A stretch of 64,000 bases of DNA. Origin: Mannheimia haemolytica (lineage in GTDB: Bacteria > Pseudomonadota > Gammaproteobacteria > Enterobacterales > Pasteurellaceae). A program made the translations under genes and the position numbers. The notes under the pieces are model-generated. The model did no database searches. It was given only the letters and a program-made list of their open reading frames with translations, and was not told where the DNA came from. Positions 1-64,000 of the stretch are shown here, piece by piece (the stretch's first letter is position 1; every line of letters starts with the position of its first letter). The stretch covers positions 1 to 64,000 of the forward strand of contig NZ_SMAC01000011.1 in the NCBI RefSeq assembly GCF_004342115.1, written 5' to 3'.

Positions 1-76
1 TCCTTTTTGTTTAGATTGATTTTTGACACTCATATTCTAAACGGGAAACTCTCACTTTTTAGAGTGAATTGTCAGA

Positions 77-741
77 TCAAGTCTGATCTTCTACAAATAA
101 ATGTACAAAAATAAATTGTTCATTTAGTATTCCTTTTAATGCACCAAATTTAAAGCGTTCGCATTGCCCATTTGCACATTCATGTGTTTTGGGTGCGGTT
201 TTAAACATAACGAATAGCATAATAATTTCAATGCAGCAGCTAATCCAAATAAGCCATTCTGCTTTACGGTAGAAAATAAATGGAATAGTAAGTAATGGTG
301 CTACCATCGCTGACAGGCTTGATACCTTCAGAAATTTACCTTGAGCCTTAGTTTTGAGTTGGTAACTATCTCCGGTATCTTGAATATTGGCTAATAAGAA
401 TGCTTTCGCATTGGTACTAAATAAGGTGCTACCGAGCCCGAAGAAAAAGGTAGCAAGTAATAGCAGAGGGTAATTTTTTGTTGTCAGTAATAAAATGTAA
501 GCTAGGGCATCGAGCAAACAGCCAAGCATCATGATAGGGTAACGTCCAAAACTATCACCCCAAGAACCTGCAAAAAGGGAAAATGCTTGGCTGGTAAAGA
601 CCAACAAAGAAAATGCAGTTGCAATTTGGCTGGTTTCAAAGCCTTTGTAGAATTGTAAGTAGATAAAAAATACGCTTTGCATTGCACATAAGCAAGACCG
701 GAAAAGAATTTCCGCCATAAAATGATATTTTGGATATTCAT
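77..741 (-). pseudogene. Decayed MFS transporter (N-terminal half only)
   Basis: The main reading frame (77-718) encodes 213 residues resembling the first six helices of a major facilitator transporter. A motif-A-like loop (GSWGDSFGRYP) lies near residue 52. Family members are usually about 400 residues, and here a TGA follows helix six with no C-terminal half in the remaining 76 bases. A second frame beginning at 741 (MNIQNIILWRKFFSGLAYVQ) reads like a better amino terminus and would join the main frame near 680 after a one-base shift. Truncation plus this probable frameshift suggest a dead gene. Substrate cannot be inferred. A genuine half-size transporter is possible but unlikely. Confidence 0.6.
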
Positions 742-800
742 AGATAATATTTAATGAGAAAAATGATTTCTAATATAACTAAATTTAATAAGGAAGCACA

Positions 801-1262
801 ATGAGAAAAATCAAATTATTGCATGTTATTTTATCTTTAATATTAGGGCTTTCTGCGGCAGCGATTGGAAGTTATCCGGCAATAAAAGAGATTGGCGAGG
901 AGCGGGCAAAAAAACATCAAGATATATTAGATTTAAATAGAGAACTTTATAGTGCAATGGTGAACCGTGATTTTTCGGCTTTGCAAACATTACTAAGCGA
1001 TGATTTTGAGCTTTATTCATCAACAGGTGAAGTGATTGATAAGCAAGAATGGATCAAATTAATCCAAAAGAGAGTATTGGAATTTGATAAGGTTGATTTG
1101 CTATCTACCGATTTTCAGGGGAATCAATCATCTGGATTATTAAGAGTAAATGGTGAGTTTTTTGGGATAGAGCGGGATAATGTGGTGGTAGAAATGAATA
1201 TTCGAACCATTGTGAGAAATACAGAACGCCAAATTAAATGTATTGTGATTAAAGAGGTTTAA
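801..1262 (+). CDS. NTF2/SnoaL-like protein with N-terminal membrane anchor or signal
   Basis: A 153-residue protein with a hydrophobic segment at residues 7-28 (signal peptide or anchor), then a region resembling DUF4440/SnoaL-type folds: a helix with 'LYSAMVNRDFSALQTLL', a short 'DDFELYSSTGEV' stretch and a strand-rich end. This architecture is common in small periplasmic proteins of unknown role. A good ribosome site (AAGGA) lies 8 bases before the ATG. Its stop codon directly abuts the murQ start, so the two are probably translated from one message and may both act near cell-wall recycling; that link is inference from position only. Confidence 0.6.
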   Translation: MRKIKLLHVILSLILGLSAAAIGSYPAIKEIGEERAKKHQDILDLNRELYSAMVNRDFSALQTLLSDDFELYSSTGEVIDKQEWIKLIQKRVLEFDKVDLLSTDFQGNQSSGLLRVNGEFFGIERDNVVVEMNIRTIVRNTERQIKCIVIKEV

Positions 1263-2168
<906 letters not shown>

Positions 2169-2178
2169 AAGTATGTCT

Positions 2179-2248
2179 GCTCTCTCCCCTTGTGGGAGAG
2201 AGACAGATCAATCATTCATTCAGAATGATTGATCAGAGAGAGGGGAGG
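2179..2248. repeat. Palindromic intergenic element, family A copy 1
   Basis: Contains the hairpin CTCTCCCCTTGTGGGAGAG, then an inner stem AATCATTC / GAATGATT with a small loop, then an arm AGAGAGAGGGG. It lies between convergent genes murQ and prmB and could serve as a bidirectional terminator. Six further copies occur in this window. Confidence 0.85.
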
Positions 2249-2253
2249 CAGAT

Positions 2254-3198
2254 TTAAGCAAATAAATGGCGATGTTTCACTAGTTCTTCTTTGGTTAAAC
2301 TGAACACCCCTAAGCCACCGTGTTCAAATTCCAGCCAGTTAAACGGCACACTGGGGAATTGTTCGATTAAATGCACCATACTGTTGCCGACTTCGCAGAC
2401 TAGCACGCCATCATCATTTAAGTAATCAGCGGCTTGAGCAAGAATCCGCTTGGTTAAATCTAACCCATCTTTGCCCGAGCCAAGAGCTAATGCCGGCTCG
2501 TGATGGAACTCTTCGGGCATATCGCCTAAGTCTTCTTCATCAACATAAGGCGGATTAGTCACAATTAAGTCGTATTTATCTTGCGGTAAATTGTTAAACA
2601 GATCGGAACAGATCGGGAAAACTCGGTGAGACACCTGATGACGCTCAATATTAATTTGAGCAACGTCTAAGGCATCAAGGGAAAGATCAACCGCATCGAC
2701 TTCTGCTTCCGGAAAACGCTCGGCACAGGCAATCGCAATACAACCGCTGCCGGTACACATATCTAAAATTCGATGTGGCTCGTTTTTGATAATGCCTTTA
2801 AACCCTTTTTTGATCAGCTCACCAATCGGTGAACGTGGCACGATCACACGCTCATCGACATAATATTCACCGCCACAAAACCAAGCCGAGTTGGTAAGGT
2901 ATGCTACAGGTTTGCGAGAGCCTAAACGCTCACAGATTAAATTGATGATACGTTCTTTCTCAACTCGAGTTAAGCGAGAGGAATAAAGTGTTTCCGGTAC
3001 ATCAAACGGCAAATAAAGCCCTGCCAACACTAATTGTTGTGCCTCGTCCCACGCATTATCGTAGCCGTGCCCGTAATAAAGATCAGAGGCATTAAAATAG
3101 CTATACCCCCAACGCATCATATCTTGAATAGTGACTAAATCATTCACAATGGGCAGGGCGGAAATTTCATCAAGAAGTGCGGTATTATATTTAAACAT
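2254..3198 (-). CDS. prmB: Ribosomal protein L3 glutamine N5-methyltransferase
   Basis: PrmB methylates the side-chain amide of a conserved glutamine in ribosomal protein L3. The 314-residue protein shows a class I SAM-dependent fold: '[20 protein letters not shown]' near residue 144 is the SAM-binding motif and '[14 protein letters not shown]' near residue 211 carries the NPPY motif of glutamine methyltransferases. The long N-terminal segment (about 120 residues) ahead of the methyltransferase core distinguishes it from the release-factor enzyme PrmC. It is transcribed away from the Smr gene, with about 70 bases between the two start regions. Confidence 0.93.
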
Positions 3199-3290
3199 TG
3201 GCGTGCCTTTTTTCGTATTGTTAAAATGGCTGTGTTATACCACATTTTGCTTTGTGTTAGAATGTAAAAATGAATAAGAAGGAAAAGATA

Positions 3291-3836
3291 ATGAACGATA
3301 CGTTATTAGCCGATGAATTTGCATTATTCAGAGAGGCAGCAAAAGGCACGAAAAAGCTGACACAAAATACCTTTGTGCCGAAAGCGGAACCTCGCAAGAA
3401 ATTGCAAGAATTGCGAGAATTAAAAGAAAAAGCTGATACAGAATTTTATTTCTCGGATGAATATGAGCCTTTGCTGAAAGAAGAAAATGAAAAAGTGAAA
3501 TATCTGCGAGAAGATGTTGATCCTTATATTCTCAAACAGTTACGGCGAGGCGATTTCCAACCCGAGCTGTTTTTAGATCTGCATGGTTTAACTCGAGAAA
3601 AAGCGAAGAAAGAGTTGGCTGCGTTGATTTTAGCCTGTGAGCGGGAAAAGGTATATTGTGCCAGTGTGATGACCGGCTTTGGCACTCGCACGCTCAAAGA
3701 TCAAATTCCACGCTGGTTGGTTCAGCACCCAAAAGTAATGGCGTTGCACCAGGCCCCGAAAGAGTGGGGCGGAGATGCCTCTATTCTAATTTTGGTTGAG
3801 CAGCCTGAAAATCCTGAAAAAATGTTTGGGCGTTAA
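3291..3836 (+). CDS. smrB: Smr-domain endonuclease, SmrB/YfcN type
   Basis: A 181-residue protein with a C-terminal Smr domain. SmrB in E. coli cleaves mRNA between collided ribosomes. The domain shows 'LDLHGLTREKAKKEL' (the conserved DLHG block) near residue 101, 'VMTGFGTRTLKDQIPRWL' near residue 131, in the position of the HGKG-type loop, and a C-terminal 'WGGDASILILVE'. The N-terminal tail resembles E. coli SmrB. I chose the second ATG because AAGGAA sits 7 bases before it; an ATG 21 bases earlier has no ribosome site. It is divergent from prmB, the same neighbour arrangement as in enterobacteria. Confidence 0.88.
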   Translation: MNDTLLADEFALFREAAKGTKKLTQNTFVPKAEPRKKLQELRELKEKADTEFYFSDEYEPLLKEENEKVKYLREDVDPYILKQLRRGDFQPELFLDLHGLTREKAKKELAALILACEREKVYCASVMTGFGTRTLKDQIPRWLVQHPKVMALHQAPKEWGGDASILILVEQPENPEKMFGR

Positions 3837-3896
3837 AATTCGGCTGAATTGCCAATTTTTTATTAAAAACGACCGCTTGTGTATCATTAAGGAGAA

Positions 3897-4385
3897 ATGA
3901 TGTCAGAACAAACTTTCCACCAAATTACAGCATTATTAGATTCGCACCGAGCTCGCTATCGAGTGGTAGAACATCCTTCTGCCGGGAAATCGGAAGAAGT
4001 GGCAAAAATTCGAGGAACAGAAATCGGGCAAGGGGCGAAAGCCTTAGTTTGCAAGGTAAAAGGCAATGGGGTAAAGCAAGCTGTGCTTGCTATATTACCT
4101 GCTGATTACCAAGCGGATTTAACAAAAATTGCAGAGCATCTTGGTGGGTTAAGAGCCTCACTTGCCAGCCCGGCTGAAGTGGCAGAATTGACCGATTGTG
4201 TATTTGGGGCAATTCCGCCGTTTAGCTTTCACCCCGATTTATTATTGGTGGCTGAGCCAAGTCTGTTTGAGCGTTATGCTGAATTAGCCTTTAATGCCGG
4301 TACGTTGGAACGTTCGATTATTCTGAATACCGAGGATTACCAAAAGATAGTTAATCCTGTGTTGGTTCAATTCGCCAAAAGCTAG
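3897..4385 (+). CDS. YbaK/EbsC-family aminoacyl-tRNA deacylase-like protein
   Basis: A single-domain YbaK/prolyl-tRNA editing fold of 162 residues. Proteins of this family hydrolyse misacylated tRNAs in trans. Supporting stretches are 'YRVVEHPSAGKSEEVAKIRG' early, 'GAKALVCKVKG' in the middle and 'FHPDLLLVAEPSLFERYAELAFNAG' late, the last typical of YeaK/ProX-like members rather than classical YbaK. AAGGAG precedes two consecutive ATG codons, so translation could start one codon later. The exact tRNA substrate is not deducible. An uptake-signal core lies just upstream of the ribosome site. Confidence 0.75.
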   Translation: MMSEQTFHQITALLDSHRARYRVVEHPSAGKSEEVAKIRGTEIGQGAKALVCKVKGNGVKQAVLAILPADYQADLTKIAEHLGGLRASLASPAEVAELTDCVFGAIPPFSFHPDLLLVAEPSLFERYAELAFNAGTLERSIILNTEDYQKIVNPVLVQFAKS

Positions 4386-4386
4386 G

Positions 4387-5136
4387 TTATGGGGCGAAAA
4401 ACTCCACGATTTTGCCAATAGCGATATCCATTAATTTAGGGTTAGAAAAAGCGTGATCTGCCCCTTCAATCGGGAGCAGTTCAATCACGTTATTATCGGC
4501 AAACTGCTGTGAAGTGCTTAACGCCACCATTTCATCTTCCGTGCCGTGCAGAATTAAAATTTGCTCGGCATAATCCAAATAATCGTTTTGGGTAATATCG
4601 GTTAGCTCATCAAAAAAGGCTTGGCTGATTTTCATCTGGCGATCAAACCCCCACAAAATTTCTCGCCCTTTGGCAAGTTTTTGCCGTTCCTCTTCTGACA
4701 AGCGGTTCATTAACGAATGGTAGATTTGTACTGCCGGTGCCCGCAATGCAATTTTCCGAAACGGATTGCCTTTTTCCGCCAGATATTTCAAGGTTAAATA
4801 GCCGCCAAAACTAGTGCCGTAGGCATACAGATTTTTAGCATTCAGGCTGGTTTTGGCATAATCAATCACCAGTTGCAGATAAGTAATGGATTCCTCAACC
4901 GAGAGTTTTTTACGGGCATCATCACCGTGGCAAGGGAAATCAAAGGCAAGGGCAGCGTAGCCTTTATATTTTGAGCTAAGGCGTTCCCCAAATTTGGTAT
5001 TCGATTTCAGATCTTTAGACGAACCAAAGCCGTGCAACACAATCACTACATTCTCGATCTGCTGCAATTCTTTTTCATAAAACAGTTTACAGCGAATGCT
5101 GAGACCCTGTTCATTAATCTCAAAGTGTTTTTCCAT
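4387..5136 (-). CDS. Alpha/beta hydrolase, serine hydrolase family
   Basis: A 249-residue cytoplasmic alpha/beta hydrolase with no signal peptide. An oxyanion-type 'VIVLHGFGSSKD' lies near residue 31, the nucleophile elbow 'YGTSFGGYLTLKYL' near residue 106 (Ser in GTSFG), 'ILILHGTEDEMV' supplies a likely acidic residue near 197, and 'EGADHAFSNPKL' carries the likely catalytic histidine near 228. This matches carboxylesterase or dienelactone-hydrolase-like proteins; the substrate cannot be named. Its stop is one base from the stop of the convergent YbaK-like gene, so no terminator separates them. Confidence 0.75.
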   Translation of the reverse strand: MEKHFEINEQGLSIRCKLFYEKELQQIENVVIVLHGFGSSKDLKSNTKFGERLSSKYKGYAALAFDFPCHGDDARKKLSVEESITYLQLVIDYAKTSLNAKNLYAYGTSFGGYLTLKYLAEKGNPFRKIALRAPAVQIYHSLMNRLSEEERQKLAKGREILWGFDRQMKISQAFFDELTDITQNDYLDYAEQILILHGTEDEMVALSTSQQFADNNVIELLPIEGADHAFSNPKLMDIAIGKIVEFFAP

Positions 5137-5188
5137 TTTATGTTAAGTATTGAAATTGAAGATGACAAAATTTTAGCACTATTTGAGT

Positions 5189-5246
5189 GCAAGCGGTCGG
5201 ATCTCTCGCAAAATTTGCAAATTTTCCGGTAAATTTAACCGCTTGT
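5189..5246. repeat. Inverted pair of DNA uptake signals
   Basis: GCAAGCGGTC and AACCGCTTGT face each other about 40 bases apart, with the A/T-rich tail (AAATTTGCAAATTTT) between them. The pair lies in the divergent region between the hydrolase and the DMT transporter, so here it is not in a terminator position. Confidence 0.85.
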
Positions 5247-5307
5247 ACTAGCCAAAATTTAAGCATATTTATAGAATACAGCCTTCGTTTTTAAAAGGAG
5301 AAATGAA

Positions 5308-6171
5308 ATGTTACAACTTATTTTAGCGATTTTATGTAGCGTGACTGTAGGCGTGTTGATTAAATTCGCCCGCCAAAAAGGGATTCGTATCGACCAAAGT
5401 ATTGCGGTGAACTATATCGTGACTACCACGATGACGTTTTTATTACTAAAACCGGATTACCAAGGGCAGTCGATTACCGATATTATTGCTAATAACCCGA
5501 CTTCCTATATTTTTGTGATTTTAAGTATCACATTGCCTACTATTTTCTTGGTGCAAGCAAAAGCCCTAGAGTTTGCCGGTATTATCCGAACCGATGCGGC
5601 ACAACGTTTATCGCTGTTCCTGCCGATTTTGGCGGCATTCACCATTTTTGGTGAGCAGGTTACGCAAAATAAATTAATTGCACTTCTGTTAGCTTTCGTG
5701 GCACTCGGTTGCTTATTATGGAAAGGCAATCAGGGAATGGAAAAAGGCGGAAAAATTGCGATTATCAGCCTTGCTCTGGTTTGGGTAGGCTATGGCGTGA
5801 ACGATATTTTATTTAAACAGATTGCCAAATCAGGCTCTGCTTTCCCTGTCACCCTTTCGATTGCCTTTATCGGTGCAGGCTGTTTTATGTTTATCTATTT
5901 GCTACTTAAACGCACTCAATGGCACGTTCCAAGTGTCTTAACCGGCTTATTGCTAGGCGTGTTGAACTTCGGCAATATTCTGTTCTATATTCAAGCTCAC
6001 CAAGCCATGAAAGATGACCCAACTTTAGTCTTCACTGGAATGAACTTAGGGGTAATTTGCTTAGGCACTTTCGTTGGAGCATTCTTCTTTAAAGAGAAAA
6101 TCCACAAAGTGAACTACTTAGGCGTGGCGATTGCGATTGTGGCGATTATTTGCTTGTTTTATTGGCGGTAA
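5308..6171 (+). CDS. EamA/DMT-family transporter
   Basis: An integral membrane protein of 287 residues with about ten hydrophobic helices and a two-fold internal layout, the hallmark of drug/metabolite transporters. 'LPTIFLVQAKALEFAGIIRTDAAQRLSLFLPILAAF' spans the first repeat end, and 'GTFVGAFFFKEKIHKVNYLGVAIAIVAII' is the typical EamA C-terminal block. The ribosome site AAGGAG is well placed. No neighbouring gene points to a substrate, so metabolite exporter is the most that can be said. A strong terminator follows directly. Confidence 0.8.
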   Translation: MLQLILAILCSVTVGVLIKFARQKGIRIDQSIAVNYIVTTTMTFLLLKPDYQGQSITDIIANNPTSYIFVILSITLPTIFLVQAKALEFAGIIRTDAAQRLSLFLPILAAFTIFGEQVTQNKLIALLLAFVALGCLLWKGNQGMEKGGKIAIISLALVWVGYGVNDILFKQIAKSGSAFPVTLSIAFIGAGCFMFIYLLLKRTQWHVPSVLTGLLLGVLNFGNILFYIQAHQAMKDDPTLVFTGMNLGVICLGTFVGAFFFKEKIHKVNYLGVAIAIVAIICLFYWR

Positions 6172-6182
6172 ATATACTTTCC

Positions 6183-6220
6183 AAAATTAAGGGCGAACAT
6201 TATGTTCGCCCTTAATTTTT
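6183..6220 (+). terminator. Intrinsic terminator after the DMT transporter
   Basis: AAATTAAGGGCGAACAT pairs with ATGTTCGCCCTTAATTT around a tiny loop and ends in TTTTT. The stem is long and nearly perfect, and would work on either strand. Confidence 0.92.
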
Positions 6221-6294
6221 GAGTAATATAGTGTAAAATATTCAATAAATTCGACCGCTTGTTGTACCGATTCATATTTCATAAAGGACAAAAA

Positions 6295-7857
6295 ATGAAG
6301 CTAAAAGCCTTATCTACACTCATTGCCTCTTCAATGCTATATAGTCAGAGTTTTGCTGTACCGCCGGAAAAAACAGCTGAAGAGCCACAGCCCTTTTTCA
6401 ATAAAACCGAATCTGGGTATGATTTAGTCTTTAATGATCAAAACTATCGTTTAATTGAAACGGAATTAAATGGCGAGAAAATCCAATTCCGTGCCTTTGA
6501 GCGGATTGTGTATGTGAACAATCCGATTGAGCCAGATTACCAAACAATTAATCTGTATGTGCCGGAAGCTTACTACAATAATGGCGAAATCAATGGCTAC
6601 CAAGCGGATACCGCCCCGATCTTCTTGCCAAATTCAGTGGGGGCTATATGCCGGCAAAAGCGGCAAGTTATGATAAAAAAAGACGTGACGGTTCACCAGG
6701 TACGATTTTGGTGGCGTTATCTAAAGGCTATGTGGTGGCAAGTGTGGGAGCAAGAGGACGCACGCTACAAAAAGAGGGAAAATACACCGGCAAAGCACCT
6801 TTTGCCATTATTGATTTAAAATCAGCAGTGCGGTATCTGCATGCTAATGATGAAAAAATGCCGGGCGATGCAAATAAAATTATCTCTAACGGCACCAGTG
6901 CCGGAGGAGCATTATCTACTTTGTTAGGAGCTTCAGCTGATCATTACGACTATGAGCCTTATTTGAAAGAGGCGGGGGCATTGAATGCCAGTGACAAAAT
7001 TTTTGCAGTTTCTGCCTATTGCCCAATTACCAACCTTGAAAATGCGGATATGGCGTATGAATGGCAATTTAATGGTGTCAATGAATATAGCCGAATCGAT
7101 ATGAGTCGATTAAATGCAGCAGAGTTTAACGACCGCTCAAAACCAAAGCCGAAAATTGAAGGCTCGTTAAATGAGGCGGAAATTAAAGTTTCTAATGAAT
7201 TAGCAGAACGCTTTCCGACTTATTTGAACAGTTTGCATTTGGTTGATGAGAAAGGCAATCCTTTAACACTTGATCCAAAAGGCAACGGCTCGTTTAAAGA
7301 TTATTTATCTGAAGTGGTAAAAACGGCTGCAAATAAAGCCTATAGAGGTTTAGTTCAAGATAGCGAAGAGCAAAAAGCCTTTCAACAAATTAGTTGGCTT
7401 TCATTTGAGAAAGGCAAAGTCAGCAGTGTGGACTGGTTTGGTTATGTGTTTTCAGATAAACGGATGAAATCACCACCTGCATTTGATGCGTTAAATGGAA
7501 GTTCGGGCGAGAATAATTTATTTGGCACAGACACGGAAAATAACCGCCATTTTACGCTTTATAGTGCGGAACGTTCTGCCAATAAAGATCTCAATTTAGC
7601 CGATCCGCAAATCGTGAAACGGATGAACCCGATGCACTATTTGGATAACCGCAAATGCTGCGGAACATTGGCGGATTAGGGTGGGAACGGCAGATAGAGA
7701 TACCTCGCTGGCAATTTCTGCAATCTTAGCAATAAAACTGCAAATGGCAGGCAAAAATGTTAATTATGAAACCCCGTGGAATGTACCCCATTCAGGTGAT
7801 TATGATGTAAATGAATTATTCCTATGGGCTGATGAGCTAGTCAAAGGCAAAAAGTAA
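6295..7857 (+). pseudogene. Secreted tannase-like alpha/beta hydrolase, two compensating frameshifts
   Basis: Joined, the frames give a protein of about 520 residues with a signal peptide (MKLKALSTLIASSMLYSQSFA). The nucleophile elbow is NGTSAGGALS; 'HWRIRVGTADRDTS' probably holds the acid, and 'WNVPHSGDYD' the histidine. This pattern fits the subtype B tannase/feruloyl-esterase-like group. The frame is lost at GGGGG (6639-6643), where one G appears to be missing, and is regained near 7656, where one extra base appears (restored reading DNRKAAEHWRIR). Net length stays a multiple of three. An upstream TTG in the same frame at 6259 lacks a ribosome site. Either sequencing errors or genuine decay. 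Confidence 0.78.
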
Positions 7858-7876
7858 AAAATAGAGTAAAATAAAG

Positions 7877-7898
7877 CAGATCTGATGGTCTGTTTTTT
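7877..7898 (+). terminator. Short intrinsic terminator before arcB
   Basis: CAGATC and GGTCTG form a six-pair stem (one G-T pair) with loop TGAT, followed by TTTTTTG. It sits between the hydrolase and arcB. Weak stem. Confidence 0.5.
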
Positions 7899-7911
7899 GT
7901 TTTGAGGTCGT

Positions 7912-9762
7912 ATGCAAGTTAAAAAATTTAGCCAAAAATATATTAATTGGGTATTAAAGCTAGGGCGGTTAAAAGCTTCTCTTTTAGGCTTTTTTATGGT
8001 CGCTCTTTCGGCAATTTTAATTCAAAGTAGCTTAACCTATCTTTTTATTGGGCGAGTAGTCGTGGTGGATATTTTACGCTCCATCGCTTTTGGTTTAATT
8101 TCTGCGCCTTTTGTGCTTTATTTCTTCACGTTATTGGTGGAAAAACTTGAAATATCTCGCTTGAAATTAGAAAAAGCAGTAAGAGATTTGGAAGAACTCC
8201 GGGAACAAGATGCCTATCTTAACGCTAAATTAGAAAAAAACAGCCGTGATAAAAGCATTTTAATGGCGACCATTAGTCACGAACTTCGTACTCCCCTTAA
8301 TGGAATTATCGGCTTGAGCCAAATTTTGTTAGATGATAAAACCACCGAAAAACAGCAAGAATATCTAAAAACTATCAATATGAGTGCCACTGCATTGGCT
8401 CATATTTTTGGCGATATTATTGATTTAGAAAAAATTGATAGTAGCCGAATTGAATTGGTAAGAAAAGAGGTGGAATTTGAACAACTCATTCACGATATTG
8501 CTAATTTTGGGCATTTTATGGCGGGCAATAAGCAGATTAATTTTGAAGTGAAGTATCCGCCTGATTTGCCGAAGTATATCTATATCGACCACGCACGCTT
8601 GAGCCAAATTTTATGGAATTTGATCAGCAATGCGGTGAAATTTACCCCTGCAAGCGGTCGAATTTTGCTGGAAATTTACCAATTAGATAAAGAACAGTTT
8701 AGCTTTGCGGTGACGGATTCAGGCATCGGTATTCCGGAAAAAGATCAACGCAAAATTTTTGATATGTTCTACCAAGCGGAAAACTCTAAAGAGAAAAAAG
8801 CGCAAGGTAGCGGGATTGGCTTATCGGTCTCGAAACGCATTGCGAAGTTAATGGGCGGTGATTTGGTGGTGGCAAGCCAAGAAAATCAAGGCTCAACTTT
8901 TACCCTCACCGTGCAGGCGGAAAGCACCGAAAACAAGCCGACATTTGCTATTCAGCAGCATTCCCTTAAGGTGTTATTGGTGGAAGATATCGAAATGAAT
9001 GTGGTGGTTGCTCGAGCAATGTTGGAAAAAATCGGGTGTGAGGTTGATGTGGCAATGAGTGGTGAAGAAACGTACCAACATTTTGCACAGGACAGCTACG
9101 ATCTGATTTTACTTGATATTCAACTGCCGGATACCACCGGTTTTGAAATTGCACAGCAATTAAGATTGCAATATGAAAACGAGGAAATTGACTATTTACC
9201 GCTGTTGGTTGCTTTGACGGCAAATGTGATCCAAAGCCGGCAGGAGTACCAAGCACAAGGTATGGACGATGTGCTACACAAACCGCTCTCTTTAGATGAA
9301 TTAATGCGTTGTCTCAACCAACATTTTGGAGATGATTTTTTGCAAAAAAATGAAGAAAAACAGCCGCTTGTAGAGAGAGGTTCTGAGAATTTACCTTATA
9401 GCATTACAATTCTTAATGAATTGATTGGGGTAATGGGGAAAGAGAATGTGCTTGCCAATATGGATTTATTTGCTGATTTAATGCCCACTTATTTGGCAAA
9501 TTTACAGCGTTATTTAAGTGATTGGCAAACCACAAATTCTGTGGAAAGCCGTAAATTAACGGCGGACGAGGCTCATAAGATTAAGGGAGCATTAGCATCA
9601 GTCGGATTACATCAGCTACAACAAACTGCTCAGCTTGCTCAATCCGATAACGGCGAGCAGTGGGAGCAAAATATTGCACACTGGGTGGAAATGATTTGTT
9701 CCAAATGGCAGATGGATTTGCAATTAGCTAAGGAATATGTTAGAAGCAAGGGGGACATTTAG
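7912..9762 (+). CDS. arcB: Aerobic respiration control hybrid sensor kinase, short form
   Basis: ArcB senses quinone redox state and phosphorylates ArcA. The order seen is two transmembrane helices (about 20-45 and 55-78), a coiled segment, a histidine kinase (ISHELRTPLNG, His near 124; N box 'NLISNAVKFTP'; G boxes 'DSGIGIP' and 'GSGIGLSVSK'), a receiver ('DLILLDIQLPDTTGFE' with the phospho-Asp) and a C-terminal HPt domain ('DEAHKIKGALASVGL'). At 616 residues it lacks the PAS domain of the 778-residue E. coli protein, as known for Haemophilus ArcB. Redox sensing must therefore use the remaining linker; I see no obvious cysteine there. arcA is not in the window. Confidence 0.93.
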   Translation: MQVKKFSQKYINWVLKLGRLKASLLGFFMVALSAILIQSSLTYLFIGRVVVVDILRSIAFGLISAPFVLYFFTLLVEKLEISRLKLEKAVRDLEELREQDAYLNAKLEKNSRDKSILMATISHELRTPLNGIIGLSQILLDDKTTEKQQEYLKTINMSATALAHIFGDIIDLEKIDSSRIELVRKEVEFEQLIHDIANFGHFMAGNKQINFEVKYPPDLPKYIYIDHARLSQILWNLISNAVKFTPASGRILLEIYQLDKEQFSFAVTDSGIGIPEKDQRKIFDMFYQAENSKEKKAQGSGIGLSVSKRIAKLMGGDLVVASQENQGSTFTLTVQAESTENKPTFAIQQHSLKVLLVEDIEMNVVVARAMLEKIGCEVDVAMSGEETYQHFAQDSYDLILLDIQLPDTTGFEIAQQLRLQYENEEIDYLPLLVALTANVIQSRQEYQAQGMDDVLHKPLSLDELMRCLNQHFGDDFLQKNEEKQPLVERGSENLPYSITILNELIGVMGKENVLANMDLFADLMPTYLANLQRYLSDWQTTNSVESRKLTADEAHKIKGALASVGLHQLQQTAQLAQSDNGEQWEQNIAHWVEMICSKWQMDLQLAKEYVRSKGDI

Positions 9763-9781
9763 TAAATTTGAAATGTTACGA

Positions 9782-9849
9782 TGGTGCAAGCGTCCACGCT
9801 TGTACCAATTTTAATATCTGAAGCACAAGCGTGGACGCTTGTGCTATCA
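9782..9849. repeat. Intergenic inverted repeat, family C copy 1
   Basis: GGTGCAAGCGTCCACGCTTG is inverted as CAAGCGTGGACGCTTGTGC around an A/T spacer, and each arm is itself palindromic (CAAGCGTCCACGCTTG). It lies between convergent arcB and ogt. A related copy lies between truC and yqcC. Confidence 0.85.
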
Positions 9850-9857
9850 AAACGTAT

Positions 9858-10412
9858 TTACCATTTCTTGGTTTTCGGTTTTACAAATTCAATGCCTTTA
9901 TCTTTATAGGTAATATCTTCCAGCTGTAATAGAAAACGCTTATTCGGCAAGCCACCACCGAATCCGGTTAAGGCTTGATTTTTCCCTAATACCCTATGGC
10001 AAGGCACTAAAATCGAAATCGGGTTTCGCCCAACTGCACCGCCGACGGCTCGCATCGCACTTGGCTTGCCTAGTTGGGTGGCAATTTCGCCATAAGTAGT
10101 AGTTTGCCCGTAAGGGATTTCACGCAAAATTTTCCAAACTGATTGCTGGAATGGAGTGCCTTGCGGGGCAAGAAAATCCAACTGCTGAAAATCCAATGGC
10201 TCGCCGGCAAAATAGCGGTCTAAAATTTCTTTGGTTTTGCAAAAAATTTCTAAAATCTGACCACTTGCAGCTTGAGCGGAAAGGAAATTATCAAGCGAGG
10301 TGGTTTGTTGCTCTTGCCCTAGCTCAATGTAAATCAAGCCTTCTTCTGTGGCTAAAAGCAATAATTGCCCGATAGGGCTTGGGTAGTAATCGTAATAAAT
10401 TTGAGATTTCAT
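9858..10412 (-). CDS. ogt: Methylated-DNA--protein-cysteine methyltransferase
   Basis: Suicide repair enzyme that moves the alkyl group from O6-alkylguanine to its own cysteine. The 184-residue protein shows the active-site block 'ISILVPCHRVLGKNQALTGF' near residue 131, with the acceptor Cys in PCHR, and the helix-turn-helix region 'IPYGQTTTYGEIATQLGKPSAMRAVG' before it. No Ada-type regulatory domain is present, so Ogt is the better name. An insert-like acidic segment near residues 40-75 is unremarkable. It follows fadL on the same strand, but a terminator separates the two. Confidence 0.92.
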   Translation of the reverse strand: MKSQIYYDYYPSPIGQLLLLATEEGLIYIELGQEQQTTSLDNFLSAQAASGQILEIFCKTKEILDRYFAGEPLDFQQLDFLAPQGTPFQQSVWKILREIPYGQTTTYGEIATQLGKPSAMRAVGGAVGRNPISILVPCHRVLGKNQALTGFGGGLPNKRFLLQLEDITYKDKGIEFVKPKTKKW

Positions 10413-10429
10413 GTTTTTATGCCAATAAA

Positions 10430-10460
10430 AAAAGAGGTGTAATTGATTTTACACCTCTTT
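10430..10460 (-). terminator. Intrinsic terminator of fadL
   Basis: On the minus strand AAAGAGGTGTAA pairs with TTACACCTCTTT around a short loop and runs into seven T residues. It sits between fadL and ogt. Confidence 0.88.
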
Positions 10461-10478
10461 AAACCTTAATTCATCAAA

Positions 10479-11960
10479 TTAGAATTTGTAGTTTACGTTT
10501 AAACCGTAAAGATTTGCACGAGCTTTGCTCTTGAATGTGGCTAAACCGTCTTCAGAGAAGGTCAGGTTGCTACCACGAAGATGTGAGTAACCTACATCAG
10601 CAGATAGGTTTGGCGTGAAACGCACGGTTGCACCTACAGAATACCAAGCACGATCAGTGTCCGGAATTGAGATTGATGGATGAGTTACACTTGCACTTTC
10701 ATCAAATGCTACACCTGTACGCAATGTTAGCATTTCATTCACATCATAAGACAAGCCTAATGCAATACGTTGAGAGTCATTAAAGTTCTCGGTTTTGTGC
10801 AATAGGCGGTTACCTTGCATATCATAAGCTTCTAGGCTTTGGAATTTGCTCCAGTCTGTGCGTTTATAGCTGTATTGTGCAGCAAGTTTATCGGTTAGTT
10901 TGTGGTAACCTGACACTTCCCAGAATGCCGGTAGGCGTAATCTTAGTGTACCATCCATCTCTGCACCGCCGGTAATGGTATCTACCATCTTAGGAATAAC
11001 TACAGGAACGGTATTAGAATATTTGCCTTTAAATTTAAGATCAATTTCAGAGTGGTAAGTAAAACCTAAACGGTTTCTTTCATTGATATTATAAACCAAG
11101 CCAACATTCCAACCCAATGCCCATTTATCGCCTTTAAGTTTATGAATTGTTGAACTTGCATTGGTATTTTGAATGCCATTAACCAAACGTTCTAATTGAG
11201 CAGAATTCGTGATGGTTTGGTTTAAATTTTGAGATTTTAATAAACCGTTTACTTGAGCTAATACTTGTGTTTTTTGAGCTTCAAGAGCGGTATTACCTGC
11301 TGCGATACCTGCCTCAAGAGCTTTTAAACCTTGAATTGCACTTTGTACTTGTACTTTCTTGTCTTCCAAAAATTGTTTAGCTGGAGCAAAACGTGCCGCA
11401 CCGGCACCTAAGAAACGTTCTAATTCTGCTTTTGCGTGTACTGCATTCAAACCTGCACCTAATACAAAACCATAACCTAAATCATAAGCCGCACTAAAAT
11501 TAACATTCACAGCATTTAATGATGTACGACCACCTAAGAAACCAGCAGAATAGTTAGGGTCAAATTCAGATATCAAACCATAATTTACATTTACGCCACC
11601 ACCAATAGAAAGGCGCTCATTGATAGGTGAAACGATATAAGCATTTGGAACAATAGCGGTAGGAATGACATTTTTATGTGATGCATCTGCACCTGTAGCA
11701 TTGAGCTTTCCATCAATATTTACATCAGCATCTACGAAAATACCACCGGCAGAAATTTCGGTTTGTTTAAATAACGTCATTAACGCAGGGTTGGTTGCAA
11801 CAACAGAAGCGTTATCGGCTACAGCGGCATTACCTGCGTAAGCTCTACCTAAACCGGATGTTGAAATTTCAGCTAATTGGAATGCGGCAGCAGATGCACC
11901 GGCTGAGCTGAATGCTACTAATGAAGCGATTAAAGTTTTGCTAAAGTTTTTCATTTTCAT
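10479..11960 (-). CDS. fadL: Outer-membrane long-chain fatty acid channel (FadL/OmpP1)
   Basis: FadL is a 14-strand beta barrel that takes up long-chain fatty acids. The signal peptide ends near ASAAAFQLAE, and the mature start 'QLAEISTSGLGRAYAGNAAVADNASV' is the family's N-terminal plug. The C terminus ends in aromatic Phe (LYGLNVNYKF), as barrel proteins do. The 493 residues exceed the E. coli mature form because of an Ala/Gln/Leu-rich stretch at about 180-270 ('ALEAGIAAGNTALEAQKTQV') that probably forms an extracellular loop. A two-codon choice of start (MKM) remains open. Upstream are a good promoter and a FadR-like palindrome. Confidence 0.92.
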   Translation of the reverse strand: MKMKNFSKTLIASLVAFSSAGASAAAFQLAEISTSGLGRAYAGNAAVADNASVVATNPALMTLFKQTEISAGGIFVDADVNIDGKLNATGADASHKNVIPTAIVPNAYIVSPINERLSIGGGVNVNYGLISEFDPNYSAGFLGGRTSLNAVNVNFSAAYDLGYGFVLGAGLNAVHAKAELERFLGAGAARFAPAKQFLEDKKVQVQSAIQGLKALEAGIAAGNTALEAQKTQVLAQVNGLLKSQNLNQTITNSAQLERLVNGIQNTNASSTIHKLKGDKWALGWNVGLVYNINERNRLGFTYHSEIDLKFKGKYSNTVPVVIPKMVDTITGGAEMDGTLRLRLPAFWEVSGYHKLTDKLAAQYSYKRTDWSKFQSLEAYDMQGNRLLHKTENFNDSQRIALGLSYDVNEMLTLRTGVAFDESASVTHPSISIPDTDRAWYSVGATVRFTPNLSADVGYSHLRGSNLTFSEDGLATFKSKARANLYGLNVNYKF

Positions 11961-12035
11961 AGGAAATCTCTTAAAAAATATATATTTTAGAATGAATAAT
12001 TCATAAAAGTTATAAGAAGTAAGAAGAAAGTGCAG

Positions 12036-12064
12036 ATTTTATGTGTCGAAGTACTCTCTATCAA
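12036..12064 (-). promoter_or_regulatory. fadL promoter
   Basis: Reading the minus strand, TTGATA and TAAAAT are separated by exactly 17 bases, giving a sigma-70 promoter about 70 bases before the fadL start. Confidence 0.65.
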
Positions 12065-12073
12065 TTAAATTTC

Positions 12074-12090
12074 AACTGTTCCGATCAGTT
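12074..12090. promoter_or_regulatory. FadR-like operator upstream of fadL
   Basis: AACTGTTCCGATCAGTT closely follows the enterobacterial FadR consensus AACTGGTCNGACCAGTT, with perfect outer arms. It lies just upstream of the -35 element, a position more typical of activation than of steric repression. The factor that binds here is inferred from the motif and target gene. Confidence 0.6.
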
Positions 12091-12224
12091 AGGAGCAAAT
12101 AAGAGTGAAATTGTGCGGTCTATGAACTGTTTATCTTTGGTATTTTCGGCTCTTTTTTCGTATAATTAGCGTTATTGTTTTAATCTGTTTTAATATATAA
12201 AACCTTTCACACTAATTAGTCCTA

Positions 12225-12258
12225 AATGATTGACTAAATTGGTGGGGTATATCAAAAT
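12225..12258 (+). promoter_or_regulatory. isc promoter with IscR type-1 site
   Basis: ATTGACTAAATTGGTGGGGTAT resembles the type-1 IscR motif known from E. coli iscR, and its TTGACT (12230-12235) doubles as the -35. CAAAAT follows after 17 bases as a weak -10. Autorepression by [2Fe-2S]-IscR is expected. The remaining gap between fadL and iscR shows only A/T-rich sequence. Confidence 0.75.
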
Positions 12259-12306
12259 TGAGCAACTGTTCCAGAAGATTTTCTGGATAATCAATGAGGA
12301 TATTTT

Positions 12307-12759
12307 ATGAAGCTTACCTCAAAAGGGCGTTATGCAGTAACCGCCATTTTAGATATTGCTTTACACGGAAAACTAGAGCCGGTTAGCTTAGCCGATATTT
12401 CAGATCGCCAAGCGATTTCACTGTCTTATTTAGAGCAACTGTTTGCTCAACTTCGCCGTGACGGTATCGTGCAGAGCGTTCGTGGACCGGGTGGTGGGTA
12501 TCAATTAGGTAAAAAACCGGAAGAGATTAGCGTGGGTATGATCATCTCCGCCGTGAATGAAAATATTGATGTCACCAAATGTAAAGGTAGTGGTAATTGC
12601 CGTAAAGATTCTCAGTGTTTAACGCATTCTTTGTGGGAGCGGTTAGAAGATCAAATTGAGCAGTTTTTAGGGACAATTTCAGTTGCGGATTTAGCCGCAG
12701 AACACGCTGATCACGATTGTGAAAAAGAGCATTGTCACGATCATCCTCATCATCACTAA
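12307..12759 (+). CDS. iscR: Iron-sulfur cluster regulator IscR
   Basis: An Rrf2-family winged-helix repressor that senses Fe-S status with its own [2Fe-2S] cluster. Cluster ligands are in place: Cys92, Cys98, Cys104 and His107 by direct count. The DNA-binding helix region is '[28 protein letters not shown]'. The 150-residue length fits. The C-terminal tail is unusually His-rich ([18 protein letters not shown]), which could bind metal nonspecifically. It is the first gene of the isc operon, directly behind a type-1 IscR site, so feedback control is likely. Confidence 0.95.
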
Positions 12760-12813
12760 TTGCAAATTTTTTATCAAAAATGACCGCTTGGGTTGTTTTA
12801 ACTAGGAGTAACA

Positions 12814-14034
12814 ATGAAATTACCAATTTATTTGGATTACGCAGCAACCACACCAATGGACGAACGTGTTGCGAAAAAAATGATGGAATATATGACCAAA
12901 GACGGTATCTTTGGTAACCCTGCTTCTCGCTCACACAAATTTGGTTGGGAAGCGGAAGAAGCGGTTGATGTGGCTCGTAACCAAATTGCCGATTTAATCG
13001 GTGCAGACAGCCGTGAAATCGTTTTCACTTCTGGTGCAACAGAGTCGGATAACTTAGCCATCAAAGGTGCGGCTCATTTCTATCAAACCAAAGGTAAACA
13101 CATTATCACTGTTAAAACCGAACATAAAGCAGTATTAGATACTTGCCGTCAGTTAGAGCGTGAAGGTTTTGAAGTGACTTACTTAGACCCTGAAGAAGAC
13201 GGTATTTTAGATTTAGCTAAATTAAAAGCGGCTATTCGTCCGGACACAATTTTAGTTTCGGTAATGCACGTAAATAACGAAATGGGCGTAATCCAACCGA
13301 TTAAAGAGATCGGTGCAATCTGCCGTGCGAAGAAAATCATTTTCCACGTTGATGCGACCCAGTCTGTTGGTAAAATCGAAGTGAATGTACAAGACTTAAA
13401 TGTTGATTTAATGTCTTTCTCAAGCCACAAATTATACGGACCAAAAGGTATCGGCGGTCTATATGTTTGTCGTAAACCACGTGTGCGTTTAGAAGCAATT
13501 ATTCACGGTGGCGGTCACGAGCGTGGTATGCGTTCGGGTACATTGCCTGTTCACCAAATTGTAGGTATGGGTGAAGCATATCGTATCGCTAAAGAAGAAA
13601 TGGCAACGGAAATGGCTCGTTTAACCGTGTTACGTGATCGTTTATATAACGGCTTTAAAGATATTGAAGAAGTATATGTAAACGGTTCAATGGAAGAAGG
13701 CAAACGTATCGGTTCAAACCTAAACATCAGCTTTAACTTTGTTGAGGGCGAATCGTTAATGATGTCATTACGTGATATCGCAGTATCATCAGGTTCAGCT
13801 TGTACTTCTGCAAGTTTAGAGCCATCTTATGTGTTACGTGCAATCGGTCGTGACGATGAATTAGCTCACAGCTCAATCCGTTTCACTTTAGGTCGTTGGA
13901 CGACTGAAGAAGAAATCGATCATACTATTGAAATCGTGAAAAAAGCTATCGTGAAATTGCGTGAGCTTTCGCCTCTTTGGGAAATGTTCAAAGAAGGTGT
14001 AGATTTGTCTAAAATCGAATGGAATCACCACTAA
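12814..14034 (+). CDS. iscS: Cysteine desulfurase
   Basis: A PLP enzyme that takes sulfur from cysteine and hands it to IscU and to tRNA thiolation. At 406 residues it matches the group I desulfurases. The PLP lysine is in '[15 protein letters not shown]', a cofactor-contact block is '[10 protein letters not shown]'-like ([14 protein letters not shown]), and the active-site loop is '[19 protein letters not shown]', whose Cys carries the persulfide. An uptake-signal core lies in the 54-base gap after iscR. Codon choice favours frequent codons (CGT, GGT), suggesting high expression. Confidence 0.97.
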
Positions 14035-14049
14035 TTCAGAAAAATTTTG

Positions 14050-14134
14050 CAAGGGCAAATAATATTTGCCCCTACAAAATAAGCTTTCATCACAAATAGT
14101 AAATTGAATGTAGGGGCGAAATAGGTTTCGCCGG
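14050..14134. repeat. Intergenic repeat, family D copy 1
   Basis: GGGCAAATAATATTTGCCCC(TACA) and, facing it, TGTAGGGGCGAAATAGG with TTTCGCC form small palindromes joined by the conserved CCCCTACA/TGTAGGGG junction. It is inserted between iscS and iscU within the operon. Confidence 0.7.
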
Positions 14135-14160
14135 AAATAGGAAATAAAAGGAATACAAAA

Positions 14161-14544
14161 ATGGCATATAGCGAAAAAGTAATTGATCATTACGAAAACC
14201 CACGCAACGTAGGGACTTTTGATAAAGAAGCATCAGACACCGGTACAGGTATGGTGGGAGCACCGGCTTGTGGTGATATTTTACGTTTACAAATTAAAGT
14301 GAACGATCAAGGTATCATTGAAGATGCACGCTTTAAAGCATACGGTTGTGGTTCTGCAATCGCATCAAGTTCTCTCATTACCGAATGGGTAAAAGGTAAA
14401 TCATTAGAGGAAGCAGGTGCGATTAAAAACAGTGATATCGCTGAAGAGTTAGAATTACCACCGGTAAAAGTTCACTGTTCAATCTTAGCAGAAGATGCAA
14501 TCAAAGCTGCAATTGCAGACTACAAAGAGAAACAAGCTAAGTAA
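14161..14544 (+). CDS. iscU: Iron-sulfur cluster assembly scaffold
   Basis: IscU is the scaffold on which Fe-S clusters are built before transfer by HscA/HscB. The three ligand cysteines are at 37, 63 and 106, with Asp39 beside the first, exactly as in E. coli. The chaperone recognition motif LPPVK is present ('LELPPVKVHCS'). The length of 127 residues is normal. It is preceded by AAAAGGA and a repeat-containing gap, and followed by a gap with an inverted uptake-signal pair, so IscS:IscU:IscA ratios could be tuned by these structures. Confidence 0.97.
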   Translation: MAYSEKVIDHYENPRNVGTFDKEASDTGTGMVGAPACGDILRLQIKVNDQGIIEDARFKAYGCGSAIASSSLITEWVKGKSLEEAGAIKNSDIAEELELPPVKVHCSILAEDAIKAAIADYKEKQAK

Positions 14545-14558
14545 TATGATACAATCAA

Positions 14559-14607
14559 TGCAAGCGGTCGATTTTTGCAAAAAATTTGCAAAATTTAACC
14601 GCTTGCA
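14559..14607. repeat. Inverted uptake-signal pair between iscU and iscA
   Basis: TGCAAGCGGT and ACCGCTTGCA can form a ten-pair stem around an A/T-rich loop of about 29 bases holding two TTTGCAAA-type tails. No T-run follows, so it may act as an mRNA stabiliser or weak attenuator inside the operon. Confidence 0.8.
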
Positions 14608-14652
14608 TTTGCTATTTCTATCTTGATTTAATCCATTCACATAAGGAAAACT

Positions 14653-14976
14653 ATGAGCATTACCTTAACAGAAGCTGCCGCAAACCGAGTTCGTACATTC
14701 TTAGAAAACAGAGGTAAAGGTATCGGGCTAAGGCTTGGTGTGAAAACTTCCGGTTGTTCGGGGCTTGCCTATGTGCTTGAATTTGTTGATGTATTAAATG
14801 AAGACGATCAGGTTTTCGAACAACACGGCGTAAAAGTTATTGTCGATGAAAAAAGCCTGACTTACTTAAACGGTACGCAGCTGGATTTTGTGAAAGAAGG
14901 CTTAAACGAAGGCTTTAAATACACCAACCCGAATGTTAAAAACGAATGCGGCTGTGGCGAAAGTTTTAGTGTGTAA
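14653..14976 (+). CDS. iscA: A-type iron-sulfur carrier
   Basis: IscA binds iron or Fe-S clusters and delivers them to apo-proteins. The 107-residue protein has the three invariant cysteines at 35, 99 and 101 ('TSGCSGLAY' and 'NECGCGESF'). These are standard for IscA/HesB proteins, and the operon position separates it from ErpA and SufA. The hscB start follows after nine bases, so the two are probably translated together. Confidence 0.96.
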
Positions 14977-14985
14977 GGAACTGTA

Positions 14986-15507
14986 ATGAATAACCCTTTT
15001 ACTTTATTTGATTTACCCGTTCAATTTCAACTTGATAACGCCCAGCTTTCTGAGCGTTATCTTGCTTTACAGAAACAGCTTCACCCAGATAACTTTGCCC
15101 ACAAATCAAGTGCTGAACAGTTAGAAGCGGTGCAAAAATCTGCTGATGTCAATGAGGCACTCAATATTCTTAAAGATCCGATTTTACGGGCAGAAGCGAT
15201 GATTGAAATCCATACAGGTGAAGCCAAAAATCTCGAAGAAAAAAGTATGCGAGATGTGGATTTCTTAATGCAGCAACTCGAATGGCACGAAAAACTGGAA
15301 ACCATTGAGCATCGTAAAGACGAAACCGAACTGACCGTCTTTTTAAAACAGATTAAAGCGGAACAAAAAGCAGTATTAGAACAGCTTGAACAAACGTTAA
15401 ATACAGCCGACTGGCAAAAAGCCAATGCGTTAACCGACAAGCTCCGTTACTTTAAAAAATTAATTATTCAGATTGAGAAAGTAGAAGAAAAATTCTTTGA
15501 CTATTAA
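14986..15507 (+). CDS. hscB: J-type co-chaperone for Fe-S assembly
   Basis: HscB brings IscU to HscA and stimulates its ATPase. The J domain has the catalytic HPD tripeptide in 'KQLHPDNFAHKS' near residue 33, and the C-terminal three-helix region that binds IscU occupies roughly 80-173. The length is close to the 171 residues of E. coli. Unusually, hscA does not follow directly: two other genes and about 1.5 kb intervene. Confidence 0.95.
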   Translation: MNNPFTLFDLPVQFQLDNAQLSERYLALQKQLHPDNFAHKSSAEQLEAVQKSADVNEALNILKDPILRAEAMIEIHTGEAKNLEEKSMRDVDFLMQQLEWHEKLETIEHRKDETELTVFLKQIKAEQKAVLEQLEQTLNTADWQKANALTDKLRYFKKLIIQIEKVEEKFFDY

Positions 15508-15528
15508 TCCTACATTTGTATGGTTTTC

Positions 15529-15563
15529 GCAAGCGGTCAAATTCTAAGGAAATTTTGCAAATG
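15529..15563 (+). promoter_or_regulatory. Uptake signal forming the ribosome site and start of the DUF2625 gene
   Basis: The core GCAAGCGGTCAAATT is followed by CTAAGGAAATTTTGCAA and then ATG. The spacer of the signal supplies the AAGGA ribosome site and its TTTTGCAA tail abuts the start codon. Confidence 0.7.
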
Positions 15564-16193
15564 AAAAATTTAGAACAATTATTAGATAAACAATCGGCTT
15601 GGTTAATTTTAAGAGACTGGTTTACCCAAGCCAAAAATCATTACGAAATTTTAGCGAGTTACCCTGAAGATGCCGGCAGTGCATTGGTTGGTATGCAACT
15701 TTCTACTCGCTCACCGCTAGGGGCAATGGTGTATGAAACCGGTGGCGTATTTATTGACCACGGTTGGTTACGCATTTTAGGCTCAGGCAACGAAAAATTG
15801 CCTCGAGGCTTATTTGATTGGAACTTTGGCAAAACTTTTAAACAATCTGGCGAACAACCAAGCCACTTGCTGGTAGCGGATGATGCAATCGGTGGCTATT
15901 TTGCCATTAATGCCGGCGGAATCGGCTCAGATCTTGGCAAAGTTTATTATTATCATCCAAAAGCTAAAAAATGGGAAAACACCCAATTAGGTTATTCAGA
16001 ATTTCTAGGCTGGGCATTAGCCGGAGATTTAAACCATTTTTATCAGGATTTGCGTTGGGAAAACTGGCAAACCGATGTAGAGAAATTACAAGGGCATCAA
16101 GTGCTGGATCTTACAAGTAAAATCGCCGTTCCGATTGAACGCCACTACCAAGGCGAATTTGCCCCTGAAAATATGGGATATTCGGTGGCTTAA
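15561..16193 (+). CDS. DUF2625-family protein
   Basis: A 210-residue cytoplasmic protein matching the DUF2625 pattern: 'AWLILRDWFTQAKNHYEILA' at the start, then 'SPLGAMVYETGGVFIDHGWLRILGSG' and 'DDAIGGYFAINAGG' in the middle. The last stretch recalls SMI1/KNR4-type folds, which are often regulators or immunity proteins; that is inference. Function is unknown. An upstream TTG is in frame, but the ATG with AAGGA 12 bases before it is the better start. It lies between hscB and hscA, a place normally free of other genes. Confidence 0.7.
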   Translation: MKNLEQLLDKQSAWLILRDWFTQAKNHYEILASYPEDAGSALVGMQLSTRSPLGAMVYETGGVFIDHGWLRILGSGNEKLPRGLFDWNFGKTFKQSGEQPSHLLVADDAIGGYFAINAGGIGSDLGKVYYYHPKAKKWENTQLGYSEFLGWALAGDLNHFYQDLRWENWQTDVEKLQGHQVLDLTSKIAVPIERHYQGEFAPENMGYSVA

Positions 16194-16260
16194 GTGTTTG
16201 TAAGAGAGGCTGAAATATAGGCTGTTTAGCTTATTTTTTTAGAACGAAAGAAATTTTCTG

Positions 16261-16282
16261 ATTTTCGATTTAGATCACAAAA
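16261..16282. promoter_or_regulatory. CRP-like site upstream of the DUF559 gene
   Basis: ATTTTCGATTTAGATCACAAAA: the right half TAGATCACAAAA is a perfect CRP half-site; the left half resembles the TTTTTCGAT half-site found before pilA in this window. A possible -10 (TATACT, 16312-16317) places it about 52 bases upstream of the start point. Confidence 0.4.
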
Positions 16283-16340
16283 ATCGCTCAAATTATATTT
16301 TTTATTCCTTTTATACTAAATTAAAAAAGAGGAATAAAAA

Positions 16341-16682
16341 ATGAAAGCAATTTTATGCCAAAGAGCTAAACAGCTTCGGACTAATATGACAGAAGCAGAG
16401 AAGGTTCTTTGGCAAGCATTAAGAGCAAAACGATTTTTAGCGATAAAATTTAAACGGCAACAAGTTATAGGTAACTATATTGTCGATTTTGTTTGCTTTT
16501 CAGCGAAATTAGTTATTGAATTAGATGGTTCACAACATTTAGATCAACAAAACTATGATAATCTACGAACTCATTTTTTAAACGGTCAGGGGTTCAGGGT
16601 TTTAAGATTTTGGAATAATCAAATTCATAGCGATCTAGAGGCTGTTTTAGATACAATTTTTTATGAAATTACGAGAGGGTAA
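16341..16682 (+). CDS. DUF559 endonuclease-like protein
   Basis: A 113-residue single-domain protein of the DUF559 family, which shares the restriction-endonuclease/Vsr-like fold. Diagnostic stretches are 'AKQLRTNMTEAEKVLWQALR', 'FKRQQVIGNYIVDFVC' and 'LVIELDGSQHLDQQNYD', containing the likely metal-binding D (in IVDF) and E-L-D, and 'GFRVLRFWNNQI'. Family members are common in genomes but their role is unclear. It has its own ribosome site (AGAGGAATAAAAA) and a CRP-like site, and is immediately followed by palindromic elements. It interrupts the isc operon. Confidence 0.82.
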   Translation: MKAILCQRAKQLRTNMTEAEKVLWQALRAKRFLAIKFKRQQVIGNYIVDFVCFSAKLVIELDGSQHLDQQNYDNLRTHFLNGQGFRVLRFWNNQIHSDLEAVLDTIFYEITRG

Positions 16683-16683
16683 T

Positions 16684-16751
16684 TCCCCCTCTCTCTGATA
16701 AATCATTCTGAACGAATGATTTATCTGTCTCTCTCCCACAAGGGGCGAGAG
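16684..16751. repeat. Palindromic intergenic element, family A copy 2
   Basis: CCCTCTCTCTGAT, inner stem AAATCATTC / GAATGATTT, then the terminal hairpin CTCTCCCACAAGGGGCGAGAG. It starts two bases after the DUF559 stop codon. Confidence 0.88.
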
Positions 16752-16851
16752 TTAATTTTGCGGTTATTTTAGAATTTTGAAAGAACAACATTTTCTCCTA
16801 CAAAAGGAGAATGCTAATTTTTTAGTTGTTTTGAATTTTTGAAAGAATAAC
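16751..16851. repeat. Diverged direct repeat around a small hairpin
   Basis: A 39-base segment at 16751-16789 (GTTAATTTTGCGGTTATTTT start, GAAAGAACAAC end) recurs with changes at 16813-16851 (GCTAATTTTTTAGTTGTTTT start, GAAAGAATAAC end). Between them lies the hairpin TTCTCCTACAAAAGGAGAA. Confidence 0.7.
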
Positions 16852-16914
16852 CCTCTCCCCTTGTGGGAGAGGGATAGATTTTTCTTCGTTCAGAAGAAAA
16901 ATCAGGGAGAGGGG
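16850..16914. repeat. Palindromic intergenic element, family A copy 3
   Basis: Hairpin CTCTCCCCTTGTGGGAGAG, inner stem GATTTTTCTTC / GAAGAAAAATC, then AGGGAGAGGGG. It is in reverse orientation to copy 2, and the rest of the gap up to hscA shows only a possible -10 (TACAAT, 16957-16962). Confidence 0.88.
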
Positions 16915-16997
16915 AATCTCCAGCTTCTCTTAAACAATATATTTCACTCCATTTAATACAATAGAGAACTAAGTTAGAAAGATAAAGAGATAAATAA

Positions 16998-18851
16998 ATG
17001 GCATTATTACAAATTTCTGAACCCGGTCAAACCGCTGCACCACATCAACATAAATTAGCGGTAGGAATTGATCTAGGTACAACCAATTCATTAGTGGCAA
17101 CTGTGCGTAGCGGGCAGACTCAGGTATTGCTTGATGAACAAGAAAGAGCATTAGTGCCGTCAGTAGTGCATTATGCGGAAACAGAAAAAACAGTTGGGAT
17201 TGAAGCCTTTGCCAAAGCTGCACTTGACCCGAAAAATACCGTCATTTCAGCTAAACGTCTCATTGGGCGTTCTCTGGCAGATGTTCAGCAACGTTATCAA
17301 AATTTACCTTATCAATTTGTCGCGAGCGAAAACGGTTTACCTTTAATCCAAACAGCGCAAGGTAATAAAAGCCCGATTGAAGTTTCGGCGGATATTTTAA
17401 GCCACTTGGCACAATTTGCCGAAAAGCGTTTAGCCGGTGAGCTTTCAGGCGTGGTAATTACCGTACCGGCTTATTTTGATGACGCACAACGCCAAAGTAC
17501 CAAAGATGCCGCACGTCTTGCGGGTTTAAATGTATTACGTTTGCTCAATGAACCAACGGCAGCAGCGATTGCTTATGGTTTAGAAAGCGGACAAGAAGGT
17601 GTGATTGCCGTTTACGATTTAGGTGGCGGTACTTTCGATTTATCTATTTTGCGTTTACGCAAAGGTGTGTTTGAAGTATTAGCAACCGCAGGTGATACCG
17701 CACTCGGTGGCGATGATTTCGACCACCTATTAGCGGAATGGATTGCTGAACAGGCAAATTACAAACCTCAAACGGCAAGCGAGCAGCGTGAATTATTAAC
17801 TTTGGCAACTCAAACCAAAGTCGCACTTTCGCAAGCGGTTGAATTTGAAGTGAAATTTGCAAATTGGACAGGCGTAGTAAGCCGTTCGCAATTTAATGAG
17901 CTAATTCAACCGCTTGTAAAACGCTCGCTGATGACTTGTCGCCGAGCCTTGAAAGATGCCGGAGTTGAAGCAGAAGAGGTTCGTGAAGTGGTAATGGTAG
18001 GCGGTTCGACCCGTGTACCGTTTGTGCGTGAACAAGTCGGCGAGTTTTTCGGTAAAACGCCATTAACCTCTATCGACCCGGATAAAGTTGTTGCCATTGG
18101 TGCGGCAGTGCAGGCGGATATTTTAGTTGGAAACAAACCGGATTCCGATATGTTGTTGCTTGATGTTGTGCCACTTTCGCTTGGTATTGAAACGATGGGT
18201 GGTTTGGTGGAGAAAATTATTCCACGCAACACTACTATCCCAGTAGCTCGAGCTCAAGAGTTTACTACCGGTAAAGACGGTCAAACGGCGATGACAATCC
18301 ACGTTTTACAAGGTGAGCGTGAATTAGTCGAAGATTGTCGCTCTCTCGGTAAAATCACTTTGCGTGGCATTCCGGCAATGGCAGCAGGGGTTGCACAGGT
18401 TCGGGTAACTTACCAAGTTGATGCAGACGGTTTATTAAACGTGACTGCAATGGAAAAATCGACCAAAGTGCAGGCTTCAATTCAAATCAAACCGTCTTAT
18501 GGCTTAACCGATGAAGAAGTTACGCAGATGATTAAATCCTCAATGGCAAATGCCAAAGAAGATATGGAAGCCCGCCAGTTAGTTGAACAGCGAGTAGAAG
18601 CCGACCGAGTGATTGACAGCGTGGTAACGGCATTGAAAGAAGATGGCTCTGCAGTGTTGAGTGTGGAGGAGTTCCAAGCGATTGAAGCACAATTAGCCCG
18701 TTTAATCGAATTAAAAGAAGGTACTGCTCGCTTTGCAATTCAGCAAGGTATCAAAGAGGTGGATTTAGCTACGCAAGAATTTGCAGCACGGCGTATGAAT
18801 TTATCAATTCAAAAAGCGTTAGCCGGTAAAAAAATGGACGATTTAGCATAA
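16998..18851 (+). CDS. hscA: Hsp70-type chaperone for Fe-S cluster transfer
   Basis: HscA uses ATP to release clusters from IscU together with HscB. The 617-residue protein shows Hsp70 motifs: phosphate-1 '[15 protein letters not shown]', '[20 protein letters not shown]', phosphate-2 '[14 protein letters not shown]' and the adenosine loop '[16 protein letters not shown]', then the substrate-binding domain ('[17 protein letters not shown]'). Length and isc context favour HscA over DnaK. It is separated from hscB by two unrelated genes and three repeat elements, so it may have its own promoter. Confidence 0.96.
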
Positions 18852-18860
18852 GGAGGCAGT

Positions 18861-19226
18861 ATGTCTAACTATGTAAAAACCGAGATTTCAGAACAATTCA
18901 GAACCGTTGCGGTTGAATTCGATTTAGAGGATAACCGCATTTTTGAGTTGGGCGAGCGGATTAATACTGAATATGATGTTGCCTATATGAACGGTTATAA
19001 CTGGGCTGCATTTTTACGGGCTTATCTTAGTATTTATCGTCCAAGCCTATTAGAGTTATTAGAAGAAGATCCGGACGTAGGATGTTATTATGTTACCTAT
19101 CCGCTTTCCGAGAAAAGTAAAGAGAAAGCAAGGGAATTAAAGAAGATTATTGTTTATCTGGTTGAAAATGAGGAAGAGATTTTAAACTTCATCGGCGAAC
19201 ATCTGGATAATATTGAATGGGATTAG
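18861..19226 (+). CDS. Acidic protein of unknown function in the isc operon (possibly Imm51-like)
   Basis: A 121-residue soluble acidic protein. The stretch 'DVAYMNGYNWAAFLRAYL' and the later 'EDPDVGCYYVTYPLSEKSKEKARELKKII' recall immunity-protein families such as Imm51, but I am not sure of this. The C terminus is very acidic (VENEEEILNFIGEHLDNIEWD). It begins nine bases after the hscA stop behind AGGAGG and ends 18 bases before fdx, so it is firmly part of the message. A role in Fe-S assembly is only guilt by association. Confidence 0.5.
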   Translation: MSNYVKTEISEQFRTVAVEFDLEDNRIFELGERINTEYDVAYMNGYNWAAFLRAYLSIYRPSLLELLEEDPDVGCYYVTYPLSEKSKEKARELKKIIVYLVENEEEILNFIGEHLDNIEWD

Positions 19227-19244
19227 TAATAAGGAAACTTTAAA

Positions 19245-19586
19245 ATGCCAAAAATTGTTTTTCTTCCACACGAAGAATTTTGCCCGGAAGGTATGGTTGT
19301 TGAAGCTAAAGCCGGAGATAATTTATTAGAAGTAGCACACGAAGCAGGCGTTGAAATTCATCACGCTTGCGACTGTTCTTGTGCTTGTACCACTTGCCAC
19401 GTGGTAATTCGTGAGGGTTTTGATTCGTTAAATGATACTTCAGATCAAGAAGAAGATATGCTGGATAAAGCTTGGGGATTGGAAATAGACAGCCGTTTAA
19501 GTTGCCAATGTATTGTTGGTGAAGAAGATTTGGTTGTTGAAATTCCAAAATATAATTTAAATCACGCAAATGAGGCAGCGCACTAA
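19245..19586 (+). CDS. fdx: Isc-type [2Fe-2S] ferredoxin
   Basis: Electron donor for Fe-S cluster assembly. The 113-residue protein is an adrenodoxin-like ferredoxin with ligands Cys42, Cys48, Cys51 and Cys87; additional cysteines at 44, 46 and 89 are also present, with '[16 protein letters not shown]' around the first three ligands. The C-terminal hydrophobic end seen in E. coli is replaced by '[10 protein letters not shown]'. Its stop overlaps the iscX start by one base (TAATG), giving translational coupling. Confidence 0.95.
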
Positions 19587-19780
19587 TGAAATGGACAGAT
19601 ACCCGAATGATCGCTGAAAATCTGTATGATATGAACCCGGATTTAGACCCGACCACGGTTCGTTTTACAGATATGCATAAATGGATTTGTGAAATGGAAG
19701 ATTTCGATGATGATCCGGAAGCATCAAATGAACATATTCTTGAAGCGATTTTAACTATCTGGCTAGAAGAGTATGAATAG
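19586..19780 (+). CDS. iscX: IscX, acidic regulator of cysteine desulfurase
   Basis: A 64-residue IscX/YfhJ protein that binds IscS and iron and modulates assembly. '[33 protein letters not shown]' and '[18 protein letters not shown]' are near-universal in the family. It ends the isc operon and is followed within ten bases by a clear intrinsic terminator. Confidence 0.95.
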
Positions 19781-19789
19781 TAGTAGGAA

Positions 19790-19816
19790 CCTAAAGCAAG
19801 TGCTTTAGGTTTTTCT
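19790..19816 (+). terminator. Terminator of the isc operon
   Basis: CCTAAAGCA and TGCTTTAGG form a nine-pair stem with a tiny loop followed by TTTTTC. Confidence 0.92.
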
Positions 19817-19908
19817 TATTACAAGCGGTTAGAAAAATAAAATTTTTTACATATGACTGTTATAAAGCCGAATACAGTTATGCATTATTTCAATATGAGG
19901 ATAAATTT

Positions 19909-20844
19909 ATGAGTGAATCTAAACCTTTTCCAATAACTACAGGCTTTTTTGCAATGCCATTAGGGCTGGGGGCGTTAGGCCTTGCCTGGTTAAATGCAAC
20001 GCCTATCACTCCTTATGCTACAACAATTGGTAATATCATTGCTGGAACGTCAGTCATACTTTGGGTAGCCTTATTAGGCTGTTATGTGTATCGTGTGTTT
20101 TTTTGTTTTGAGCAGATTAAAGCAGAATTTATGCACCCAGTGCAATGTTGTTTATTTTCCTTAGTGACAATGACAACCATGATAAGCGGTGATGTGCTCT
20201 ATGTATGGGGTTTTTATTTAGGCGAACTATTGATTTTTTTAGGCGTCATGGTGCATTTAATTTTCTTGGTTTTTATTATTGGTGGATTATGGAAAGGCAC
20301 ACAATTTTTGCCGGAAACGCTACACCCGGTACATTACCTACCGCCAATTGCAGGGAGCTTCACTATGGCAAGTTCATTAAGCTTAATTGGCTACAGTGAA
20401 ATTGCCTCTTTATTTTTAGGCATTGGCATAATTTCCTGGTTAGTATATGAACCCACTATGTTACAAAGAATTCGGCTTAGTCCGCTTTTTCCGATTGCTA
20501 GACCATCTTTAGGAATTGTTCTTGCTCCGGCATTTGTGGGCGCTTCTGCCTATTTTTCTATGGGTGGAGAATTAGACTTGTTGGCAAAAATGTTATGGGG
20601 ATATGGATTCTTACAATTCTGTTTTATTTTACGAAACCTCAAATGGATAGCTGAAAATGGCTTCTCGATGGGTTTCTGGGCATTTTCATTTGGTTTAGCT
20701 GCAATGGCAAGAGGTGCGATTGAATTTTATCAATTTGAACCTTTATCTTTTATTGGGTTAGCCGGCTTCACTATTGCCAATTTCGGCATTGGGTTATTGC
20801 TGATCTTTACCCTGAAATTGTGGCTACAACAATCAAGAGCATAG
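19909..20844 (+). CDS. tehA: TehA/SLAC1-family anion channel
   Basis: A 311-residue membrane protein with ten helices, family TDT (tellurite resistance/dicarboxylate transporter). The Haemophilus member is the structural model for plant SLAC1 anion channels. The N-terminal 'PITTGFFAMPLGLGALGLAW' is the conserved first-helix block and 'PSLGIVLAPAFVGASAYFSM' a later one. tehB, often adjacent, is absent here. It stands alone after the isc terminator. Natural substrate is uncertain; tellurite resistance is an overexpression phenotype. Confidence 0.82.
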   Translation: MSESKPFPITTGFFAMPLGLGALGLAWLNATPITPYATTIGNIIAGTSVILWVALLGCYVYRVFFCFEQIKAEFMHPVQCCLFSLVTMTTMISGDVLYVWGFYLGELLIFLGVMVHLIFLVFIIGGLWKGTQFLPETLHPVHYLPPIAGSFTMASSLSLIGYSEIASLFLGIGIISWLVYEPTMLQRIRLSPLFPIARPSLGIVLAPAFVGASAYFSMGGELDLLAKMLWGYGFLQFCFILRNLKWIAENGFSMGFWAFSFGLAAMARGAIEFYQFEPLSFIGLAGFTIANFGIGLLLIFTLKLWLQQSRA

Positions 20845-20944
20845 GAACATTATAAATTCACTAAAATAACGCCACCTTTTAAAGAATCCATACATTTAAC
20901 CAACTTAAACTTTGGGAATTGATTTTGAGAAAGTGGCGGATAAC

Positions 20945-22195
20945 CTAATGGTTTATTAGGTCGCTATCTAGCTTGATGCTTCTTACCGCATACACTCTGC
21001 GTTTATTCAGCTCTTCCCGAATTGCTTGTTTTTCAAAACCGTCTTGAATAACTTGCTGCACATCAATTTCGATTGCGGCTTGGTAATATTTTTTCGCCAA
21101 TTCAGGTTGGGGGTAATTCCTCTGTTCAAAACCTAATCGCCCTCTAGCATCCGCTTCACAGGCGAACAGGAAATCAAAAAAGCGGTTTGGTTTACGCCAC
21201 ACATCTAGGCTGTTAAACAGTTTTATTACCGTTTCAGGGCGAAGTTCCGCCATTTTATGGCAATGCGTGTGGTATTCGGTCACTAAAAGGGCAAAATCTT
21301 TAATCTCAGTTGGGATTTTTAACCGATTGGCTAACTCTCGGGTTGGTTGAATGCCTTTGACTTCGTGTCCGTAGTGATGAGGCAAAATATCAGCAGGCGT
21401 TAAGCCTTTGCCTAAGTCGTGGCAAAGGGCTGCAAAGAGTAAAGCGGTCGGATTTTCCGCTTTTTTTGCAAGTCTTTTTGCCTGTTGTAGCACCATTAGA
21501 GTGTGTTTGCCGGAGTCAATTTCAGGGTGGTGTTGAGGTGGTTGTGGTACGCCAAACAGACGATCCAGTTCAGGGAATAGCACTTTTAATGCCCCAATTA
21601 AGCGTAAAATGTCAAAATAAACGTGCGGATTATCGGTTTCAAAGGCTTTCTGTGTTTCCAACCACACACGTTCAGCGGTTAAATGTTCCAATTCACCGCT
21701 TTGTACCATCTCTCGCATTAATTTCAGGGTTTCAGGAGCAATGGTAAAACCAAATGAATGAAAACGGGCGGCAAAGCGGGCAACCCGTAGCACCCGTAGC
21801 GGATCTTCGCTGAATGCAGGAGAAACGTGGCGGAGTAGCCGATTTTCTAAATCTTGCACACCGCCATAAGGATCAAAAAGTGTGCTGTTTTCATCTTGGG
21901 CGATGGCGTTAATGGTTAAATCTCGGCGGATCAAATCTTGCTCAAGCGTGACGTTTGGGGAGAAATCGCAAATAAAGCCGTTGTAACCATTGCCGTTCTT
22001 GCGTTCTTGGCGAGCAAGGGCATATTCTTCTTTGGTTTCAGGGTGTAAAAACACCGGAAAATCTGCCCCAACTTGTTGAAATCCTTGGGCTAAAAGTTGT
22101 TCGGCAGTTGCGCCAACCACTAAAAAATCTCTATCTTTCACTGGCAGCCCAAGAAGTTGATCCCGCACTGCTCCACCGACTAAATAAATATCCAT
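20945..22195 (-). CDS. cca: CCA-adding tRNA nucleotidyltransferase with HD domain
   Basis: Builds or repairs the 3' CCA of tRNA. The head shows '[25 protein letters not shown]', with the catalytic DxD in the KDRDFL stretch, and '[10 protein letters not shown]' follows. The C-terminal HD phosphohydrolase domain ('[11 protein letters not shown]') marks the multifunctional gamma-proteobacterial type. The 416-residue length fits. An in-frame TTG two codons earlier is less likely. The ATG directly follows the tail of an uptake signal, and no standard ribosome site is visible, so translation may be weak or use an A-rich leader. Confidence 0.94.
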
Positions 22196-22227
22196 TTGCA
22201 AAAAATCTCAAAAAATGACCGCTTGTT
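22193..22227 (-). promoter_or_regulatory. Uptake signal running into the cca start codon
   Basis: On the minus strand ACAAGCGGTCATTTTTTG is followed by AGATTTTTTGCAA and then ATG. It is a near-ideal Apl-type uptake signal whose TGCAA tail touches the start codon. Confidence 0.75.
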
Positions 22228-22246
22228 ATATTTTACGCTCGATCTA

Positions 22247-22364
22247 GTTCCCCTCTTTAGCAAAGAGGGGGTAGGGAAGATTTGGCAGAATTTCTATACG
22301 CTCATACGAAATGTTGAAATAGTATCAAATCTCCCCCAGCCCCTACTTTTCTAAAAGGGGAGTT
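22247..22364. repeat. MITE-like inverted repeat, family B
   Basis: About 118 bases with complex ends: CCCCTCTTTAGCAAAGAGGGG on the left, CCCCTACTTTTCTAAAAGGGG on the right, and inner arms GAAGATTTG / CAAATCTCCC. The A/T-rich centre has no coding capacity. It lies between nth and cca on the same strand. Confidence 0.75.
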
Positions 22365-22389
22365 ATTCATTAAATACCACCAGATAATG

Positions 22390-23022
22390 TTATTCCGTCT
22401 TCTCTTTAAACTCACATAAATCTTCAATAATACAAGAACCACAACGAGGCTTACGGGCAATGCAAGTGTAGCGTCCGTGTAAAATCAACCAATGGTGAAC
22501 ATCGACTTTAAATTCGTCCGGCACAACTTTGAGCAGTTTTTCTTCTACCTGAACTACATTTTTGCCGGGAGCGAAGTTCGTGCGGTTCGACACCCTGAAA
22601 ATATGGGTATCGACTGCAATCGTAGGGTGTCCGAATGCGGTATTCATCACCACATTGGCGGTTTTTCTGCCAACACCGGCAAGGGCTTCGAGGGCATCTC
22701 TGTCTTCAGGCACTTCGCCGTTATGTTTTTCGATCAGATCTCGGCAGGTCTTGATAATATTTTCTGCCTTGCTGTTAAATAAGCCGATAGTTTTGATGTA
22801 CTCTTTTAGCCCATCTACGCCTAAATCTAAAATCGCTTGTGGCGTGTTGGCGACAGGGAAGAGCTTATCGGTGGCTTTATTTACGCCTTTATCGGTCGCT
22901 TGGGCGGATAGAATCACGGCAATTAATAATTCAAACGGATTACTGTAATTGAGTTCAGTTGTCGGTTTTGGATTTTCATTGCGTAAACGGGTTAAAATCT
23001 CAATACGTTTTGCTTTATTCAT
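22390..23022 (-). CDS. nth: Endonuclease III (base-excision DNA glycosylase)
   Basis: Removes oxidised pyrimidines and nicks the abasic site. The 210-residue protein has the helix-hairpin-helix 'LAGVGRKTANVVMNTAFG' with the catalytic Lys, 'AVDTHIFRVSNR' with the catalytic Asp, and a C-terminal [4Fe-4S] loop (C-X6-C-X2-C-X5-C in 'CIARKPRCGSCIIEDLC'). It is the last gene of a proB-yfcA-nth string on the minus strand. Confidence 0.96.
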   Translation of the reverse strand: MNKAKRIEILTRLRNENPKPTTELNYSNPFELLIAVILSAQATDKGVNKATDKLFPVANTPQAILDLGVDGLKEYIKTIGLFNSKAENIIKTCRDLIEKHNGEVPEDRDALEALAGVGRKTANVVMNTAFGHPTIAVDTHIFRVSNRTNFAPGKNVVQVEEKLLKVVPDEFKVDVHHWLILHGRYTCIARKPRCGSCIIEDLCEFKEKTE

Positions 23023-23024
23023 TG

Positions 23025-23789
23025 TTAATTAAAAATTCCTTGCTCGTAGAGCATTTTGCCGACCATCATAAAAGACATAGTCACTAGCATCGGACGGATT
23101 AATTTTTTGCCTTTTGTCATCACCATTTTCGCACCTAGTGTGCCGCCAATAAATTGCCCGACCATCATAATTAAGCCGATTTTCCACATTACCGCACCAC
23201 CAAGCGTAAAGAAAATTAATGAGGCAAAGTTGGAGGTAAAATTAATCACTTTGGCGTGTGCTACGGCTTTAGAGAGGTTGAAGCCGAGCAGCAAAATAAA
23301 TGCCAGAGTCATAAAAGAGCCGGTTGCCGGTCCGAACATTCCATCATAAAAACCGAGAGCGACAGCGGCGGTAAAGGCAAATAGGGTAAAGCTAATGCGT
23401 TGTTTACGATCTTCATCGCCAATTTTAGGGCTGACCAAAAAATAGATGCCGATAATCAGAATTAAGAAAGGCAACAATGTTTTTAAGAAATCGACATTGA
23501 TCATTTGCACAAAAATAGTACCGGCGGCAGAGCCTAAAAAAGTGCATAGAATTAGCAACCAAATTTGTTTTAAATTAACAGCTTTTTTGCGAATAAAATA
23601 GAGTGAGGAAGAGAGTGATCCGCCACACGCCTGTAATTTATTCGTGCCAAGTGCCATTGCCGGAGGAAGCCCTGCTGCCATTAATGCCGGAATAGTGAGT
23701 AAGCCACCGCCGCCAGCGATGGCATCGATAAAGCCGGCAAGGGTCGCAACGGCAAACAAGATTGCTAAAACATCAATTCCCAATTCCAT
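23025..23789 (-). CDS. yfcA: TauE/SafE-family membrane permease (YfcA-like)
   Basis: A 254-residue membrane protein with about eight helices in two repeats. The N-terminal 'LAGFIDAIAGGGGLLTIPALMAAG' and the repeat 'GFYDGMFGPATGSFMTLAFILLLG' are the two glycine-rich signatures of the TauE/SafE/YfcA family, linked to sulfite, sulfoacetate or related anion export. Its start codon overlaps the proB stop (TAATG), so translation is coupled. The coupling to proline synthesis has no evident biochemical reason. Confidence 0.82.
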   Translation of the reverse strand: MELGIDVLAILFAVATLAGFIDAIAGGGGLLTIPALMAAGLPPAMALGTNKLQACGGSLSSSLYFIRKKAVNLKQIWLLILCTFLGSAAGTIFVQMINVDFLKTLLPFLILIIGIYFLVSPKIGDEDRKQRISFTLFAFTAAVALGFYDGMFGPATGSFMTLAFILLLGFNLSKAVAHAKVINFTSNFASLIFFTLGGAVMWKIGLIMMVGQFIGGTLGAKMVMTKGKKLIRPMLVTMSFMMVGKMLYEQGIFN

Positions 23790-24880
23790 TAATACACCAC
23801 CATTTCGTCACTATGCACTGCAACAGAACCAAATTCATAACCAAGGAGCGATTCAATTTCTTTTGATTTCTTACCTTTAATTCGCAGCAATGCCTCACTG
23901 CTATAACGGGCAATGCCGAGTGCTAAGGCTTTGCCGTCTTGGCTGAAAATTTTGATTACTTCACCTCGAGTAAATTCGCCTTTGATGGCAGAAACTCCCA
24001 CCGGCAGTAATGATTTATGTTGAAGCAAGGCTTGTTCCGCCCCGAAATCTACCACAATTTCACCCACTTGCGGAGCAGCAAATAACCAGCGTTTTCTGCC
24101 TTCCAAGCGGTCAGATTGGACTAAAAATTTACTGCCGATGTTTTGCCCGTTTGCTAAATCAACTAACACATTTGGGCGAGAACCGGAGGCGATGATGGTT
24201 TCCACACCGGAGCGGGTAGCAATATCAGCAGCAGTAATTTTGGTACTCATTCCGCCCGTGCCTAAACCGGTTGAACTACCACCGGCAATTTGGCGGATTT
24301 CAGGCGTGATTTTTTCCACCACCGAGAGCAATTTAGCATCAGGGTTTGAGCGAGGATCGGCACTGAATAAGCCTTCTTGGTCGGTTAATAAATAGAGCTG
24401 ATCTGCTTGAGCCAAAATCGCAACTAAAGCCGATAAATTATCGTTATCGCCTACTTTAAATTCTTCGGTAGCAACGGCATCGTTTTCATTAATCACCGGA
24501 ATGATTTTTTGTGCAAGCAGGGCATCAAGGGTATCACGGGCATTGAGGAAACGTTCACGATCGTCCAGATCGGCTCGGGTTAAGAGCATCTGCCCGATAT
24601 GGATATTATAAATATCGAATAAATTTTCCCACACTCGAATGAGCTGACTTTGCCCGACCGCTGCTAACATTTGCTTAGAGGCTAAGGTTTTAGGGAGTTC
24701 AGGGTGTCCTAAATAGTCCCGACCGGCAGCGGCAGCTCCGGATGTCACCACAATCACACGATGCTGTTGGTGTAATTGAGCGATTTGTTTTACCAGCTCT
24801 AACATATAAGGACGGCTTAAACTTTTAGTGCCGTGTGTGAGAGTGCTGGTGCCAAATTTTATCACGATAGTTTTTGACAT
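23789..24880 (-). CDS. proB: Glutamate 5-kinase
   Basis: First step of proline synthesis. The 363-residue protein contains the amino-acid kinase fold ('[13 protein letters not shown]' at the start, '[14 protein letters not shown]', '[24 protein letters not shown]') and a C-terminal PUA domain ('[30 protein letters not shown]'). I start at [10 protein letters not shown]; a longer frame adds 15 residues that resemble no family N terminus. proA is not next to it. Confidence 0.94.
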
Positions 24881-24991
24881 AATCTGTTCACTTGTAACTA
24901 AAAATAATGTTGCCAAAAGTATCACTTTTAGGGTGTAAAATCACGCTTAATTTGATATAAAATCAAACCAATTTGCATAACAGGAGAAAAA

Positions 24992-25486
24992 ATGAAAATC
25001 AGCATTATTGTTGCCCGAACAATCAACAAGGTGATTGGCAAAGATAACCAAATGCCGTGGCATTTGCCGGTAGATTTAGCCTGGTTTCGCCAAAACACGC
25101 TCGGCAAACCGGTGATTATGGGGCGGAAAACCTATGAATCTATCGGCAGGTTATTGCCAAAACGCCCTAATATTATTCTTTCCCGTTCAGGTTTTACGGT
25201 GGAAGGGGCTTATGCGGTACAATCGCTCGAACAAGCGGTTGAATTAGCGAAAAATTTTGCAAATACAGCTGAAATAATGATTATTGGTGGGGGGGAACTG
25301 TTTAAGCAAGCCTTACCACTAGCAGAAAGACTTTATTTAACTGAGATTCAAGCAGACATTGAAGGGGATACGTTCTTTGAATTTGATGAACAAAATTGGG
25401 CGTTAGTAGAAGAAAAGTGGTCAGAAATTGATGAAAATAACCCTTTCCGTTGCCGTTTTATGTGTTTAGAACGAAAATCTGTTTAA
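24992..25486 (+). CDS. folA: Dihydrofolate reductase
   Basis: Reduces dihydrofolate with NADPH and is the target of trimethoprim. The 164-residue protein shows 'ISIIVARTINKVIGKDNQMPWHLPVDLAWF' at the start, 'VIMGRKTYESIGRLLPKRPNIIL' in the middle and 'MIIGGGELFKQALPLAERLYLTEI' further on. Family members usually have Ala-Ala or Val-Ala before the first loop; Val-Ala-Arg here is ordinary. It has AGGAG and is divergent from proB, and TATAAA about 30 bases upstream of the start may be its -10. An uptake-signal core lies within the coding region. Confidence 0.96.
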   Translation: MKISIIVARTINKVIGKDNQMPWHLPVDLAWFRQNTLGKPVIMGRKTYESIGRLLPKRPNIILSRSGFTVEGAYAVQSLEQAVELAKNFANTAEIMIIGGGELFKQALPLAERLYLTEIQADIEGDTFFEFDEQNWALVEEKWSEIDENNPFRCRFMCLERKSV

Positions 25487-25605
25487 TAACTAAGCGGTTA
25501 AAAGTAAAAATGTGAACGCAAACCTTTGCTATTTTTAGAGCTAGATACAAATAAAAAAACAGCCTTTAAAATATCGGCAGTTTATTTTATTTGAGGAGGT
25601 TCTAA

Positions 25606-25836
25606 ATGGACTATGTTGAAATACTCGGCTATGTGGCGATGATTTTAGTTGCCTGTTCTTTTTTATTAAAAGATGTGATTAAACTGCGGGTGGTGAATTC
25701 GCTGGGTTGTGCCTGTTTCGTTGTTTATGGTTTGCTGATTGGCTCGATTCCGGTCACCGGCTTAAATGCGTTGGTGGTGTGTATTAATTTATACTATATT
25801 TCCAAAGGCAATAGACCAACTGCCACACATTCGTAA
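25606..25836 (+). CDS. Small inner-membrane protein, YgjV-like
   Basis: A 76-residue protein with three hydrophobic segments. 'EILGYVAMILVACSFLLKDVIKLRVVNSLGCACFVVYG' resembles the repeated unit of YgjV-type and related small membrane proteins, half the size of full YgjV. Function is unknown. A strong AGGAGG ribosome site precedes the ATG. It is followed by an inverted uptake-signal pair that should terminate transcription. Confidence 0.6.
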   Translation: MDYVEILGYVAMILVACSFLLKDVIKLRVVNSLGCACFVVYGLLIGSIPVTGLNALVVCINLYYISKGNRPTATHS

Positions 25837-25853
25837 ATTTTTACCTAAAACAG

Positions 25854-25890
25854 ACCGCTTGTAAGACAGACTTACAAGCGGTTCTTGATT
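25854..25890. terminator. Bidirectional terminator made of two inverted uptake signals
   Basis: ACCGCTTGTAAG and CTTACAAGCGGT form a perfect 12-pair stem around a five-base loop, followed by TTCTTGATTTT on the plus strand and, on the other strand, by a T-rich stretch. It lies between convergent genes. Confidence 0.82.
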
Positions 25891-27270
25891 TTAGAGATTA
25901 TACAGAATATCTAACGCATCACTGAGTTTTTTCACGGTGAACACCTGCATATCTTTAATTGCCTTTTTCGGGACATTGCCGTGAGGAATTATCGCCCGTT
26001 TAAAGCCGTGTTTTGCGGCTTCGCTGATCCGCTCTTGCCCACTGGTAACCGGGCGGATTTCCCCTGCTAAGCCGACTTCCCCAAAAATCACCAAATCTTG
26101 CGGCAATGGACGGTTACGGAAGCTGGAAATTAACGCCAAAATTAAGGCTAAATCGGCACTGGTTTCCGTGACTTTCACCCCACCGACCACATTTACAAAC
26201 ACATCTTGATCCGACATCTGCAAGCCACCGTGTCGGTGTAGCACCGCAAGTAATAGCGATAAACGGTTATGATCTAAGCCAACCGCCACACGGCGAGGGT
26301 TTGCCAGCATTGAGTGATCGACTAAGGCTTGAATTTCAACCAACAATGGGCGTGTTCCTTCCCATAACACCATCACCGAACTGCCCGGCGTTTGCTCTTC
26401 GCTACGGCTTAAAAAAATCGCAGATGGGTTTTTCACTTCTTTTAGCCCTTGCTCGGTCATCGCAAATACGCCCAATTCATTAACGGCACCAAAGCGGTTT
26501 TTCTGGCTACGCAAAGTACGGAAACGGGAATCGGATTCGCCTTCTAACAGCAAGGAAGCATCAATGGCGTGTTCCAACACTTTCGGGCCGGCAAGCGTGC
26601 CATCTTTAGTGACGTGCCCAACCATAATAATCGCCACTTGGCGGGTTTTGGCGTAGCGGGTAAGGAAAGAGGCACATTCACGCACTTGTGAAACACTGCC
26701 CGGTGAGGATTGAATATCCGACAAGTGCATCACTTGAATCGAGTCAATCACCATAATCTTCGGTTTTTCTTGGTCTGCAATATTGCAAATATGCTCGACA
26801 GAGGTTTCAGACAACATTTTCAGATTTGCCGTTGGTAAGCCTAAGCGATTTGCCCGCATTGCAACTTGTTGTAACGACTCTTCACCGGTAACATAAAGCG
26901 TTGGTAGATGTTGGGCTAAACCGCACATTACTTGCAGTAATAACGTACTTTTCCCTGCCCCCGGGTGGCCACCAATCAGTATTGCTGACCCCGGTACCAC
27001 ACCGCCACCGAGTACACGATCCAGCTCGTTAAAGCCACTGCTAAAACGAGGCACTTCCTGCAAGCTGATGTCAGACAGCGTTTGTACTTTGCCTGAAGTT
27101 TCACCTGCATAGCCGCTAAAGCGGTCAGATTTGGCGGTTTCTTTGCTGGAAATCAACCGCACTTCACTGATGGTATTCCAAGACTTACATTCCCGACATT
27201 GCCCCATCCAACGGGAATATTCAGCCCCGCAATCATTACAAACATAAGCGGTTTTAGGTGCTTTTGCCAT
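25891..27270 (-). CDS. radA: DNA repair protein RadA
   Basis: A RecA-like ATPase that drives branch migration in recombination, including uptake of transforming DNA in naturally competent bacteria. The 459-residue protein has an N-terminal zinc finger (CNDCGAEYSRWMGQCREC), Walker A 'GGHPGAGKSTLLLQV', the RadA-specific 'KNRFG' motif and a C-terminal Lon-protease-like domain ending near 'VKKLSDALDIL'. The start is clear. It is divergent from the pil operon across 180 bases, which hold a CRP-S-like site. Confidence 0.96.
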   Translation of the reverse strand: MAKAPKTAYVCNDCGAEYSRWMGQCRECKSWNTISEVRLISSKETAKSDRFSGYAGETSGKVQTLSDISLQEVPRFSSGFNELDRVLGGGVVPGSAILIGGHPGAGKSTLLLQVMCGLAQHLPTLYVTGEESLQQVAMRANRLGLPTANLKMLSETSVEHICNIADQEKPKIMVIDSIQVMHLSDIQSSPGSVSQVRECASFLTRYAKTRQVAIIMVGHVTKDGTLAGPKVLEHAIDASLLLEGESDSRFRTLRSQKNRFGAVNELGVFAMTEQGLKEVKNPSAIFLSRSEEQTPGSSVMVLWEGTRPLLVEIQALVDHSMLANPRRVAVGLDHNRLSLLLAVLHRHGGLQMSDQDVFVNVVGGVKVTETSADLALILALISSFRNRPLPQDLVIFGEVGLAGEIRPVTSGQERISEAAKHGFKRAIIPHGNVPKKAIKDMQVFTVKKLSDALDILYNL

Positions 27271-27343
27271 TTTTTATCCTTGAGTGACGAAATTTAGCAA
27301 ATTCTATCAAAAAACTGTATGGATAAACAGATGAAAAATTTAT

Positions 27344-27365
27344 TTTTTCGATCTGCATCGAAAAA
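27344..27365. promoter_or_regulatory. CRP-S-like competence site before pilA
   Basis: TTTTTCGATCTGCATCGAAAAA is a near-perfect 22-base palindrome with the spacing of CRP sites. Pasteurellaceae CRP-S sites have a TGCGA/TCGCA core and need Sxy; here the core is TTCGA/TCGAA. It sits about 85 bases before pilA. Confidence 0.65.
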
Positions 27366-27371
27366 TTGACA

Positions 27372-27395
27372 TTTGCCGGTCGCAAAGCCGGCAAA
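27372..27395. other. GC-rich hairpin in the pilA leader region
   Basis: TTGCCGG and CCGGCAA form a seven-pair stem around TCGCAAAG and are followed by AAAAATTT. It may lie in the promoter or the mRNA leader; its role is unknown. Confidence 0.5.
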
Positions 27396-27451
27396 AAATT
27401 TGCACACTTGATTCGCCACAATTTGTTGGTGCAATTTATAAGGAAATTTAT

Positions 27452-27931
27452 ATGCAAAAAATTGTACATTTTCGACCGCTTGGCATTCGCCAACTGCATC
27501 GGGCATTTACCCTAATTGAGTTGATGATCGTGATTGCGATTATTGCCATTCTTGCCACCATTGCGATCCCTTCCTATAACTCATACACCCAAAAGGCGGC
27601 GTTATCGGAGTTATTGCAAGCCTCTGCTTCGTATAAATCAGACGTTGAACTCTGTATTTACAACAGTGGCGGGCTGGATAACTGCTCCGGTGGCACGAAT
27701 GGGATTCAGGCGAATAAAACCAGTAGTAATACCACTAAATACCTAAACTCAATTGCGGTAACAAAAGGCGTGATTACGGTAACCGGCAAAGGCTCTCTGA
27801 ATGGTTATGGCTATACCTTAACACCGTCGTTCTCAAATAATACGATTAGTTGGACGGCAAGTTGTAGTGGCAATGATACGAGCCTATTTCCAGCTAATTT
27901 CTGTAGCACAACTGTTACACCAAACGGCTAA
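27452..27931 (+). CDS. pilA: Type IV major pilin, ApfA/PilA type
   Basis: The subunit of the competence pilus that draws DNA to the cell. The 159-residue precursor has an 18-residue leader and cleavage site A18/F19 ('HRAFTLIELMIVIAIIAILA'), with Glu at position 5 of the mature form. Most prepilins have Gly before the cut; Ala here is like A. pleuropneumoniae ApfA. Two later cysteine pairs can form disulfides. AAGGAAAT is the ribosome site. First of four pil genes; regulation by CRP-Sxy is expected from the site upstream. Confidence 0.94.
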   Translation: MQKIVHFRPLGIRQLHRAFTLIELMIVIAIIAILATIAIPSYNSYTQKAALSELLQASASYKSDVELCIYNSGGLDNCSGGTNGIQANKTSSNTTKYLNSIAVTKGVITVTGKGSLNGYGYTLTPSFSNNTISWTASCSGNDTSLFPANFCSTTVTPNG

Positions 27932-27951
27932 TTTGAGGTGAGGAAATCAAA

Positions 27952-29355
27952 ATGGAGTATTCGGTAACCGACTTAAACAGCCAAAGATTCATCGAGATTT
28001 CAGCAGAACAATGGCAGAAAAATTGTAATGAAAAGCAGATTTTGTTGCGTTACTTAGCCGTTCCACTGCAAGAAACAGCAGAACAGCTTTGGCTGGGAAT
28101 TGATGATATGCAAAATCTTAATGCCTGCGAGATTTTTGCATTTATCTACCACAAACAGATTGAGCCTGTTTTGATTTCCTCCGAAGAATTAAAATTTTTG
28201 CTCAATGCCCTTTCGCCTGAACAGAGTAGCCCGCAGAGTGAAATTTATGAAGAAAATCCGCTTTATCCTTTTTCCGAGAATACCGAGCAGCCGGATAGAA
28301 ATGATCCGATCATCCAAATTTTAGAGAATTTGTTTAAGTTCTGTTTGCAACAGAACGCTTCCGATATCCATCTTGAACCACAAAAAGAGAGATTGTTAAT
28401 TCGGTTAAGAATTGATGGCGTGCTACATATTTATAAAAGCCTGCCGAGTAGTTTATCCAGCCGTTTGATTTCACGGGTTAAATTATTGGCTAAGCTCGAT
28501 ATCAGCGAGACTCGTTTGCCACAAGACGGACAATTTCATTTCAAAACACTGTTAGCTGAAACGCTGGATTTCCGTGTTTCTACCTTGCCAACGCACTTCG
28601 GCGAAAAAGTGGTGCTACGGCTACAAAAAAATAAACCAACCCATTTTGATTTTTTAGATTTAGGCTTTAACCCAACTCAGAAAGCCAATTTGCTGAATGC
28701 TTTGAGTCAGCCTCAAGGATTGATTTTAGTAACCGGCCCGACAGGAAGCGGTAAAAGCATCACGCTTTACAGTGCATTAAGCCATTTAAACAGCAGTGAA
28801 AAGCATATTTTGACTGCCGAAGACCCGATTGAAATTGAGATTGAGGGAATTATCCAAACCCAAGTGAATCGAGGGATTAACTTAGATTTCAGCCAACTGT
28901 TAAGAACCTTTCTACGCCAAGATCCGGACATTATTATGCTCGGCGAAATTCGTGATGAAGAGAGTGCAGAAATGGCACTACGGGCGGCACAAACCGGGCA
29001 TTTGGTGCTTTCGACTTTGCACACCAATGATGCCCCTTCAGCGGTAGAACGGTTGCTACAGCTCGGCATAAAAGAGTATGAACTTAAAAATTCATTGCTA
29101 CTCGTGATTGCTCAACGCCTGTTACGCCGAGTGTGTGTGAAATGCGGTGGGGCAGGCTGTGAGCATTGTTATCAAGGGTATAAAGGGCGAATTGGGGTAT
29201 ATCAACTCTTAAACCGATCTGCAAAAAATTTTGAAAAAAACACCGCTTGTTTGGATTTTAAAACCCTTGCCGACAGTGCAAAAGAAAAATTGACGGAAGG
29301 AAAAACCAATCAGGCGGAAATTTTAAGGGTGCTAGGCAATGACGAAAATCTATGA
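27952..29355 (+). CDS. pilB: Type IV pilus assembly ATPase
   Basis: Hexameric motor that extrudes the pilus. The 467-residue protein has the GspE-type core: 'NASDIHLEPQKERLLIRLRIDGVL', Walker A 'VTGPTGSGKSITLYSAL', the Asp box 'TAEDPIEIEIEGIIQTQVN', Walker B 'DPDIIMLGEIRDEESAEMAL' and the His box 'GHLVLSTLHTND'. A zinc-binding C-X2-C...C-X2-C block is near 'CVKCGGAGCEHC'. The N-terminal domain is shorter than in Pseudomonas PilB, as in Haemophilus. It overlaps pilC by 17 bases. Confidence 0.95.
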   Translation: MEYSVTDLNSQRFIEISAEQWQKNCNEKQILLRYLAVPLQETAEQLWLGIDDMQNLNACEIFAFIYHKQIEPVLISSEELKFLLNALSPEQSSPQSEIYEENPLYPFSENTEQPDRNDPIIQILENLFKFCLQQNASDIHLEPQKERLLIRLRIDGVLHIYKSLPSSLSSRLISRVKLLAKLDISETRLPQDGQFHFKTLLAETLDFRVSTLPTHFGEKVVLRLQKNKPTHFDFLDLGFNPTQKANLLNALSQPQGLILVTGPTGSGKSITLYSALSHLNSSEKHILTAEDPIEIEIEGIIQTQVNRGINLDFSQLLRTFLRQDPDIIMLGEIRDEESAEMALRAAQTGHLVLSTLHTNDAPSAVERLLQLGIKEYELKNSLLLVIAQRLLRRVCVKCGGAGCEHCYQGYKGRIGVYQLLNRSAKNFEKNTACLDFKTLADSAKEKLTEGKTNQAEILRVLGNDENL

Positions 29356-30535
29356 ATTTCATTGGCAAGCTCAGAGCCGATTTGGGCAAAAACAGCGGGG
29401 CAAGCGGTTGGCAACGAATCGAGACATGTTGGAAAACCTTTTGCTGGCACAAGGTTATCAGCATATTCGGATTAGCCGAAATTTTGTGCTTTCAGCAAAC
29501 CCGAAAAAAGAAGAGGTGAATAGCTTGCTATCACAGCTTGCATTGTTGGTTAATTCTGCCATGCCGTTAAAACAGGCATTATCTATGTTGTTGCAAAACT
29601 GCCGAAATATCCGCCTTTATCTATGGCTTAATGAGCTGATTCAGCATATTGAAAGTGGCTATGCTTTTTCACAATCGTTGGAGAAATTGGGTGAATTTGT
29701 GACCAATCAGGAAATTCAGCTAATCAAAATGGGCGAACAAAGCGGAAAACTGGGCATTATGCTGACTAATTTAGCTGAAAGCCGAGCGAAATTGGAAAAA
29801 TTGGCGAAAAAAGTGAAGAAAATCCTGTTCTACCCGGTGATTGTGTTGCTGATTTCGCTCGCTTTATCTATCGGGCTATTGGTTTTGATTGTACCGCAGT
29901 TTGCCCAACTTTATGGCTCAAAAGACAAAACTTTACCCCTCATTACCGATATTTTATTTACCCTTTCCGAATGCTTGATTGAGCAAGGCACAGTATTACT
30001 TGGCACGTTACTACTAGCGGTCATTTTTTACCTGTTTTTTGCAAAAAAGAGCAGGTTAGTCGCAAAGTGGAAAATGGCTCTATGGGCTAAAATGCCACTG
30101 TTTAGCCGAATTATTGAGCAATCTCGCATTATCTTTTTCAGCCAAAATATTGCCTTAATGCTGAATGCTCATATTCCGCTTGATGTTGCCTTGAGGTCGT
30201 TTTTATCCGAGAAAAATGATGACCCGATTTTACAGCAAGAAATTGGCACTATGCTTAATTTGTTACAACAAGGCTACAAATTTTCACAAGGGATCAACCC
30301 GAATGTGTTTGGTGCTGAGATGGCACAAATGCTTGAGGTTGGGGAGAAAAGTGGCAATGTGGCGAAAATGTGTGAGCATATTAGTGAGATGTACCAACAA
30401 AAATTAGATTACCAAATTGATATTTTGTCTCAGCTATTAGAACCGATGCTAATGTTGATAATGGGCGTGATTGTCGGCACTATTATTGTTGGGCTGTATT
30501 TACCGATTTTTGATATGGGGGCTTTGGTGGAGTAG
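29339..30535 (+). CDS. pilC: Type IV pilus inner-membrane platform protein
   Basis: A GspF-family platform on which PilB works. The 398-residue protein has two GspF domains ('LLSQLALLVNSAMPLKQALSML' and 'FFSQNIALMLNAHIPLDVALRSF') and three transmembrane helices, near 160-190, 210-230 and 365-390. 'MAQMLEVGEKSGNVAKMCEHISEMYQ' is the usual second-domain block. It starts inside pilB, and pilD follows after two bases, so the operon is tightly coupled. Confidence 0.94.
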   Translation: MTKIYEFHWQAQSRFGQKQRGKRLATNRDMLENLLLAQGYQHIRISRNFVLSANPKKEEVNSLLSQLALLVNSAMPLKQALSMLLQNCRNIRLYLWLNELIQHIESGYAFSQSLEKLGEFVTNQEIQLIKMGEQSGKLGIMLTNLAESRAKLEKLAKKVKKILFYPVIVLLISLALSIGLLVLIVPQFAQLYGSKDKTLPLITDILFTLSECLIEQGTVLLGTLLLAVIFYLFFAKKSRLVAKWKMALWAKMPLFSRIIEQSRIIFFSQNIALMLNAHIPLDVALRSFLSEKNDDPILQQEIGTMLNLLQQGYKFSQGINPNVFGAEMAQMLEVGEKSGNVAKMCEHISEMYQQKLDYQIDILSQLLEPMLMLIMGVIVGTIIVGLYLPIFDMGALVE

Positions 30536-30537
30536 CG

Positions 30538-32032
<1,495 letters not shown>

Positions 32033-33058
32033 TTAGGTAAATTGAGCGGAAAAACGCTCTAATTCTTGCCAAATATCATCGCTAAATTCTTGTTTCACCT
32101 TACGCTCTAATTCAGCCAGTTGTTGGATTAGGGCGTAAAGTTTTTGGTAAGTCAGTCGTTGAGTGATCTGGTTGTAAAAAGGTCTGCGGTTTTGCCAAAT
32201 TTTCAAGCGGTCAAATTCTGTTCGTAAATTACCGATAAAAAGTGATTGTTCGCTGGAAACGACTGCGGTTGGGTTGCGAGTGATTTCGAGTAAAATCATC
32301 AACTCTTTTTGCACAATTCTTAATAAAACGACCGCTTGTACTTCTTCATTTTGCAGATGGTACAAAATGCGTTGAGCTCTTTGGATTTTTCCTTCAAATA
32401 ATGCATCAATCCATTGAAATGGAGTAAATTGGGCGGAGTGTTCAACCACTTCTTGGGCTTTTGTCAGCGTGATTTTTCCATCAGTTGCATTGAGTTGTAG
32501 CAGTTGTAATGCCTGTTTAAGCGCCAGTAGATTGCCTTCGTAGCTATAACAAAGGAGTTGGTTTGCTTCATTTTCAATTTGCAAATTCATCGCTTTTGCT
32601 CGATGACTGACCCATTGTGGAAGTTTGCTAAGTTCCGGTGTTTGGCAGTTAATTTGCACGAGATTTAGCTCAATTTGCGTGAACCAAGCCTGTTTTTTCA
32701 TTGTTTTGGAAAATTTAGGTAAGTGCAGGATAAAGAGCAAATCACTATGAATAAAGGCACAAAGCTCAGCCAGTTTTTTAAACTGTGTCGCTGTGGGGGA
32801 ATCCGGAAAATTCAGCACCATAATTTGGCGTGCAAAAAACAATCCCATTGATTGAGCTGCTTCGAAAAGTTCTTCCCAGTTAGTATCGTTTTTGATTTCA
32901 ACTTCTTTTTTTTCATCAAAACCGTTGAGACGGGCGGTGTGAATAATGGCATCTTTGGTTTCATTCACCAATAGCAGATCATTCCCTGTTAATAGATAAA
33001 AGGGCTGTAGTCCTTTGTTTAATGAAAATTGAAGTGTTTCCGGAAAGATTTTTTGCAT
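32033..33058 (-). CDS. holA: DNA polymerase III delta subunit
   Basis: The clamp-loader wrench that opens the beta clamp. The 341-residue protein begins like E. coli HolA (MQKIFPETLQFSLNKGLQPF then YLLTGNDLLLVNE). Further support comes from 'NWEELFEAAQSMGLFFARQIMVLNF' and the C-terminal 'RLTYQKLYALIQQLAELERKVKQ'. A longer frame would start inside the family D repeat, so the internal ATG is preferred. It follows lptE by 42 bases, the usual lptE-holA pair. Three uptake-signal cores lie within or near it. Confidence 0.93.
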   Translation of the reverse strand: MQKIFPETLQFSLNKGLQPFYLLTGNDLLLVNETKDAIIHTARLNGFDEKKEVEIKNDTNWEELFEAAQSMGLFFARQIMVLNFPDSPTATQFKKLAELCAFIHSDLLFILHLPKFSKTMKKQAWFTQIELNLVQINCQTPELSKLPQWVSHRAKAMNLQIENEANQLLCYSYEGNLLALKQALQLLQLNATDGKITLTKAQEVVEHSAQFTPFQWIDALFEGKIQRAQRILYHLQNEEVQAVVLLRIVQKELMILLEITRNPTAVVSSEQSLFIGNLRTEFDRLKIWQNRRPFYNQITQRLTYQKLYALIQQLAELERKVKQEFSDDIWQELERFSAQFT

Positions 33059-33070
33059 ACAGATAAACAA

Positions 33071-33099
33071 TGGGCGAAACATATTTCGCCCCTACAATG
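33071..33099. repeat. Intergenic repeat, family D copy 2
   Basis: GGGCGAAACATATTTCGCCC followed by CTACAATGA, matching the CCCCTACA junction and GGGCGAAA arm of the copy between iscS and iscU. It lies between lptE and holA. Confidence 0.75.
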
Positions 33100-33100
33100 A

Positions 33101-33589
33101 TTATTTTGAGAGTTCTTTTTTTAAGCCCGCCATTTTGATAATTAATTGGCGAGAGGCTTGTTCATACATATCTTTCATAATCATCTCTTTTTCAGCAGAC
33201 TTTGCCAAAGCTGCACGAGAGTCATCAAAGAAAGTACGATGAACCGAAACTTCTAAAGGGTATTGCCCTTTATTTGGAATATCGGCAATCGCATCAACGT
33301 TTAGCGTTAAGATTTTTTCTGCTTCACGAGCTTGTTTAAACACAGAAACCACTTTGCTGTTTGTTGAGGTTGAAACCAAACGTAATTTTGCCACATTAGC
33401 CGTGCTAGGCACTAATTTTACATCGCTTAGTTGTAACTGATTGCGTAAAATTCGAGACATTTCGCTGTGTTGATCTGCACTTTCAAAGGTTAATGTTCTG
33501 AACGATTCAGGTAATACCTCATTGTTTTTAAAGTGCCAACCGCAGGCGGTAAGAGCAAAAACAGCGATGAGAGAGAGTTTTTTAATCAT
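33101..33589 (-). CDS. lptE: LPS-assembly lipoprotein
   Basis: LptE plugs the LptD barrel that inserts lipopolysaccharide into the outer membrane. The 162-residue precursor has a lipoprotein signal ending LTAC, so Cys16 is the lipid site, followed by 'GWHFKNNEVLPESFRTLTFES', the family start. The operon in enterobacteria is leuS-lptE-holA; here leuS is also upstream on the same strand but about 200 bases of repeats separate it from lptE. Confidence 0.93.
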   Translation of the reverse strand: MIKKLSLIAVFALTACGWHFKNNEVLPESFRTLTFESADQHSEMSRILRNQLQLSDVKLVPSTANVAKLRLVSTSTNSKVVSVFKQAREAEKILTLNVDAIADIPNKGQYPLEVSVHRTFFDDSRAALAKSAEKEMIMKDMYEQASRQLIIKMAGLKKELSK

Positions 33590-33610
33590 AATGAGATTTC
33601 CTTGTTTATT

Positions 33611-33675
33611 CCCCTCTCCCCTTGTGGGAGAGGGACAGGTTTTTCTTCGTTGAGAAGAAAAAGCAGGGAGAGGGG
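33611..33675. repeat. Palindromic intergenic element, family A copy 4
   Basis: Hairpin CTCTCCCCTTGTGGGAGAG, inner stem TTTTTCTTC / GAAGAAAAA, arm CAGGGAGAGGGGG. Close in sequence to copy 3. Confidence 0.88.
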
Positions 33676-33716
33676 GCTATTTTTTGCAAAATTTTCCAAG
33701 AAAATAACCGCTTGTA

Positions 33717-33780
33717 CCCTCTCTCTGATAAATATTTCTGCACGAAATATTTATCGGTCTCTCTCCCATATAAGGGAGAG
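33717..33780. repeat. Palindromic intergenic element, family A copy 5
   Basis: CCCTCTCTCTGAT, inner stem AAATATTTC / GAAATATTT, then the hairpin CTCTCCCATATAAGGGAGAG. It faces copy 4, with an uptake signal (core at 33706-33715) between them, and ends nine bases before the leuS stop. Confidence 0.88.
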
Positions 33781-33788
33781 TGTGTTTG

Positions 33789-36374
33789 TTACGCCTTAAC
33801 CGCAAAGCTCAACATTTTAAATGGAACGTAGATTTCTTTTACAATCTGCTGACCATCTAAGAATTTAGCAACGTTTGGATCGGCTTTAGCGATAGCTTTA
33901 ACTTCATCTTCCGTAGCAGTAGCTGAAACAGTGATTTTGCCACGCACTTTTCCGTTGACCTGTACTACCACTAATTTTTCATCTTCCACCATTGCGGATT
34001 CATCGGCTTGTACCCAAGGGGCAAAATCGATGGTTTGTTCATTACCTAACACTTGCCATAACTCAAAGCAGATATGTGGCGTGATTGGGTAAAGCATACG
34101 CACCACCGCACTTAAAGCTTCTGCCATTACGGCTTTATCTTGTTCGGTTTCAAGTGGGGCTTTGGTGAGCTTGTTCATCAATTCCATCACCGCAGCAATC
34201 GCTGTATTGAAGGTTTGACGACGACCAATATCATCACTCACCTTAGCAATCGTTTTGTGTACATCACGGCGAAGTTCTTTTTGATCCTTGTCTAAGGCAT
34301 TCACATCTAATGCAGTCGTTGCCGGATTTTGGGCATAGCTATAAACTAAATTCCAAACACGACCTAAGAAACGTTTTGCCCCTTCAACGCCGGATTCTTG
34401 CCATTCTAATGTCATTTCCGCAGGGGAGGCAAACATCATAAACAAGCGAACTGTGTCAGCACCATATTTTTCCACCATTTCTTGCGGATCGATACCGTTG
34501 TTCTTTGATTTCGACATTTTAGTCATACCGCTGTGAACCAGCTCACGCCTTTGTGGATCGGTTGCTTTGATGATACGACCTTTCTCATCACGTTCTAAGG
34601 TGACTTGTGTCGGGCTGACCCAAATACGCTCGTTAGTTGGGCTGGTGTAGTAGAACGCATCGGCAAGCACCATACCTTGGCATAACAGTTTAGTCGCCGG
34701 TTCGTCCGAATTTAAAATACCCGCATCACGCAACAATTTATGGAAGAAACGGAAGTAGAGCAAGTGCATTGTGGCGTGTTCAATACCGCCGATATATTGA
34801 TCGACCGGTAGCCAGTAGTTTGCCTCGTCTGAATCTAACATTCCTTCGTGATATTGTGGGCAAGTATAACGTGCATAATACCAAGAGGACTCCATAAAGG
34901 TATCGAAAGTATCGGTTTCACGCAATGCCGGTTTGCCGTTGTAAGTGGTTTTCGCCCACTCTGGGTCGGCTTTGATTGGGCTTTGCACGCCGTTCATTAC
35001 CACATCTTCAGGGAGAATCACCGGTAAATCTTGTAATGGAACGGTAACCACTTCGCCCTCTTCTGTGGTCATCATTGGGATTGGTGCACCCCAATAACGT
35101 TGACGAGAAACACCCCAGTCACGCAGACGGAAATTCACTTGGCGTTTACCTACGCCCATTGCCTCTAATTTATCGGCAATCGCAGTGAAAGCCACATCAA
35201 ATTCCAAGCCGTCAAACTCGGCAGAGTTGATTAATTTACCGTGTTCGGTGTAAGCGGCTTTGCTGAAATCCCACTCTGAGCCATCAAGCGGTTGAATTAC
35301 CTGATTAATTTGCAAATCGTATTTTTGTGCAAATTCAAAGTCACGCTCATCGTGAGCCGGAACCGCCATTACCGCACCTGTACCGTAGTGCATTAACACA
35401 AAGTTAGCAACCCAAACCGGTACTTCTTTTCCTGTTAACGGGTGAATGGCGAACAAGCCGGTTGCCATTCCTTTTTTCTCCATGGTGGCTAATTCTGCTT
35501 CTGCCACTTTGGTGTTTTTCGCTTCACGGATAAATTCAGCCAATGCCGGGTTATTTTGTGCAGCTAATTCTGCTAATGGGTGAGCCGCAGCAATCGCCAC
35601 ATAGCTTACGCCGAAGAAGGTATCCGGACGGGTAGTGTAAACCGGTAATTCTACGTTTGAACCGGCAATTTTAAAGGTGATTTCTACCCCTTCGGAACGA
35701 CCGATCCAGTTGCGTTGCATGGTTTTTACTTGATCCGGCCACTGTGGGAGATTATCTAACTGATTGAGTAATTCTTCAGCATAGTCAGTGATTTTGATAA
35801 ACCATTGTGGAATTTCACGCTGTTCCACTGGGGTGTCACAACGCCAGCAACAACCTTCGTGAACTTGCTCGTTGGCAAGCACAGTTTCATCATTCGGACA
35901 CCAGTTTACGGTTGAGGTTTTTTTATACACTAAGCCTTTTTTATAAAGTTCTGTGAAGAACCATTGCTCCCATTTGTAGTATTCCGGACGGCAAGTGGTG
36001 ACTTCACGATCCCAGTCATAAGAGAAGCCCAACATTTTAAGCTGACCTTTCATATATTCGATGTTTTCGTAAGTCCATTTTGCCGGTGCGGTATTATTTT
36101 TCACCGCAGCACCTTCCGCCGGTAAACCGAAAGCGTCCCAACCCATCGGCTGTAATACATTTTTACCGATCATACGCTGATAACGAGACACTACATCACC
36201 AATGGTGTAGTTACGAACGTGCCCCATATGTAGCTTACCTGACGGATAAGGCAACATTGAAAGGCAATAGTATTTCTCTTTGGTAACGTCTTTAACTGCT
36301 TTAAAAACTTTATTTTCTGCCCAATAACGCTGAACCTTAGGTTCAATCTCACTTGGGTTATACTGCTGTTGCAT
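33789..36374 (-). CDS. leuS: Leucyl-tRNA synthetase
   Basis: Charges tRNA-Leu. The 861-residue class I enzyme shows the HIGH motif as '[19 protein letters not shown]' near residue 42, the KMSKS loop '[18 protein letters not shown]' near residue 618, a CP1 editing domain with '[19 protein letters not shown]' and the D of '[15 protein letters not shown]', and a zinc region with CxxC near '[12 protein letters not shown]'. All are standard. It is divergent from the acidic/basic pair. Confidence 0.97.
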
Positions 36375-36444
36375 AAAATTTAACCTTTAAATTTAACTGA
36401 AAAAATTGCCGATAGGATACCGCAAAAACGCCTTTTTTTGAATG

Positions 36445-36477
36445 GCAAGCGGTGGAATTTGATGAAAAATTTGCAAA
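36445..36477 (+). promoter_or_regulatory. Uptake signal overlapping a candidate start codon
   Basis: GCAAGCGGTGGAATTT, then GATGAAAAATTTGCAAAT. The ATG at 36462 lies in the signal's spacer and GGTGGA of its core could act as a ribosome site. Confidence 0.55.
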
Positions 36478-36773
36478 TTGTGAGTAACAGAAAAGCTAGA
36501 CAGCTGAATTTAGAACAGGCAAAATACAGAATATATAACCAGTACTTGAAGGAGCTAGGTATGTCTATTGTGATTGTAGATACCGATTTTGTTGTACATA
36601 AAGAAGATGAAGAGTGGACAACAGAAGAAATCAAGATGATAGAAGAACATTTATTAGAAGAACAATCAGCTCAATACCAAGTAAAAAGGGAAGTACCGAA
36701 ACAATTTTATGCTGATATTGCTGAACGTTTATCACGAGGAGATTTAACTGCTTGGGAGCAGTTAGATGGTTAG
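36462..36773 (+). CDS. Acidic protein, possible antitoxin of an overlapping pair
   Basis: I do not recognise this family. From ATG 36462 it has 103 residues; an ATG at 36561 preceded by AAGGAG would give 70 residues (MSIVIVDTDFVVHKEDEEWT...). The shorter form carries about 17 acidic and 7 basic residues. Its end, 'KQFYADIAERLSRGDLTAWEQLDG', is predicted helical. It overlaps the next gene by eight bases (ATGGTTAG), and the partner is basic. Size, charge and overlap resemble toxin-antitoxin operons, but no known antitoxin DNA-binding motif is evident. Confidence 0.55.
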   Translation: MKNLQIVSNRKARQLNLEQAKYRIYNQYLKELGMSIVIVDTDFVVHKEDEEWTTEEIKMIEEHLLEEQSAQYQVKREVPKQFYADIAERLSRGDLTAWEQLDG

Positions 36774-37092
36774 TGTTGATTTTAAAAATAATCTATTAGA
36801 GTTTATTTTCTATGGATTATTTTCGGAGCATACTCAAACGAATATCATCAATGGTTTACAGTTTTATCCAAAAGCAGGTGTCGCATTTCGAAAGGATTTA
36901 CGTTTCAGAAAGCGAGCGGTTTATCAACGGGAAATAATGGTATTCTATCAATTAGATAAAATAGATGAACCGAAAAAAGTCACCATTATTGCATTTCGTT
37001 TAGGGAGAATGAAAAATCCTATTCGTTTAGATACAGTGCAAAACCGCCGAGTAGTTACTGAAATTTTTATGAATTATCCTGAAAAAGATTAG
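36766..37092 (+). CDS. Basic protein, possible RelE/ParE-like partner
   Basis: An unrecognised 108-residue protein with roughly 19 Lys/Arg against 12 Asp/Glu. The central stretch 'LRFRKRAVYQREIMVFYQL' followed by 'KVTIIAFRLGRMKNPIR' has the alternating basic/hydrophobic strands seen in small RNase toxins of the RelE/ParE fold, and it ends with 'RRVVTEIFMNYPEKD'. Translation is coupled to the acidic gene. Toxin activity is inference. A plausible bidirectional terminator separates it from serS. Confidence 0.55.
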   Translation: MVSVDFKNNLLEFIFYGLFSEHTQTNIINGLQFYPKAGVAFRKDLRFRKRAVYQREIMVFYQLDKIDEPKKVTIIAFRLGRMKNPIRLDTVQNRRVVTEIFMNYPEKD

Positions 37093-37109
37093 GGATAAGA
37101 TTTATTAAA

Positions 37110-37138
37110 AAAACCAACCCCATTTCTGAGATTGGTTT
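37110..37138. terminator. Terminator between the unknown pair and serS
   Basis: AAACCAA and TTGGTTT form a seven-pair stem around a 15-base loop, with an A-run on the left and TTTCATTTATT on the right. It would serve both convergent genes. Confidence 0.6.
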
Positions 37139-37150
37139 CATTTATTAATC

Positions 37151-38473
<1,323 letters not shown>

Positions 38474-38488
38474 TTAAATTTGTGTTTC

Positions 38489-38554
38489 ACTCTCTCCCTT
38501 TATGGGAGAGAGACCGAAAAATATTTCGTTCAGAAATATTTTTCAGAGAGAGGG
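38489..38554. repeat. Palindromic intergenic element, family A copy 6
   Basis: Hairpin CTCTCCCTTTATGGGAGAG, inner stem AAAAATATTTC / GAAATATTTTT, arm AGAGAGAGGGC. The stem sequence differs from copy 5 but is still paired. Confidence 0.88.
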
Positions 38555-38586
38555 CAAGCGTTGTTTTTCCTTGAACTTTTACAAAT

Positions 38587-38650
38587 CCCCCTTTCCCTGA
38601 AAAATTGCTGAACGCAATTTTTCTGTCCCTCTCCCACAAGGGGAGAGGGT
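38587..38650. repeat. Palindromic intergenic element, family A copy 7
   Basis: CCCTTTCCCTGA, inner stem AAAATTGC / GCAATTTT, then hairpin CTCTCCCACAAGGGGAGAG. This inner stem is the most diverged yet still complementary. Confidence 0.88.
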
Positions 38651-38660
38651 AATTATTCAT

Positions 38661-39140
38661 TTAGCCACGATTGGCGTTTTTCATAATACGCTGTTTAGCC
38701 ACTTGCCATTCACGGTCTTTAATATCTTCACGTTTATCGTGCAGTTTTTTCCCTTTGGCTAAGCCGATTTTTACTTTCACCCACGCATTTTTCCAATACA
38801 TTGAGGTGGCAACAATGGTATAACCTTCACGATTAACTTTACCGAACAGTGAGTCTAACTCACGTTTATTCAGTAGAAGTTTGCGGGTGCGGGTCGGGTC
38901 GCTGACAATATGGGTTGATGCCATATTCAAAGGCGTAATCATTGCCCCGAATAAGAAGGCTTCGCCGTGGCGAAAGATGACATAGCTATCGCTGATATTG
39001 CCTTTTCCGGCACGCAATGCTTTGACTTCCCAGCCCTGTAGCTCTAAGCCGGCTTCAATTTCATCTTCAATGAAATATTCGTGTCTGGCACGTTTATTTA
39101 ACGCAATCGTATTTGATGCAACTTTAGGTTTTTTTGCCAT
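38661..39140 (-). CDS. smpB: tmRNA-binding protein SmpB
   Basis: Partner of tmRNA in rescue of stalled ribosomes. The 159-residue protein begins '[36 protein letters not shown]', a signature of SmpB, and ends in a basic tail '[30 protein letters not shown]' that enters the ribosome's mRNA channel. I see no ssrA gene in the flanks, so tmRNA lies elsewhere. Confidence 0.96.
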
Positions 39141-39247
39141 AATTTGTGTTTATTAATAAAAAATTAGTCACAATTTTACTTGAAATAACCTTGTTAGTGA
39201 ATGATAAAAGCAACAAGCGGTTGAATTTGAGTAAAATTTTGCAAATA

Positions 39248-39571
39248 TCAGGATAATTGCAATTGGATTGTTTTGCCGGTTTTTGCAACAAAAGTGACTA
39301 AGGTATCTAGGGTAAACTTTTCTAACTTGCCATTGACCATATCAGAAATTCGAGGGCGGCTAACACCTAGAATAGAAGCCGCTTCTGATTGTTTGAGATT
39401 ATTTTTATCAATCCAGTTGCTCATTTCATTCATTAGCATCAGTTTAGTTTCAATCAGTTGCTGACTGGCAGATTTCAATTTTTGAGCTTCATCAATAGGG
39501 AAACCAAGATCTTCAAAAACATTACCCTGAGCTTCTGTAGTATGGCGAATTTTAGTATCAATATTATTCAT
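39248..39571 (-). CDS. XRE-type helix-turn-helix antitoxin (HigA-like)
   Basis: A 107-residue DNA-binding protein. The helix-turn-helix is 'LKQSEAASILGVSRPRISDMVNGKLEKFTLDTLVTF', typical of antitoxins paired with Gp49/HigB toxins. It begins within the last codons of the toxin gene (eight-base overlap). As usual for HigBA, toxin comes first. It probably neutralises the toxin and represses the operon through the palindrome at the toxin start. Confidence 0.85.
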   Translation of the reverse strand: MNNIDTKIRHTTEAQGNVFEDLGFPIDEAQKLKSASQQLIETKLMLMNEMSNWIDKNNLKQSEAASILGVSRPRISDMVNGKLEKFTLDTLVTFVAKTGKTIQLQLS

Positions 39572-39914
39572 TTTCTAACTCCTTTACGGCAGCATAGCGT
39601 GCTTTAATGACAGCAATGTCTTTAGGGGCTGTTTTTTGCGTTTTCTTTTGGAAAGCGTGTAAACAGTAAATTGCATCTTTAAATTTAGCTAAATACACTA
39701 AGCGAAAAGCCCCTGAGGGATCTTTTACTCGAATTTCCATTACGCCTGAACCCAAATTTGCCATCGCTTTAAAATCCCTCGGTAATAAGCCTTGCTGAAC
39801 TAAATCAAGATCAAAACCGAGTTCTCTTTTAATGTTATCCGGAAATTCACGAATATCATCTAAGGTTGATCCAACCCAGTGAATTGGTTTTCGTTGGGAA
39901 ATTACAGTATTCAT
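39564..39914 (-). CDS. HigB/Gp49-like toxin
   Basis: A 116-residue protein of the RelE superfamily branch annotated as phage Gp49-like or HigB. 'FPDNIKRELGFDLDLVQQGLLPRDFKAMANLGSGVMEIRVKDPSGAFRLVYLAKFKDAIYCLHAFQKKTQKTAP' is the classic core, with the R-x-V and F-x-K-K-T-Q-K-T features of ribosome-dependent mRNases. It is a type II toxin next to its antitoxin. The ATG lies only a few bases after a -10-like element, so the transcript may be nearly leaderless. Confidence 0.88.
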   Translation of the reverse strand: MNTVISQRKPIHWVGSTLDDIREFPDNIKRELGFDLDLVQQGLLPRDFKAMANLGSGVMEIRVKDPSGAFRLVYLAKFKDAIYCLHAFQKKTQKTAPKDIAVIKARYAAVKELENE

Positions 39915-39917
39915 AAT

Positions 39918-39954
39918 GTATAAAATTTTATACCTTTAATGGAAATATGCAACA
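39918..39954 (-). promoter_or_regulatory. Toxin-antitoxin promoter with palindromic operator
   Basis: On the minus strand TTGTTG, 17 bases, then TATAAA. The -10 lies inside the perfect 16-base palindrome GTATAAAATTTTATAC (39918-39933), which ends three bases before the toxin ATG. Autoregulation by the HTH partner is expected. Confidence 0.7.
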
Positions 39955-39959
39955 AGATT

Positions 39960-41369
39960 TTACTCAAACATATCCGCCAATAAAAATTGTAGCACCGAAT
40001 CCATTCTGAAGTGTGGAATCGCTTGGCTATAATCAAGTTGCTTGGGCTCGAATTGGTCGAATTCAAAACGGTTAAATTGCCAGTAATTTTTATCGGGTAT
40101 GCGACTTGGCACGCTGCCAGGGTAGAGTGTCACTTGTTTTCTATCGCTGGAACGGATCCCTCTTATCGCTTTAATGATTTTATCTTGCTGAGTCACTTTC
40201 ACCGCATCGGTTGCTTGAATCGAGGAAATGGCTAAATAGCCGGTTTCGATACCATCAAATTCTGCGTGTCTTCCCCCTTCTTGCACTAATTGTCGCATTA
40301 GGCTTTCCAAATTCGGCACTTGGTCGCTAGTAATGTGATCTGCCTTTGTTGCGATAAATAGCAATTTATCAATGTTGGACGAAAACAGACGGTGAAATAG
40401 CGAACGATTGCCATAATGGAAATGTTTAAACAGTTGCTGTAACCCTAATTTCATTTCCATAAATTCGTTATAGCCATAATTTAACGGTGTGAGGCAGTCT
40501 GCCAAAATCACTTGGCGGTCAAATTGAGAGAAGTAATCTTCATAAAACGGTTTGACGATTTTTTTCTGGTAATGCTCATAGCGTTTTTTGAGGGTATGGA
40601 AAATACTGTTTCTGTCGCTTTGTTCCAACTTTTCCCACTCAGCTTCGCTTAAATCTAATAACGGAAAAAATTGGAATACCGGTGCACCTTTGGCATTTTC
40701 AGTTGGCAACACAAATCGCCCCGGCTGAATATATTGCATTCCTTGAGCTTTGCAGGCGAGCAAATAATCGGTGTATTGTTGGCTGAATTCTGCCAGTAAA
40801 TTTTCATCGGTTTTTGCAAAAAGATCGAGTTTTTTAACCGCTTGTAACCAAGGTGTGGCAAGCTCTGCACGCTCATCTTTATGTATGGTTTGTTGCGTTT
40901 GCGACCATTCTTTATAGGAAAGGGAGAGCAGGGGTAAATCTAACAGCCATTCGCCCGGGTAATCGAAAATATCCAAATAAAGCGTGCCGGTTTCTTTAAT
41001 ATGACGTAGCAGAGAATGTTGCCGCTGGTAGCGAATCGCAAGGCGAATTTCGCTAATGCCAGTGGTGGATTCAGGCCATTGAGGTGGTTGATTTTCAAGG
41101 CTTTGGCGGTTTTTATCATATTCAAAGCGGGGAATAGTTAAATCCCCTTGCTCAACGCGTTTTACCGATAGAATTTGCCCGTGGCGTGCAGGCGCAAACA
41201 GGTTTAAATGCGAATTACCGCCTTTGTTGATATGCAAAAGCTGATCAACCAAGCTGGTAATAAATGCCGTTTTGCCACTACGGCTTAAGCCGGTAACGGC
41301 GAGGCGTAAATGGTTGTCGAGTCCACGCTGGACAAAGTTATTCAGTTTATGGTGAATTTTTGAAAACAT
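39960..41369 (-). CDS. ycjX: YcjX-family GTP-binding protein
   Basis: A 469-residue P-loop protein of the YcjX family (DUF463), linked in E. coli to the phage-shock region. Walker A is 'LAVTGLSRSGKTAFITSLV' near residue 23 and a switch-like 'LYLDIFDYPGEWLLDLPLL' is near 130. 'LFIATKADHIT' provides the base-specificity TKxD. In enterobacteria ycjX pairs with ycjF; no ycjF is adjacent. The start codon is fused to an uptake signal and no clear ribosome site is seen. Confidence 0.9.
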   Translation of the reverse strand: MFSKIHHKLNNFVQRGLDNHLRLAVTGLSRSGKTAFITSLVDQLLHINKGGNSHLNLFAPARHGQILSVKRVEQGDLTIPRFEYDKNRQSLENQPPQWPESTTGISEIRLAIRYQRQHSLLRHIKETGTLYLDIFDYPGEWLLDLPLLSLSYKEWSQTQQTIHKDERAELATPWLQAVKKLDLFAKTDENLLAEFSQQYTDYLLACKAQGMQYIQPGRFVLPTENAKGAPVFQFFPLLDLSEAEWEKLEQSDRNSIFHTLKKRYEHYQKKIVKPFYEDYFSQFDRQVILADCLTPLNYGYNEFMEMKLGLQQLFKHFHYGNRSLFHRLFSSNIDKLLFIATKADHITSDQVPNLESLMRQLVQEGGRHAEFDGIETGYLAISSIQATDAVKVTQQDKIIKAIRGIRSSDRKQVTLYPGSVPSRIPDKNYWQFNRFEFDQFEPKQLDYSQAIPHFRMDSVLQFLLADMFE

Positions 41370-41402
41370 TTTGCAAAATTTATTGATAAAATAACCGCTT
41401 GA
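41367..41402 (-). promoter_or_regulatory. Uptake signal running into the ycjX start codon
   Basis: On the minus strand TCAAGCGGTTATTTTATC is followed by AATAAATTTTGCAAA and then ATG, the same arrangement as at cca and the DUF2625 gene. Confidence 0.75.
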
Positions 41403-41429
41403 TTATACAACGTTGCAGGGGCGTGTGAA

Positions 41430-42281
41430 ATGGAAAACCAAAAACAAGCAGAAATCGAACTGAAAATAATGTTGGAACAGCAGAATGTGGCGTTAGTGGA
41501 AAACTACTTGAATCAAACCTCGCCATTCCCTGTGCTTGCTCATCAAACGGAATTGTTAGGCAACACCTATTATGATACGCCCGAGCAATTTTTTGCCACG
41601 CAAAAAATGGGGCTGCGGGTGCGTTCTGTGAATCAACAATATGAAATCACGTTAAAAACACAAGGGGAAATTGTAGGCGGTTTGCATATTCGTCCGGAAT
41701 ATAATTTAGCTTTACCCAATAGCCAGCCGGATTTTCAAACATTAGTGGAAAAATACCAGTTGCCGTTTGAAAATTCAGAGCAGATTGCAGAAAGCTTGCA
41801 AGCGATATTCAGCACCGATTTCACTCGTAAAACTTGGTTGGTGCAAGTGGGGATGTCTGACATTGAGGTAGCGTTAGATCAGGGCATCATTAAAAATCAT
41901 TTTGGTGAAGAGCCGATTTGTGAATTGGAGTTTGAAATCAAGCAAGGAAATCTAGGCGACTTATTTACTTTGGTTGAGGCAATGCCAAAAGCGGATGGGA
42001 TGTGGTTGAGTAATTTAAGCAAAGCCCAGCGGGGTTATTTGCTCGGACAAGCGGTTAAATGGGAGCAGAAAATTGCAACTGCAATGGATGGTGAAAACAG
42101 TGAAAAATTAACCCAATTATTAGCTGATTTTATTTGTGTCGGCAATGAAAGCTTGGAAGTGCTGGTACGTTTTAATCAATGCACTCAGCAACAATTTAGC
42201 AACTGGCAACAGGCGAGAGCCTTTGTGAAGAGTAAAGATTATTTGCTGCACAATTTAACCAATTTAAAAACAATGATTTAG
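41430..42281 (+). CDS. CYTH-domain inorganic triphosphatase (YgiF-like)
   Basis: A 283-residue CYTH/triphosphate tunnel protein; the E. coli relative YgiF hydrolyses inorganic triphosphate. The N-terminal 'EIELKIMLEQQ' is the ExExK signature, followed by 'GNTYYDTPEQFFATQKMGLRVR' and 'YEITLKTQGEI', which line the tunnel with basic and acidic residues. 'CELEFEIKQGN' is a later strand. It is shorter than E. coli YgiF (433), lacking most of the C-terminal CHAD domain. A good terminator follows. Confidence 0.87.
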   Translation: MENQKQAEIELKIMLEQQNVALVENYLNQTSPFPVLAHQTELLGNTYYDTPEQFFATQKMGLRVRSVNQQYEITLKTQGEIVGGLHIRPEYNLALPNSQPDFQTLVEKYQLPFENSEQIAESLQAIFSTDFTRKTWLVQVGMSDIEVALDQGIIKNHFGEEPICELEFEIKQGNLGDLFTLVEAMPKADGMWLSNLSKAQRGYLLGQAVKWEQKIATAMDGENSEKLTQLLADFICVGNESLEVLVRFNQCTQQQFSNWQQARAFVKSKDYLLHNLTNLKTMI

Positions 42282-42282
42282 C

Positions 42283-42315
42283 AAAAAGCCACAGGGTGTT
42301 ACTCTGTGGCTTTTA
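42283..42315. terminator. Bidirectional terminator
   Basis: AAAAGCCACAG and CTGTGGCTTTT form an eleven-pair stem around GGTGTTACT, with an A-run and T-run at the ends. It serves the CYTH gene and the convergent secreted-protein gene. Confidence 0.92.
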
Positions 42316-42317
42316 GG

Positions 42318-42794
42318 TTATTTTACAATTTCAAATTCTAAACCTTTGAAAATGTGATCGTTAATTTGAATTTCCATTTTGTATTTACCGACAGGGTCAG
42401 TTTTATCAAAACCCCAGCAACGATTTAATACTTGATTATTTGCAAGGTTTATTTCAGTAATGATAGTATGATTTTTCTTGTCTGCAGAAGAATTAATTTT
42501 AGAGCCGGGAGAAGCTAATTTCATTGCAGCAGGGGCATAGAAAGCTTCTGCAATAGTAACTTTATTTTGTACAGGAAGATTAATACTGTGCCAGCAAAGC
42601 CTTGTTTGTTTTTTGCTAATAAAGAGCTTATTTCCCTTAATAGGTTTTGCAATTTTTTCACTTTCATCAAAAACCTGTAGCACGACTGCAGGTTTTCCTT
42701 CTGCCGGTAAATCTTTAGTGACTATTTTTTCAGCGGCAGCAAAGCTATAGTGGGAAGTTATTGTTAGGGCAAGCACTGTCCATAATTTATTCAT
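42318..42794 (-). CDS. Secreted protein of unknown function
   Basis: A 158-residue protein I do not recognise. The signal peptide is [19 protein letters not shown], with cleavage before AAEKI. The mature part is strand-rich and has two cysteines in similar settings ('RLCWHS' and 'NRCWGF'), which could form a disulfide. The start chosen has GGAGAAAT ahead; a longer frame reads into yoaH. The ATG overlaps the yoaH stop by eight bases, so it is the third gene of truC-yoaH-(this). Confidence 0.65.
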
Positions 42795-42951
42795 TGTTTG
42801 ATTTCTCCAATATTTGATATTTGTCACGTAATTGATTAGCAATAATTTGAATTGCCTCTCCGGCACTGATGCCTTGTGCCATCAGTTTTTGAATTTCTTC
42901 TACTGCGGCTTGTTGTTGCTCGTGTGTCAATGATAAAAGTGAATTATCCAT
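42787..42951 (-). CDS. yoaH: UPF0181 protein YoaH
   Basis: A 54-residue protein ([20 protein letters not shown] onward) of the UPF0181 family. The core '[20 protein letters not shown]' followed by '[14 protein letters not shown]' closely matches E. coli YoaH. Function unknown. The ribosome site AGAGGATTG lies six bases before the ATG, just after the truC stop. It overlaps the next gene's start. Confidence 0.9.
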
Positions 42952-42968
42952 TCAATCCTCTTTTTTGT

Positions 42969-43706
42969 CTAATAATATTGAGTAAAGTTCCAGTCAAAAA
43001 ATGCAAAGAGGCGTTGCCATTGCTCATCAAGCGATGCAATTATCTCTATTTTTTGCAAATTTTTCGGGTGCTGAAATTGCAATTTATGGGCGTGTAACAT
43101 TAAACGACTTACGCCTGATTTTTCAACTAAAGCACGGTTTTGGTGTAAGTCGCCATATTTGCTGTCTCCCATAATCGGGTGGAACAGGTGTTTCAGGTGG
43201 CGGCGAAGCTGATGTTTCCGCCCGGTTTTAGGGCTAAGTTCAACCAAACTATAACGAGAGGTTTGGTGCTTGCCGACAGGGTAAGGCATTTCAACCGTTG
43301 CTAAGCCTTTATAATCAGTAATCGCCGCTTGAGCCTCTTTTTCCTGAGAAAATTTATCCGCAATTTTATCTAAAATCACTTTGAGCGGATAATCAATTTG
43401 TGCCGAACCTTGTAAATAGCCACGCACCACCGCCAAATAAGTTTTTTGTACTAGGTGTACTAGGTGTTGTTCAAACTGCTCGCTCATTATTCGGGCGGTT
43501 TCGCTGTTGAGAGCAAACAGCAATACACCTGAGGTTGGGCGGTCAAGGCGGTGAATCGGAAAAACGTGTTGCCCGATTTGATCCCTCAGGGTTTGCATTG
43601 CAAACACCGTTTCGTGTTTATCTAACCAAGAACGATGCACCAACACTCCGGCAGGTTTGTTGATGGCGATAAGCGAGTTGTCTTGGTATAAAATATCTAA
43701 GGTCAT
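42969..43706 (-). CDS. truC: tRNA pseudouridine(65) synthase
   Basis: RluA-family synthase that forms pseudouridine 65 in tRNA-Ile and tRNA-Asp. The 245-residue protein begins 'ILYQDNSLIAINKPAGVLVHRSWLDKHETVF', a TruC-specific start, and has the catalytic 'VFPIHRLDRPTSGVLLFAL' with the essential Asp near residue 54, and later 'LSPKTGRKHQLRRHLKHLFHPIMGDSKYG'. No S4 domain, as expected. yqcC lies upstream, as in E. coli. Confidence 0.93.
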   Translation of the reverse strand: MTLDILYQDNSLIAINKPAGVLVHRSWLDKHETVFAMQTLRDQIGQHVFPIHRLDRPTSGVLLFALNSETARIMSEQFEQHLVHLVQKTYLAVVRGYLQGSAQIDYPLKVILDKIADKFSQEKEAQAAITDYKGLATVEMPYPVGKHQTSRYSLVELSPKTGRKHQLRRHLKHLFHPIMGDSKYGDLHQNRALVEKSGVSRLMLHAHKLQFQHPKNLQKIEIIASLDEQWQRLFAFFDWNFTQYY

Positions 43707-43738
43707 AATACATTAAGTATAATTTATCAAATCTCTAT

Positions 43739-43822
43739 GATGGCGCAAGCGTCCTCGCTTGTGCCAAATTTTGATTAATTAACCGTTAAAATTAGTACCA
43801 GCGTGGACGCTGGCACTATCAA
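43739..43822. repeat. Intergenic inverted repeat, family C copy 2
   Basis: GATGGCGCAAGCGTCCTCGC and, facing it, GCGTGGACGCTGGCACTATC, with an A/T spacer containing the palindrome TTAATTAACCGTTAA. It has the same ends (GATGG and CTATCAA) as copy 1 beside arcB. Confidence 0.82.
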
Positions 43823-43859
43823 CGAATTTGTCAGATTAATAAAAGAACTGAGAGAGAAG

Positions 43860-44171
43860 TTAATCTTTCAACAACTTTTCCAAACCTAATAGCGGTTCAC
43901 AAATCGCTTGTAAATAACCTTCGTTTTTCAATGCCTCTTCTAAATAAGGGGTGATTGCAAAATTGCGAGGTAAATCGGCATTTGCATCTAAAATGGCCCG
44001 CATTCTGGGAATAAAAATCCATTGTAGCCATTGGGTTGGGGTTAAGGTTTCCACGCAGAAAGGTTGCTCATTGGCTAAGGCTTCAGGGCTTGGTGGTGTC
44101 GCCTCCCAAAGTTGATTAACTCTCAGGGCGATTTCTAAATAAGATAAATGCTGTATAACTTGTGATTTCAT
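43860..44171 (-). CDS. yqcC: YqcC-family protein (DUF446)
   Basis: A 103-residue helical protein of the YqcC family. '[42 protein letters not shown]' is almost diagnostic. Function is unknown, but in E. coli yqcC also sits directly upstream of truC (yqcB). A longer frame adds 21 residues that overlap the trpCF leader; the ATG at MKSQ is preferred. It is divergent from trpCF. Confidence 0.9.
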
Positions 44172-44258
44172 TTTAGTTTTGCTTGTGAAATGAGACTTTT
44201 TCGGGTAAAAATAAGGGCAGATTTTACCATTCAAACCGATTTCGCTCTAGGAATTTAT

Positions 44259-45695
44259 ATGCAAAACATCGTTCAAGATAACGCTCAACCAAACCAACCG
44301 ACGATTTTACAAAAGATCGTACAAGATAAAGCCATTTGGGTGGCACAAAAAGAGCAAGCCTTTCCGTTAAGTGAATTTCAGCACAAAATTGTAAAAAGCG
44401 ACCATGATTTCTATGCGGCTCTTGCCAAAGGCACACACCAAGAACCAGCTTATATTTTAGAATGTAAAAAAGCTTCACCGTCAAAAGGGTTAATTCGTGC
44501 TGAGTTCGATTTAGACAGTATTGCCCAAGTGTATAAAAATTACGCTGCGGCGATTTCGGTTTTAACCGATGAGCAATATTTTCAAGGCGATTTCCGTTAT
44601 ATCGATCAAGTCAAACGCCAAACCACACAGCCGATTTTGTGTAAAGATTTTATGATTTCGGCATACCAGGTTTACCTTGCCCGTTTTTATAATGCTGATG
44701 CGATTTTATTGATGTTATCGGTGGTAAATGATGAAACCTACCGTGAACTTGCCACACTGGCTCACGAGTTAGGAATGGGCGTTTTGACTGAAACCAGCAC
44801 GGAGGCGGAATTTGAACGTGCCTTAGCCTTAGGGGCGAAGGTAATTGGCGTTAATAACCGTGATTTGCACACGCTCACGATTGATATGAACCGCATTGTG
44901 CGTTTGGTGGAAAAATACCAAGCTCAAATTCCGGCTGATGTCTGTTTGATTTCAGAATCGGGTATTAACGATCACCAGCAAGTGAAAAACATTAAGCCGT
45001 ATGTTCATGCTTTTTTAATCGGCAGCAGTTTAATGGGAAGTGCCGATCTCAATAATGCGGTGCGGGCGGTGATTTTTGGTGAAAACAAAGTGTGTGGCTT
45101 AACCCGTGTGCAAGATGTGAAAGCGGTTTATGAGCAAGGGGCATTATATGGCGGTTTAATTTTTGCCGAAGGCTCGCCTCGCCAGCTTTCACTTCGCCAA
45201 GCCCAAGAATTGGTGGTGAATGCACCGTTGCGTTATGTGGGGGTGTTCCAAAATCAAGCGGTCGAATTTGTGGAAAAAATGGCAAAACAGCTTGAGTTAT
45301 TTGCAGTTCAATTGCACGGCTCGGAAGATGAGCAATACATTGCAGAACTGGCAGAGAAATTAGGTAGTAAAACTCAAATCTGGAAAGCCTTATCGGTTGA
45401 TGTTGAGGTTGAAAATCTAGAATTTAACGATAATCCACAGATTGCTCGTTATGTATTAGACAGCAAAGTAGGCAATCAGCAAGGCGGCACAGGCAAAACC
45501 TTTAATTGGGCGTTGATTCCAGAAACCTTAAAACAAAAAGCGTTATTGGCAGGTGGCATTGGCACTGAGAATATTGAGCAAGCCCTTGCTCAAGGCTGTG
45601 TCGGGTTAGATTTAAATTCTGGCGTGGAAAGTGCCAAAGGCGTAAAAGATTTACAAAAATTGACCGCTTGTTTTGGCAAAATTATTCAAGCATAG
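44259..45695 (+). CDS. trpCF: Bifunctional indole-3-glycerol-phosphate synthase / phosphoribosylanthranilate isomerase
   Basis: Performs two successive steps of tryptophan synthesis. The N-terminal half (to about 255) is IGPS: '[19 protein letters not shown]' with the catalytic Lys, '[17 protein letters not shown]' and 'LISESGI'. The C-terminal half is PRAI: '[23 protein letters not shown]' with the active-site Cys, and '[17 protein letters not shown]'. The 478 residues fit the fused enterobacterial form. No other trp gene is near, so the pathway is split across the chromosome. Confidence 0.95.
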
Positions 45696-45765
45696 GCATT
45701 CAAAGCGATGGAAATTATGCTAGAATAAAGCCGTTTTAATCATAATTAACAATGAGGATTGTAAA

Positions 45766-45846
45766 ATGGGTACTTTTGGTTATTCAATGCTAACGGTTGT
45801 AGGCGCACTTGGTATGATCGTTATTTTTGCCAGCAACATTTTCTAA
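45766..45846 (+). CDS. 26-residue single-pass membrane peptide
   Basis: Begins MGTFGYSMLTVVGALG and ends MIVIFASNIF, almost entirely one transmembrane helix. GAGGA is well placed before the ATG, and a strong intrinsic terminator follows 23 bases after the stop, so this is a compact transcription unit by itself. It resembles small stress or complex-associated membrane peptides in character only; I recognise no family with certainty. Confidence 0.6.
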   Translation: MGTFGYSMLTVVGALGMIVIFASNIF

Positions 45847-45869
45847 TATTGGTACTATTGAACTGGTTG

Positions 45870-45908
45870 AAACACGGAAAATCTTGGGGTTTTCCGTGTT
45901 TTGTTTTT
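45870..45908 (+). terminator. Intrinsic terminator after the small peptide gene
   Basis: AAACACGGAAAA and TTTTCCGTGTTT form a twelve-pair stem with loop TCTTGGGG, then TGTTTTT. Confidence 0.92.
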
Positions 45909-45916
45909 AAGGGGAT

Positions 45917-47920
45917 ATGATGGGTAAACTGACTTTTGCGACACTTACATTTAATGATGCAGATACACCGGTGTCGGAGCAATTTGATGATATTTATTTT
46001 TCTACCCAAGATGGTTTGGCGGAAAGTTACTATGTGTTTCAAGAAGGTAACCAACTGTGGGAAAAGTGGCAATCTCACCCGAAAGAGGCTTTTGTTATTG
46101 CGGAAACCGGCTTTGGCACGGGCTTGAATTTTTTAGCCGTTGCTGACAAATTCCAACAGTTTCGGGCAGCATTTCCGCAAAGTAAACTAAAACGACTCTA
46201 TTTTATCTCATTTGAGAAATTTCCTCTGACGGCCAGCCAATTAGCTGATATTCACCAACGCTATCCGCAATTTGCAACATTATCTGAAAATTTAACCGCT
46301 TGTTGGCAGCCTCGCCAAATAGGTTGCCAACGTTATCATTTTGAGCAGGTTTATTTAGATTTATGGTTCGGTGAGATTGCTGAAAACTTACCCCAATTAG
46401 GCGATCTTTATAGCGGCACGATTGACGCTTGGTTTTTAGATGGCTTTTCGCCTGATAAAAACCTAGAAATGTGGAACGAACAGTTATATCTGCAAATGTT
46501 TCGACTAAGTGCCAATGGCGGCAGTTTTGCTACTTTTACCGCTTCAAGTATGGTCAGACGAGGGCTGGAAGCCGCAGGTTTTGCAGTGAAAAAACGCAAA
46601 GGATTTGGCAAAAAACGAGAAATGCTTTGGGGCGAGAAACCGTTAGATAGCCAAGTTTCCGAGCATAATTACCCCTATTTTTATGCCAAAAATGAAACCG
46701 CTGATGACATTGCAATTATTGGTGGCGGAGTAGCGAGTTTCTTCGTTGCGTTATCGCTGTTAGAAAAAGGCAAGCAAGTCACGCTGTATTGCAAAGATGA
46801 AACCTTGGCAATAAATGCTTCAGGAAATTTACAAGGGGCGATTTACCCACAGTTAAGCGATGATGACGAGCGAAATGTACAGTTTTATATCCATAGTTTT
46901 GATTATGCATTGCAACGCTTGCAACAACTGAAATCCAACATTGAGTTTGAGCATAATTTAAGCGGGGTAGTGCTTTACGCCTATAACGAGAAAACGGCTA
47001 AAAAACTGGAAAAAATGGTGGAGCAGACGGCTGATGACACCTTATTAAAATCTTGTTCACAGGCAGAATTAAGTGAAAAATTAGGTTTAAGCGTGCCAAA
47101 CAGCGGGGCATTTATTCCGCAAGCTGGTTGGCTTTCACCGGTACAACTTGTTAGAAATGGCTTTACTTGGCTGGAGCAGAAAGGGTTGAAGATTGTACTG
47201 AATCACAAAGTTGAGCATTTAACCTTTTCTAATGGAATGTGGCAATGGCAGACGAGGGGAGAAACGGTTCGACATCAAGCGGTTGTGCTGGCAAATGGAC
47301 ATACGTTGAATGAATTTAGCCAAGCGAACGGCATTCCGTTGTATCCGGTACGAGGGCAAGTGAGCCAAATTCCGACTACAAGCGAATTACAAAAACTGAA
47401 GTGTGTGCTTTGTTATGATGGTTATTTAACGCCAATGTCAGCCTACGGCACGCATTGCATTGGAGCAAGCCATATTCGGGATAATGCAGAAACCGAGTTT
47501 AGTTTATCGGAGCATTGGGAGAATGTTGCAAAACTTCAGCAAAATGTAACCGTTTGTGAGTGGACGCAAGGAATTGATTTATCTGAAAATAAAGCCAAAG
47601 TCGGTATTCGTGCGGCGTTTCGTGATCGTGTACCGATGGTTGGGGCAGTGCATCATTTTGAGCAGCAAAAAAGCCAATATGCCAATTTATACAACCAGTT
47701 GATACGGAAACAAGCGGTAGAAAATGCTGAAATTTTTACCAATCTGTATATGGTAAACGGCCTGTCTTCTCGAGGTTTGACGACTGCACCACTTCTAGGG
47801 GAATTGTTAGCAAGCCTGATTGTGAATGAGCCTGTGCCAATCAGTGAGGATATTTGGCATAACCTTAGCCCAAATCGAGCTTGGATTCGAAAATTGTTGA
47901 AAGGTTCGACGGTCGCTTGA
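45917..47920 (+). CDS. mnmC: Bifunctional tRNA 5-methylaminomethyl-2-thiouridine synthesis protein
   Basis: Completes the mnm5s2U34 wobble modification. The N-terminal methyltransferase half carries 'VIAETGFGTGLNFLAVADKF' (SAM site) and 'GTIDAWFLDGFSPDKNLEMW'. The C-terminal FAD oxidase half starts at 'DIAIIGGGVASFFVALSLLEKG', near residue 257, and contains 'NGLSSRGLTTAPLLGELLA'. The 667 residues are typical. Two ATGs in tandem leave the start uncertain by one codon. It converges on lpxA across a terminator. Confidence 0.95.
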   Translation: MMGKLTFATLTFNDADTPVSEQFDDIYFSTQDGLAESYYVFQEGNQLWEKWQSHPKEAFVIAETGFGTGLNFLAVADKFQQFRAAFPQSKLKRLYFISFEKFPLTASQLADIHQRYPQFATLSENLTACWQPRQIGCQRYHFEQVYLDLWFGEIAENLPQLGDLYSGTIDAWFLDGFSPDKNLEMWNEQLYLQMFRLSANGGSFATFTASSMVRRGLEAAGFAVKKRKGFGKKREMLWGEKPLDSQVSEHNYPYFYAKNETADDIAIIGGGVASFFVALSLLEKGKQVTLYCKDETLAINASGNLQGAIYPQLSDDDERNVQFYIHSFDYALQRLQQLKSNIEFEHNLSGVVLYAYNEKTAKKLEKMVEQTADDTLLKSCSQAELSEKLGLSVPNSGAFIPQAGWLSPVQLVRNGFTWLEQKGLKIVLNHKVEHLTFSNGMWQWQTRGETVRHQAVVLANGHTLNEFSQANGIPLYPVRGQVSQIPTTSELQKLKCVLCYDGYLTPMSAYGTHCIGASHIRDNAETEFSLSEHWENVAKLQQNVTVCEWTQGIDLSENKAKVGIRAAFRDRVPMVGAVHHFEQQKSQYANLYNQLIRKQAVENAEIFTNLYMVNGLSSRGLTTAPLLGELLASLIVNEPVPISEDIWHNLSPNRAWIRKLLKGSTVA

Positions 47921-47925
47921 TAAAA

Positions 47926-47957
47926 CAAACCCCGAATTGATTTCGGGGTTTCGTTTA
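47926..47957. terminator. Bidirectional terminator between mnmC and lpxA
   Basis: AAACCCCGAA and TTCGGGGTTT form a ten-pair stem around TTGATT, with A and T runs either side. Confidence 0.93.
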
Positions 47958-48752
47958 TTAACGAATAATACCACGGGTAGAACGTTTGAAGAATTGTTTA
48001 AAAATAGCAATCGCAGGTTCTGTTGCTGCAATTTGCTCAATTTCTACTAGGCACTCTTCCAATGTTTTTCCGCTGGAGTAAATCAGTTTATAGACTTTGC
48101 GAATAGCGTGCATAGTTGGTTTATCAAAGCCACGACGTTTTAACCCTTCAAAGTTAATACCAAATGGGCGTGCGTGGTTACCTTGTGCCATGACATAAGG
48201 CGGTACGTCTTGGCTGACCATTGAACCGCCTCCAAGCATAACGTGTGAACCAATCACAACGAATTGGTGAATGGCGGACATTCCTCCCACAATCACGAAA
48301 TCATCTAGGGTAACGTGACCTGCTAGCGTACCATTATTGGCGATAATACAACGGTTACCGATAGAGCAGTCGTGTGCGATGTGGGTGTTGATCATAAATA
48401 AGTTATCATCACCGATTTTCGTCACGCCACCGCCTTGTACCGTACCTCGGTGAATAGTAACACTTTCACGAATACGGTTACGATTACCGATCACCACTTT
48501 GGTTGGTTCACCTTGGTATTTTAGATCTTGGTTGATTTCCCCAATGCTGGCAAATTGGAAAATATGGTTATCTTCACCAATTTCAGTCATGCCGTTAATG
48601 ACAACATTTGAGTGAATTTTCGTTCTAGCCCCGATTTTGACATCTTTACCGATGACTGAAAATGGACCAATTTCAACGTGAGCGCCAATTTCAGCACCTT
48701 CTTCAATGATGGCAAGCGGGCTAATTTTTGCTGTTGAATCAATTAGACGCAT
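47958..48752 (-). CDS. lpxA: UDP-N-acetylglucosamine O-acyltransferase
   Basis: First step of lipid A synthesis. The 264-residue protein is a left-handed beta helix with hexapeptide repeats ('[20 protein letters not shown]' early), '[20 protein letters not shown]' and '[23 protein letters not shown]' with the catalytic His, then a helical C terminus. It is the last gene of the envelope operon here: lpxB, which normally follows, is absent and replaced by a terminator. Confidence 0.96.
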
Positions 48753-48785
48753 AGTTTGTTCCCTCTAGTTTGGGCTTATATCGAA

Positions 48786-49244
48786 TTATTTACGGCGAGC
48801 GCACATTAAATCTGCTTCACAGACTAATTTGCCATCAACGTATGCTTTACCGGTAAATTTAGTAATACCACGTACTTCTTTAAGAAATTCAACCTCAAGT
48901 TGAAGTTGATCGCCCGGCACAACCGGTCGCTTAAAGCGAGCATTGTCAATTGCGGCAAAATAGTAGAGTTCGTCTTCACTTAACTTACCATAAGTGGCAA
49001 CGGCTAATACGCCAGTTGCTTGAGCCATTGCTTCAAGAATCAATACTCCTGGGAAGATTGGTGCGCCAGGAAAATGCCCGGTAAAACAAGGTTCATTGAA
49101 GGTTACATTTTTAATGGCTTTTAACCATTTCCCTTCTTCATAATCGGTTACGCGATCAACTAACAGGAAAGGGTAGCGATGCGGTAACATATCCATAATT
49201 TCGGTTACTTCAATAATATTTGGCTCACGATTTTCAGTTGTCAT
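48786..49244 (-). CDS. fabZ: 3-hydroxyacyl-ACP dehydratase
   Basis: Dehydrates hydroxyacyl-ACP in fatty acid elongation and competes with LpxA for hydroxymyristoyl-ACP. The 152-residue hot-dog protein has '[18 protein letters not shown]' with the catalytic His and '[20 protein letters not shown]' with the catalytic Glu. I start at MTTENREPN; a longer frame overlaps the lpxD end. It lies between lpxD and lpxA, the usual order. Confidence 0.96.
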
Positions 49245-49272
49245 TTCTGTCACTTTAAGACCTCTAATAAAA

Positions 49273-50298
49273 TTAATCGTTAAAACGTTTTTCAAGTGAT
49301 TTTAAACGTTTATTCATTTCATCAATATTCATCACTAATGCGGCAGTTTTACGCCACTCTTTATTGGTTTGTAGCGGAATACCTGATGAGTAAATTCCTT
49401 TTTCTGTAATTGGGCGCATAACCATACCCATTCCGGTAATTATGGCACCATCACAGATTTCCATATGACCGTTGATAACACTTGCTCCACCAATTTGGCA
49501 AAAGCGACCAACTTTTAGACTGCCTGCCATAATGACGCCGCCGGCAACGGCAGTGCCAAAACCAATGTGTACATTATGGGCGATTTGGCAAAGGTTATCA
49601 ATAATCACATTATCTTCGATTACGGTTGGATCTAATGCACCTCGGTCAATACAAGTGCAAGCACCAATTTCAACACGATTACCGATAATCACACCACCGG
49701 TTTGTGGGATTTTAATCCATTGCCCTTTGTCATTCGCATAGCCAAACCCATCACTCCCGATAACCGTTGAGGATTGAATCAAGCAATCAGCTCCGATTTG
49801 TACATTGTGGTACACCGAAACATTTGCCCAAAGTTGGGTTCTTGCCCCGATTTTACTGTTTTTTCCCACAAAACAGCCTGCACCGATCACGGCATCATCG
49901 CCCAATTCTACGCCACTTTCAATCACGGCATTTGCCCCTACCGATACGTTATTACCCAGTTTAGCTTCAGGTGAAATCACCGCACTTGGGTGGATTTCGC
50001 TCGCTGCTTTCGGAGTAGAATCCATATATTGAGCCAGTTGAGCATAAGCAACATACGGATTGGCAACGATGATAAGATTTTGATCTGCTCGGCAAAATTC
50101 TACATCTGCCGGGCTGACGATAATAGCTCCAGCATTGCAAGCGGTCAAATTTTCCCGATATTTTGCATTTGAGATAAAGGTAATTTGCGAGCTGTCGGCT
50201 TTATCTAAAGCAGCAATACTTTGAATAGCCAAATCGGCGTTACCCCTAAGAGTACCGCCGATATGCTCCGCTAAATCAATTAAACGGAAATTTGCCAT
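49273..50298 (-). CDS. lpxD: UDP-3-O-(3-hydroxymyristoyl)glucosamine N-acyltransferase
   Basis: Third step of lipid A synthesis. The 341-residue trimeric enzyme has an N-terminal uridine-binding domain ('[21 protein letters not shown]'), a hexapeptide beta helix ('[25 protein letters not shown]' onward), '[20 protein letters not shown]' with the catalytic His, and a C-terminal helix. Its ATG overlaps the skp stop by one base (TAATG). Confidence 0.96.
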
Positions 50299-51089
50299 TA
50301 TTTTTTCGCTTCTTCTGGTTTAGTTTCTTCAGCTTTGGTTTCTTTTTCTGTAGCTGGTTGAGCTTCAGTTGCAGGTTTTTCTATTTTAATTTCCGGATGT
50401 TTTTTAACAATAGCATCAAGTACTGCTTCAGTAATATCTTTACCTTCATCTTCAGCATAAAGTGCTACTTGTGGTTGTAATACTAAAGTGTAACCTTTCG
50501 ATTTTGCGATCTCTTTAATGGTTGCATTTACTTCATCAACCGCTTGTTTTTGCGCTTCTTGTGGGTTAATGCCACCATTTTCTTTATTTGCTTGTTCAAT
50601 ACGTTTTTGGAATTCATCTGCACGTTTCTGGAAGGCTTCTGCTTTTTTTGCAAAATCAGCTTCACGTTTTTGAATTGCTGTTACTTTAGCTTGGAATGCG
50701 TTTGCTTCTTTTTGAATCGCATTTTGACGTGCTTGAATCTCTTTTGAACGTAAGCGAGGCGCATCTTTCTCTAATGCTGCCACTTTTTTCTTGATAGAAG
50801 CTTCTACATTTTTTTGTTCATTTTGTAATTTTTGCGCATCTTCATTAATTTTATTGCGCTCAGCCGTTAAGGTTTTATTTTCATCTGCTAATTTTTTTTC
50901 ATCAGCAGCAAATTTTTCTTGGCTTTCTTTCATGAATTTATCAAATTTTGCCGAAGCATCTAATAATACAGGGTGGTTTTGTAATACATAGCTTGGATCT
51001 ACGAAACCAATAGTATCTGCAGCATTCGCGATTCCGGTTGTAGAGGCTAAAGCTACGGCTAAGCCAGTCATTTTAAATAATTTTTTCAT
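50298..51089 (-). CDS. skp: Periplasmic chaperone Skp/OmpH, long form
   Basis: A trimeric jellyfish-shaped chaperone that holds unfolded outer-membrane proteins. The signal peptide ends at [12 protein letters not shown]. Mature '[27 protein letters not shown]' begins the core, followed by long coiled tentacles rich in Lys/Glu/Ala (about 45-165) and the body strands near '[26 protein letters not shown]'. At 263 residues it is much longer than the usual 160-200, because of extra tentacle length and a low-complexity Glu/Lys/Pro/Thr tail (about 220-263). Confidence 0.92.
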
Positions 51090-51168
51090 TTGTTTTCCTT
51101 GTATGAACAGTTTTGAAATAAGCGGCTAAGTTGCAAATTTTTTACATTTATTAACCGCTTGTGGTTAA

Positions 51169-53550
51169 TTAGAATGAACTACCAATGTTGAACTGGAATT
51201 GTTCAATATCATCATTATCATATTTACGAATTGGTTTCGCATAAGAGAATGATAATGGCCCGATTGGAGACATCCATTGGAATGCAATACCGGCGGAAGC
51301 ACGGAAACGTTTGAAATCACCATAGTCAGGCAAGTTCGTATATTCATCTTTCTTCCATTTTGTATGCCATGCACTTGCAGCATCAACAAAGAGAGATGTT
51401 CTTACATTGTGCTGATATTTTTCGCTCACAAATGGCGTTGGTGTGATTAATTCCAAGCTTGCCGCAGCTAACGCATTACCACCGATAATATCATTCTTCA
51501 TGCTATCAAATTTACCGGATTTTGTATTATAGTAAATTGCTTGAGGCCCAATAGCACCGTAAGAGAAACCTCTTAGTGTACCAATACCTCCGGCAGTATA
51601 AAGCTGATAGAATGGAACTTCTTTACCACCAAATCCATTAGTATAAGCAATGCTAGCTTTCGTTGAAATTACCCATTTGTGCTCACGGTTTAACGGGTAA
51701 TAATTTCTAAAGTCTGCACTGACTCGGTAATATTTATTGTCAGAGCCTGGAATTGTAATTTTACCGCCAATATTTGCAGTAGTTCCTTCAGTCGGGAAAT
51801 AGCCTCTATTCAAGCTGTTGTAGTTCCAACCGAGAGAAAAATCAAAATCGTCCGCTTTGATTTTTTTGTAATAATCGGTAGCTGGATCGAACTCAAAATT
51901 CATTGATTTTACATATTTCTCACGAGTGTACTCACGTGCTGCATTTTTAATTTTATCGTGCGTATAGCCTAAACCTAAGTAGTATGAGTTATTTTCATTT
52001 ACCGGGAAGCCTAATGTGCCGTTAATACCATAGGTTTGGCGTTTATATGAAGCCACTGAATCATTGTCTGAGTTATCATAATCTTCATAGAAAATATTAC
52101 CGCCTAAACTTACACCATCTTTAGTAAAGTAAGGTTCGGTATAGCCTAGGTTAACGCTGGTACCGTAGTTATTACGGGTACCATTTAGACTGATAGTTGA
52201 CCCCATACCTAAGAAATTATCTTGTTTAATTCCTGCTTGATAGCTGATACCGTTTTCCGTGCCGTACCCGATACCAAAGTTAATACTACCGGTATTGCGT
52301 TCTTTAATTTTATACACTACATCAACTTGATCGGCTGTACCTTCTACATTTGGCATTGACATATCAACACTTTCATAGAAACCGGTTCTTTCTAAACGAG
52401 CTTTACCTAGAGAAGCTTTGTTTGTGGAAAGCCAAGCACCTTCTTGTTGGCGCATTTCACGACGTAATGTTGAATCTGCAGTGACACCATTACCTTCAAA
52501 ACGGATTTTACGAACATAAAGACGACGACCGGCATCCACAACAAAACTGATTTTTACGGTTTTATTTTCTTCATTAAATTGAGGATAAATATCTACTTTA
52601 GCTGAACCATAACCTGCGTCCCCTAAAATAGATTTAATCTCTTCTTCAATTTGTGTAAGGTCTGATTTACGGAATAATTGACCAGGCTTGAATTCTTTTA
52701 GTAGGGCGTTGAGCTGGCTATCCATATTGGCTGTATTGCCGATAATGCGCATTTCACTGACATGGTACTGTGACCCTTCATCTAATTTATAGGTCAATGC
52801 AACTTCCGTTTTATTATCATTGAATTGAACATCGGTATCTTGGATAGCAAATTTTGCATAGCCACGATTTAAATAAAAATCTCTTAATGTTTCTAAGTCT
52901 TTTTGATAGGCGGTTTGTTCGAATTTGCTACTTTCAAAAATATTCCACCAAGAAACATCAGGTTGAATATCTAAGTTTTCTAATAATTTTTTATCAGAGA
53001 AGGCATTATTACCTTCAAACTTAATTGTTTTGGCTTTAGCAACTTCACCTTCATTAATCGCTAACTTAATATTAACGCCACCTTCGGTGTTATTCGCAAC
53101 AGATGTGTCAATTTTGGCTTCATAACGGCCGGTAGAGTGATAATGTTCGATTAGTCCTTCTTTAAAAGCTTCAAGCTTGGCAGCATCAAAAATTTCACCT
53201 TGGTTAATTAAGTTTGCCTTTAAATTTTGCTCTAAGGCATCTTTAGGAATCGCTTGGTTACCTTCGATCTCTACCTTGCCAATAATCGGTTTTTCAGCGA
53301 CTTTGATGACAAGCGTATTGCCTTCTCGTGTTGCACGAACATCTGCAAAACGTTGTTGGCTGAATAGATGGCGGACGACATTAGATACGTCAGTATCCGT
53401 TGCTGTTTGACCTACTCTAACCGGAATAGATGAAATGATAGATTCGCCTGTTGTAGGTTGCACACCTTCAACACGAATGTCTTTTACTACGAAAGGTGCA
53501 GCAACTACACCGTTTGCAATTAAAAGAGAGGAAAGTAATAATTTTTTCAT
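51169..53550 (-). CDS. bamA: Outer-membrane protein assembly factor BamA
   Basis: Omp85 insertase of the BAM complex. The 793-residue precursor has a signal peptide ending VVAAPF, five POTRA domains to about residue 420 (first 'VVKDIRVEGVQPTTGESI'), then a 16-strand barrel. The barrel lid motif is 'GGIGTLRGFSYGAIGP' (LRGF where E. coli has VRGF) and the C terminus is 'FQFNIGSSF', ending in Phe. I start at MKKLLLSS; the longer frame adds nine residues before the signal. It lies in the standard rseP-bamA-skp order. Confidence 0.96.
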   Translation of the reverse strand: MKKLLLSSLLIANGVVAAPFVVKDIRVEGVQPTTGESIISSIPVRVGQTATDTDVSNVVRHLFSQQRFADVRATREGNTLVIKVAEKPIIGKVEIEGNQAIPKDALEQNLKANLINQGEIFDAAKLEAFKEGLIEHYHSTGRYEAKIDTSVANNTEGGVNIKLAINEGEVAKAKTIKFEGNNAFSDKKLLENLDIQPDVSWWNIFESSKFEQTAYQKDLETLRDFYLNRGYAKFAIQDTDVQFNDNKTEVALTYKLDEGSQYHVSEMRIIGNTANMDSQLNALLKEFKPGQLFRKSDLTQIEEEIKSILGDAGYGSAKVDIYPQFNEENKTVKISFVVDAGRRLYVRKIRFEGNGVTADSTLRREMRQQEGAWLSTNKASLGKARLERTGFYESVDMSMPNVEGTADQVDVVYKIKERNTGSINFGIGYGTENGISYQAGIKQDNFLGMGSTISLNGTRNNYGTSVNLGYTEPYFTKDGVSLGGNIFYEDYDNSDNDSVASYKRQTYGINGTLGFPVNENNSYYLGLGYTHDKIKNAAREYTREKYVKSMNFEFDPATDYYKKIKADDFDFSLGWNYNSLNRGYFPTEGTTANIGGKITIPGSDNKYYRVSADFRNYYPLNREHKWVISTKASIAYTNGFGGKEVPFYQLYTAGGIGTLRGFSYGAIGPQAIYYNTKSGKFDSMKNDIIGGNALAAASLELITPTPFVSEKYQHNVRTSLFVDAASAWHTKWKKDEYTNLPDYGDFKRFRASAGIAFQWMSPIGPLSFSYAKPIRKYDNDDIEQFQFNIGSSF

Positions 53551-53664
53551 TGAAATTATCCTATGATCGTTTTGCAAAATTATTAAGAATATAGTGTAAA
53601 TCCATATTATGGATTTTGATGTCAGGGTGCTTTTTGCAAAAAAGTCACCTTTTTTAACCGCTTG

Positions 53665-54975
53665 TTAAAAGTGAATTATATCGTTGGCAAAGGCGAATAA
53701 CATTAAACTCAGCACGAATGCAAATCCAATTTGTTGGAATTTGAGTTGTATTTTTTCTGATAATGCTTTTCCACGAATTGCTTCAACAGCCAATAAAACA
53801 AGTTGCCCACCATCTAAGGGTAAAAGTGGAAATAAGTTCATTACCCCCAAATTGACACTGATTAGAGCCATAAAACTAAGGTAATAAACTAAGCCGATTT
53901 CAGCTGTTGCACCGGCTCCTTTTGCCATTGAAATTGGCCCACCTAAATTTTTAATGGACAAATCACCGCTTATTAAATTACCGATAAATTGGAGTATGGT
54001 TTGGGTAAGAGACCACACTTTTTCGATACTTTTATAAAATGCGGTAAGAATATCATATTTTAATTCGGTACGATATTTATCTGCAAGAGGCTCATAACTT
54101 GGTATTACCCCGATAATATAGCGTTCGTCTTTTTTTTCTGGTTGGACGACAAGGTCTTTAATCTGACCTCGTTGTTCAATTTTAAGTTCAATAGGTTTAC
54201 CTGCTTGTACCAGTTCAACTAAATTGAACCAATTAAATGGCTGCTGGTTAATTTGAAGAATACGATCACCTGCTTGAATACCCATTTGGCTTGCAGGAGA
54301 ATTTTCGACAACTTGTTTAATTTCAGCGGTGACTTTTGCACTTTTGGGGCGAATACCTAATGCGGTTAATGGGTTTTCTTTGGCTGAGTCAATACTCCAG
54401 TTAGATAAATCGAGTTCATATTTTTGTGTTGAGTTGCCGTTGATATTTCCCTCTAACGGTACATTTTTATTGCCCACAAAACCAACTAGTGCTAAAGATG
54501 CACTTTCCCAATCTTGGATAGATTGATGACCGATTTTTGTAATTTCCAATTCGGTAGGAATTCTTGCTTGGGAGGCGATAGTGTTTGGTAAAATTTCCCC
54601 AATAACAGGTTTAACAGTTGGAATACCGGCAATAAAAACGACCCAGTATGCCAAAATCGCAAAAATAAAATTTGCAGCAGGACCGGCTATAATAATAAAT
54701 GCACGTTGCAATACAGATTTTGTGTTAAGAGCTTGTTGAGCTGGAGCGTTGATATCCGTTTCACCATTCCACATTTGTACATAGCCGCCCAGAGGAATAA
54801 GTGAAAAAACAAATTCGGTTCCTTGTTTATCTTTTTTCTTAAATAAGACTTTACCAAATCCGATCGAAAAACGGATCACCTTTACCCCGCATTTGCGAGC
54901 AGCCCAAAAGTGCCCGTATTCATGCACAAAAACCAGTACGCAAATTAAAATAAAAAATGCAATGATGGACGTCAT
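53665..54975 (-). CDS. rseP: Site-2 zinc metalloprotease RseP
   Basis: An intramembrane protease that cleaves anti-sigma factor RseA and remnant signal peptides. The 436-residue protein has the zinc motif 'VLVFVHEYGHFWAARKCGV' near residue 21, two PDZ domains (near 'ITKIGHQSIQDWESASLALVGF' and 'SQMGIQAGDRILQINQQPF'), and the late ligand motif 'NLFPLLPLDGGQLVLLAVE'. Four helices are visible. Three bases separate it from the upstream cdsA stop. Confidence 0.95.
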   Translation of the reverse strand: MTSIIAFFILICVLVFVHEYGHFWAARKCGVKVIRFSIGFGKVLFKKKDKQGTEFVFSLIPLGGYVQMWNGETDINAPAQQALNTKSVLQRAFIIIAGPAANFIFAILAYWVVFIAGIPTVKPVIGEILPNTIASQARIPTELEITKIGHQSIQDWESASLALVGFVGNKNVPLEGNINGNSTQKYELDLSNWSIDSAKENPLTALGIRPKSAKVTAEIKQVVENSPASQMGIQAGDRILQINQQPFNWFNLVELVQAGKPIELKIEQRGQIKDLVVQPEKKDERYIIGVIPSYEPLADKYRTELKYDILTAFYKSIEKVWSLTQTILQFIGNLISGDLSIKNLGGPISMAKGAGATAEIGLVYYLSFMALISVNLGVMNLFPLLPLDGGQLVLLAVEAIRGKALSEKIQLKFQQIGFAFVLSLMLFAFANDIIHF

Positions 54976-54978
54976 ATT

Positions 54979-55848
54979 CTATAGTACAAAAAAGAAGAAT
55001 GTAGCAAAAAACGGAACGGCAGCGGTTAAACTATCAATACGATCTAAAATACCTCCATGCCCAGGAATTAACTGGCTACTGTCTTTAATGCCTGCTTGGC
55101 GTTTAAACATACTTTCTGCCAAATCGCCTAAGACTGAAATAGCAACCGTACCGACCGAAACTAAAATAAATGGGGTAGTGGCTAATGCTTTGCCGAATAC
55201 ATTTGCCGGTGTAAGTTGTAAAAAGGTAAAGGCAATCAAACTAGAGGTGAGTACGCCACCAATTACGCCTTCCCACGATTTACCCGGAGATACTTTTGGG
55301 GCAAGTTTTCTTTTGCCAAAGGCTCTGCCAGCAAAATAAGCACCTGAATCAGCTCCCCAAACTAATAAACAGACGTAAAGGAATAAATAAGTTCCTTGGT
55401 ATGGATCAAATGCATAATTATGGAAACGCAATGCGAGCGTGCCAATTAAAAACGGCACTAAGGTAGCAAGTCCAAATAGGAATTTAGCTGCAACAGATTT
55501 TTCCCACAGTTTTGCCGAGTTGGGGTAAGTTGCCACTAGGACAAGGGCAATTAACCACCAAATACAGCCAATAAAGAGGATAGGGGTAGTCTCATCAGTA
55601 ATAAAACGGGTGGCTCGGATATAATCAGTATTCGCAACGATCGCAAAAAGTAATAAGCAGATTGTCACCATTGCCACAATTGCACGTGGCACAGGGTGTT
55701 TAAAGCCGGCAAATTGAGCCCATTCCCACATTGCAGCCACAACAATTGCCGATAACACTAAAGTTAAAGGAAGTGGTGAGAGCCAAAATATGGCAGCCAG
55801 CACGGCAATAATCATAATAATCGCTGAAAGTACACGTTCTTTAAGCAT
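54979..55848 (-). CDS. cdsA: Phosphatidate cytidylyltransferase
   Basis: Makes CDP-diacylglycerol, precursor of all phospholipids. The 289-residue membrane protein has about eight helices and the family signature near the C terminus: 'MFKRQAGIKDSSQLIPGHGGILDRIDSL'. The N-terminal 'MLKERVLSAIIMIIAVLAAIFW' is also typical. It follows uppS by 23 bases in the usual order. Confidence 0.95.
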   Translation of the reverse strand: MLKERVLSAIIMIIAVLAAIFWLSPLPLTLVLSAIVVAAMWEWAQFAGFKHPVPRAIVAMVTICLLLFAIVANTDYIRATRFITDETTPILFIGCIWWLIALVLVATYPNSAKLWEKSVAAKFLFGLATLVPFLIGTLALRFHNYAFDPYQGTYLFLYVCLLVWGADSGAYFAGRAFGKRKLAPKVSPGKSWEGVIGGVLTSSLIAFTFLQLTPANVFGKALATTPFILVSVGTVAISVLGDLAESMFKRQAGIKDSSQLIPGHGGILDRIDSLTAAVPFFATFFFFVL

Positions 55849-55871
55849 TGTATTTCCTTATTCTTTTTATA

Positions 55872-56585
55872 TTAACAACCACCGAATCGGCGTTCACGTT
55901 GCTGATAAGCATAAATTGCATCACTAAAAGCCTCATCATTAAAATCAGGCCATAAAACCGGGCTAAAAAACAGCTCGGCATAAGCAATTTGCCATAATAG
56001 AAAATTGCTGATCCGCTGCTCGCCACTGGTTCGAATTAATAAATCCACTTGCGGCTGGTTTTCTGTCACTAAATGTTGTTGAAACAATGCTGGTGTAATC
56101 TGCTCCACAGCAAGTTGTTCAGATTTAACGTGTACTGCTAGTTGTTGAGCAGCTTGAACAATATCCCAGTAACCACCATAGTTGGCAGCAATGTTTAAGA
56201 TTAGCCCAGTATTGTTTTCGGTTAATTTTTCCGATTCGGCAATGCGTTTTTGTAAATTTTCGCTAAAGGCGGATTTATCGCCTATAATCTTTAAGCGAAT
56301 ATTATTTTTATGTAATTTTTTAACTTCAGAATCTAAAGCTTTCATAAACAGAGACATTAAAGCTGAAACTTCAGTTTCTGGTCTGCTCCAATTCTCACTG
56401 CTAAATGCGTAGAGGGTTAAAACTTGGATATGATGCTTTGCTGCAAAACTAACTGCAGAACGAACTGCCTTTACACCATTCTGATGACCAAAAATGCGTA
56501 ATTTTCCTTTCTGCTTAGCCCATCTGCCATTGCCATCCATAATAATGGCAACGTGCTTAGGCATATTTTGAGGATCGAAGTTCAC
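55872..56585 (-). CDS. uppS: Undecaprenyl diphosphate synthase
   Basis: Builds the C55 carrier lipid for peptidoglycan and surface polysaccharides. The 237-residue cis-prenyltransferase begins '[24 protein letters not shown]' with the catalytic Asp, then '[22 protein letters not shown]' and '[25 protein letters not shown]'. It appears to be the first gene of the envelope operon; the 158-base gap upstream shows no other gene, and frr and dxr, common upstream neighbours, are not here. Confidence 0.96.
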
Positions 56586-56743
56586 AGAATTTTACTCACT
56601 AAAATAATAAATTAAGCTAAAAATAGTCGTAACTATACCATAGGATAAGCCAGAGTGGAATTGACAAGCGATGTTTGCAAAGGTTTTATTTAACCAAAAA
56701 GCATTAAAGTGAGAGGCTTTAATGCTTAATTAGAAATATGAGG

Positions 56744-57451
56744 TTAAAAATTGTCTTTTTGCTGACGAAGTGCAATAAATTCGGCTAAATCGACCGCTTG
56801 CATAAACGGGTTCACCTGCATTTCCAAGCCAATAGTGGTTGGCAAAGTCGGTTTGTTTTGCGAACGTAAAAGATCAACCTGTTCTTGATATTCCGATAAT
56901 ACACAGCTTGGTGGTAGAACCGCTTCTGCAAATTTCAAATTGCTCTTGGTGTATTCGTGAGCCGGGTAGGCTTTAACCGAGTTAGGCAGATTTTTAAAGC
57001 GTTGTAACGCATCAAATTGGGCTTGGTAATCACCGGTGAAAACCCGCCCGCAACCGCCGGAGAATAACGCATCGCCACAAAACAGATAATCATAGCCAAA
57101 TAAATAACTGATATGCCCTGCGGTATGCCCACCACTTTCAATAATCCTTACATCATAACCAAACAGGCTGATATGTTGTTCAGGCGAGACAATCACATTG
57201 GCAAATTCAGCCACTTCTTGCGGACCATAAACAGGGATATTCGGATATTGCTCAACAATACCACTCACCCCATCAGTATGGTCGTGGTGATTATGGGTAA
57301 TCAAGATAGCGGTTAAATTTAACGCATTTTTTGCAATAAAGTTTAATGCTGGCTGATGTTCTGATGGATCAATAATAATCACATCTTGCCCGTTACGGAT
57401 TGCCCAAATGTAATTATCTTTTAATGCCGGAATGGGAGTGATCTGGAGCAT
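56744..57451 (-). CDS. gloB: Hydroxyacylglutathione hydrolase (glyoxalase II)
   Basis: Hydrolyses S-lactoylglutathione in methylglyoxal detoxification. The 235-residue metallo-beta-lactamase fold protein has the binuclear metal motif 'ILITHNHHDHTDGVSG' (THxHxDH-type) near residue 51, 'GHTAGHISYLFG' and 'CGDALFSGGCGRVFTG', and 'AYPAHEYTKSNLKFAEAV' near the C terminus. I start at MLQITPIPAL behind AGGAGAA; a longer frame would run into the ffs gene. Confidence 0.95.
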   Translation of the reverse strand: MLQITPIPALKDNYIWAIRNGQDVIIIDPSEHQPALNFIAKNALNLTAILITHNHHDHTDGVSGIVEQYPNIPVYGPQEVAEFANVIVSPEQHISLFGYDVRIIESGGHTAGHISYLFGYDYLFCGDALFSGGCGRVFTGDYQAQFDALQRFKNLPNSVKAYPAHEYTKSNLKFAEAVLPPSCVLSEYQEQVDLLRSQNKPTLPTTIGLEMQVNPFMQAVDLAEFIALRQQKDNF

Positions 57452-57478
57452 AACGTTCTCCTGATAGAACTGAAAAAA

Positions 57479-57590
57479 GGGTGGGGCATTACCAGCCACC
57501 CTCGGCACACGGAAATTTCAACCCAGACTGCTTTCTTCCGAACCTGATCAAGTAAGCTGAACACCATTGCGAGGAACCAATAACGCCCCA
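57479..57590 (-). ncRNA. ffs: 4.5S RNA of the signal recognition particle
   Basis: On the minus strand the sequence starts GGGGCGTTATTGGTTCCTCG, has the apical SRP domain IV signature AGGTTCGGAAGAAAGCAGTC (E. coli: GGTCCGGAAGGAAGCAGCC), and closes with GGTAATGCCCCACCC pairing with the start. A TTTTTT run follows as terminator. Length about 112 bases, as for E. coli. It lies between bioB and gloB and binds Ffh to target membrane proteins. Confidence 0.95.
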
Positions 57591-57595
57591 TCGAA

Positions 57596-57613
57596 TTACG
57601 CAAGCTTGCGTAA
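57596..57613. other. Perfect 18-base palindrome in the ffs precursor leader
   Basis: TTACGCAAGCTTGCGTAA lies between the ffs -10 and the mature 5' end. As RNA it would form a 7-8-pair hairpin in the part removed during processing. Confidence 0.7.
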
Positions 57614-57621
57614 GGCCTCAC

Positions 57622-57649
57622 ATTATAGATAAATTTAAAAATAAGACAA
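57622..57649 (-). promoter_or_regulatory. ffs promoter
   Basis: On the minus strand TTGTCT, 16 bases, then a perfect TATAAT. The start point would fall about 25 bases before the mature RNA. Confidence 0.78.
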
Positions 57650-57738
57650 GAACGAATTTTGCAAGCGGTTATTTTATGTTAGAAATTTGCGTAAAATAAC
57701 GCTTGATTCTTTAATTTTCAGGCGAAAATCATTGGCAC

Positions 57739-58740
57739 TCAGGCTATATATTGTAGCGGATATAAATCTAATTTATCCATTAATTGGCGATCATGATCTT
57801 CTTCCGGATTTTCTGTAGTAAGTAATTTATCGCCATAGAAAATAGAATTTGCTCCTGCCATAAAACAGAGGGCTTGCATTGCCTCCGGCATAGTAGTTCT
57901 GCCAGCAGAAAGTCGGACAAAGCTTTGAGGCATAGTAATTCTTGCTACCGCAATGGTACGAACAAATTCTGTCCAGTCTAAATCTTCGGCATTGGTAAGC
58001 GGTGTACCTTCTACTTTAATCAACTGATTAATCGGTACGCTTTCAGGTTGAGGATCGAGGTTAGCGAGGCTTGCAATTAGGCCTGCTCGCTCGGGGCGGG
58101 TTTCGTTCATTCCCACAATACCGCCACAGCAAACTTTCAAGCCGGCATTGCGAACTTTACCTAAAGTGTCCATTCGATCTTCGTGATTTCGGGTATGGAT
58201 AATTTTGTTATAGCGTTCAGGGTCGGTATCTAAATTATGGTTGTAGTAATCCAGTCCTGCTTGCTTTAATTCTTCTGCCATTCCCTCTTCAAGCATACCG
58301 AAAGTACCACAGGTTTCTAGCCCCAATGATTTCACCGCATTGATGATTTCTGAGACTACTTTAATATCTTTAGGCCTAGGTCCTCGCCACGCAGCCCCCA
58401 TACAAAAGCGGCTTGCTCCACGCTCTTTGGCAATTTTAGCTTTTTCTACAATCGTCTCTACATCAAGCATTGTTTGCTTTTCTATTCCCGTATCATAGCG
58501 GGCAGATTGGGGGCAATATTCGCAATCTTCCGGACAGCCTCCTGTTTTAATTGAGAGTAACGTTGAAAGCTGGATCGCATTAGCATCAAAATTTTCACGG
58601 TGAACTTGTGCCGCTCTAAACACTAAATCCATAAACGGCAGATCAAATAGTTCTTCCACTTGGCATTTTCGCCAATATTGTGCTGTTGGGTGTGGGGTAA
58701 GCTCATCTTTGGCTTTCAGCCTTAATTGGAATGTTGTCAT
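57739..58740 (-). CDS. bioB: Biotin synthase
   Basis: A radical SAM enzyme that inserts sulfur into dethiobiotin. The 333-residue protein has the SAM cluster motif '[21 protein letters not shown]' (C-X3-C-X2-C) near residue 53, the second-cluster ligands in '[11 protein letters not shown]', '[14 protein letters not shown]' and '[14 protein letters not shown]', and '[14 protein letters not shown]', whose Arg binds the auxiliary cluster. No other bio gene is adjacent. AGGAG precedes the ATG. Confidence 0.97.
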
Positions 58741-58765
58741 TATTGTACTTCTCCTTTATACAAAA

Positions 58766-58794
58766 GGACTAAACCTCATTCAAGGTTTAGTCCT
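58766..58794 (-). terminator. Terminator of pckA
   Basis: GGACTAAACC and GGTTTAGTCC form a ten-pair stem around a short loop; on the minus strand it continues CTTTTGTAT. It separates pckA from bioB. Confidence 0.85.
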
Positions 58795-58832
58795 AAACTA
58801 ATTTTTTAGCGATTATAACTTATAATTACAAC

Positions 58833-60440
58833 TTATAACTTCGGACCAGCAGCAATTAATGCTTTGCCTTCCTCGTTGGTCGCATATTTTTCAAAGTTTT
58901 TCACAAATCTGCCAGCTAAATCTTCTGCTTTAGCTTGCCATTGTGCTTTGTCTTCATAAGTGTTACGAGGGTCTAAAATGTGGGTTTCTACACCCGGTAA
59001 CGCAGTTGGAATTGCTAAATTGAAGATTGGTAATGTACTCATTTCCGCTTTCTCAATTGAGCCGTCTAAGATGGCATCAATAATACCCCGTGTATCTTTA
59101 ATCGAAATACGTTTACCTGTGCCGTTCCAACCGGTATTCACTAAATAGGCTTCCGCACCGGCTGCTTCCATACGTTTCACTAACACTTCAGCATATTGTG
59201 TCGGGTGGAGTGATAAGAACGCCGCACCGAAACAAGCAGAGAAAGTTGGGGTTGGCTCAGTAATACCACGCTCTGTACCTGCTAATTTTGCGGTAAAGCC
59301 TGATAAGAAGTAGTATTTAGTTTGTTCAGGCGTTAATTTAGACACCGGTGGCAATACGCCGAATGCATCTGCCGTTAAGAAAATCACTTTTTTAGCGTGT
59401 CCTGCTTTTGACGGCACGGCAATATTATCAATATGATAAATCGGATAGCTCACACGGGTATTTTCTGTTTTTGATTTATCATCAAAATCAATAGTGCCAT
59501 CTTCACGCACAACCACGTTTTCTAATAACGCATCACGGCGGATTGCACGATAAATATCCGGCTCGTTTTCAATAGAAAGGTTGATGGTTTTCGCATAGCA
59601 ACCACCTTCATAGTTAAATACGCCGTTTTCGTCCCAACCGTGTTCATCGTCACCAATCAATTTGCGTTTCGGATCGGTTGATAGTGTCGTTTTACCGGTT
59701 CCTGATAAACCAAAGAAAACCGCCACATCACCTTCTTCGCCCACATTGGCTGAACAGTGCATTGAAGCGACACCTTTTAATGGTAAGAAGTAGTTCATCA
59801 TAGAGAACATACCTTTTTTCATCTCACCACCGTACCAAGTACCGCCAATGATCTGAACACCTTCTGTGATATTAAATGCCACAAAGTTTTCTGAATTTAA
59901 GCCTTGCTCTTTCCAGTTCGGGTTAGTTACTTGGGAACCGTTCATTACCACAAAATCCGGTTTGAAATCTTTTAATTCTTCTTCTGTTGGACGAATAAAC
60001 ATATTTTTCACAAAGTGAGCTTGCCACGCAACTTGGGTAATAATACGCACATTGATGCGATGCTCAGGGCTTGCACCACAGAAAGCATCAATAATAAATA
60101 AACGCTTATTAGATAACTCATCGGTCACTAAGGTTTTTAAACTTTGCCAAGTAGATTGAGTCATCGGTTTATTATCATTTTTAGCTGCATCAGATGTCCA
60201 CCAGACGGTATCTTTTGTCGTTTCATCTAATACGATATATTTATCTTTCGGCGAACGCCCCGTGAAAATGCCGGTATCTACCGCTACTGCGCCTAAATTT
60301 GTTAGGACGCCTTTTTCATAACCTTTAAGATCCGATTTCATCTCTTCTTCAAACAGTTGCTCATAGCTAGGGTTACGCACGATTTCTTTTACATTTGTAA
60401 TGCCTAAGTCTGCAAGTTCTTGTTCAATACGATTTAACAT
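58833..60440 (-). CDS. pckA: Phosphoenolpyruvate carboxykinase (ATP)
   Basis: Interconverts oxaloacetate and phosphoenolpyruvate; in capnophilic Pasteurellaceae it can run in the CO2-fixing direction towards succinate. The 535-residue protein has '[28 protein letters not shown]' (kinase-1a and -2 motifs), '[18 protein letters not shown]' and the substrate arm '[14 protein letters not shown]'. Codon use favours abundant codons, in line with high expression. Confidence 0.97.
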
Positions 60441-60714
60441 AGTGGTTACCTCATAATAGTTATAAATTTAAAACTGGGTTGATTATACGAAAATTGAAAA
60501 ATAAAAAATGTTACATACTTCAAATTTTTGACATTTAGTTTAAAAAAACCGCTTTAAAATACGCATTTGTTTGTTTTATATCAATTTTTCGAATACATTT
60601 AGCACTATCCATCGCCTGTTTAAGTAACAAGCGGTAAGATTTTTAGAATTTTTTGCAAATTCAAGGTAAAATCAACCCGCTTAGTTCATTACTATTTCAT
60701 ATAAGAGAAAATAA
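60441..60714. other. Divergent intergenic region pckA / ftsB
   Basis: An A/T-rich stretch holding one uptake signal (ACAAGCGGTAAGATTTTTAG, tail TTTTTTGCAAAT, near 60628-60662). I see no convincing CRP palindrome or other operator, and no missed gene. Confidence 0.6.
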
Positions 60715-60993
60715 ATGCGTTTATTAATTACTTTTTTTGCCCTATTACTCGGCTTTTTCCAATATAGCTTTTGGTTTGGAAAAAATGGTTGGAGTGATTA
60801 TCAAGAAGTGCAAGAAGAAATTGCTTTATTAAAAGTAGAAAACACAAAGCTTACTTCACGCAATAAACTAATTGAAGCCGAAATTTACGATTTAAAGAAC
60901 GGCGTAGATGCACTTGAAGAGAGAGCAAGACTTGAACGAGAAATGGTAAAAGAGAACGAGATTTTCTACCGAATTGTACCAAAAAACAAATAA
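60715..60993 (+). CDS. ftsB: Cell division protein FtsB
   Basis: A small bitopic divisome protein that pairs with FtsL and FtsQ. The 92-residue protein has one N-terminal helix ([20 protein letters not shown]), then a leucine-zipper-like coiled coil ('[30 protein letters not shown]') and the conserved '[21 protein letters not shown]'. The ftsB-ispD-ispF order is standard for gamma-proteobacteria. Confidence 0.95.
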
Positions 60994-61010
60994 TACATAA
61001 TTGATATATT

Positions 61011-61694
61011 ATGAAGCGAAAAATTATTGCAGTAATTCCGGCGTCAGGAGTTGGTAGCCGGATGCAAGCAGAAAAACCAAAACAATATTTACAATTAAAG
61101 GGTAAGACTATCTTAGAGCATACAGTGTCTATTTTTCTTGAACACCCTCATGTTGAAAAAGTGATTGTAGCGGTGGCAAGAAAAGACCCTTTTTATTCCA
61201 CATTGGAACTCCTAAAATCCCCTAAGATCCAACTTGTTTTTGGAGGAGAAACGAGAGCAGATTCAGTGCTAAATGCCTTACAGGAAATCAACACTGAAAA
61301 TGCTTGGGCATTAGTTCACGATGCAGCTCGCCCTTGCCTCAAGCGGTCAGATTTAGATAAACTTTTGCAAATTAACGATCCGCAAGGTGGCATTCTCGCC
61401 ATTCCAGCGGTAGATACGATGAAAAGAGCAAACGGCACGAAAATCGCACACACAGAAGATCGCTCAACCTTATGGCACGCTTTAACCCCACAATTTTTTC
61501 CTGCTCAAGCATTAAAACAAGCATTATCCTCTGCTTTTGCCAATAAGCTTCAGGTAACAGACGAAGCATCTGCAATGGAGCTTGCAGGCTACCAGCCACA
61601 ATTGGTTTCAGGTAGAAGTGATAATATCAAAATCACTCGCCCTGAAGATTTAGCCTTAGCGGAATTTTACCTTACACATAATTTGGAGAACTAA
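61011..61694 (+). CDS. ispD: 2-C-methyl-D-erythritol 4-phosphate cytidylyltransferase
   Basis: Third enzyme of the MEP isoprenoid pathway. The 227-residue protein starts '[33 protein letters not shown]', the nucleotide-binding start with GxGSRM, and has '[21 protein letters not shown]' and '[12 protein letters not shown]'. It follows ftsB by 17 bases and precedes ispF by one base. Confidence 0.96.
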
Positions 61695-61695
61695 A

Positions 61696-62175
61696 ATGAT
61701 ACGTATTGGACACGGTTTTGATGTTCACGCTTTTGGCGAAGATAGACCACTGATGATTGCTGGGGTTGAAGTGCCTTATCATACAGGCTTCATTGCGCAT
61801 AGTGACGGAGATGTAGCGCTGCACGCTTTAACAGATGCGTTGCTTGGCGCAGCAGCTTTAGGTGATATTGGCAAATTATTCCCTGATACTGATATGCAAT
61901 ACAAAAATGCCGATAGTCGTGGTTTGTTGATTGAAGCTTACCGACAAGTGCAAGAACAGGGCTATCAAGTCGGTAACGTCGATGTAACCATTATTGCTCA
62001 AGCTCCGAAGATGCGACCGCATATTGATAAAATGAGACAGGTGATCGCAGACGATCTACAATGCGATATTTCACAAGTGAATGTAAAAGCCACTACAACA
62101 GAAAAATTAGGGTTTACCGGGCGAGGTGAAGGCATAGCTTGTGAAGCCGTAGCATTGTTACTAAAAAGGGCATAG
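61696..62175 (+). CDS. ispF: 2-C-methyl-D-erythritol 2,4-cyclodiphosphate synthase
   Basis: Fifth enzyme of the MEP pathway. The 159-residue trimer-forming protein starts '[27 protein letters not shown]' (zinc ligands D-x-H) and has '[32 protein letters not shown]' and '[25 protein letters not shown]'. It ends the operon; an inverted pair of uptake signals follows, facing the TPM-domain gene. Confidence 0.97.
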
Positions 62176-62188
62176 CTTAGAGAAGTGA

Positions 62189-62267
62189 GGAAGCGGTCTT
62201 ATTTTCATTAGCGTTTTGTGCGTTTAGCGAAAAATACGCAATTTTTTTGAGAAATATGACCGCTTGT
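62189..62267. repeat. Inverted uptake-signal pair between ispF and the TPM gene
   Basis: GGAAGCGGTC and GACCGCTTGT face each other across about 59 bases. The wide loop and missing T-run make strong termination doubtful. Confidence 0.65.
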
Positions 62268-62289
62268 ATTGTTTTAAATTGGGCGGAAA

Positions 62290-63126
62290 CTACCAGCTTC
62301 CTCCAGCGCCTCCACCGCCTGATGAACCACCACCGAAGCTGTCGCCACTGCCTCTGCTTCCGCCAAAACCACCACCGAAGCCTCCGCCAAATCCACCTCC
62401 GAGACCACCGCCAAAGCCCCCACCTCTGCGTTGGCTTTCTCTTAGTATTTGTCCTAGTTGATCCATTGAGCTGGGACTAATATAGGTACTGTTTCCTCGT
62501 GGGCGGAAAATTAGGAAAATCACAATGCCGGCAAACAAGAAAAAGAGTAAGCCGTCTATGTCATCAAATTCTTGCATTTCTTCGCCATAACTTGCATAAG
62601 GGGCATATTCCCCGTTAATGGCTGCCATAATGGCGGATAAGCCACGGGCGATACCGGCTGCATATTGCTCTTGTTTGAAGAATGGCGTGATGTCATTGCG
62701 GATAATGCTCGATGCAATCGCATCAGGTAACGCTCCTTCAAGCCCACGTCCGGTGGCAATAAAGAGTTTGCGATCATTTTTGGCAATTAATAACAATATA
62801 CCATTGTTCTCGTTATTTTTGCTCCGTCCGATTCCCCATTTGTTAAACAGGGTATGAGCATAGGTTGAAACTGCCTCGCCTTCCGTGCTTGGAATAATCA
62901 CCACGGCAATTTGCGAACTTGTCTTGGCACGGTTAGCAATTAAGGCATCTTCTAATGTCCGCCATTCTTGTTGGCTCAAGGTGTTTTTGGTGTAGTCCGT
63001 AATATAATAAAACGGATTAGGCGGCTCTGGGTAGGTCACCGCTGTGGCATTTAGGCTAAACAGAGCCAAGCACACCAATAACAAGCGGTTGAAAATAGAT
63101 GGAAATTTGCAAAGGGATTTCATCAT
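62290..63126 (-). CDS. TPM-domain membrane protein with Gly-rich tail
   Basis: A 278-residue YgcG-type protein: signal peptide or anchor (LLLVCLALFSLNATA), an extracytoplasmic TPM domain ('LEDALIANRAKTSSQIAVVIIPSTEG', 'LFNKWGIGRSKNNENNGILLLIAKNDRKLFIATGRGLEG'), a transmembrane helix near 200-218, and a low-complexity tail of FGGG/SGGGG repeats ending GGSW. TPM proteins are linked to photosystem II repair in plants; the bacterial role is unclear. It is coupled to the next TPM gene by ATGATGA overlap and sits with lemA, a common trio. Confidence 0.87.
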   Translation of the reverse strand: MMKSLCKFPSIFNRLLLVCLALFSLNATAVTYPEPPNPFYYITDYTKNTLSQQEWRTLEDALIANRAKTSSQIAVVIIPSTEGEAVSTYAHTLFNKWGIGRSKNNENNGILLLIAKNDRKLFIATGRGLEGALPDAIASSIIRNDITPFFKQEQYAAGIARGLSAIMAAINGEYAPYASYGEEMQEFDDIDGLLFFLFAGIVIFLIFRPRGNSTYISPSSMDQLGQILRESQRRGGGFGGGLGGGFGGGFGGGFGGSRGSGDSFGGGSSGGGGAGGSW

Positions 63127-63581
63127 TTGACTACCACCTCGTTTGAAAGCTCGTTTTTATCATCAGCCTGATAAGGGAAATGGTGAGCGAGCGGAGCTTC
63201 CACCATTTTGATTGCATCACAAATGGCTTGGGTGTAATCGCCTTGTTGGCAGTCCAAACACATTGTGGCATAGATTTTTTGCCAAAAATCGTTATCGACT
63301 TTTTGATGAATGCCTTCATCGCCAATAATCGCAGCGTAGTGAGGCTTGAATGAAAGGTAGATCAACACACCGTTATGTTCAGCCGTTTCACGCATTTTTA
63401 ATTCATCGAAAAGCTCACTTGCTCGTAACATAGCGGCGTTGTCGGTTTTGCCGATTTTGGCTTTTCGTTCCACCACCACACGCAATTCGGCAGAGGTTTT
63501 TTGCTCTAAATCGGCAATTGCTTGTTCAATGCGTTGCGTATCTATCGGTAATTTGTTGGAGAGAAAAGAAAATAATCCCAT
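63123..63581 (-). CDS. Cytoplasmic-type TPM-domain protein
   Basis: A 152-residue protein with a TPM domain but no signal peptide: 'IEQAIADLEQKTSAELRVVVERKAKIG', 'ASELFDELKMRETAEHNGVLIYLSFKPHYAAIIGDEGIHQKV'. It ends with a short tail. It forms the middle of lemA-TPM-TPM, an arrangement found in many proteobacteria and probably acting at the inner membrane. Function unknown. Confidence 0.85.
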   Translation of the reverse strand: MGLFSFLSNKLPIDTQRIEQAIADLEQKTSAELRVVVERKAKIGKTDNAAMLRASELFDELKMRETAEHNGVLIYLSFKPHYAAIIGDEGIHQKVDNDFWQKIYATMCLDCQQGDYTQAICDAIKMVEAPLAHHFPYQADDKNELSNEVVVK

Positions 63582-63597
63582 TTGTTCCCCTTAAAAA

Positions 63598-63640
63598 GAA
63601 AGCAATAAGCACCGAATTTGAAAGAGCTTATTGCTTTTAA
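63598..63640 (-). terminator. Hairpin between lemA and the TPM genes
   Basis: AAAGCAATAAGC and GCTTATTGCTTT form a twelve-pair stem, followed on the minus strand by CTTTTTAAG. It may end or attenuate lemA transcription before the TPM genes. Confidence 0.75.
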
Positions 63641-63662
63641 TATGAATAAATTAAAACTAAAA

Positions 63663-64000
63663 TTAGTTGAAGTTTACGGTTGGTGCTTTATCAGAACCTG
63701 CTTCAGATTTAAATTGCGGTTTTGCTTTAAAGCCCATAATCATTGCCGCTAATTTAGTCGGGAATTCACGCACTTGTTTGTTGTACTCTTTCACTTTTTC
63801 GTTAAAGTTATTGCGTTCAACGTTAATGCGGTTTTCCGTGCCTTCTAATTGAGCTTGCAGATTTAAAAACGCTTCGTGAGCTTTTAATTCAGGGTATTTC
63901 TCAACGGAAACCAATAAACGTGAAAGGGCAGAGTTTACACCTTGTTGGGCTTCTTGGAATTTAGCCATTTGCTCTTCGGTGGCATTGCTTGGGTCAATAG
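63663..64000 (-). CDS. lemA: LemA-family protein (5' end beyond window)
   Basis: The C-terminal 112 residues of a LemA protein: 'IDPSNATEEQMAKFQEAQQGVNSALSRLLVSVEKYPELKAHEAFLNLQAQLEGTENRINVERNNFNEKVKEYN', a helical bundle core, then 'FPTKLAAMIMGFKAKPQFKSEAGSDKAP'. The open frame continues to the window edge, so the usual N-terminal membrane helix lies outside. LemA proteins are anchored with the bulk on the cytoplasmic side and of unknown function. Confidence 0.93.
   Translation of the reverse strand, partial: IDPSNATEEQMAKFQEAQQGVNSALSRLLVSVEKYPELKAHEAFLNLQAQLEGTENRINVERNNFNEKVKEYNKQVREFPTKLAAMIMGFKAKPQFKSEAGSDKAPTVNFN

Follow-up and report, generated by a model that had tools for sequence, protein, structure and literature searches.

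A probable toxin-antitoxin module of an undescribed family, with a putative RelE/ParE-related toxin, between leuS and serS of Mannheimia haemolytica

Between the leuS and serS genes of Mannheimia haemolytica lie two small overlapping genes, one for an acidic and the other for a basic protein, and the question raised by this locus is whether they form a toxin-antitoxin (TA) system and, if so, of which kind. The DNA analysed here is a stretch of 64,000 nucleotides (contig NZ_SMAC01000011.1, positions 1 to 64,000), referred to as the window. A preliminary description of it had claimed an unrecognised overlapping acidic/basic gene pair, acquired as accessory DNA and possibly a new TA system. Both frames are present at the places where it put them, with the 8-base overlap that it reported (Table 1); the acidic gene comes first and the basic gene second, both on the plus strand between minus-strand leuS and serS. 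We consider it likely, judging from the comparisons given below, that the two genes form a chromosomal type II TA module of an undescribed family, in which the toxin would be related to RelE/ParE and the short antitoxin has no recognisable DNA-binding domain. No description of this family was found in the literature at the level of titles and abstracts, with most subscription journals outside the scope of that search.

Table 1. Features of the leuS-serS region, in window coordinates
Feature	Position	Strand	Basis
leuS	start codon ends 36374	minus	NCBIfam model match
DNA uptake signal, site-borne, not part of the insert	36447-36477	+	exact match to extended pattern
Interval holding the accessory segment between leuS and serS	36461-37108	.	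breaks in DNA matches to sister genomes
Conserved stretch upstream, likely the pair's promoter/operator	36490-36545	+	low divergence from closest pair
AAGGAG ribosome-binding site	36549-36554	+	read in the sequence; present in closest pair too
Acidic 70-residue gene, putative antitoxin	36561-36773	+	ATG 36561; pI 4.3; homologs; dN/dS
Overlap (8 bases) of acidic and basic genes	36766-36773	+	frame coordinates
Basic 108-residue gene, putative RelE/ParE-superfamily toxin	36766-37092	+	pI 9.9; homologs; dN/dS; profile-profile link
Imperfect inverted repeat at right edge, probably serS terminator, site-borne	37096-37153	.	core kept in empty G090 allele
serS	37151-38458	minus	NCBIfam model match

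As judged by sequence comparison, both frames are real genes under purifying selection, beyond what chance frames would give, because homologous pairs are present in three other genomes and the dN/dS values against the closest pair, that of genome G094, are low (0.096 for the basic and 0.134 for the acidic gene). The genes of the homologous pairs overlap by 8, 14 and 23 bases (loci L003, L004 and L005), and those of a distant pair in L016 stand without overlap. Through the overlap, the acidic and basic genes may be translationally coupled.

Two starts had been proposed for the acidic gene, one giving 70 residues behind the AAGGAG motif and the other, at ATG 36462, giving 103 residues. The former holds, with a methionine at the place equivalent to ATG 36561 in all three homologs, in one of which (L005) the frame is also open further upstream. 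The latter had to be given up: ATG 36462 falls within the uptake signal, which the empty allele of G090 also carries, and a reading of 103 or 111 residues was rejected. In the alignment with the closest relative, a single gap lies between the upstream stretch and the acidic gene. Because of this gap and the position of ATG 36462 in the uptake signal of the empty site, we take 36561 as the most likely start. The extended pattern that we assumed for the uptake signal has 29 matches in the window with at most 2 mismatches, as against 0 in 100 shuffles; at this site the window, G090, G091 and G095 match it exactly, and G092, G093 and G094 with up to 2 mismatches. The upstream stretch listed in Table 1 differs from the closest pair at 4 of its 56 sites as against 18 of the 48 fourfold-degenerate sites in both genes (Fisher p 0.0002), its borders having been set after the alignment was viewed, with the adjoining 13 and 15 sites differing at 10 and 5. 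This low divergence suggests a conserved promoter or operator. A sigma-70 consensus scan gave no promoter support, with fewer sites than in shuffles.

The flanks in leuS and serS match in all 7 genomes of the genus, and the slot between them holds the pair in 2 (the window genome and G094), is empty in 1 (G090, 158 intergenic bases as against 776 in the window), contains BrnTA in 2 and an Excalibur-domain protein in 2 (G091 and G095). In G093 BrnT (Pfam E 1.7e-18) and BrnA (E 4.7e-20) are followed by a 363-residue protein, and in G092 BrnA is found with a BrnT-like frame that is broken early. DNA matches of the window to G090 and G091 end at 36460-36461 and restart at 37107-37108; those to G092, G093 and G095 break at or close to 36461/37108. 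Since the sites in the five genomes other than the window genome and G094 are either empty or differently occupied, the pair is by this comparison accessory DNA, in agreement with the preliminary description. The region from 35900 to 36460, which covers the start of leuS and the preceding bases, is 99% identical to G091 despite the different cargo, and this would fit recombination through the flanks.

Other observations were made on the slot and its surroundings. The 363-residue protein of the G093 slot (L066 451-1539) has no Pfam match at E 0.01 and is possible defence cargo. An inverted pair of 59-nt repeats (33717-33775 and 38496-38554, 92% complementary) flanks the segment made up of leuS, the pair and serS, and is possibly a dispersed intergenic repeat. 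Also a second TA pair is present on the minus strand at 39248-39914, with a Gp49/HigB-type toxin (PF05973, E 4e-24) and an HTH_37 antitoxin (E 2e-17), beside which lies an uptake signal (39215-39245).

Comparison of presence and absence among strains, put forward earlier as a check, gives a patchy picture in which the homologous pair is found in 2 of the 7 genus genomes and 4 of 140 Pasteurellaceae genomes (the window genome, G094, G037 and G055), at three different sites. In G055 it lies between the serine ammonia-lyase gene and hemW, and in G037 it adjoins a gene with a tRNA-editing domain. The antitoxin profile matched 6 of the 140 genomes, namely the four with the pair, G057 and G086, the last of these inside a frame of 1151 residues and judged to be chance. 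In G057, where the neighbouring genes are those of G055, the antitoxin is still present (dN/dS 0.11 relative to G055, with the last few residues different), while the toxin is reduced to about 22 residues of its end. An antitoxin left without its toxin is as would be expected of toxin loss. At a site of the wider family described below (G037:C73), an antitoxin-like frame is open and the toxin broken. A toxin-end remnant in G006, where no antitoxin was found, counts against asymmetric loss, as does the toxin-like frame of G035:C4, again with no antitoxin detected.

The window toxin itself stops six codons short of the end common to its three close relatives, owing to a small difference in length close to the 3′ end of the gene. 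Intact copies of the toxin do occur. The window toxin may be weakened by the lack of this conserved C-terminal tail, or the missing tail may be an assembly error, as the length change affects the last codons, next to an A-rich run, and the assembly is a draft of 71 contigs. It could be argued that the window copy is a decaying TA remnant, already inactive, which would be compatible with our best explanation; the missing six-residue tail and the several broken or remnant relatives (G118, G037:C73, G057 and G006) speak for this, but the rest of both genes is under purifying selection against the closest pair and the tail change could be an error of the draft. We regard such decay as rather unlikely, though it is the most plausible of the alternatives weighed here.

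With iterated profiles, the wider toxin family comprises 11 open copies in 9 of the 140 Pasteurellaceae genomes, plus broken copies, where the fragment rows of G037:C73 and G118 are left out of the open-copy count and the rows of G097 and G105 were dropped as chance. An earlier profile search at E 0.01 gave 13 of 140 genomes, including remnants and one chance match. The order is antitoxin first in 10 of the 11 open copies, with a long antitoxin-like gene as the partner in 6 cases, the short kind in 4 and none found in 1 (G035:C4, whose toxin-like frame aligns with the profile only from position 9 onwards). Beside rplS, a second and distant toxin copy with a long antitoxin is present in the window genome (G000:C1, L023 1140-1821). 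The copies in G121 and G130 adjoin a TraG_N gene (Pfam E 1.2e-30 and 3.9e-34) and have TacA1-family genes just upstream (Pfam E 1e-16 and 1.9e-17; L009 761-1042 and L010 2256-2522), and because of these neighbours they are probably on an integrative element. An acetyltransferase partner of TacA1 was not recognised by eye in the 3.3-kb loci L009 and L010. In G035, genes for DUF2442 (Pfam E 5e-19) and DUF4160 (E 4e-22) adjoin another pair of the wider family (L017 1912-2401); they are possibly another toxin-antitoxin, the DUF4160 gene having a weak, below-cut-off NCBIfam match to the toxin DhiT.

Outside the Pasteurellaceae no relative was accepted among 394 order and 369 class genomes (profile A1), 398 phylum genomes (A3) and 136 order genomes (A5), sets that overlap and include some Pasteurellaceae. 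The sole match there (G446, E 2.6e-4) was dropped as it runs antisense to a long, presumably transporter-like gene. It follows from this match that E-values near 1e-4 can be chance here, and as the E-value alone is unsafe, for the toxins of L009 and L010 (first found at 4e-5 to 5e-5) acceptance rested on a match over the full length, on the order of the genes and on the profile comparison made later. For the window and L009 toxins no relative was found in plasmids (72,556 records) or phages (50,697 records), and for three other toxin relatives and the antitoxin none in the same plasmid records. The antitoxin matched two records of one Pseudomonas phage at E 0.4, judged to be chance, and five pattern scans of viral contigs gave no relative. 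Within the genomes searched here, the family is thus seen only in Pasteurellaceae.

Neither window protein has a convincing match in Pfam, NCBIfam, PHROGs, PADLOC or PDB sequences, so that the family is indeed unrecognised, and for the toxin there is no RelE/ParE family-model match at the curated cut-offs of Pfam and NCBIfam. Weak matches to Spa1_C (E 0.016) and the PADLOC candidate family C3a162 (E 0.003, 15.7 bits) were judged to be chance. On comparing profiles, the 11-member toxin profile scored 32.7 with hhalign (probability 70%) against a pooled RelE/ParE profile, built from 27 of the 30 PF05016 loci that were fetched (no frame was obtained from L073 and L075, and L092 was left out as short), and 0 of 200 column shuffles reached this score, the top shuffle being 18.3. 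Nineteen clusters of small proteins encoded in the fetched loci served as control profiles; the top two places go to the two RelE/ParE clusters (23.7 and 21.4), and none of the remaining 17 exceeds 13.2. The RelE/ParE subsets score 26.0, 27.0 and 38.9 among themselves, these subsets having been sorted by eye, with 2 of the 3 representatives matching TIGR02385 (RelE/StbE) and the ParE-like one matching nothing. Against one RelE/StbE subset alone the wider family scores only 12.5. The four close toxins alone reach a marginal 20.55 against the pooled profile (top shuffle 20.1), and against the RelE subset 86 of 200 shuffles are as good; for the wider family minus these four against the ParE subset, 3 of 200 are as good. 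An AlphaFold2 model of the toxin, made with two sequences, has a pLDDT of 39 because the sequences are too few.

We therefore place the toxin in the RelE/ParE superfamily as probable only, since the profile link of the wider family stands beside marginal or negative subset comparisons and an unusable toxin model. The RelE/ParE-like character that had been read from the sequence survives as a distant likeness of the wider toxin family in profile comparison, but for the close subfamily alone it is only marginal. One may then ask if this is a TA pair whose toxin has a new fold and its own target outside the superfamily. Such a toxin would fit the want of a convincing Pfam, NCBIfam or PDB match, the marginal score of the close subfamily and the unusable model. 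Yet the wider profile prefers two RelE/ParE clusters over 17 others, and the pooled score lies within the range that RelE/ParE subsets show among themselves, which makes a new fold decidedly improbable.

For the window antitoxin, no DNA-binding domain was found with Pfam, NCBIfam, PHROGs, PADLOC or profile comparison with ribbon-helix-helix (RHH) clusters, and in particular no ParD or RHH match with Pfam, NCBIfam or profile comparison; its structure model is weak (pLDDT 66.5), with no meaningful PDB fold match. The six long antitoxins of the distant relatives have an N-terminal RHH-like segment. Against PDB sequences, 5 of the 7 matches of the long-antitoxin profile are KacA, DUF1778, ParD or CopG-family RHH proteins, all weak with a best E of 0.0043. 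Their best outside profile matches are TacA1/RHH clusters (scores 27.1, 21.7 and 19.4), of which all except TacA1 (Pfam) were called RHH by eye. A ParD-like control cluster, named by eye, scores 12.2, no better than non-RHH clusters, and in L009 and L010 there is a sub-threshold ParD match (E 0.021 and 0.008). Profile comparison finds no detectable similarity between short and long antitoxins (40 of 200 shuffles as good), nor does it support a homology between the short antitoxin and the C-terminal region of the long ones, which had seemed possible by eye. Tentatively, and with slightly less than even confidence, we propose that one toxin family is served by two kinds of antitoxin, one long and headed by an RHH segment, the other short, acidic and accompanied by neither a DNA-binding domain nor a third regulator gene. 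If true, the lineage of the window would show, inside a single toxin family, either the replacement of an antitoxin or the loss of its regulatory domain, and the pair would be a two-gene module whose operon control rests on no DNA-binding domain of the antitoxin.

The TA character supposed in the preliminary description gains from the patchy paired distribution, the antitoxin kept in G057 and the distant relatives behind RHH-like antitoxin genes. Could the pair instead be an accessory two-gene module of another sort, for example a small regulator with an acidic partner or some other anti-phage or anti-plasmid pair? The toxicity of the basic protein is a prediction from sequence, and a very weak match to the PADLOC family C3a162 exists; against these stand the RHH-like antitoxin genes beside distant toxin relatives, the loss of the second gene with the first kept in G057, and the slot itself, which BrnTA takes in sister genomes. 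We hold a non-TA module to be very unlikely, least probable of all the readings considered, and retain the type II TA module.

Among known systems, the RelE/StbE and ParE toxins (PF05016, TIGR02385; with RelB/ParD-type antitoxins) have the same order as the window pair, an antitoxin followed by a basic toxin of ~100 residues, and share with it the remote likeness that profiles show for the wider toxin family and the RHH-like antitoxins beside six distant toxin relatives. They differ in that the window toxin has no direct family match and the window antitoxin has no RHH or other recognisable DNA-binding domain; the lack of an RHH (ParD) match sets it apart from ParDE too. BrnTA (PF04365/PF14384) shares the leuS-serS slot, in G093 and, with its toxin frame broken, G092, but has the toxin gene first, and the window proteins have no BrnT or BrnA match in Pfam. 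In the toxTA operon the toxin gene likewise comes first, as in its name. An antitoxin without a recognisable DNA-binding domain recalls PaaA2 of the PaaR2-PaaA2-ParE2 system of E. coli O157:H7, which PMC8630535 describes as an exception in having no distinctive DNA-binding domain; the system is also treated in a review (PMC4803016). This likeness is by description, no PDB chain named PaaA2 being among our matches, and that system has a third regulator gene, paaR2, whereas the window pair is flanked by leuS and serS, both in the opposite orientation. According to PMC6957337, toxTA (HI0660/HI0659) of Haemophilus influenzae is a horizontally acquired TA in which parts of the toxin gene are deleted in 142 of 181 strains. 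It is similar as an acquired Pasteurellaceae TA with a toxin-loss pattern like that of G057, but is of HigB/HigA type, with an HTH antitoxin and regulation by competence (PMC6957337).

Pairing, mobility, selection, asymmetric loss and distant RelE/ParE similarity are the properties that the genome and profile comparisons support. For toxicity, neutralisation, target, regulation and transfer route, we infer the following scheme. The first gene would give a small acidic antitoxin and the second a basic toxin distantly related to the RelE/ParE toxins, with the toxin probably translated after the antitoxin because of the gene overlap. The antitoxin would bind and mask the toxin, and if its supply stops the toxin would slow growth; RelE-like cleavage of mRNA at the ribosome would be the most likely means, and ParE-like poisoning of gyrase a less likely one. 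The leuS-serS slot also receives other cargo; exchange would probably take place by natural transformation and use the homologous flanks beside the uptake signal.

If the type II TA reading is right, the pair adds a TA family that was missed by the model libraries searched and is found here only in Pasteurellaceae. Its members would offer a natural series, from an RHH-like antitoxin through a short antitoxin and an antitoxin alone to an empty site, for studying how DNA binding by an antitoxin is lost or changed. Also the leuS-serS slot would be a compact natural case of module replacement, probably by natural transformation.
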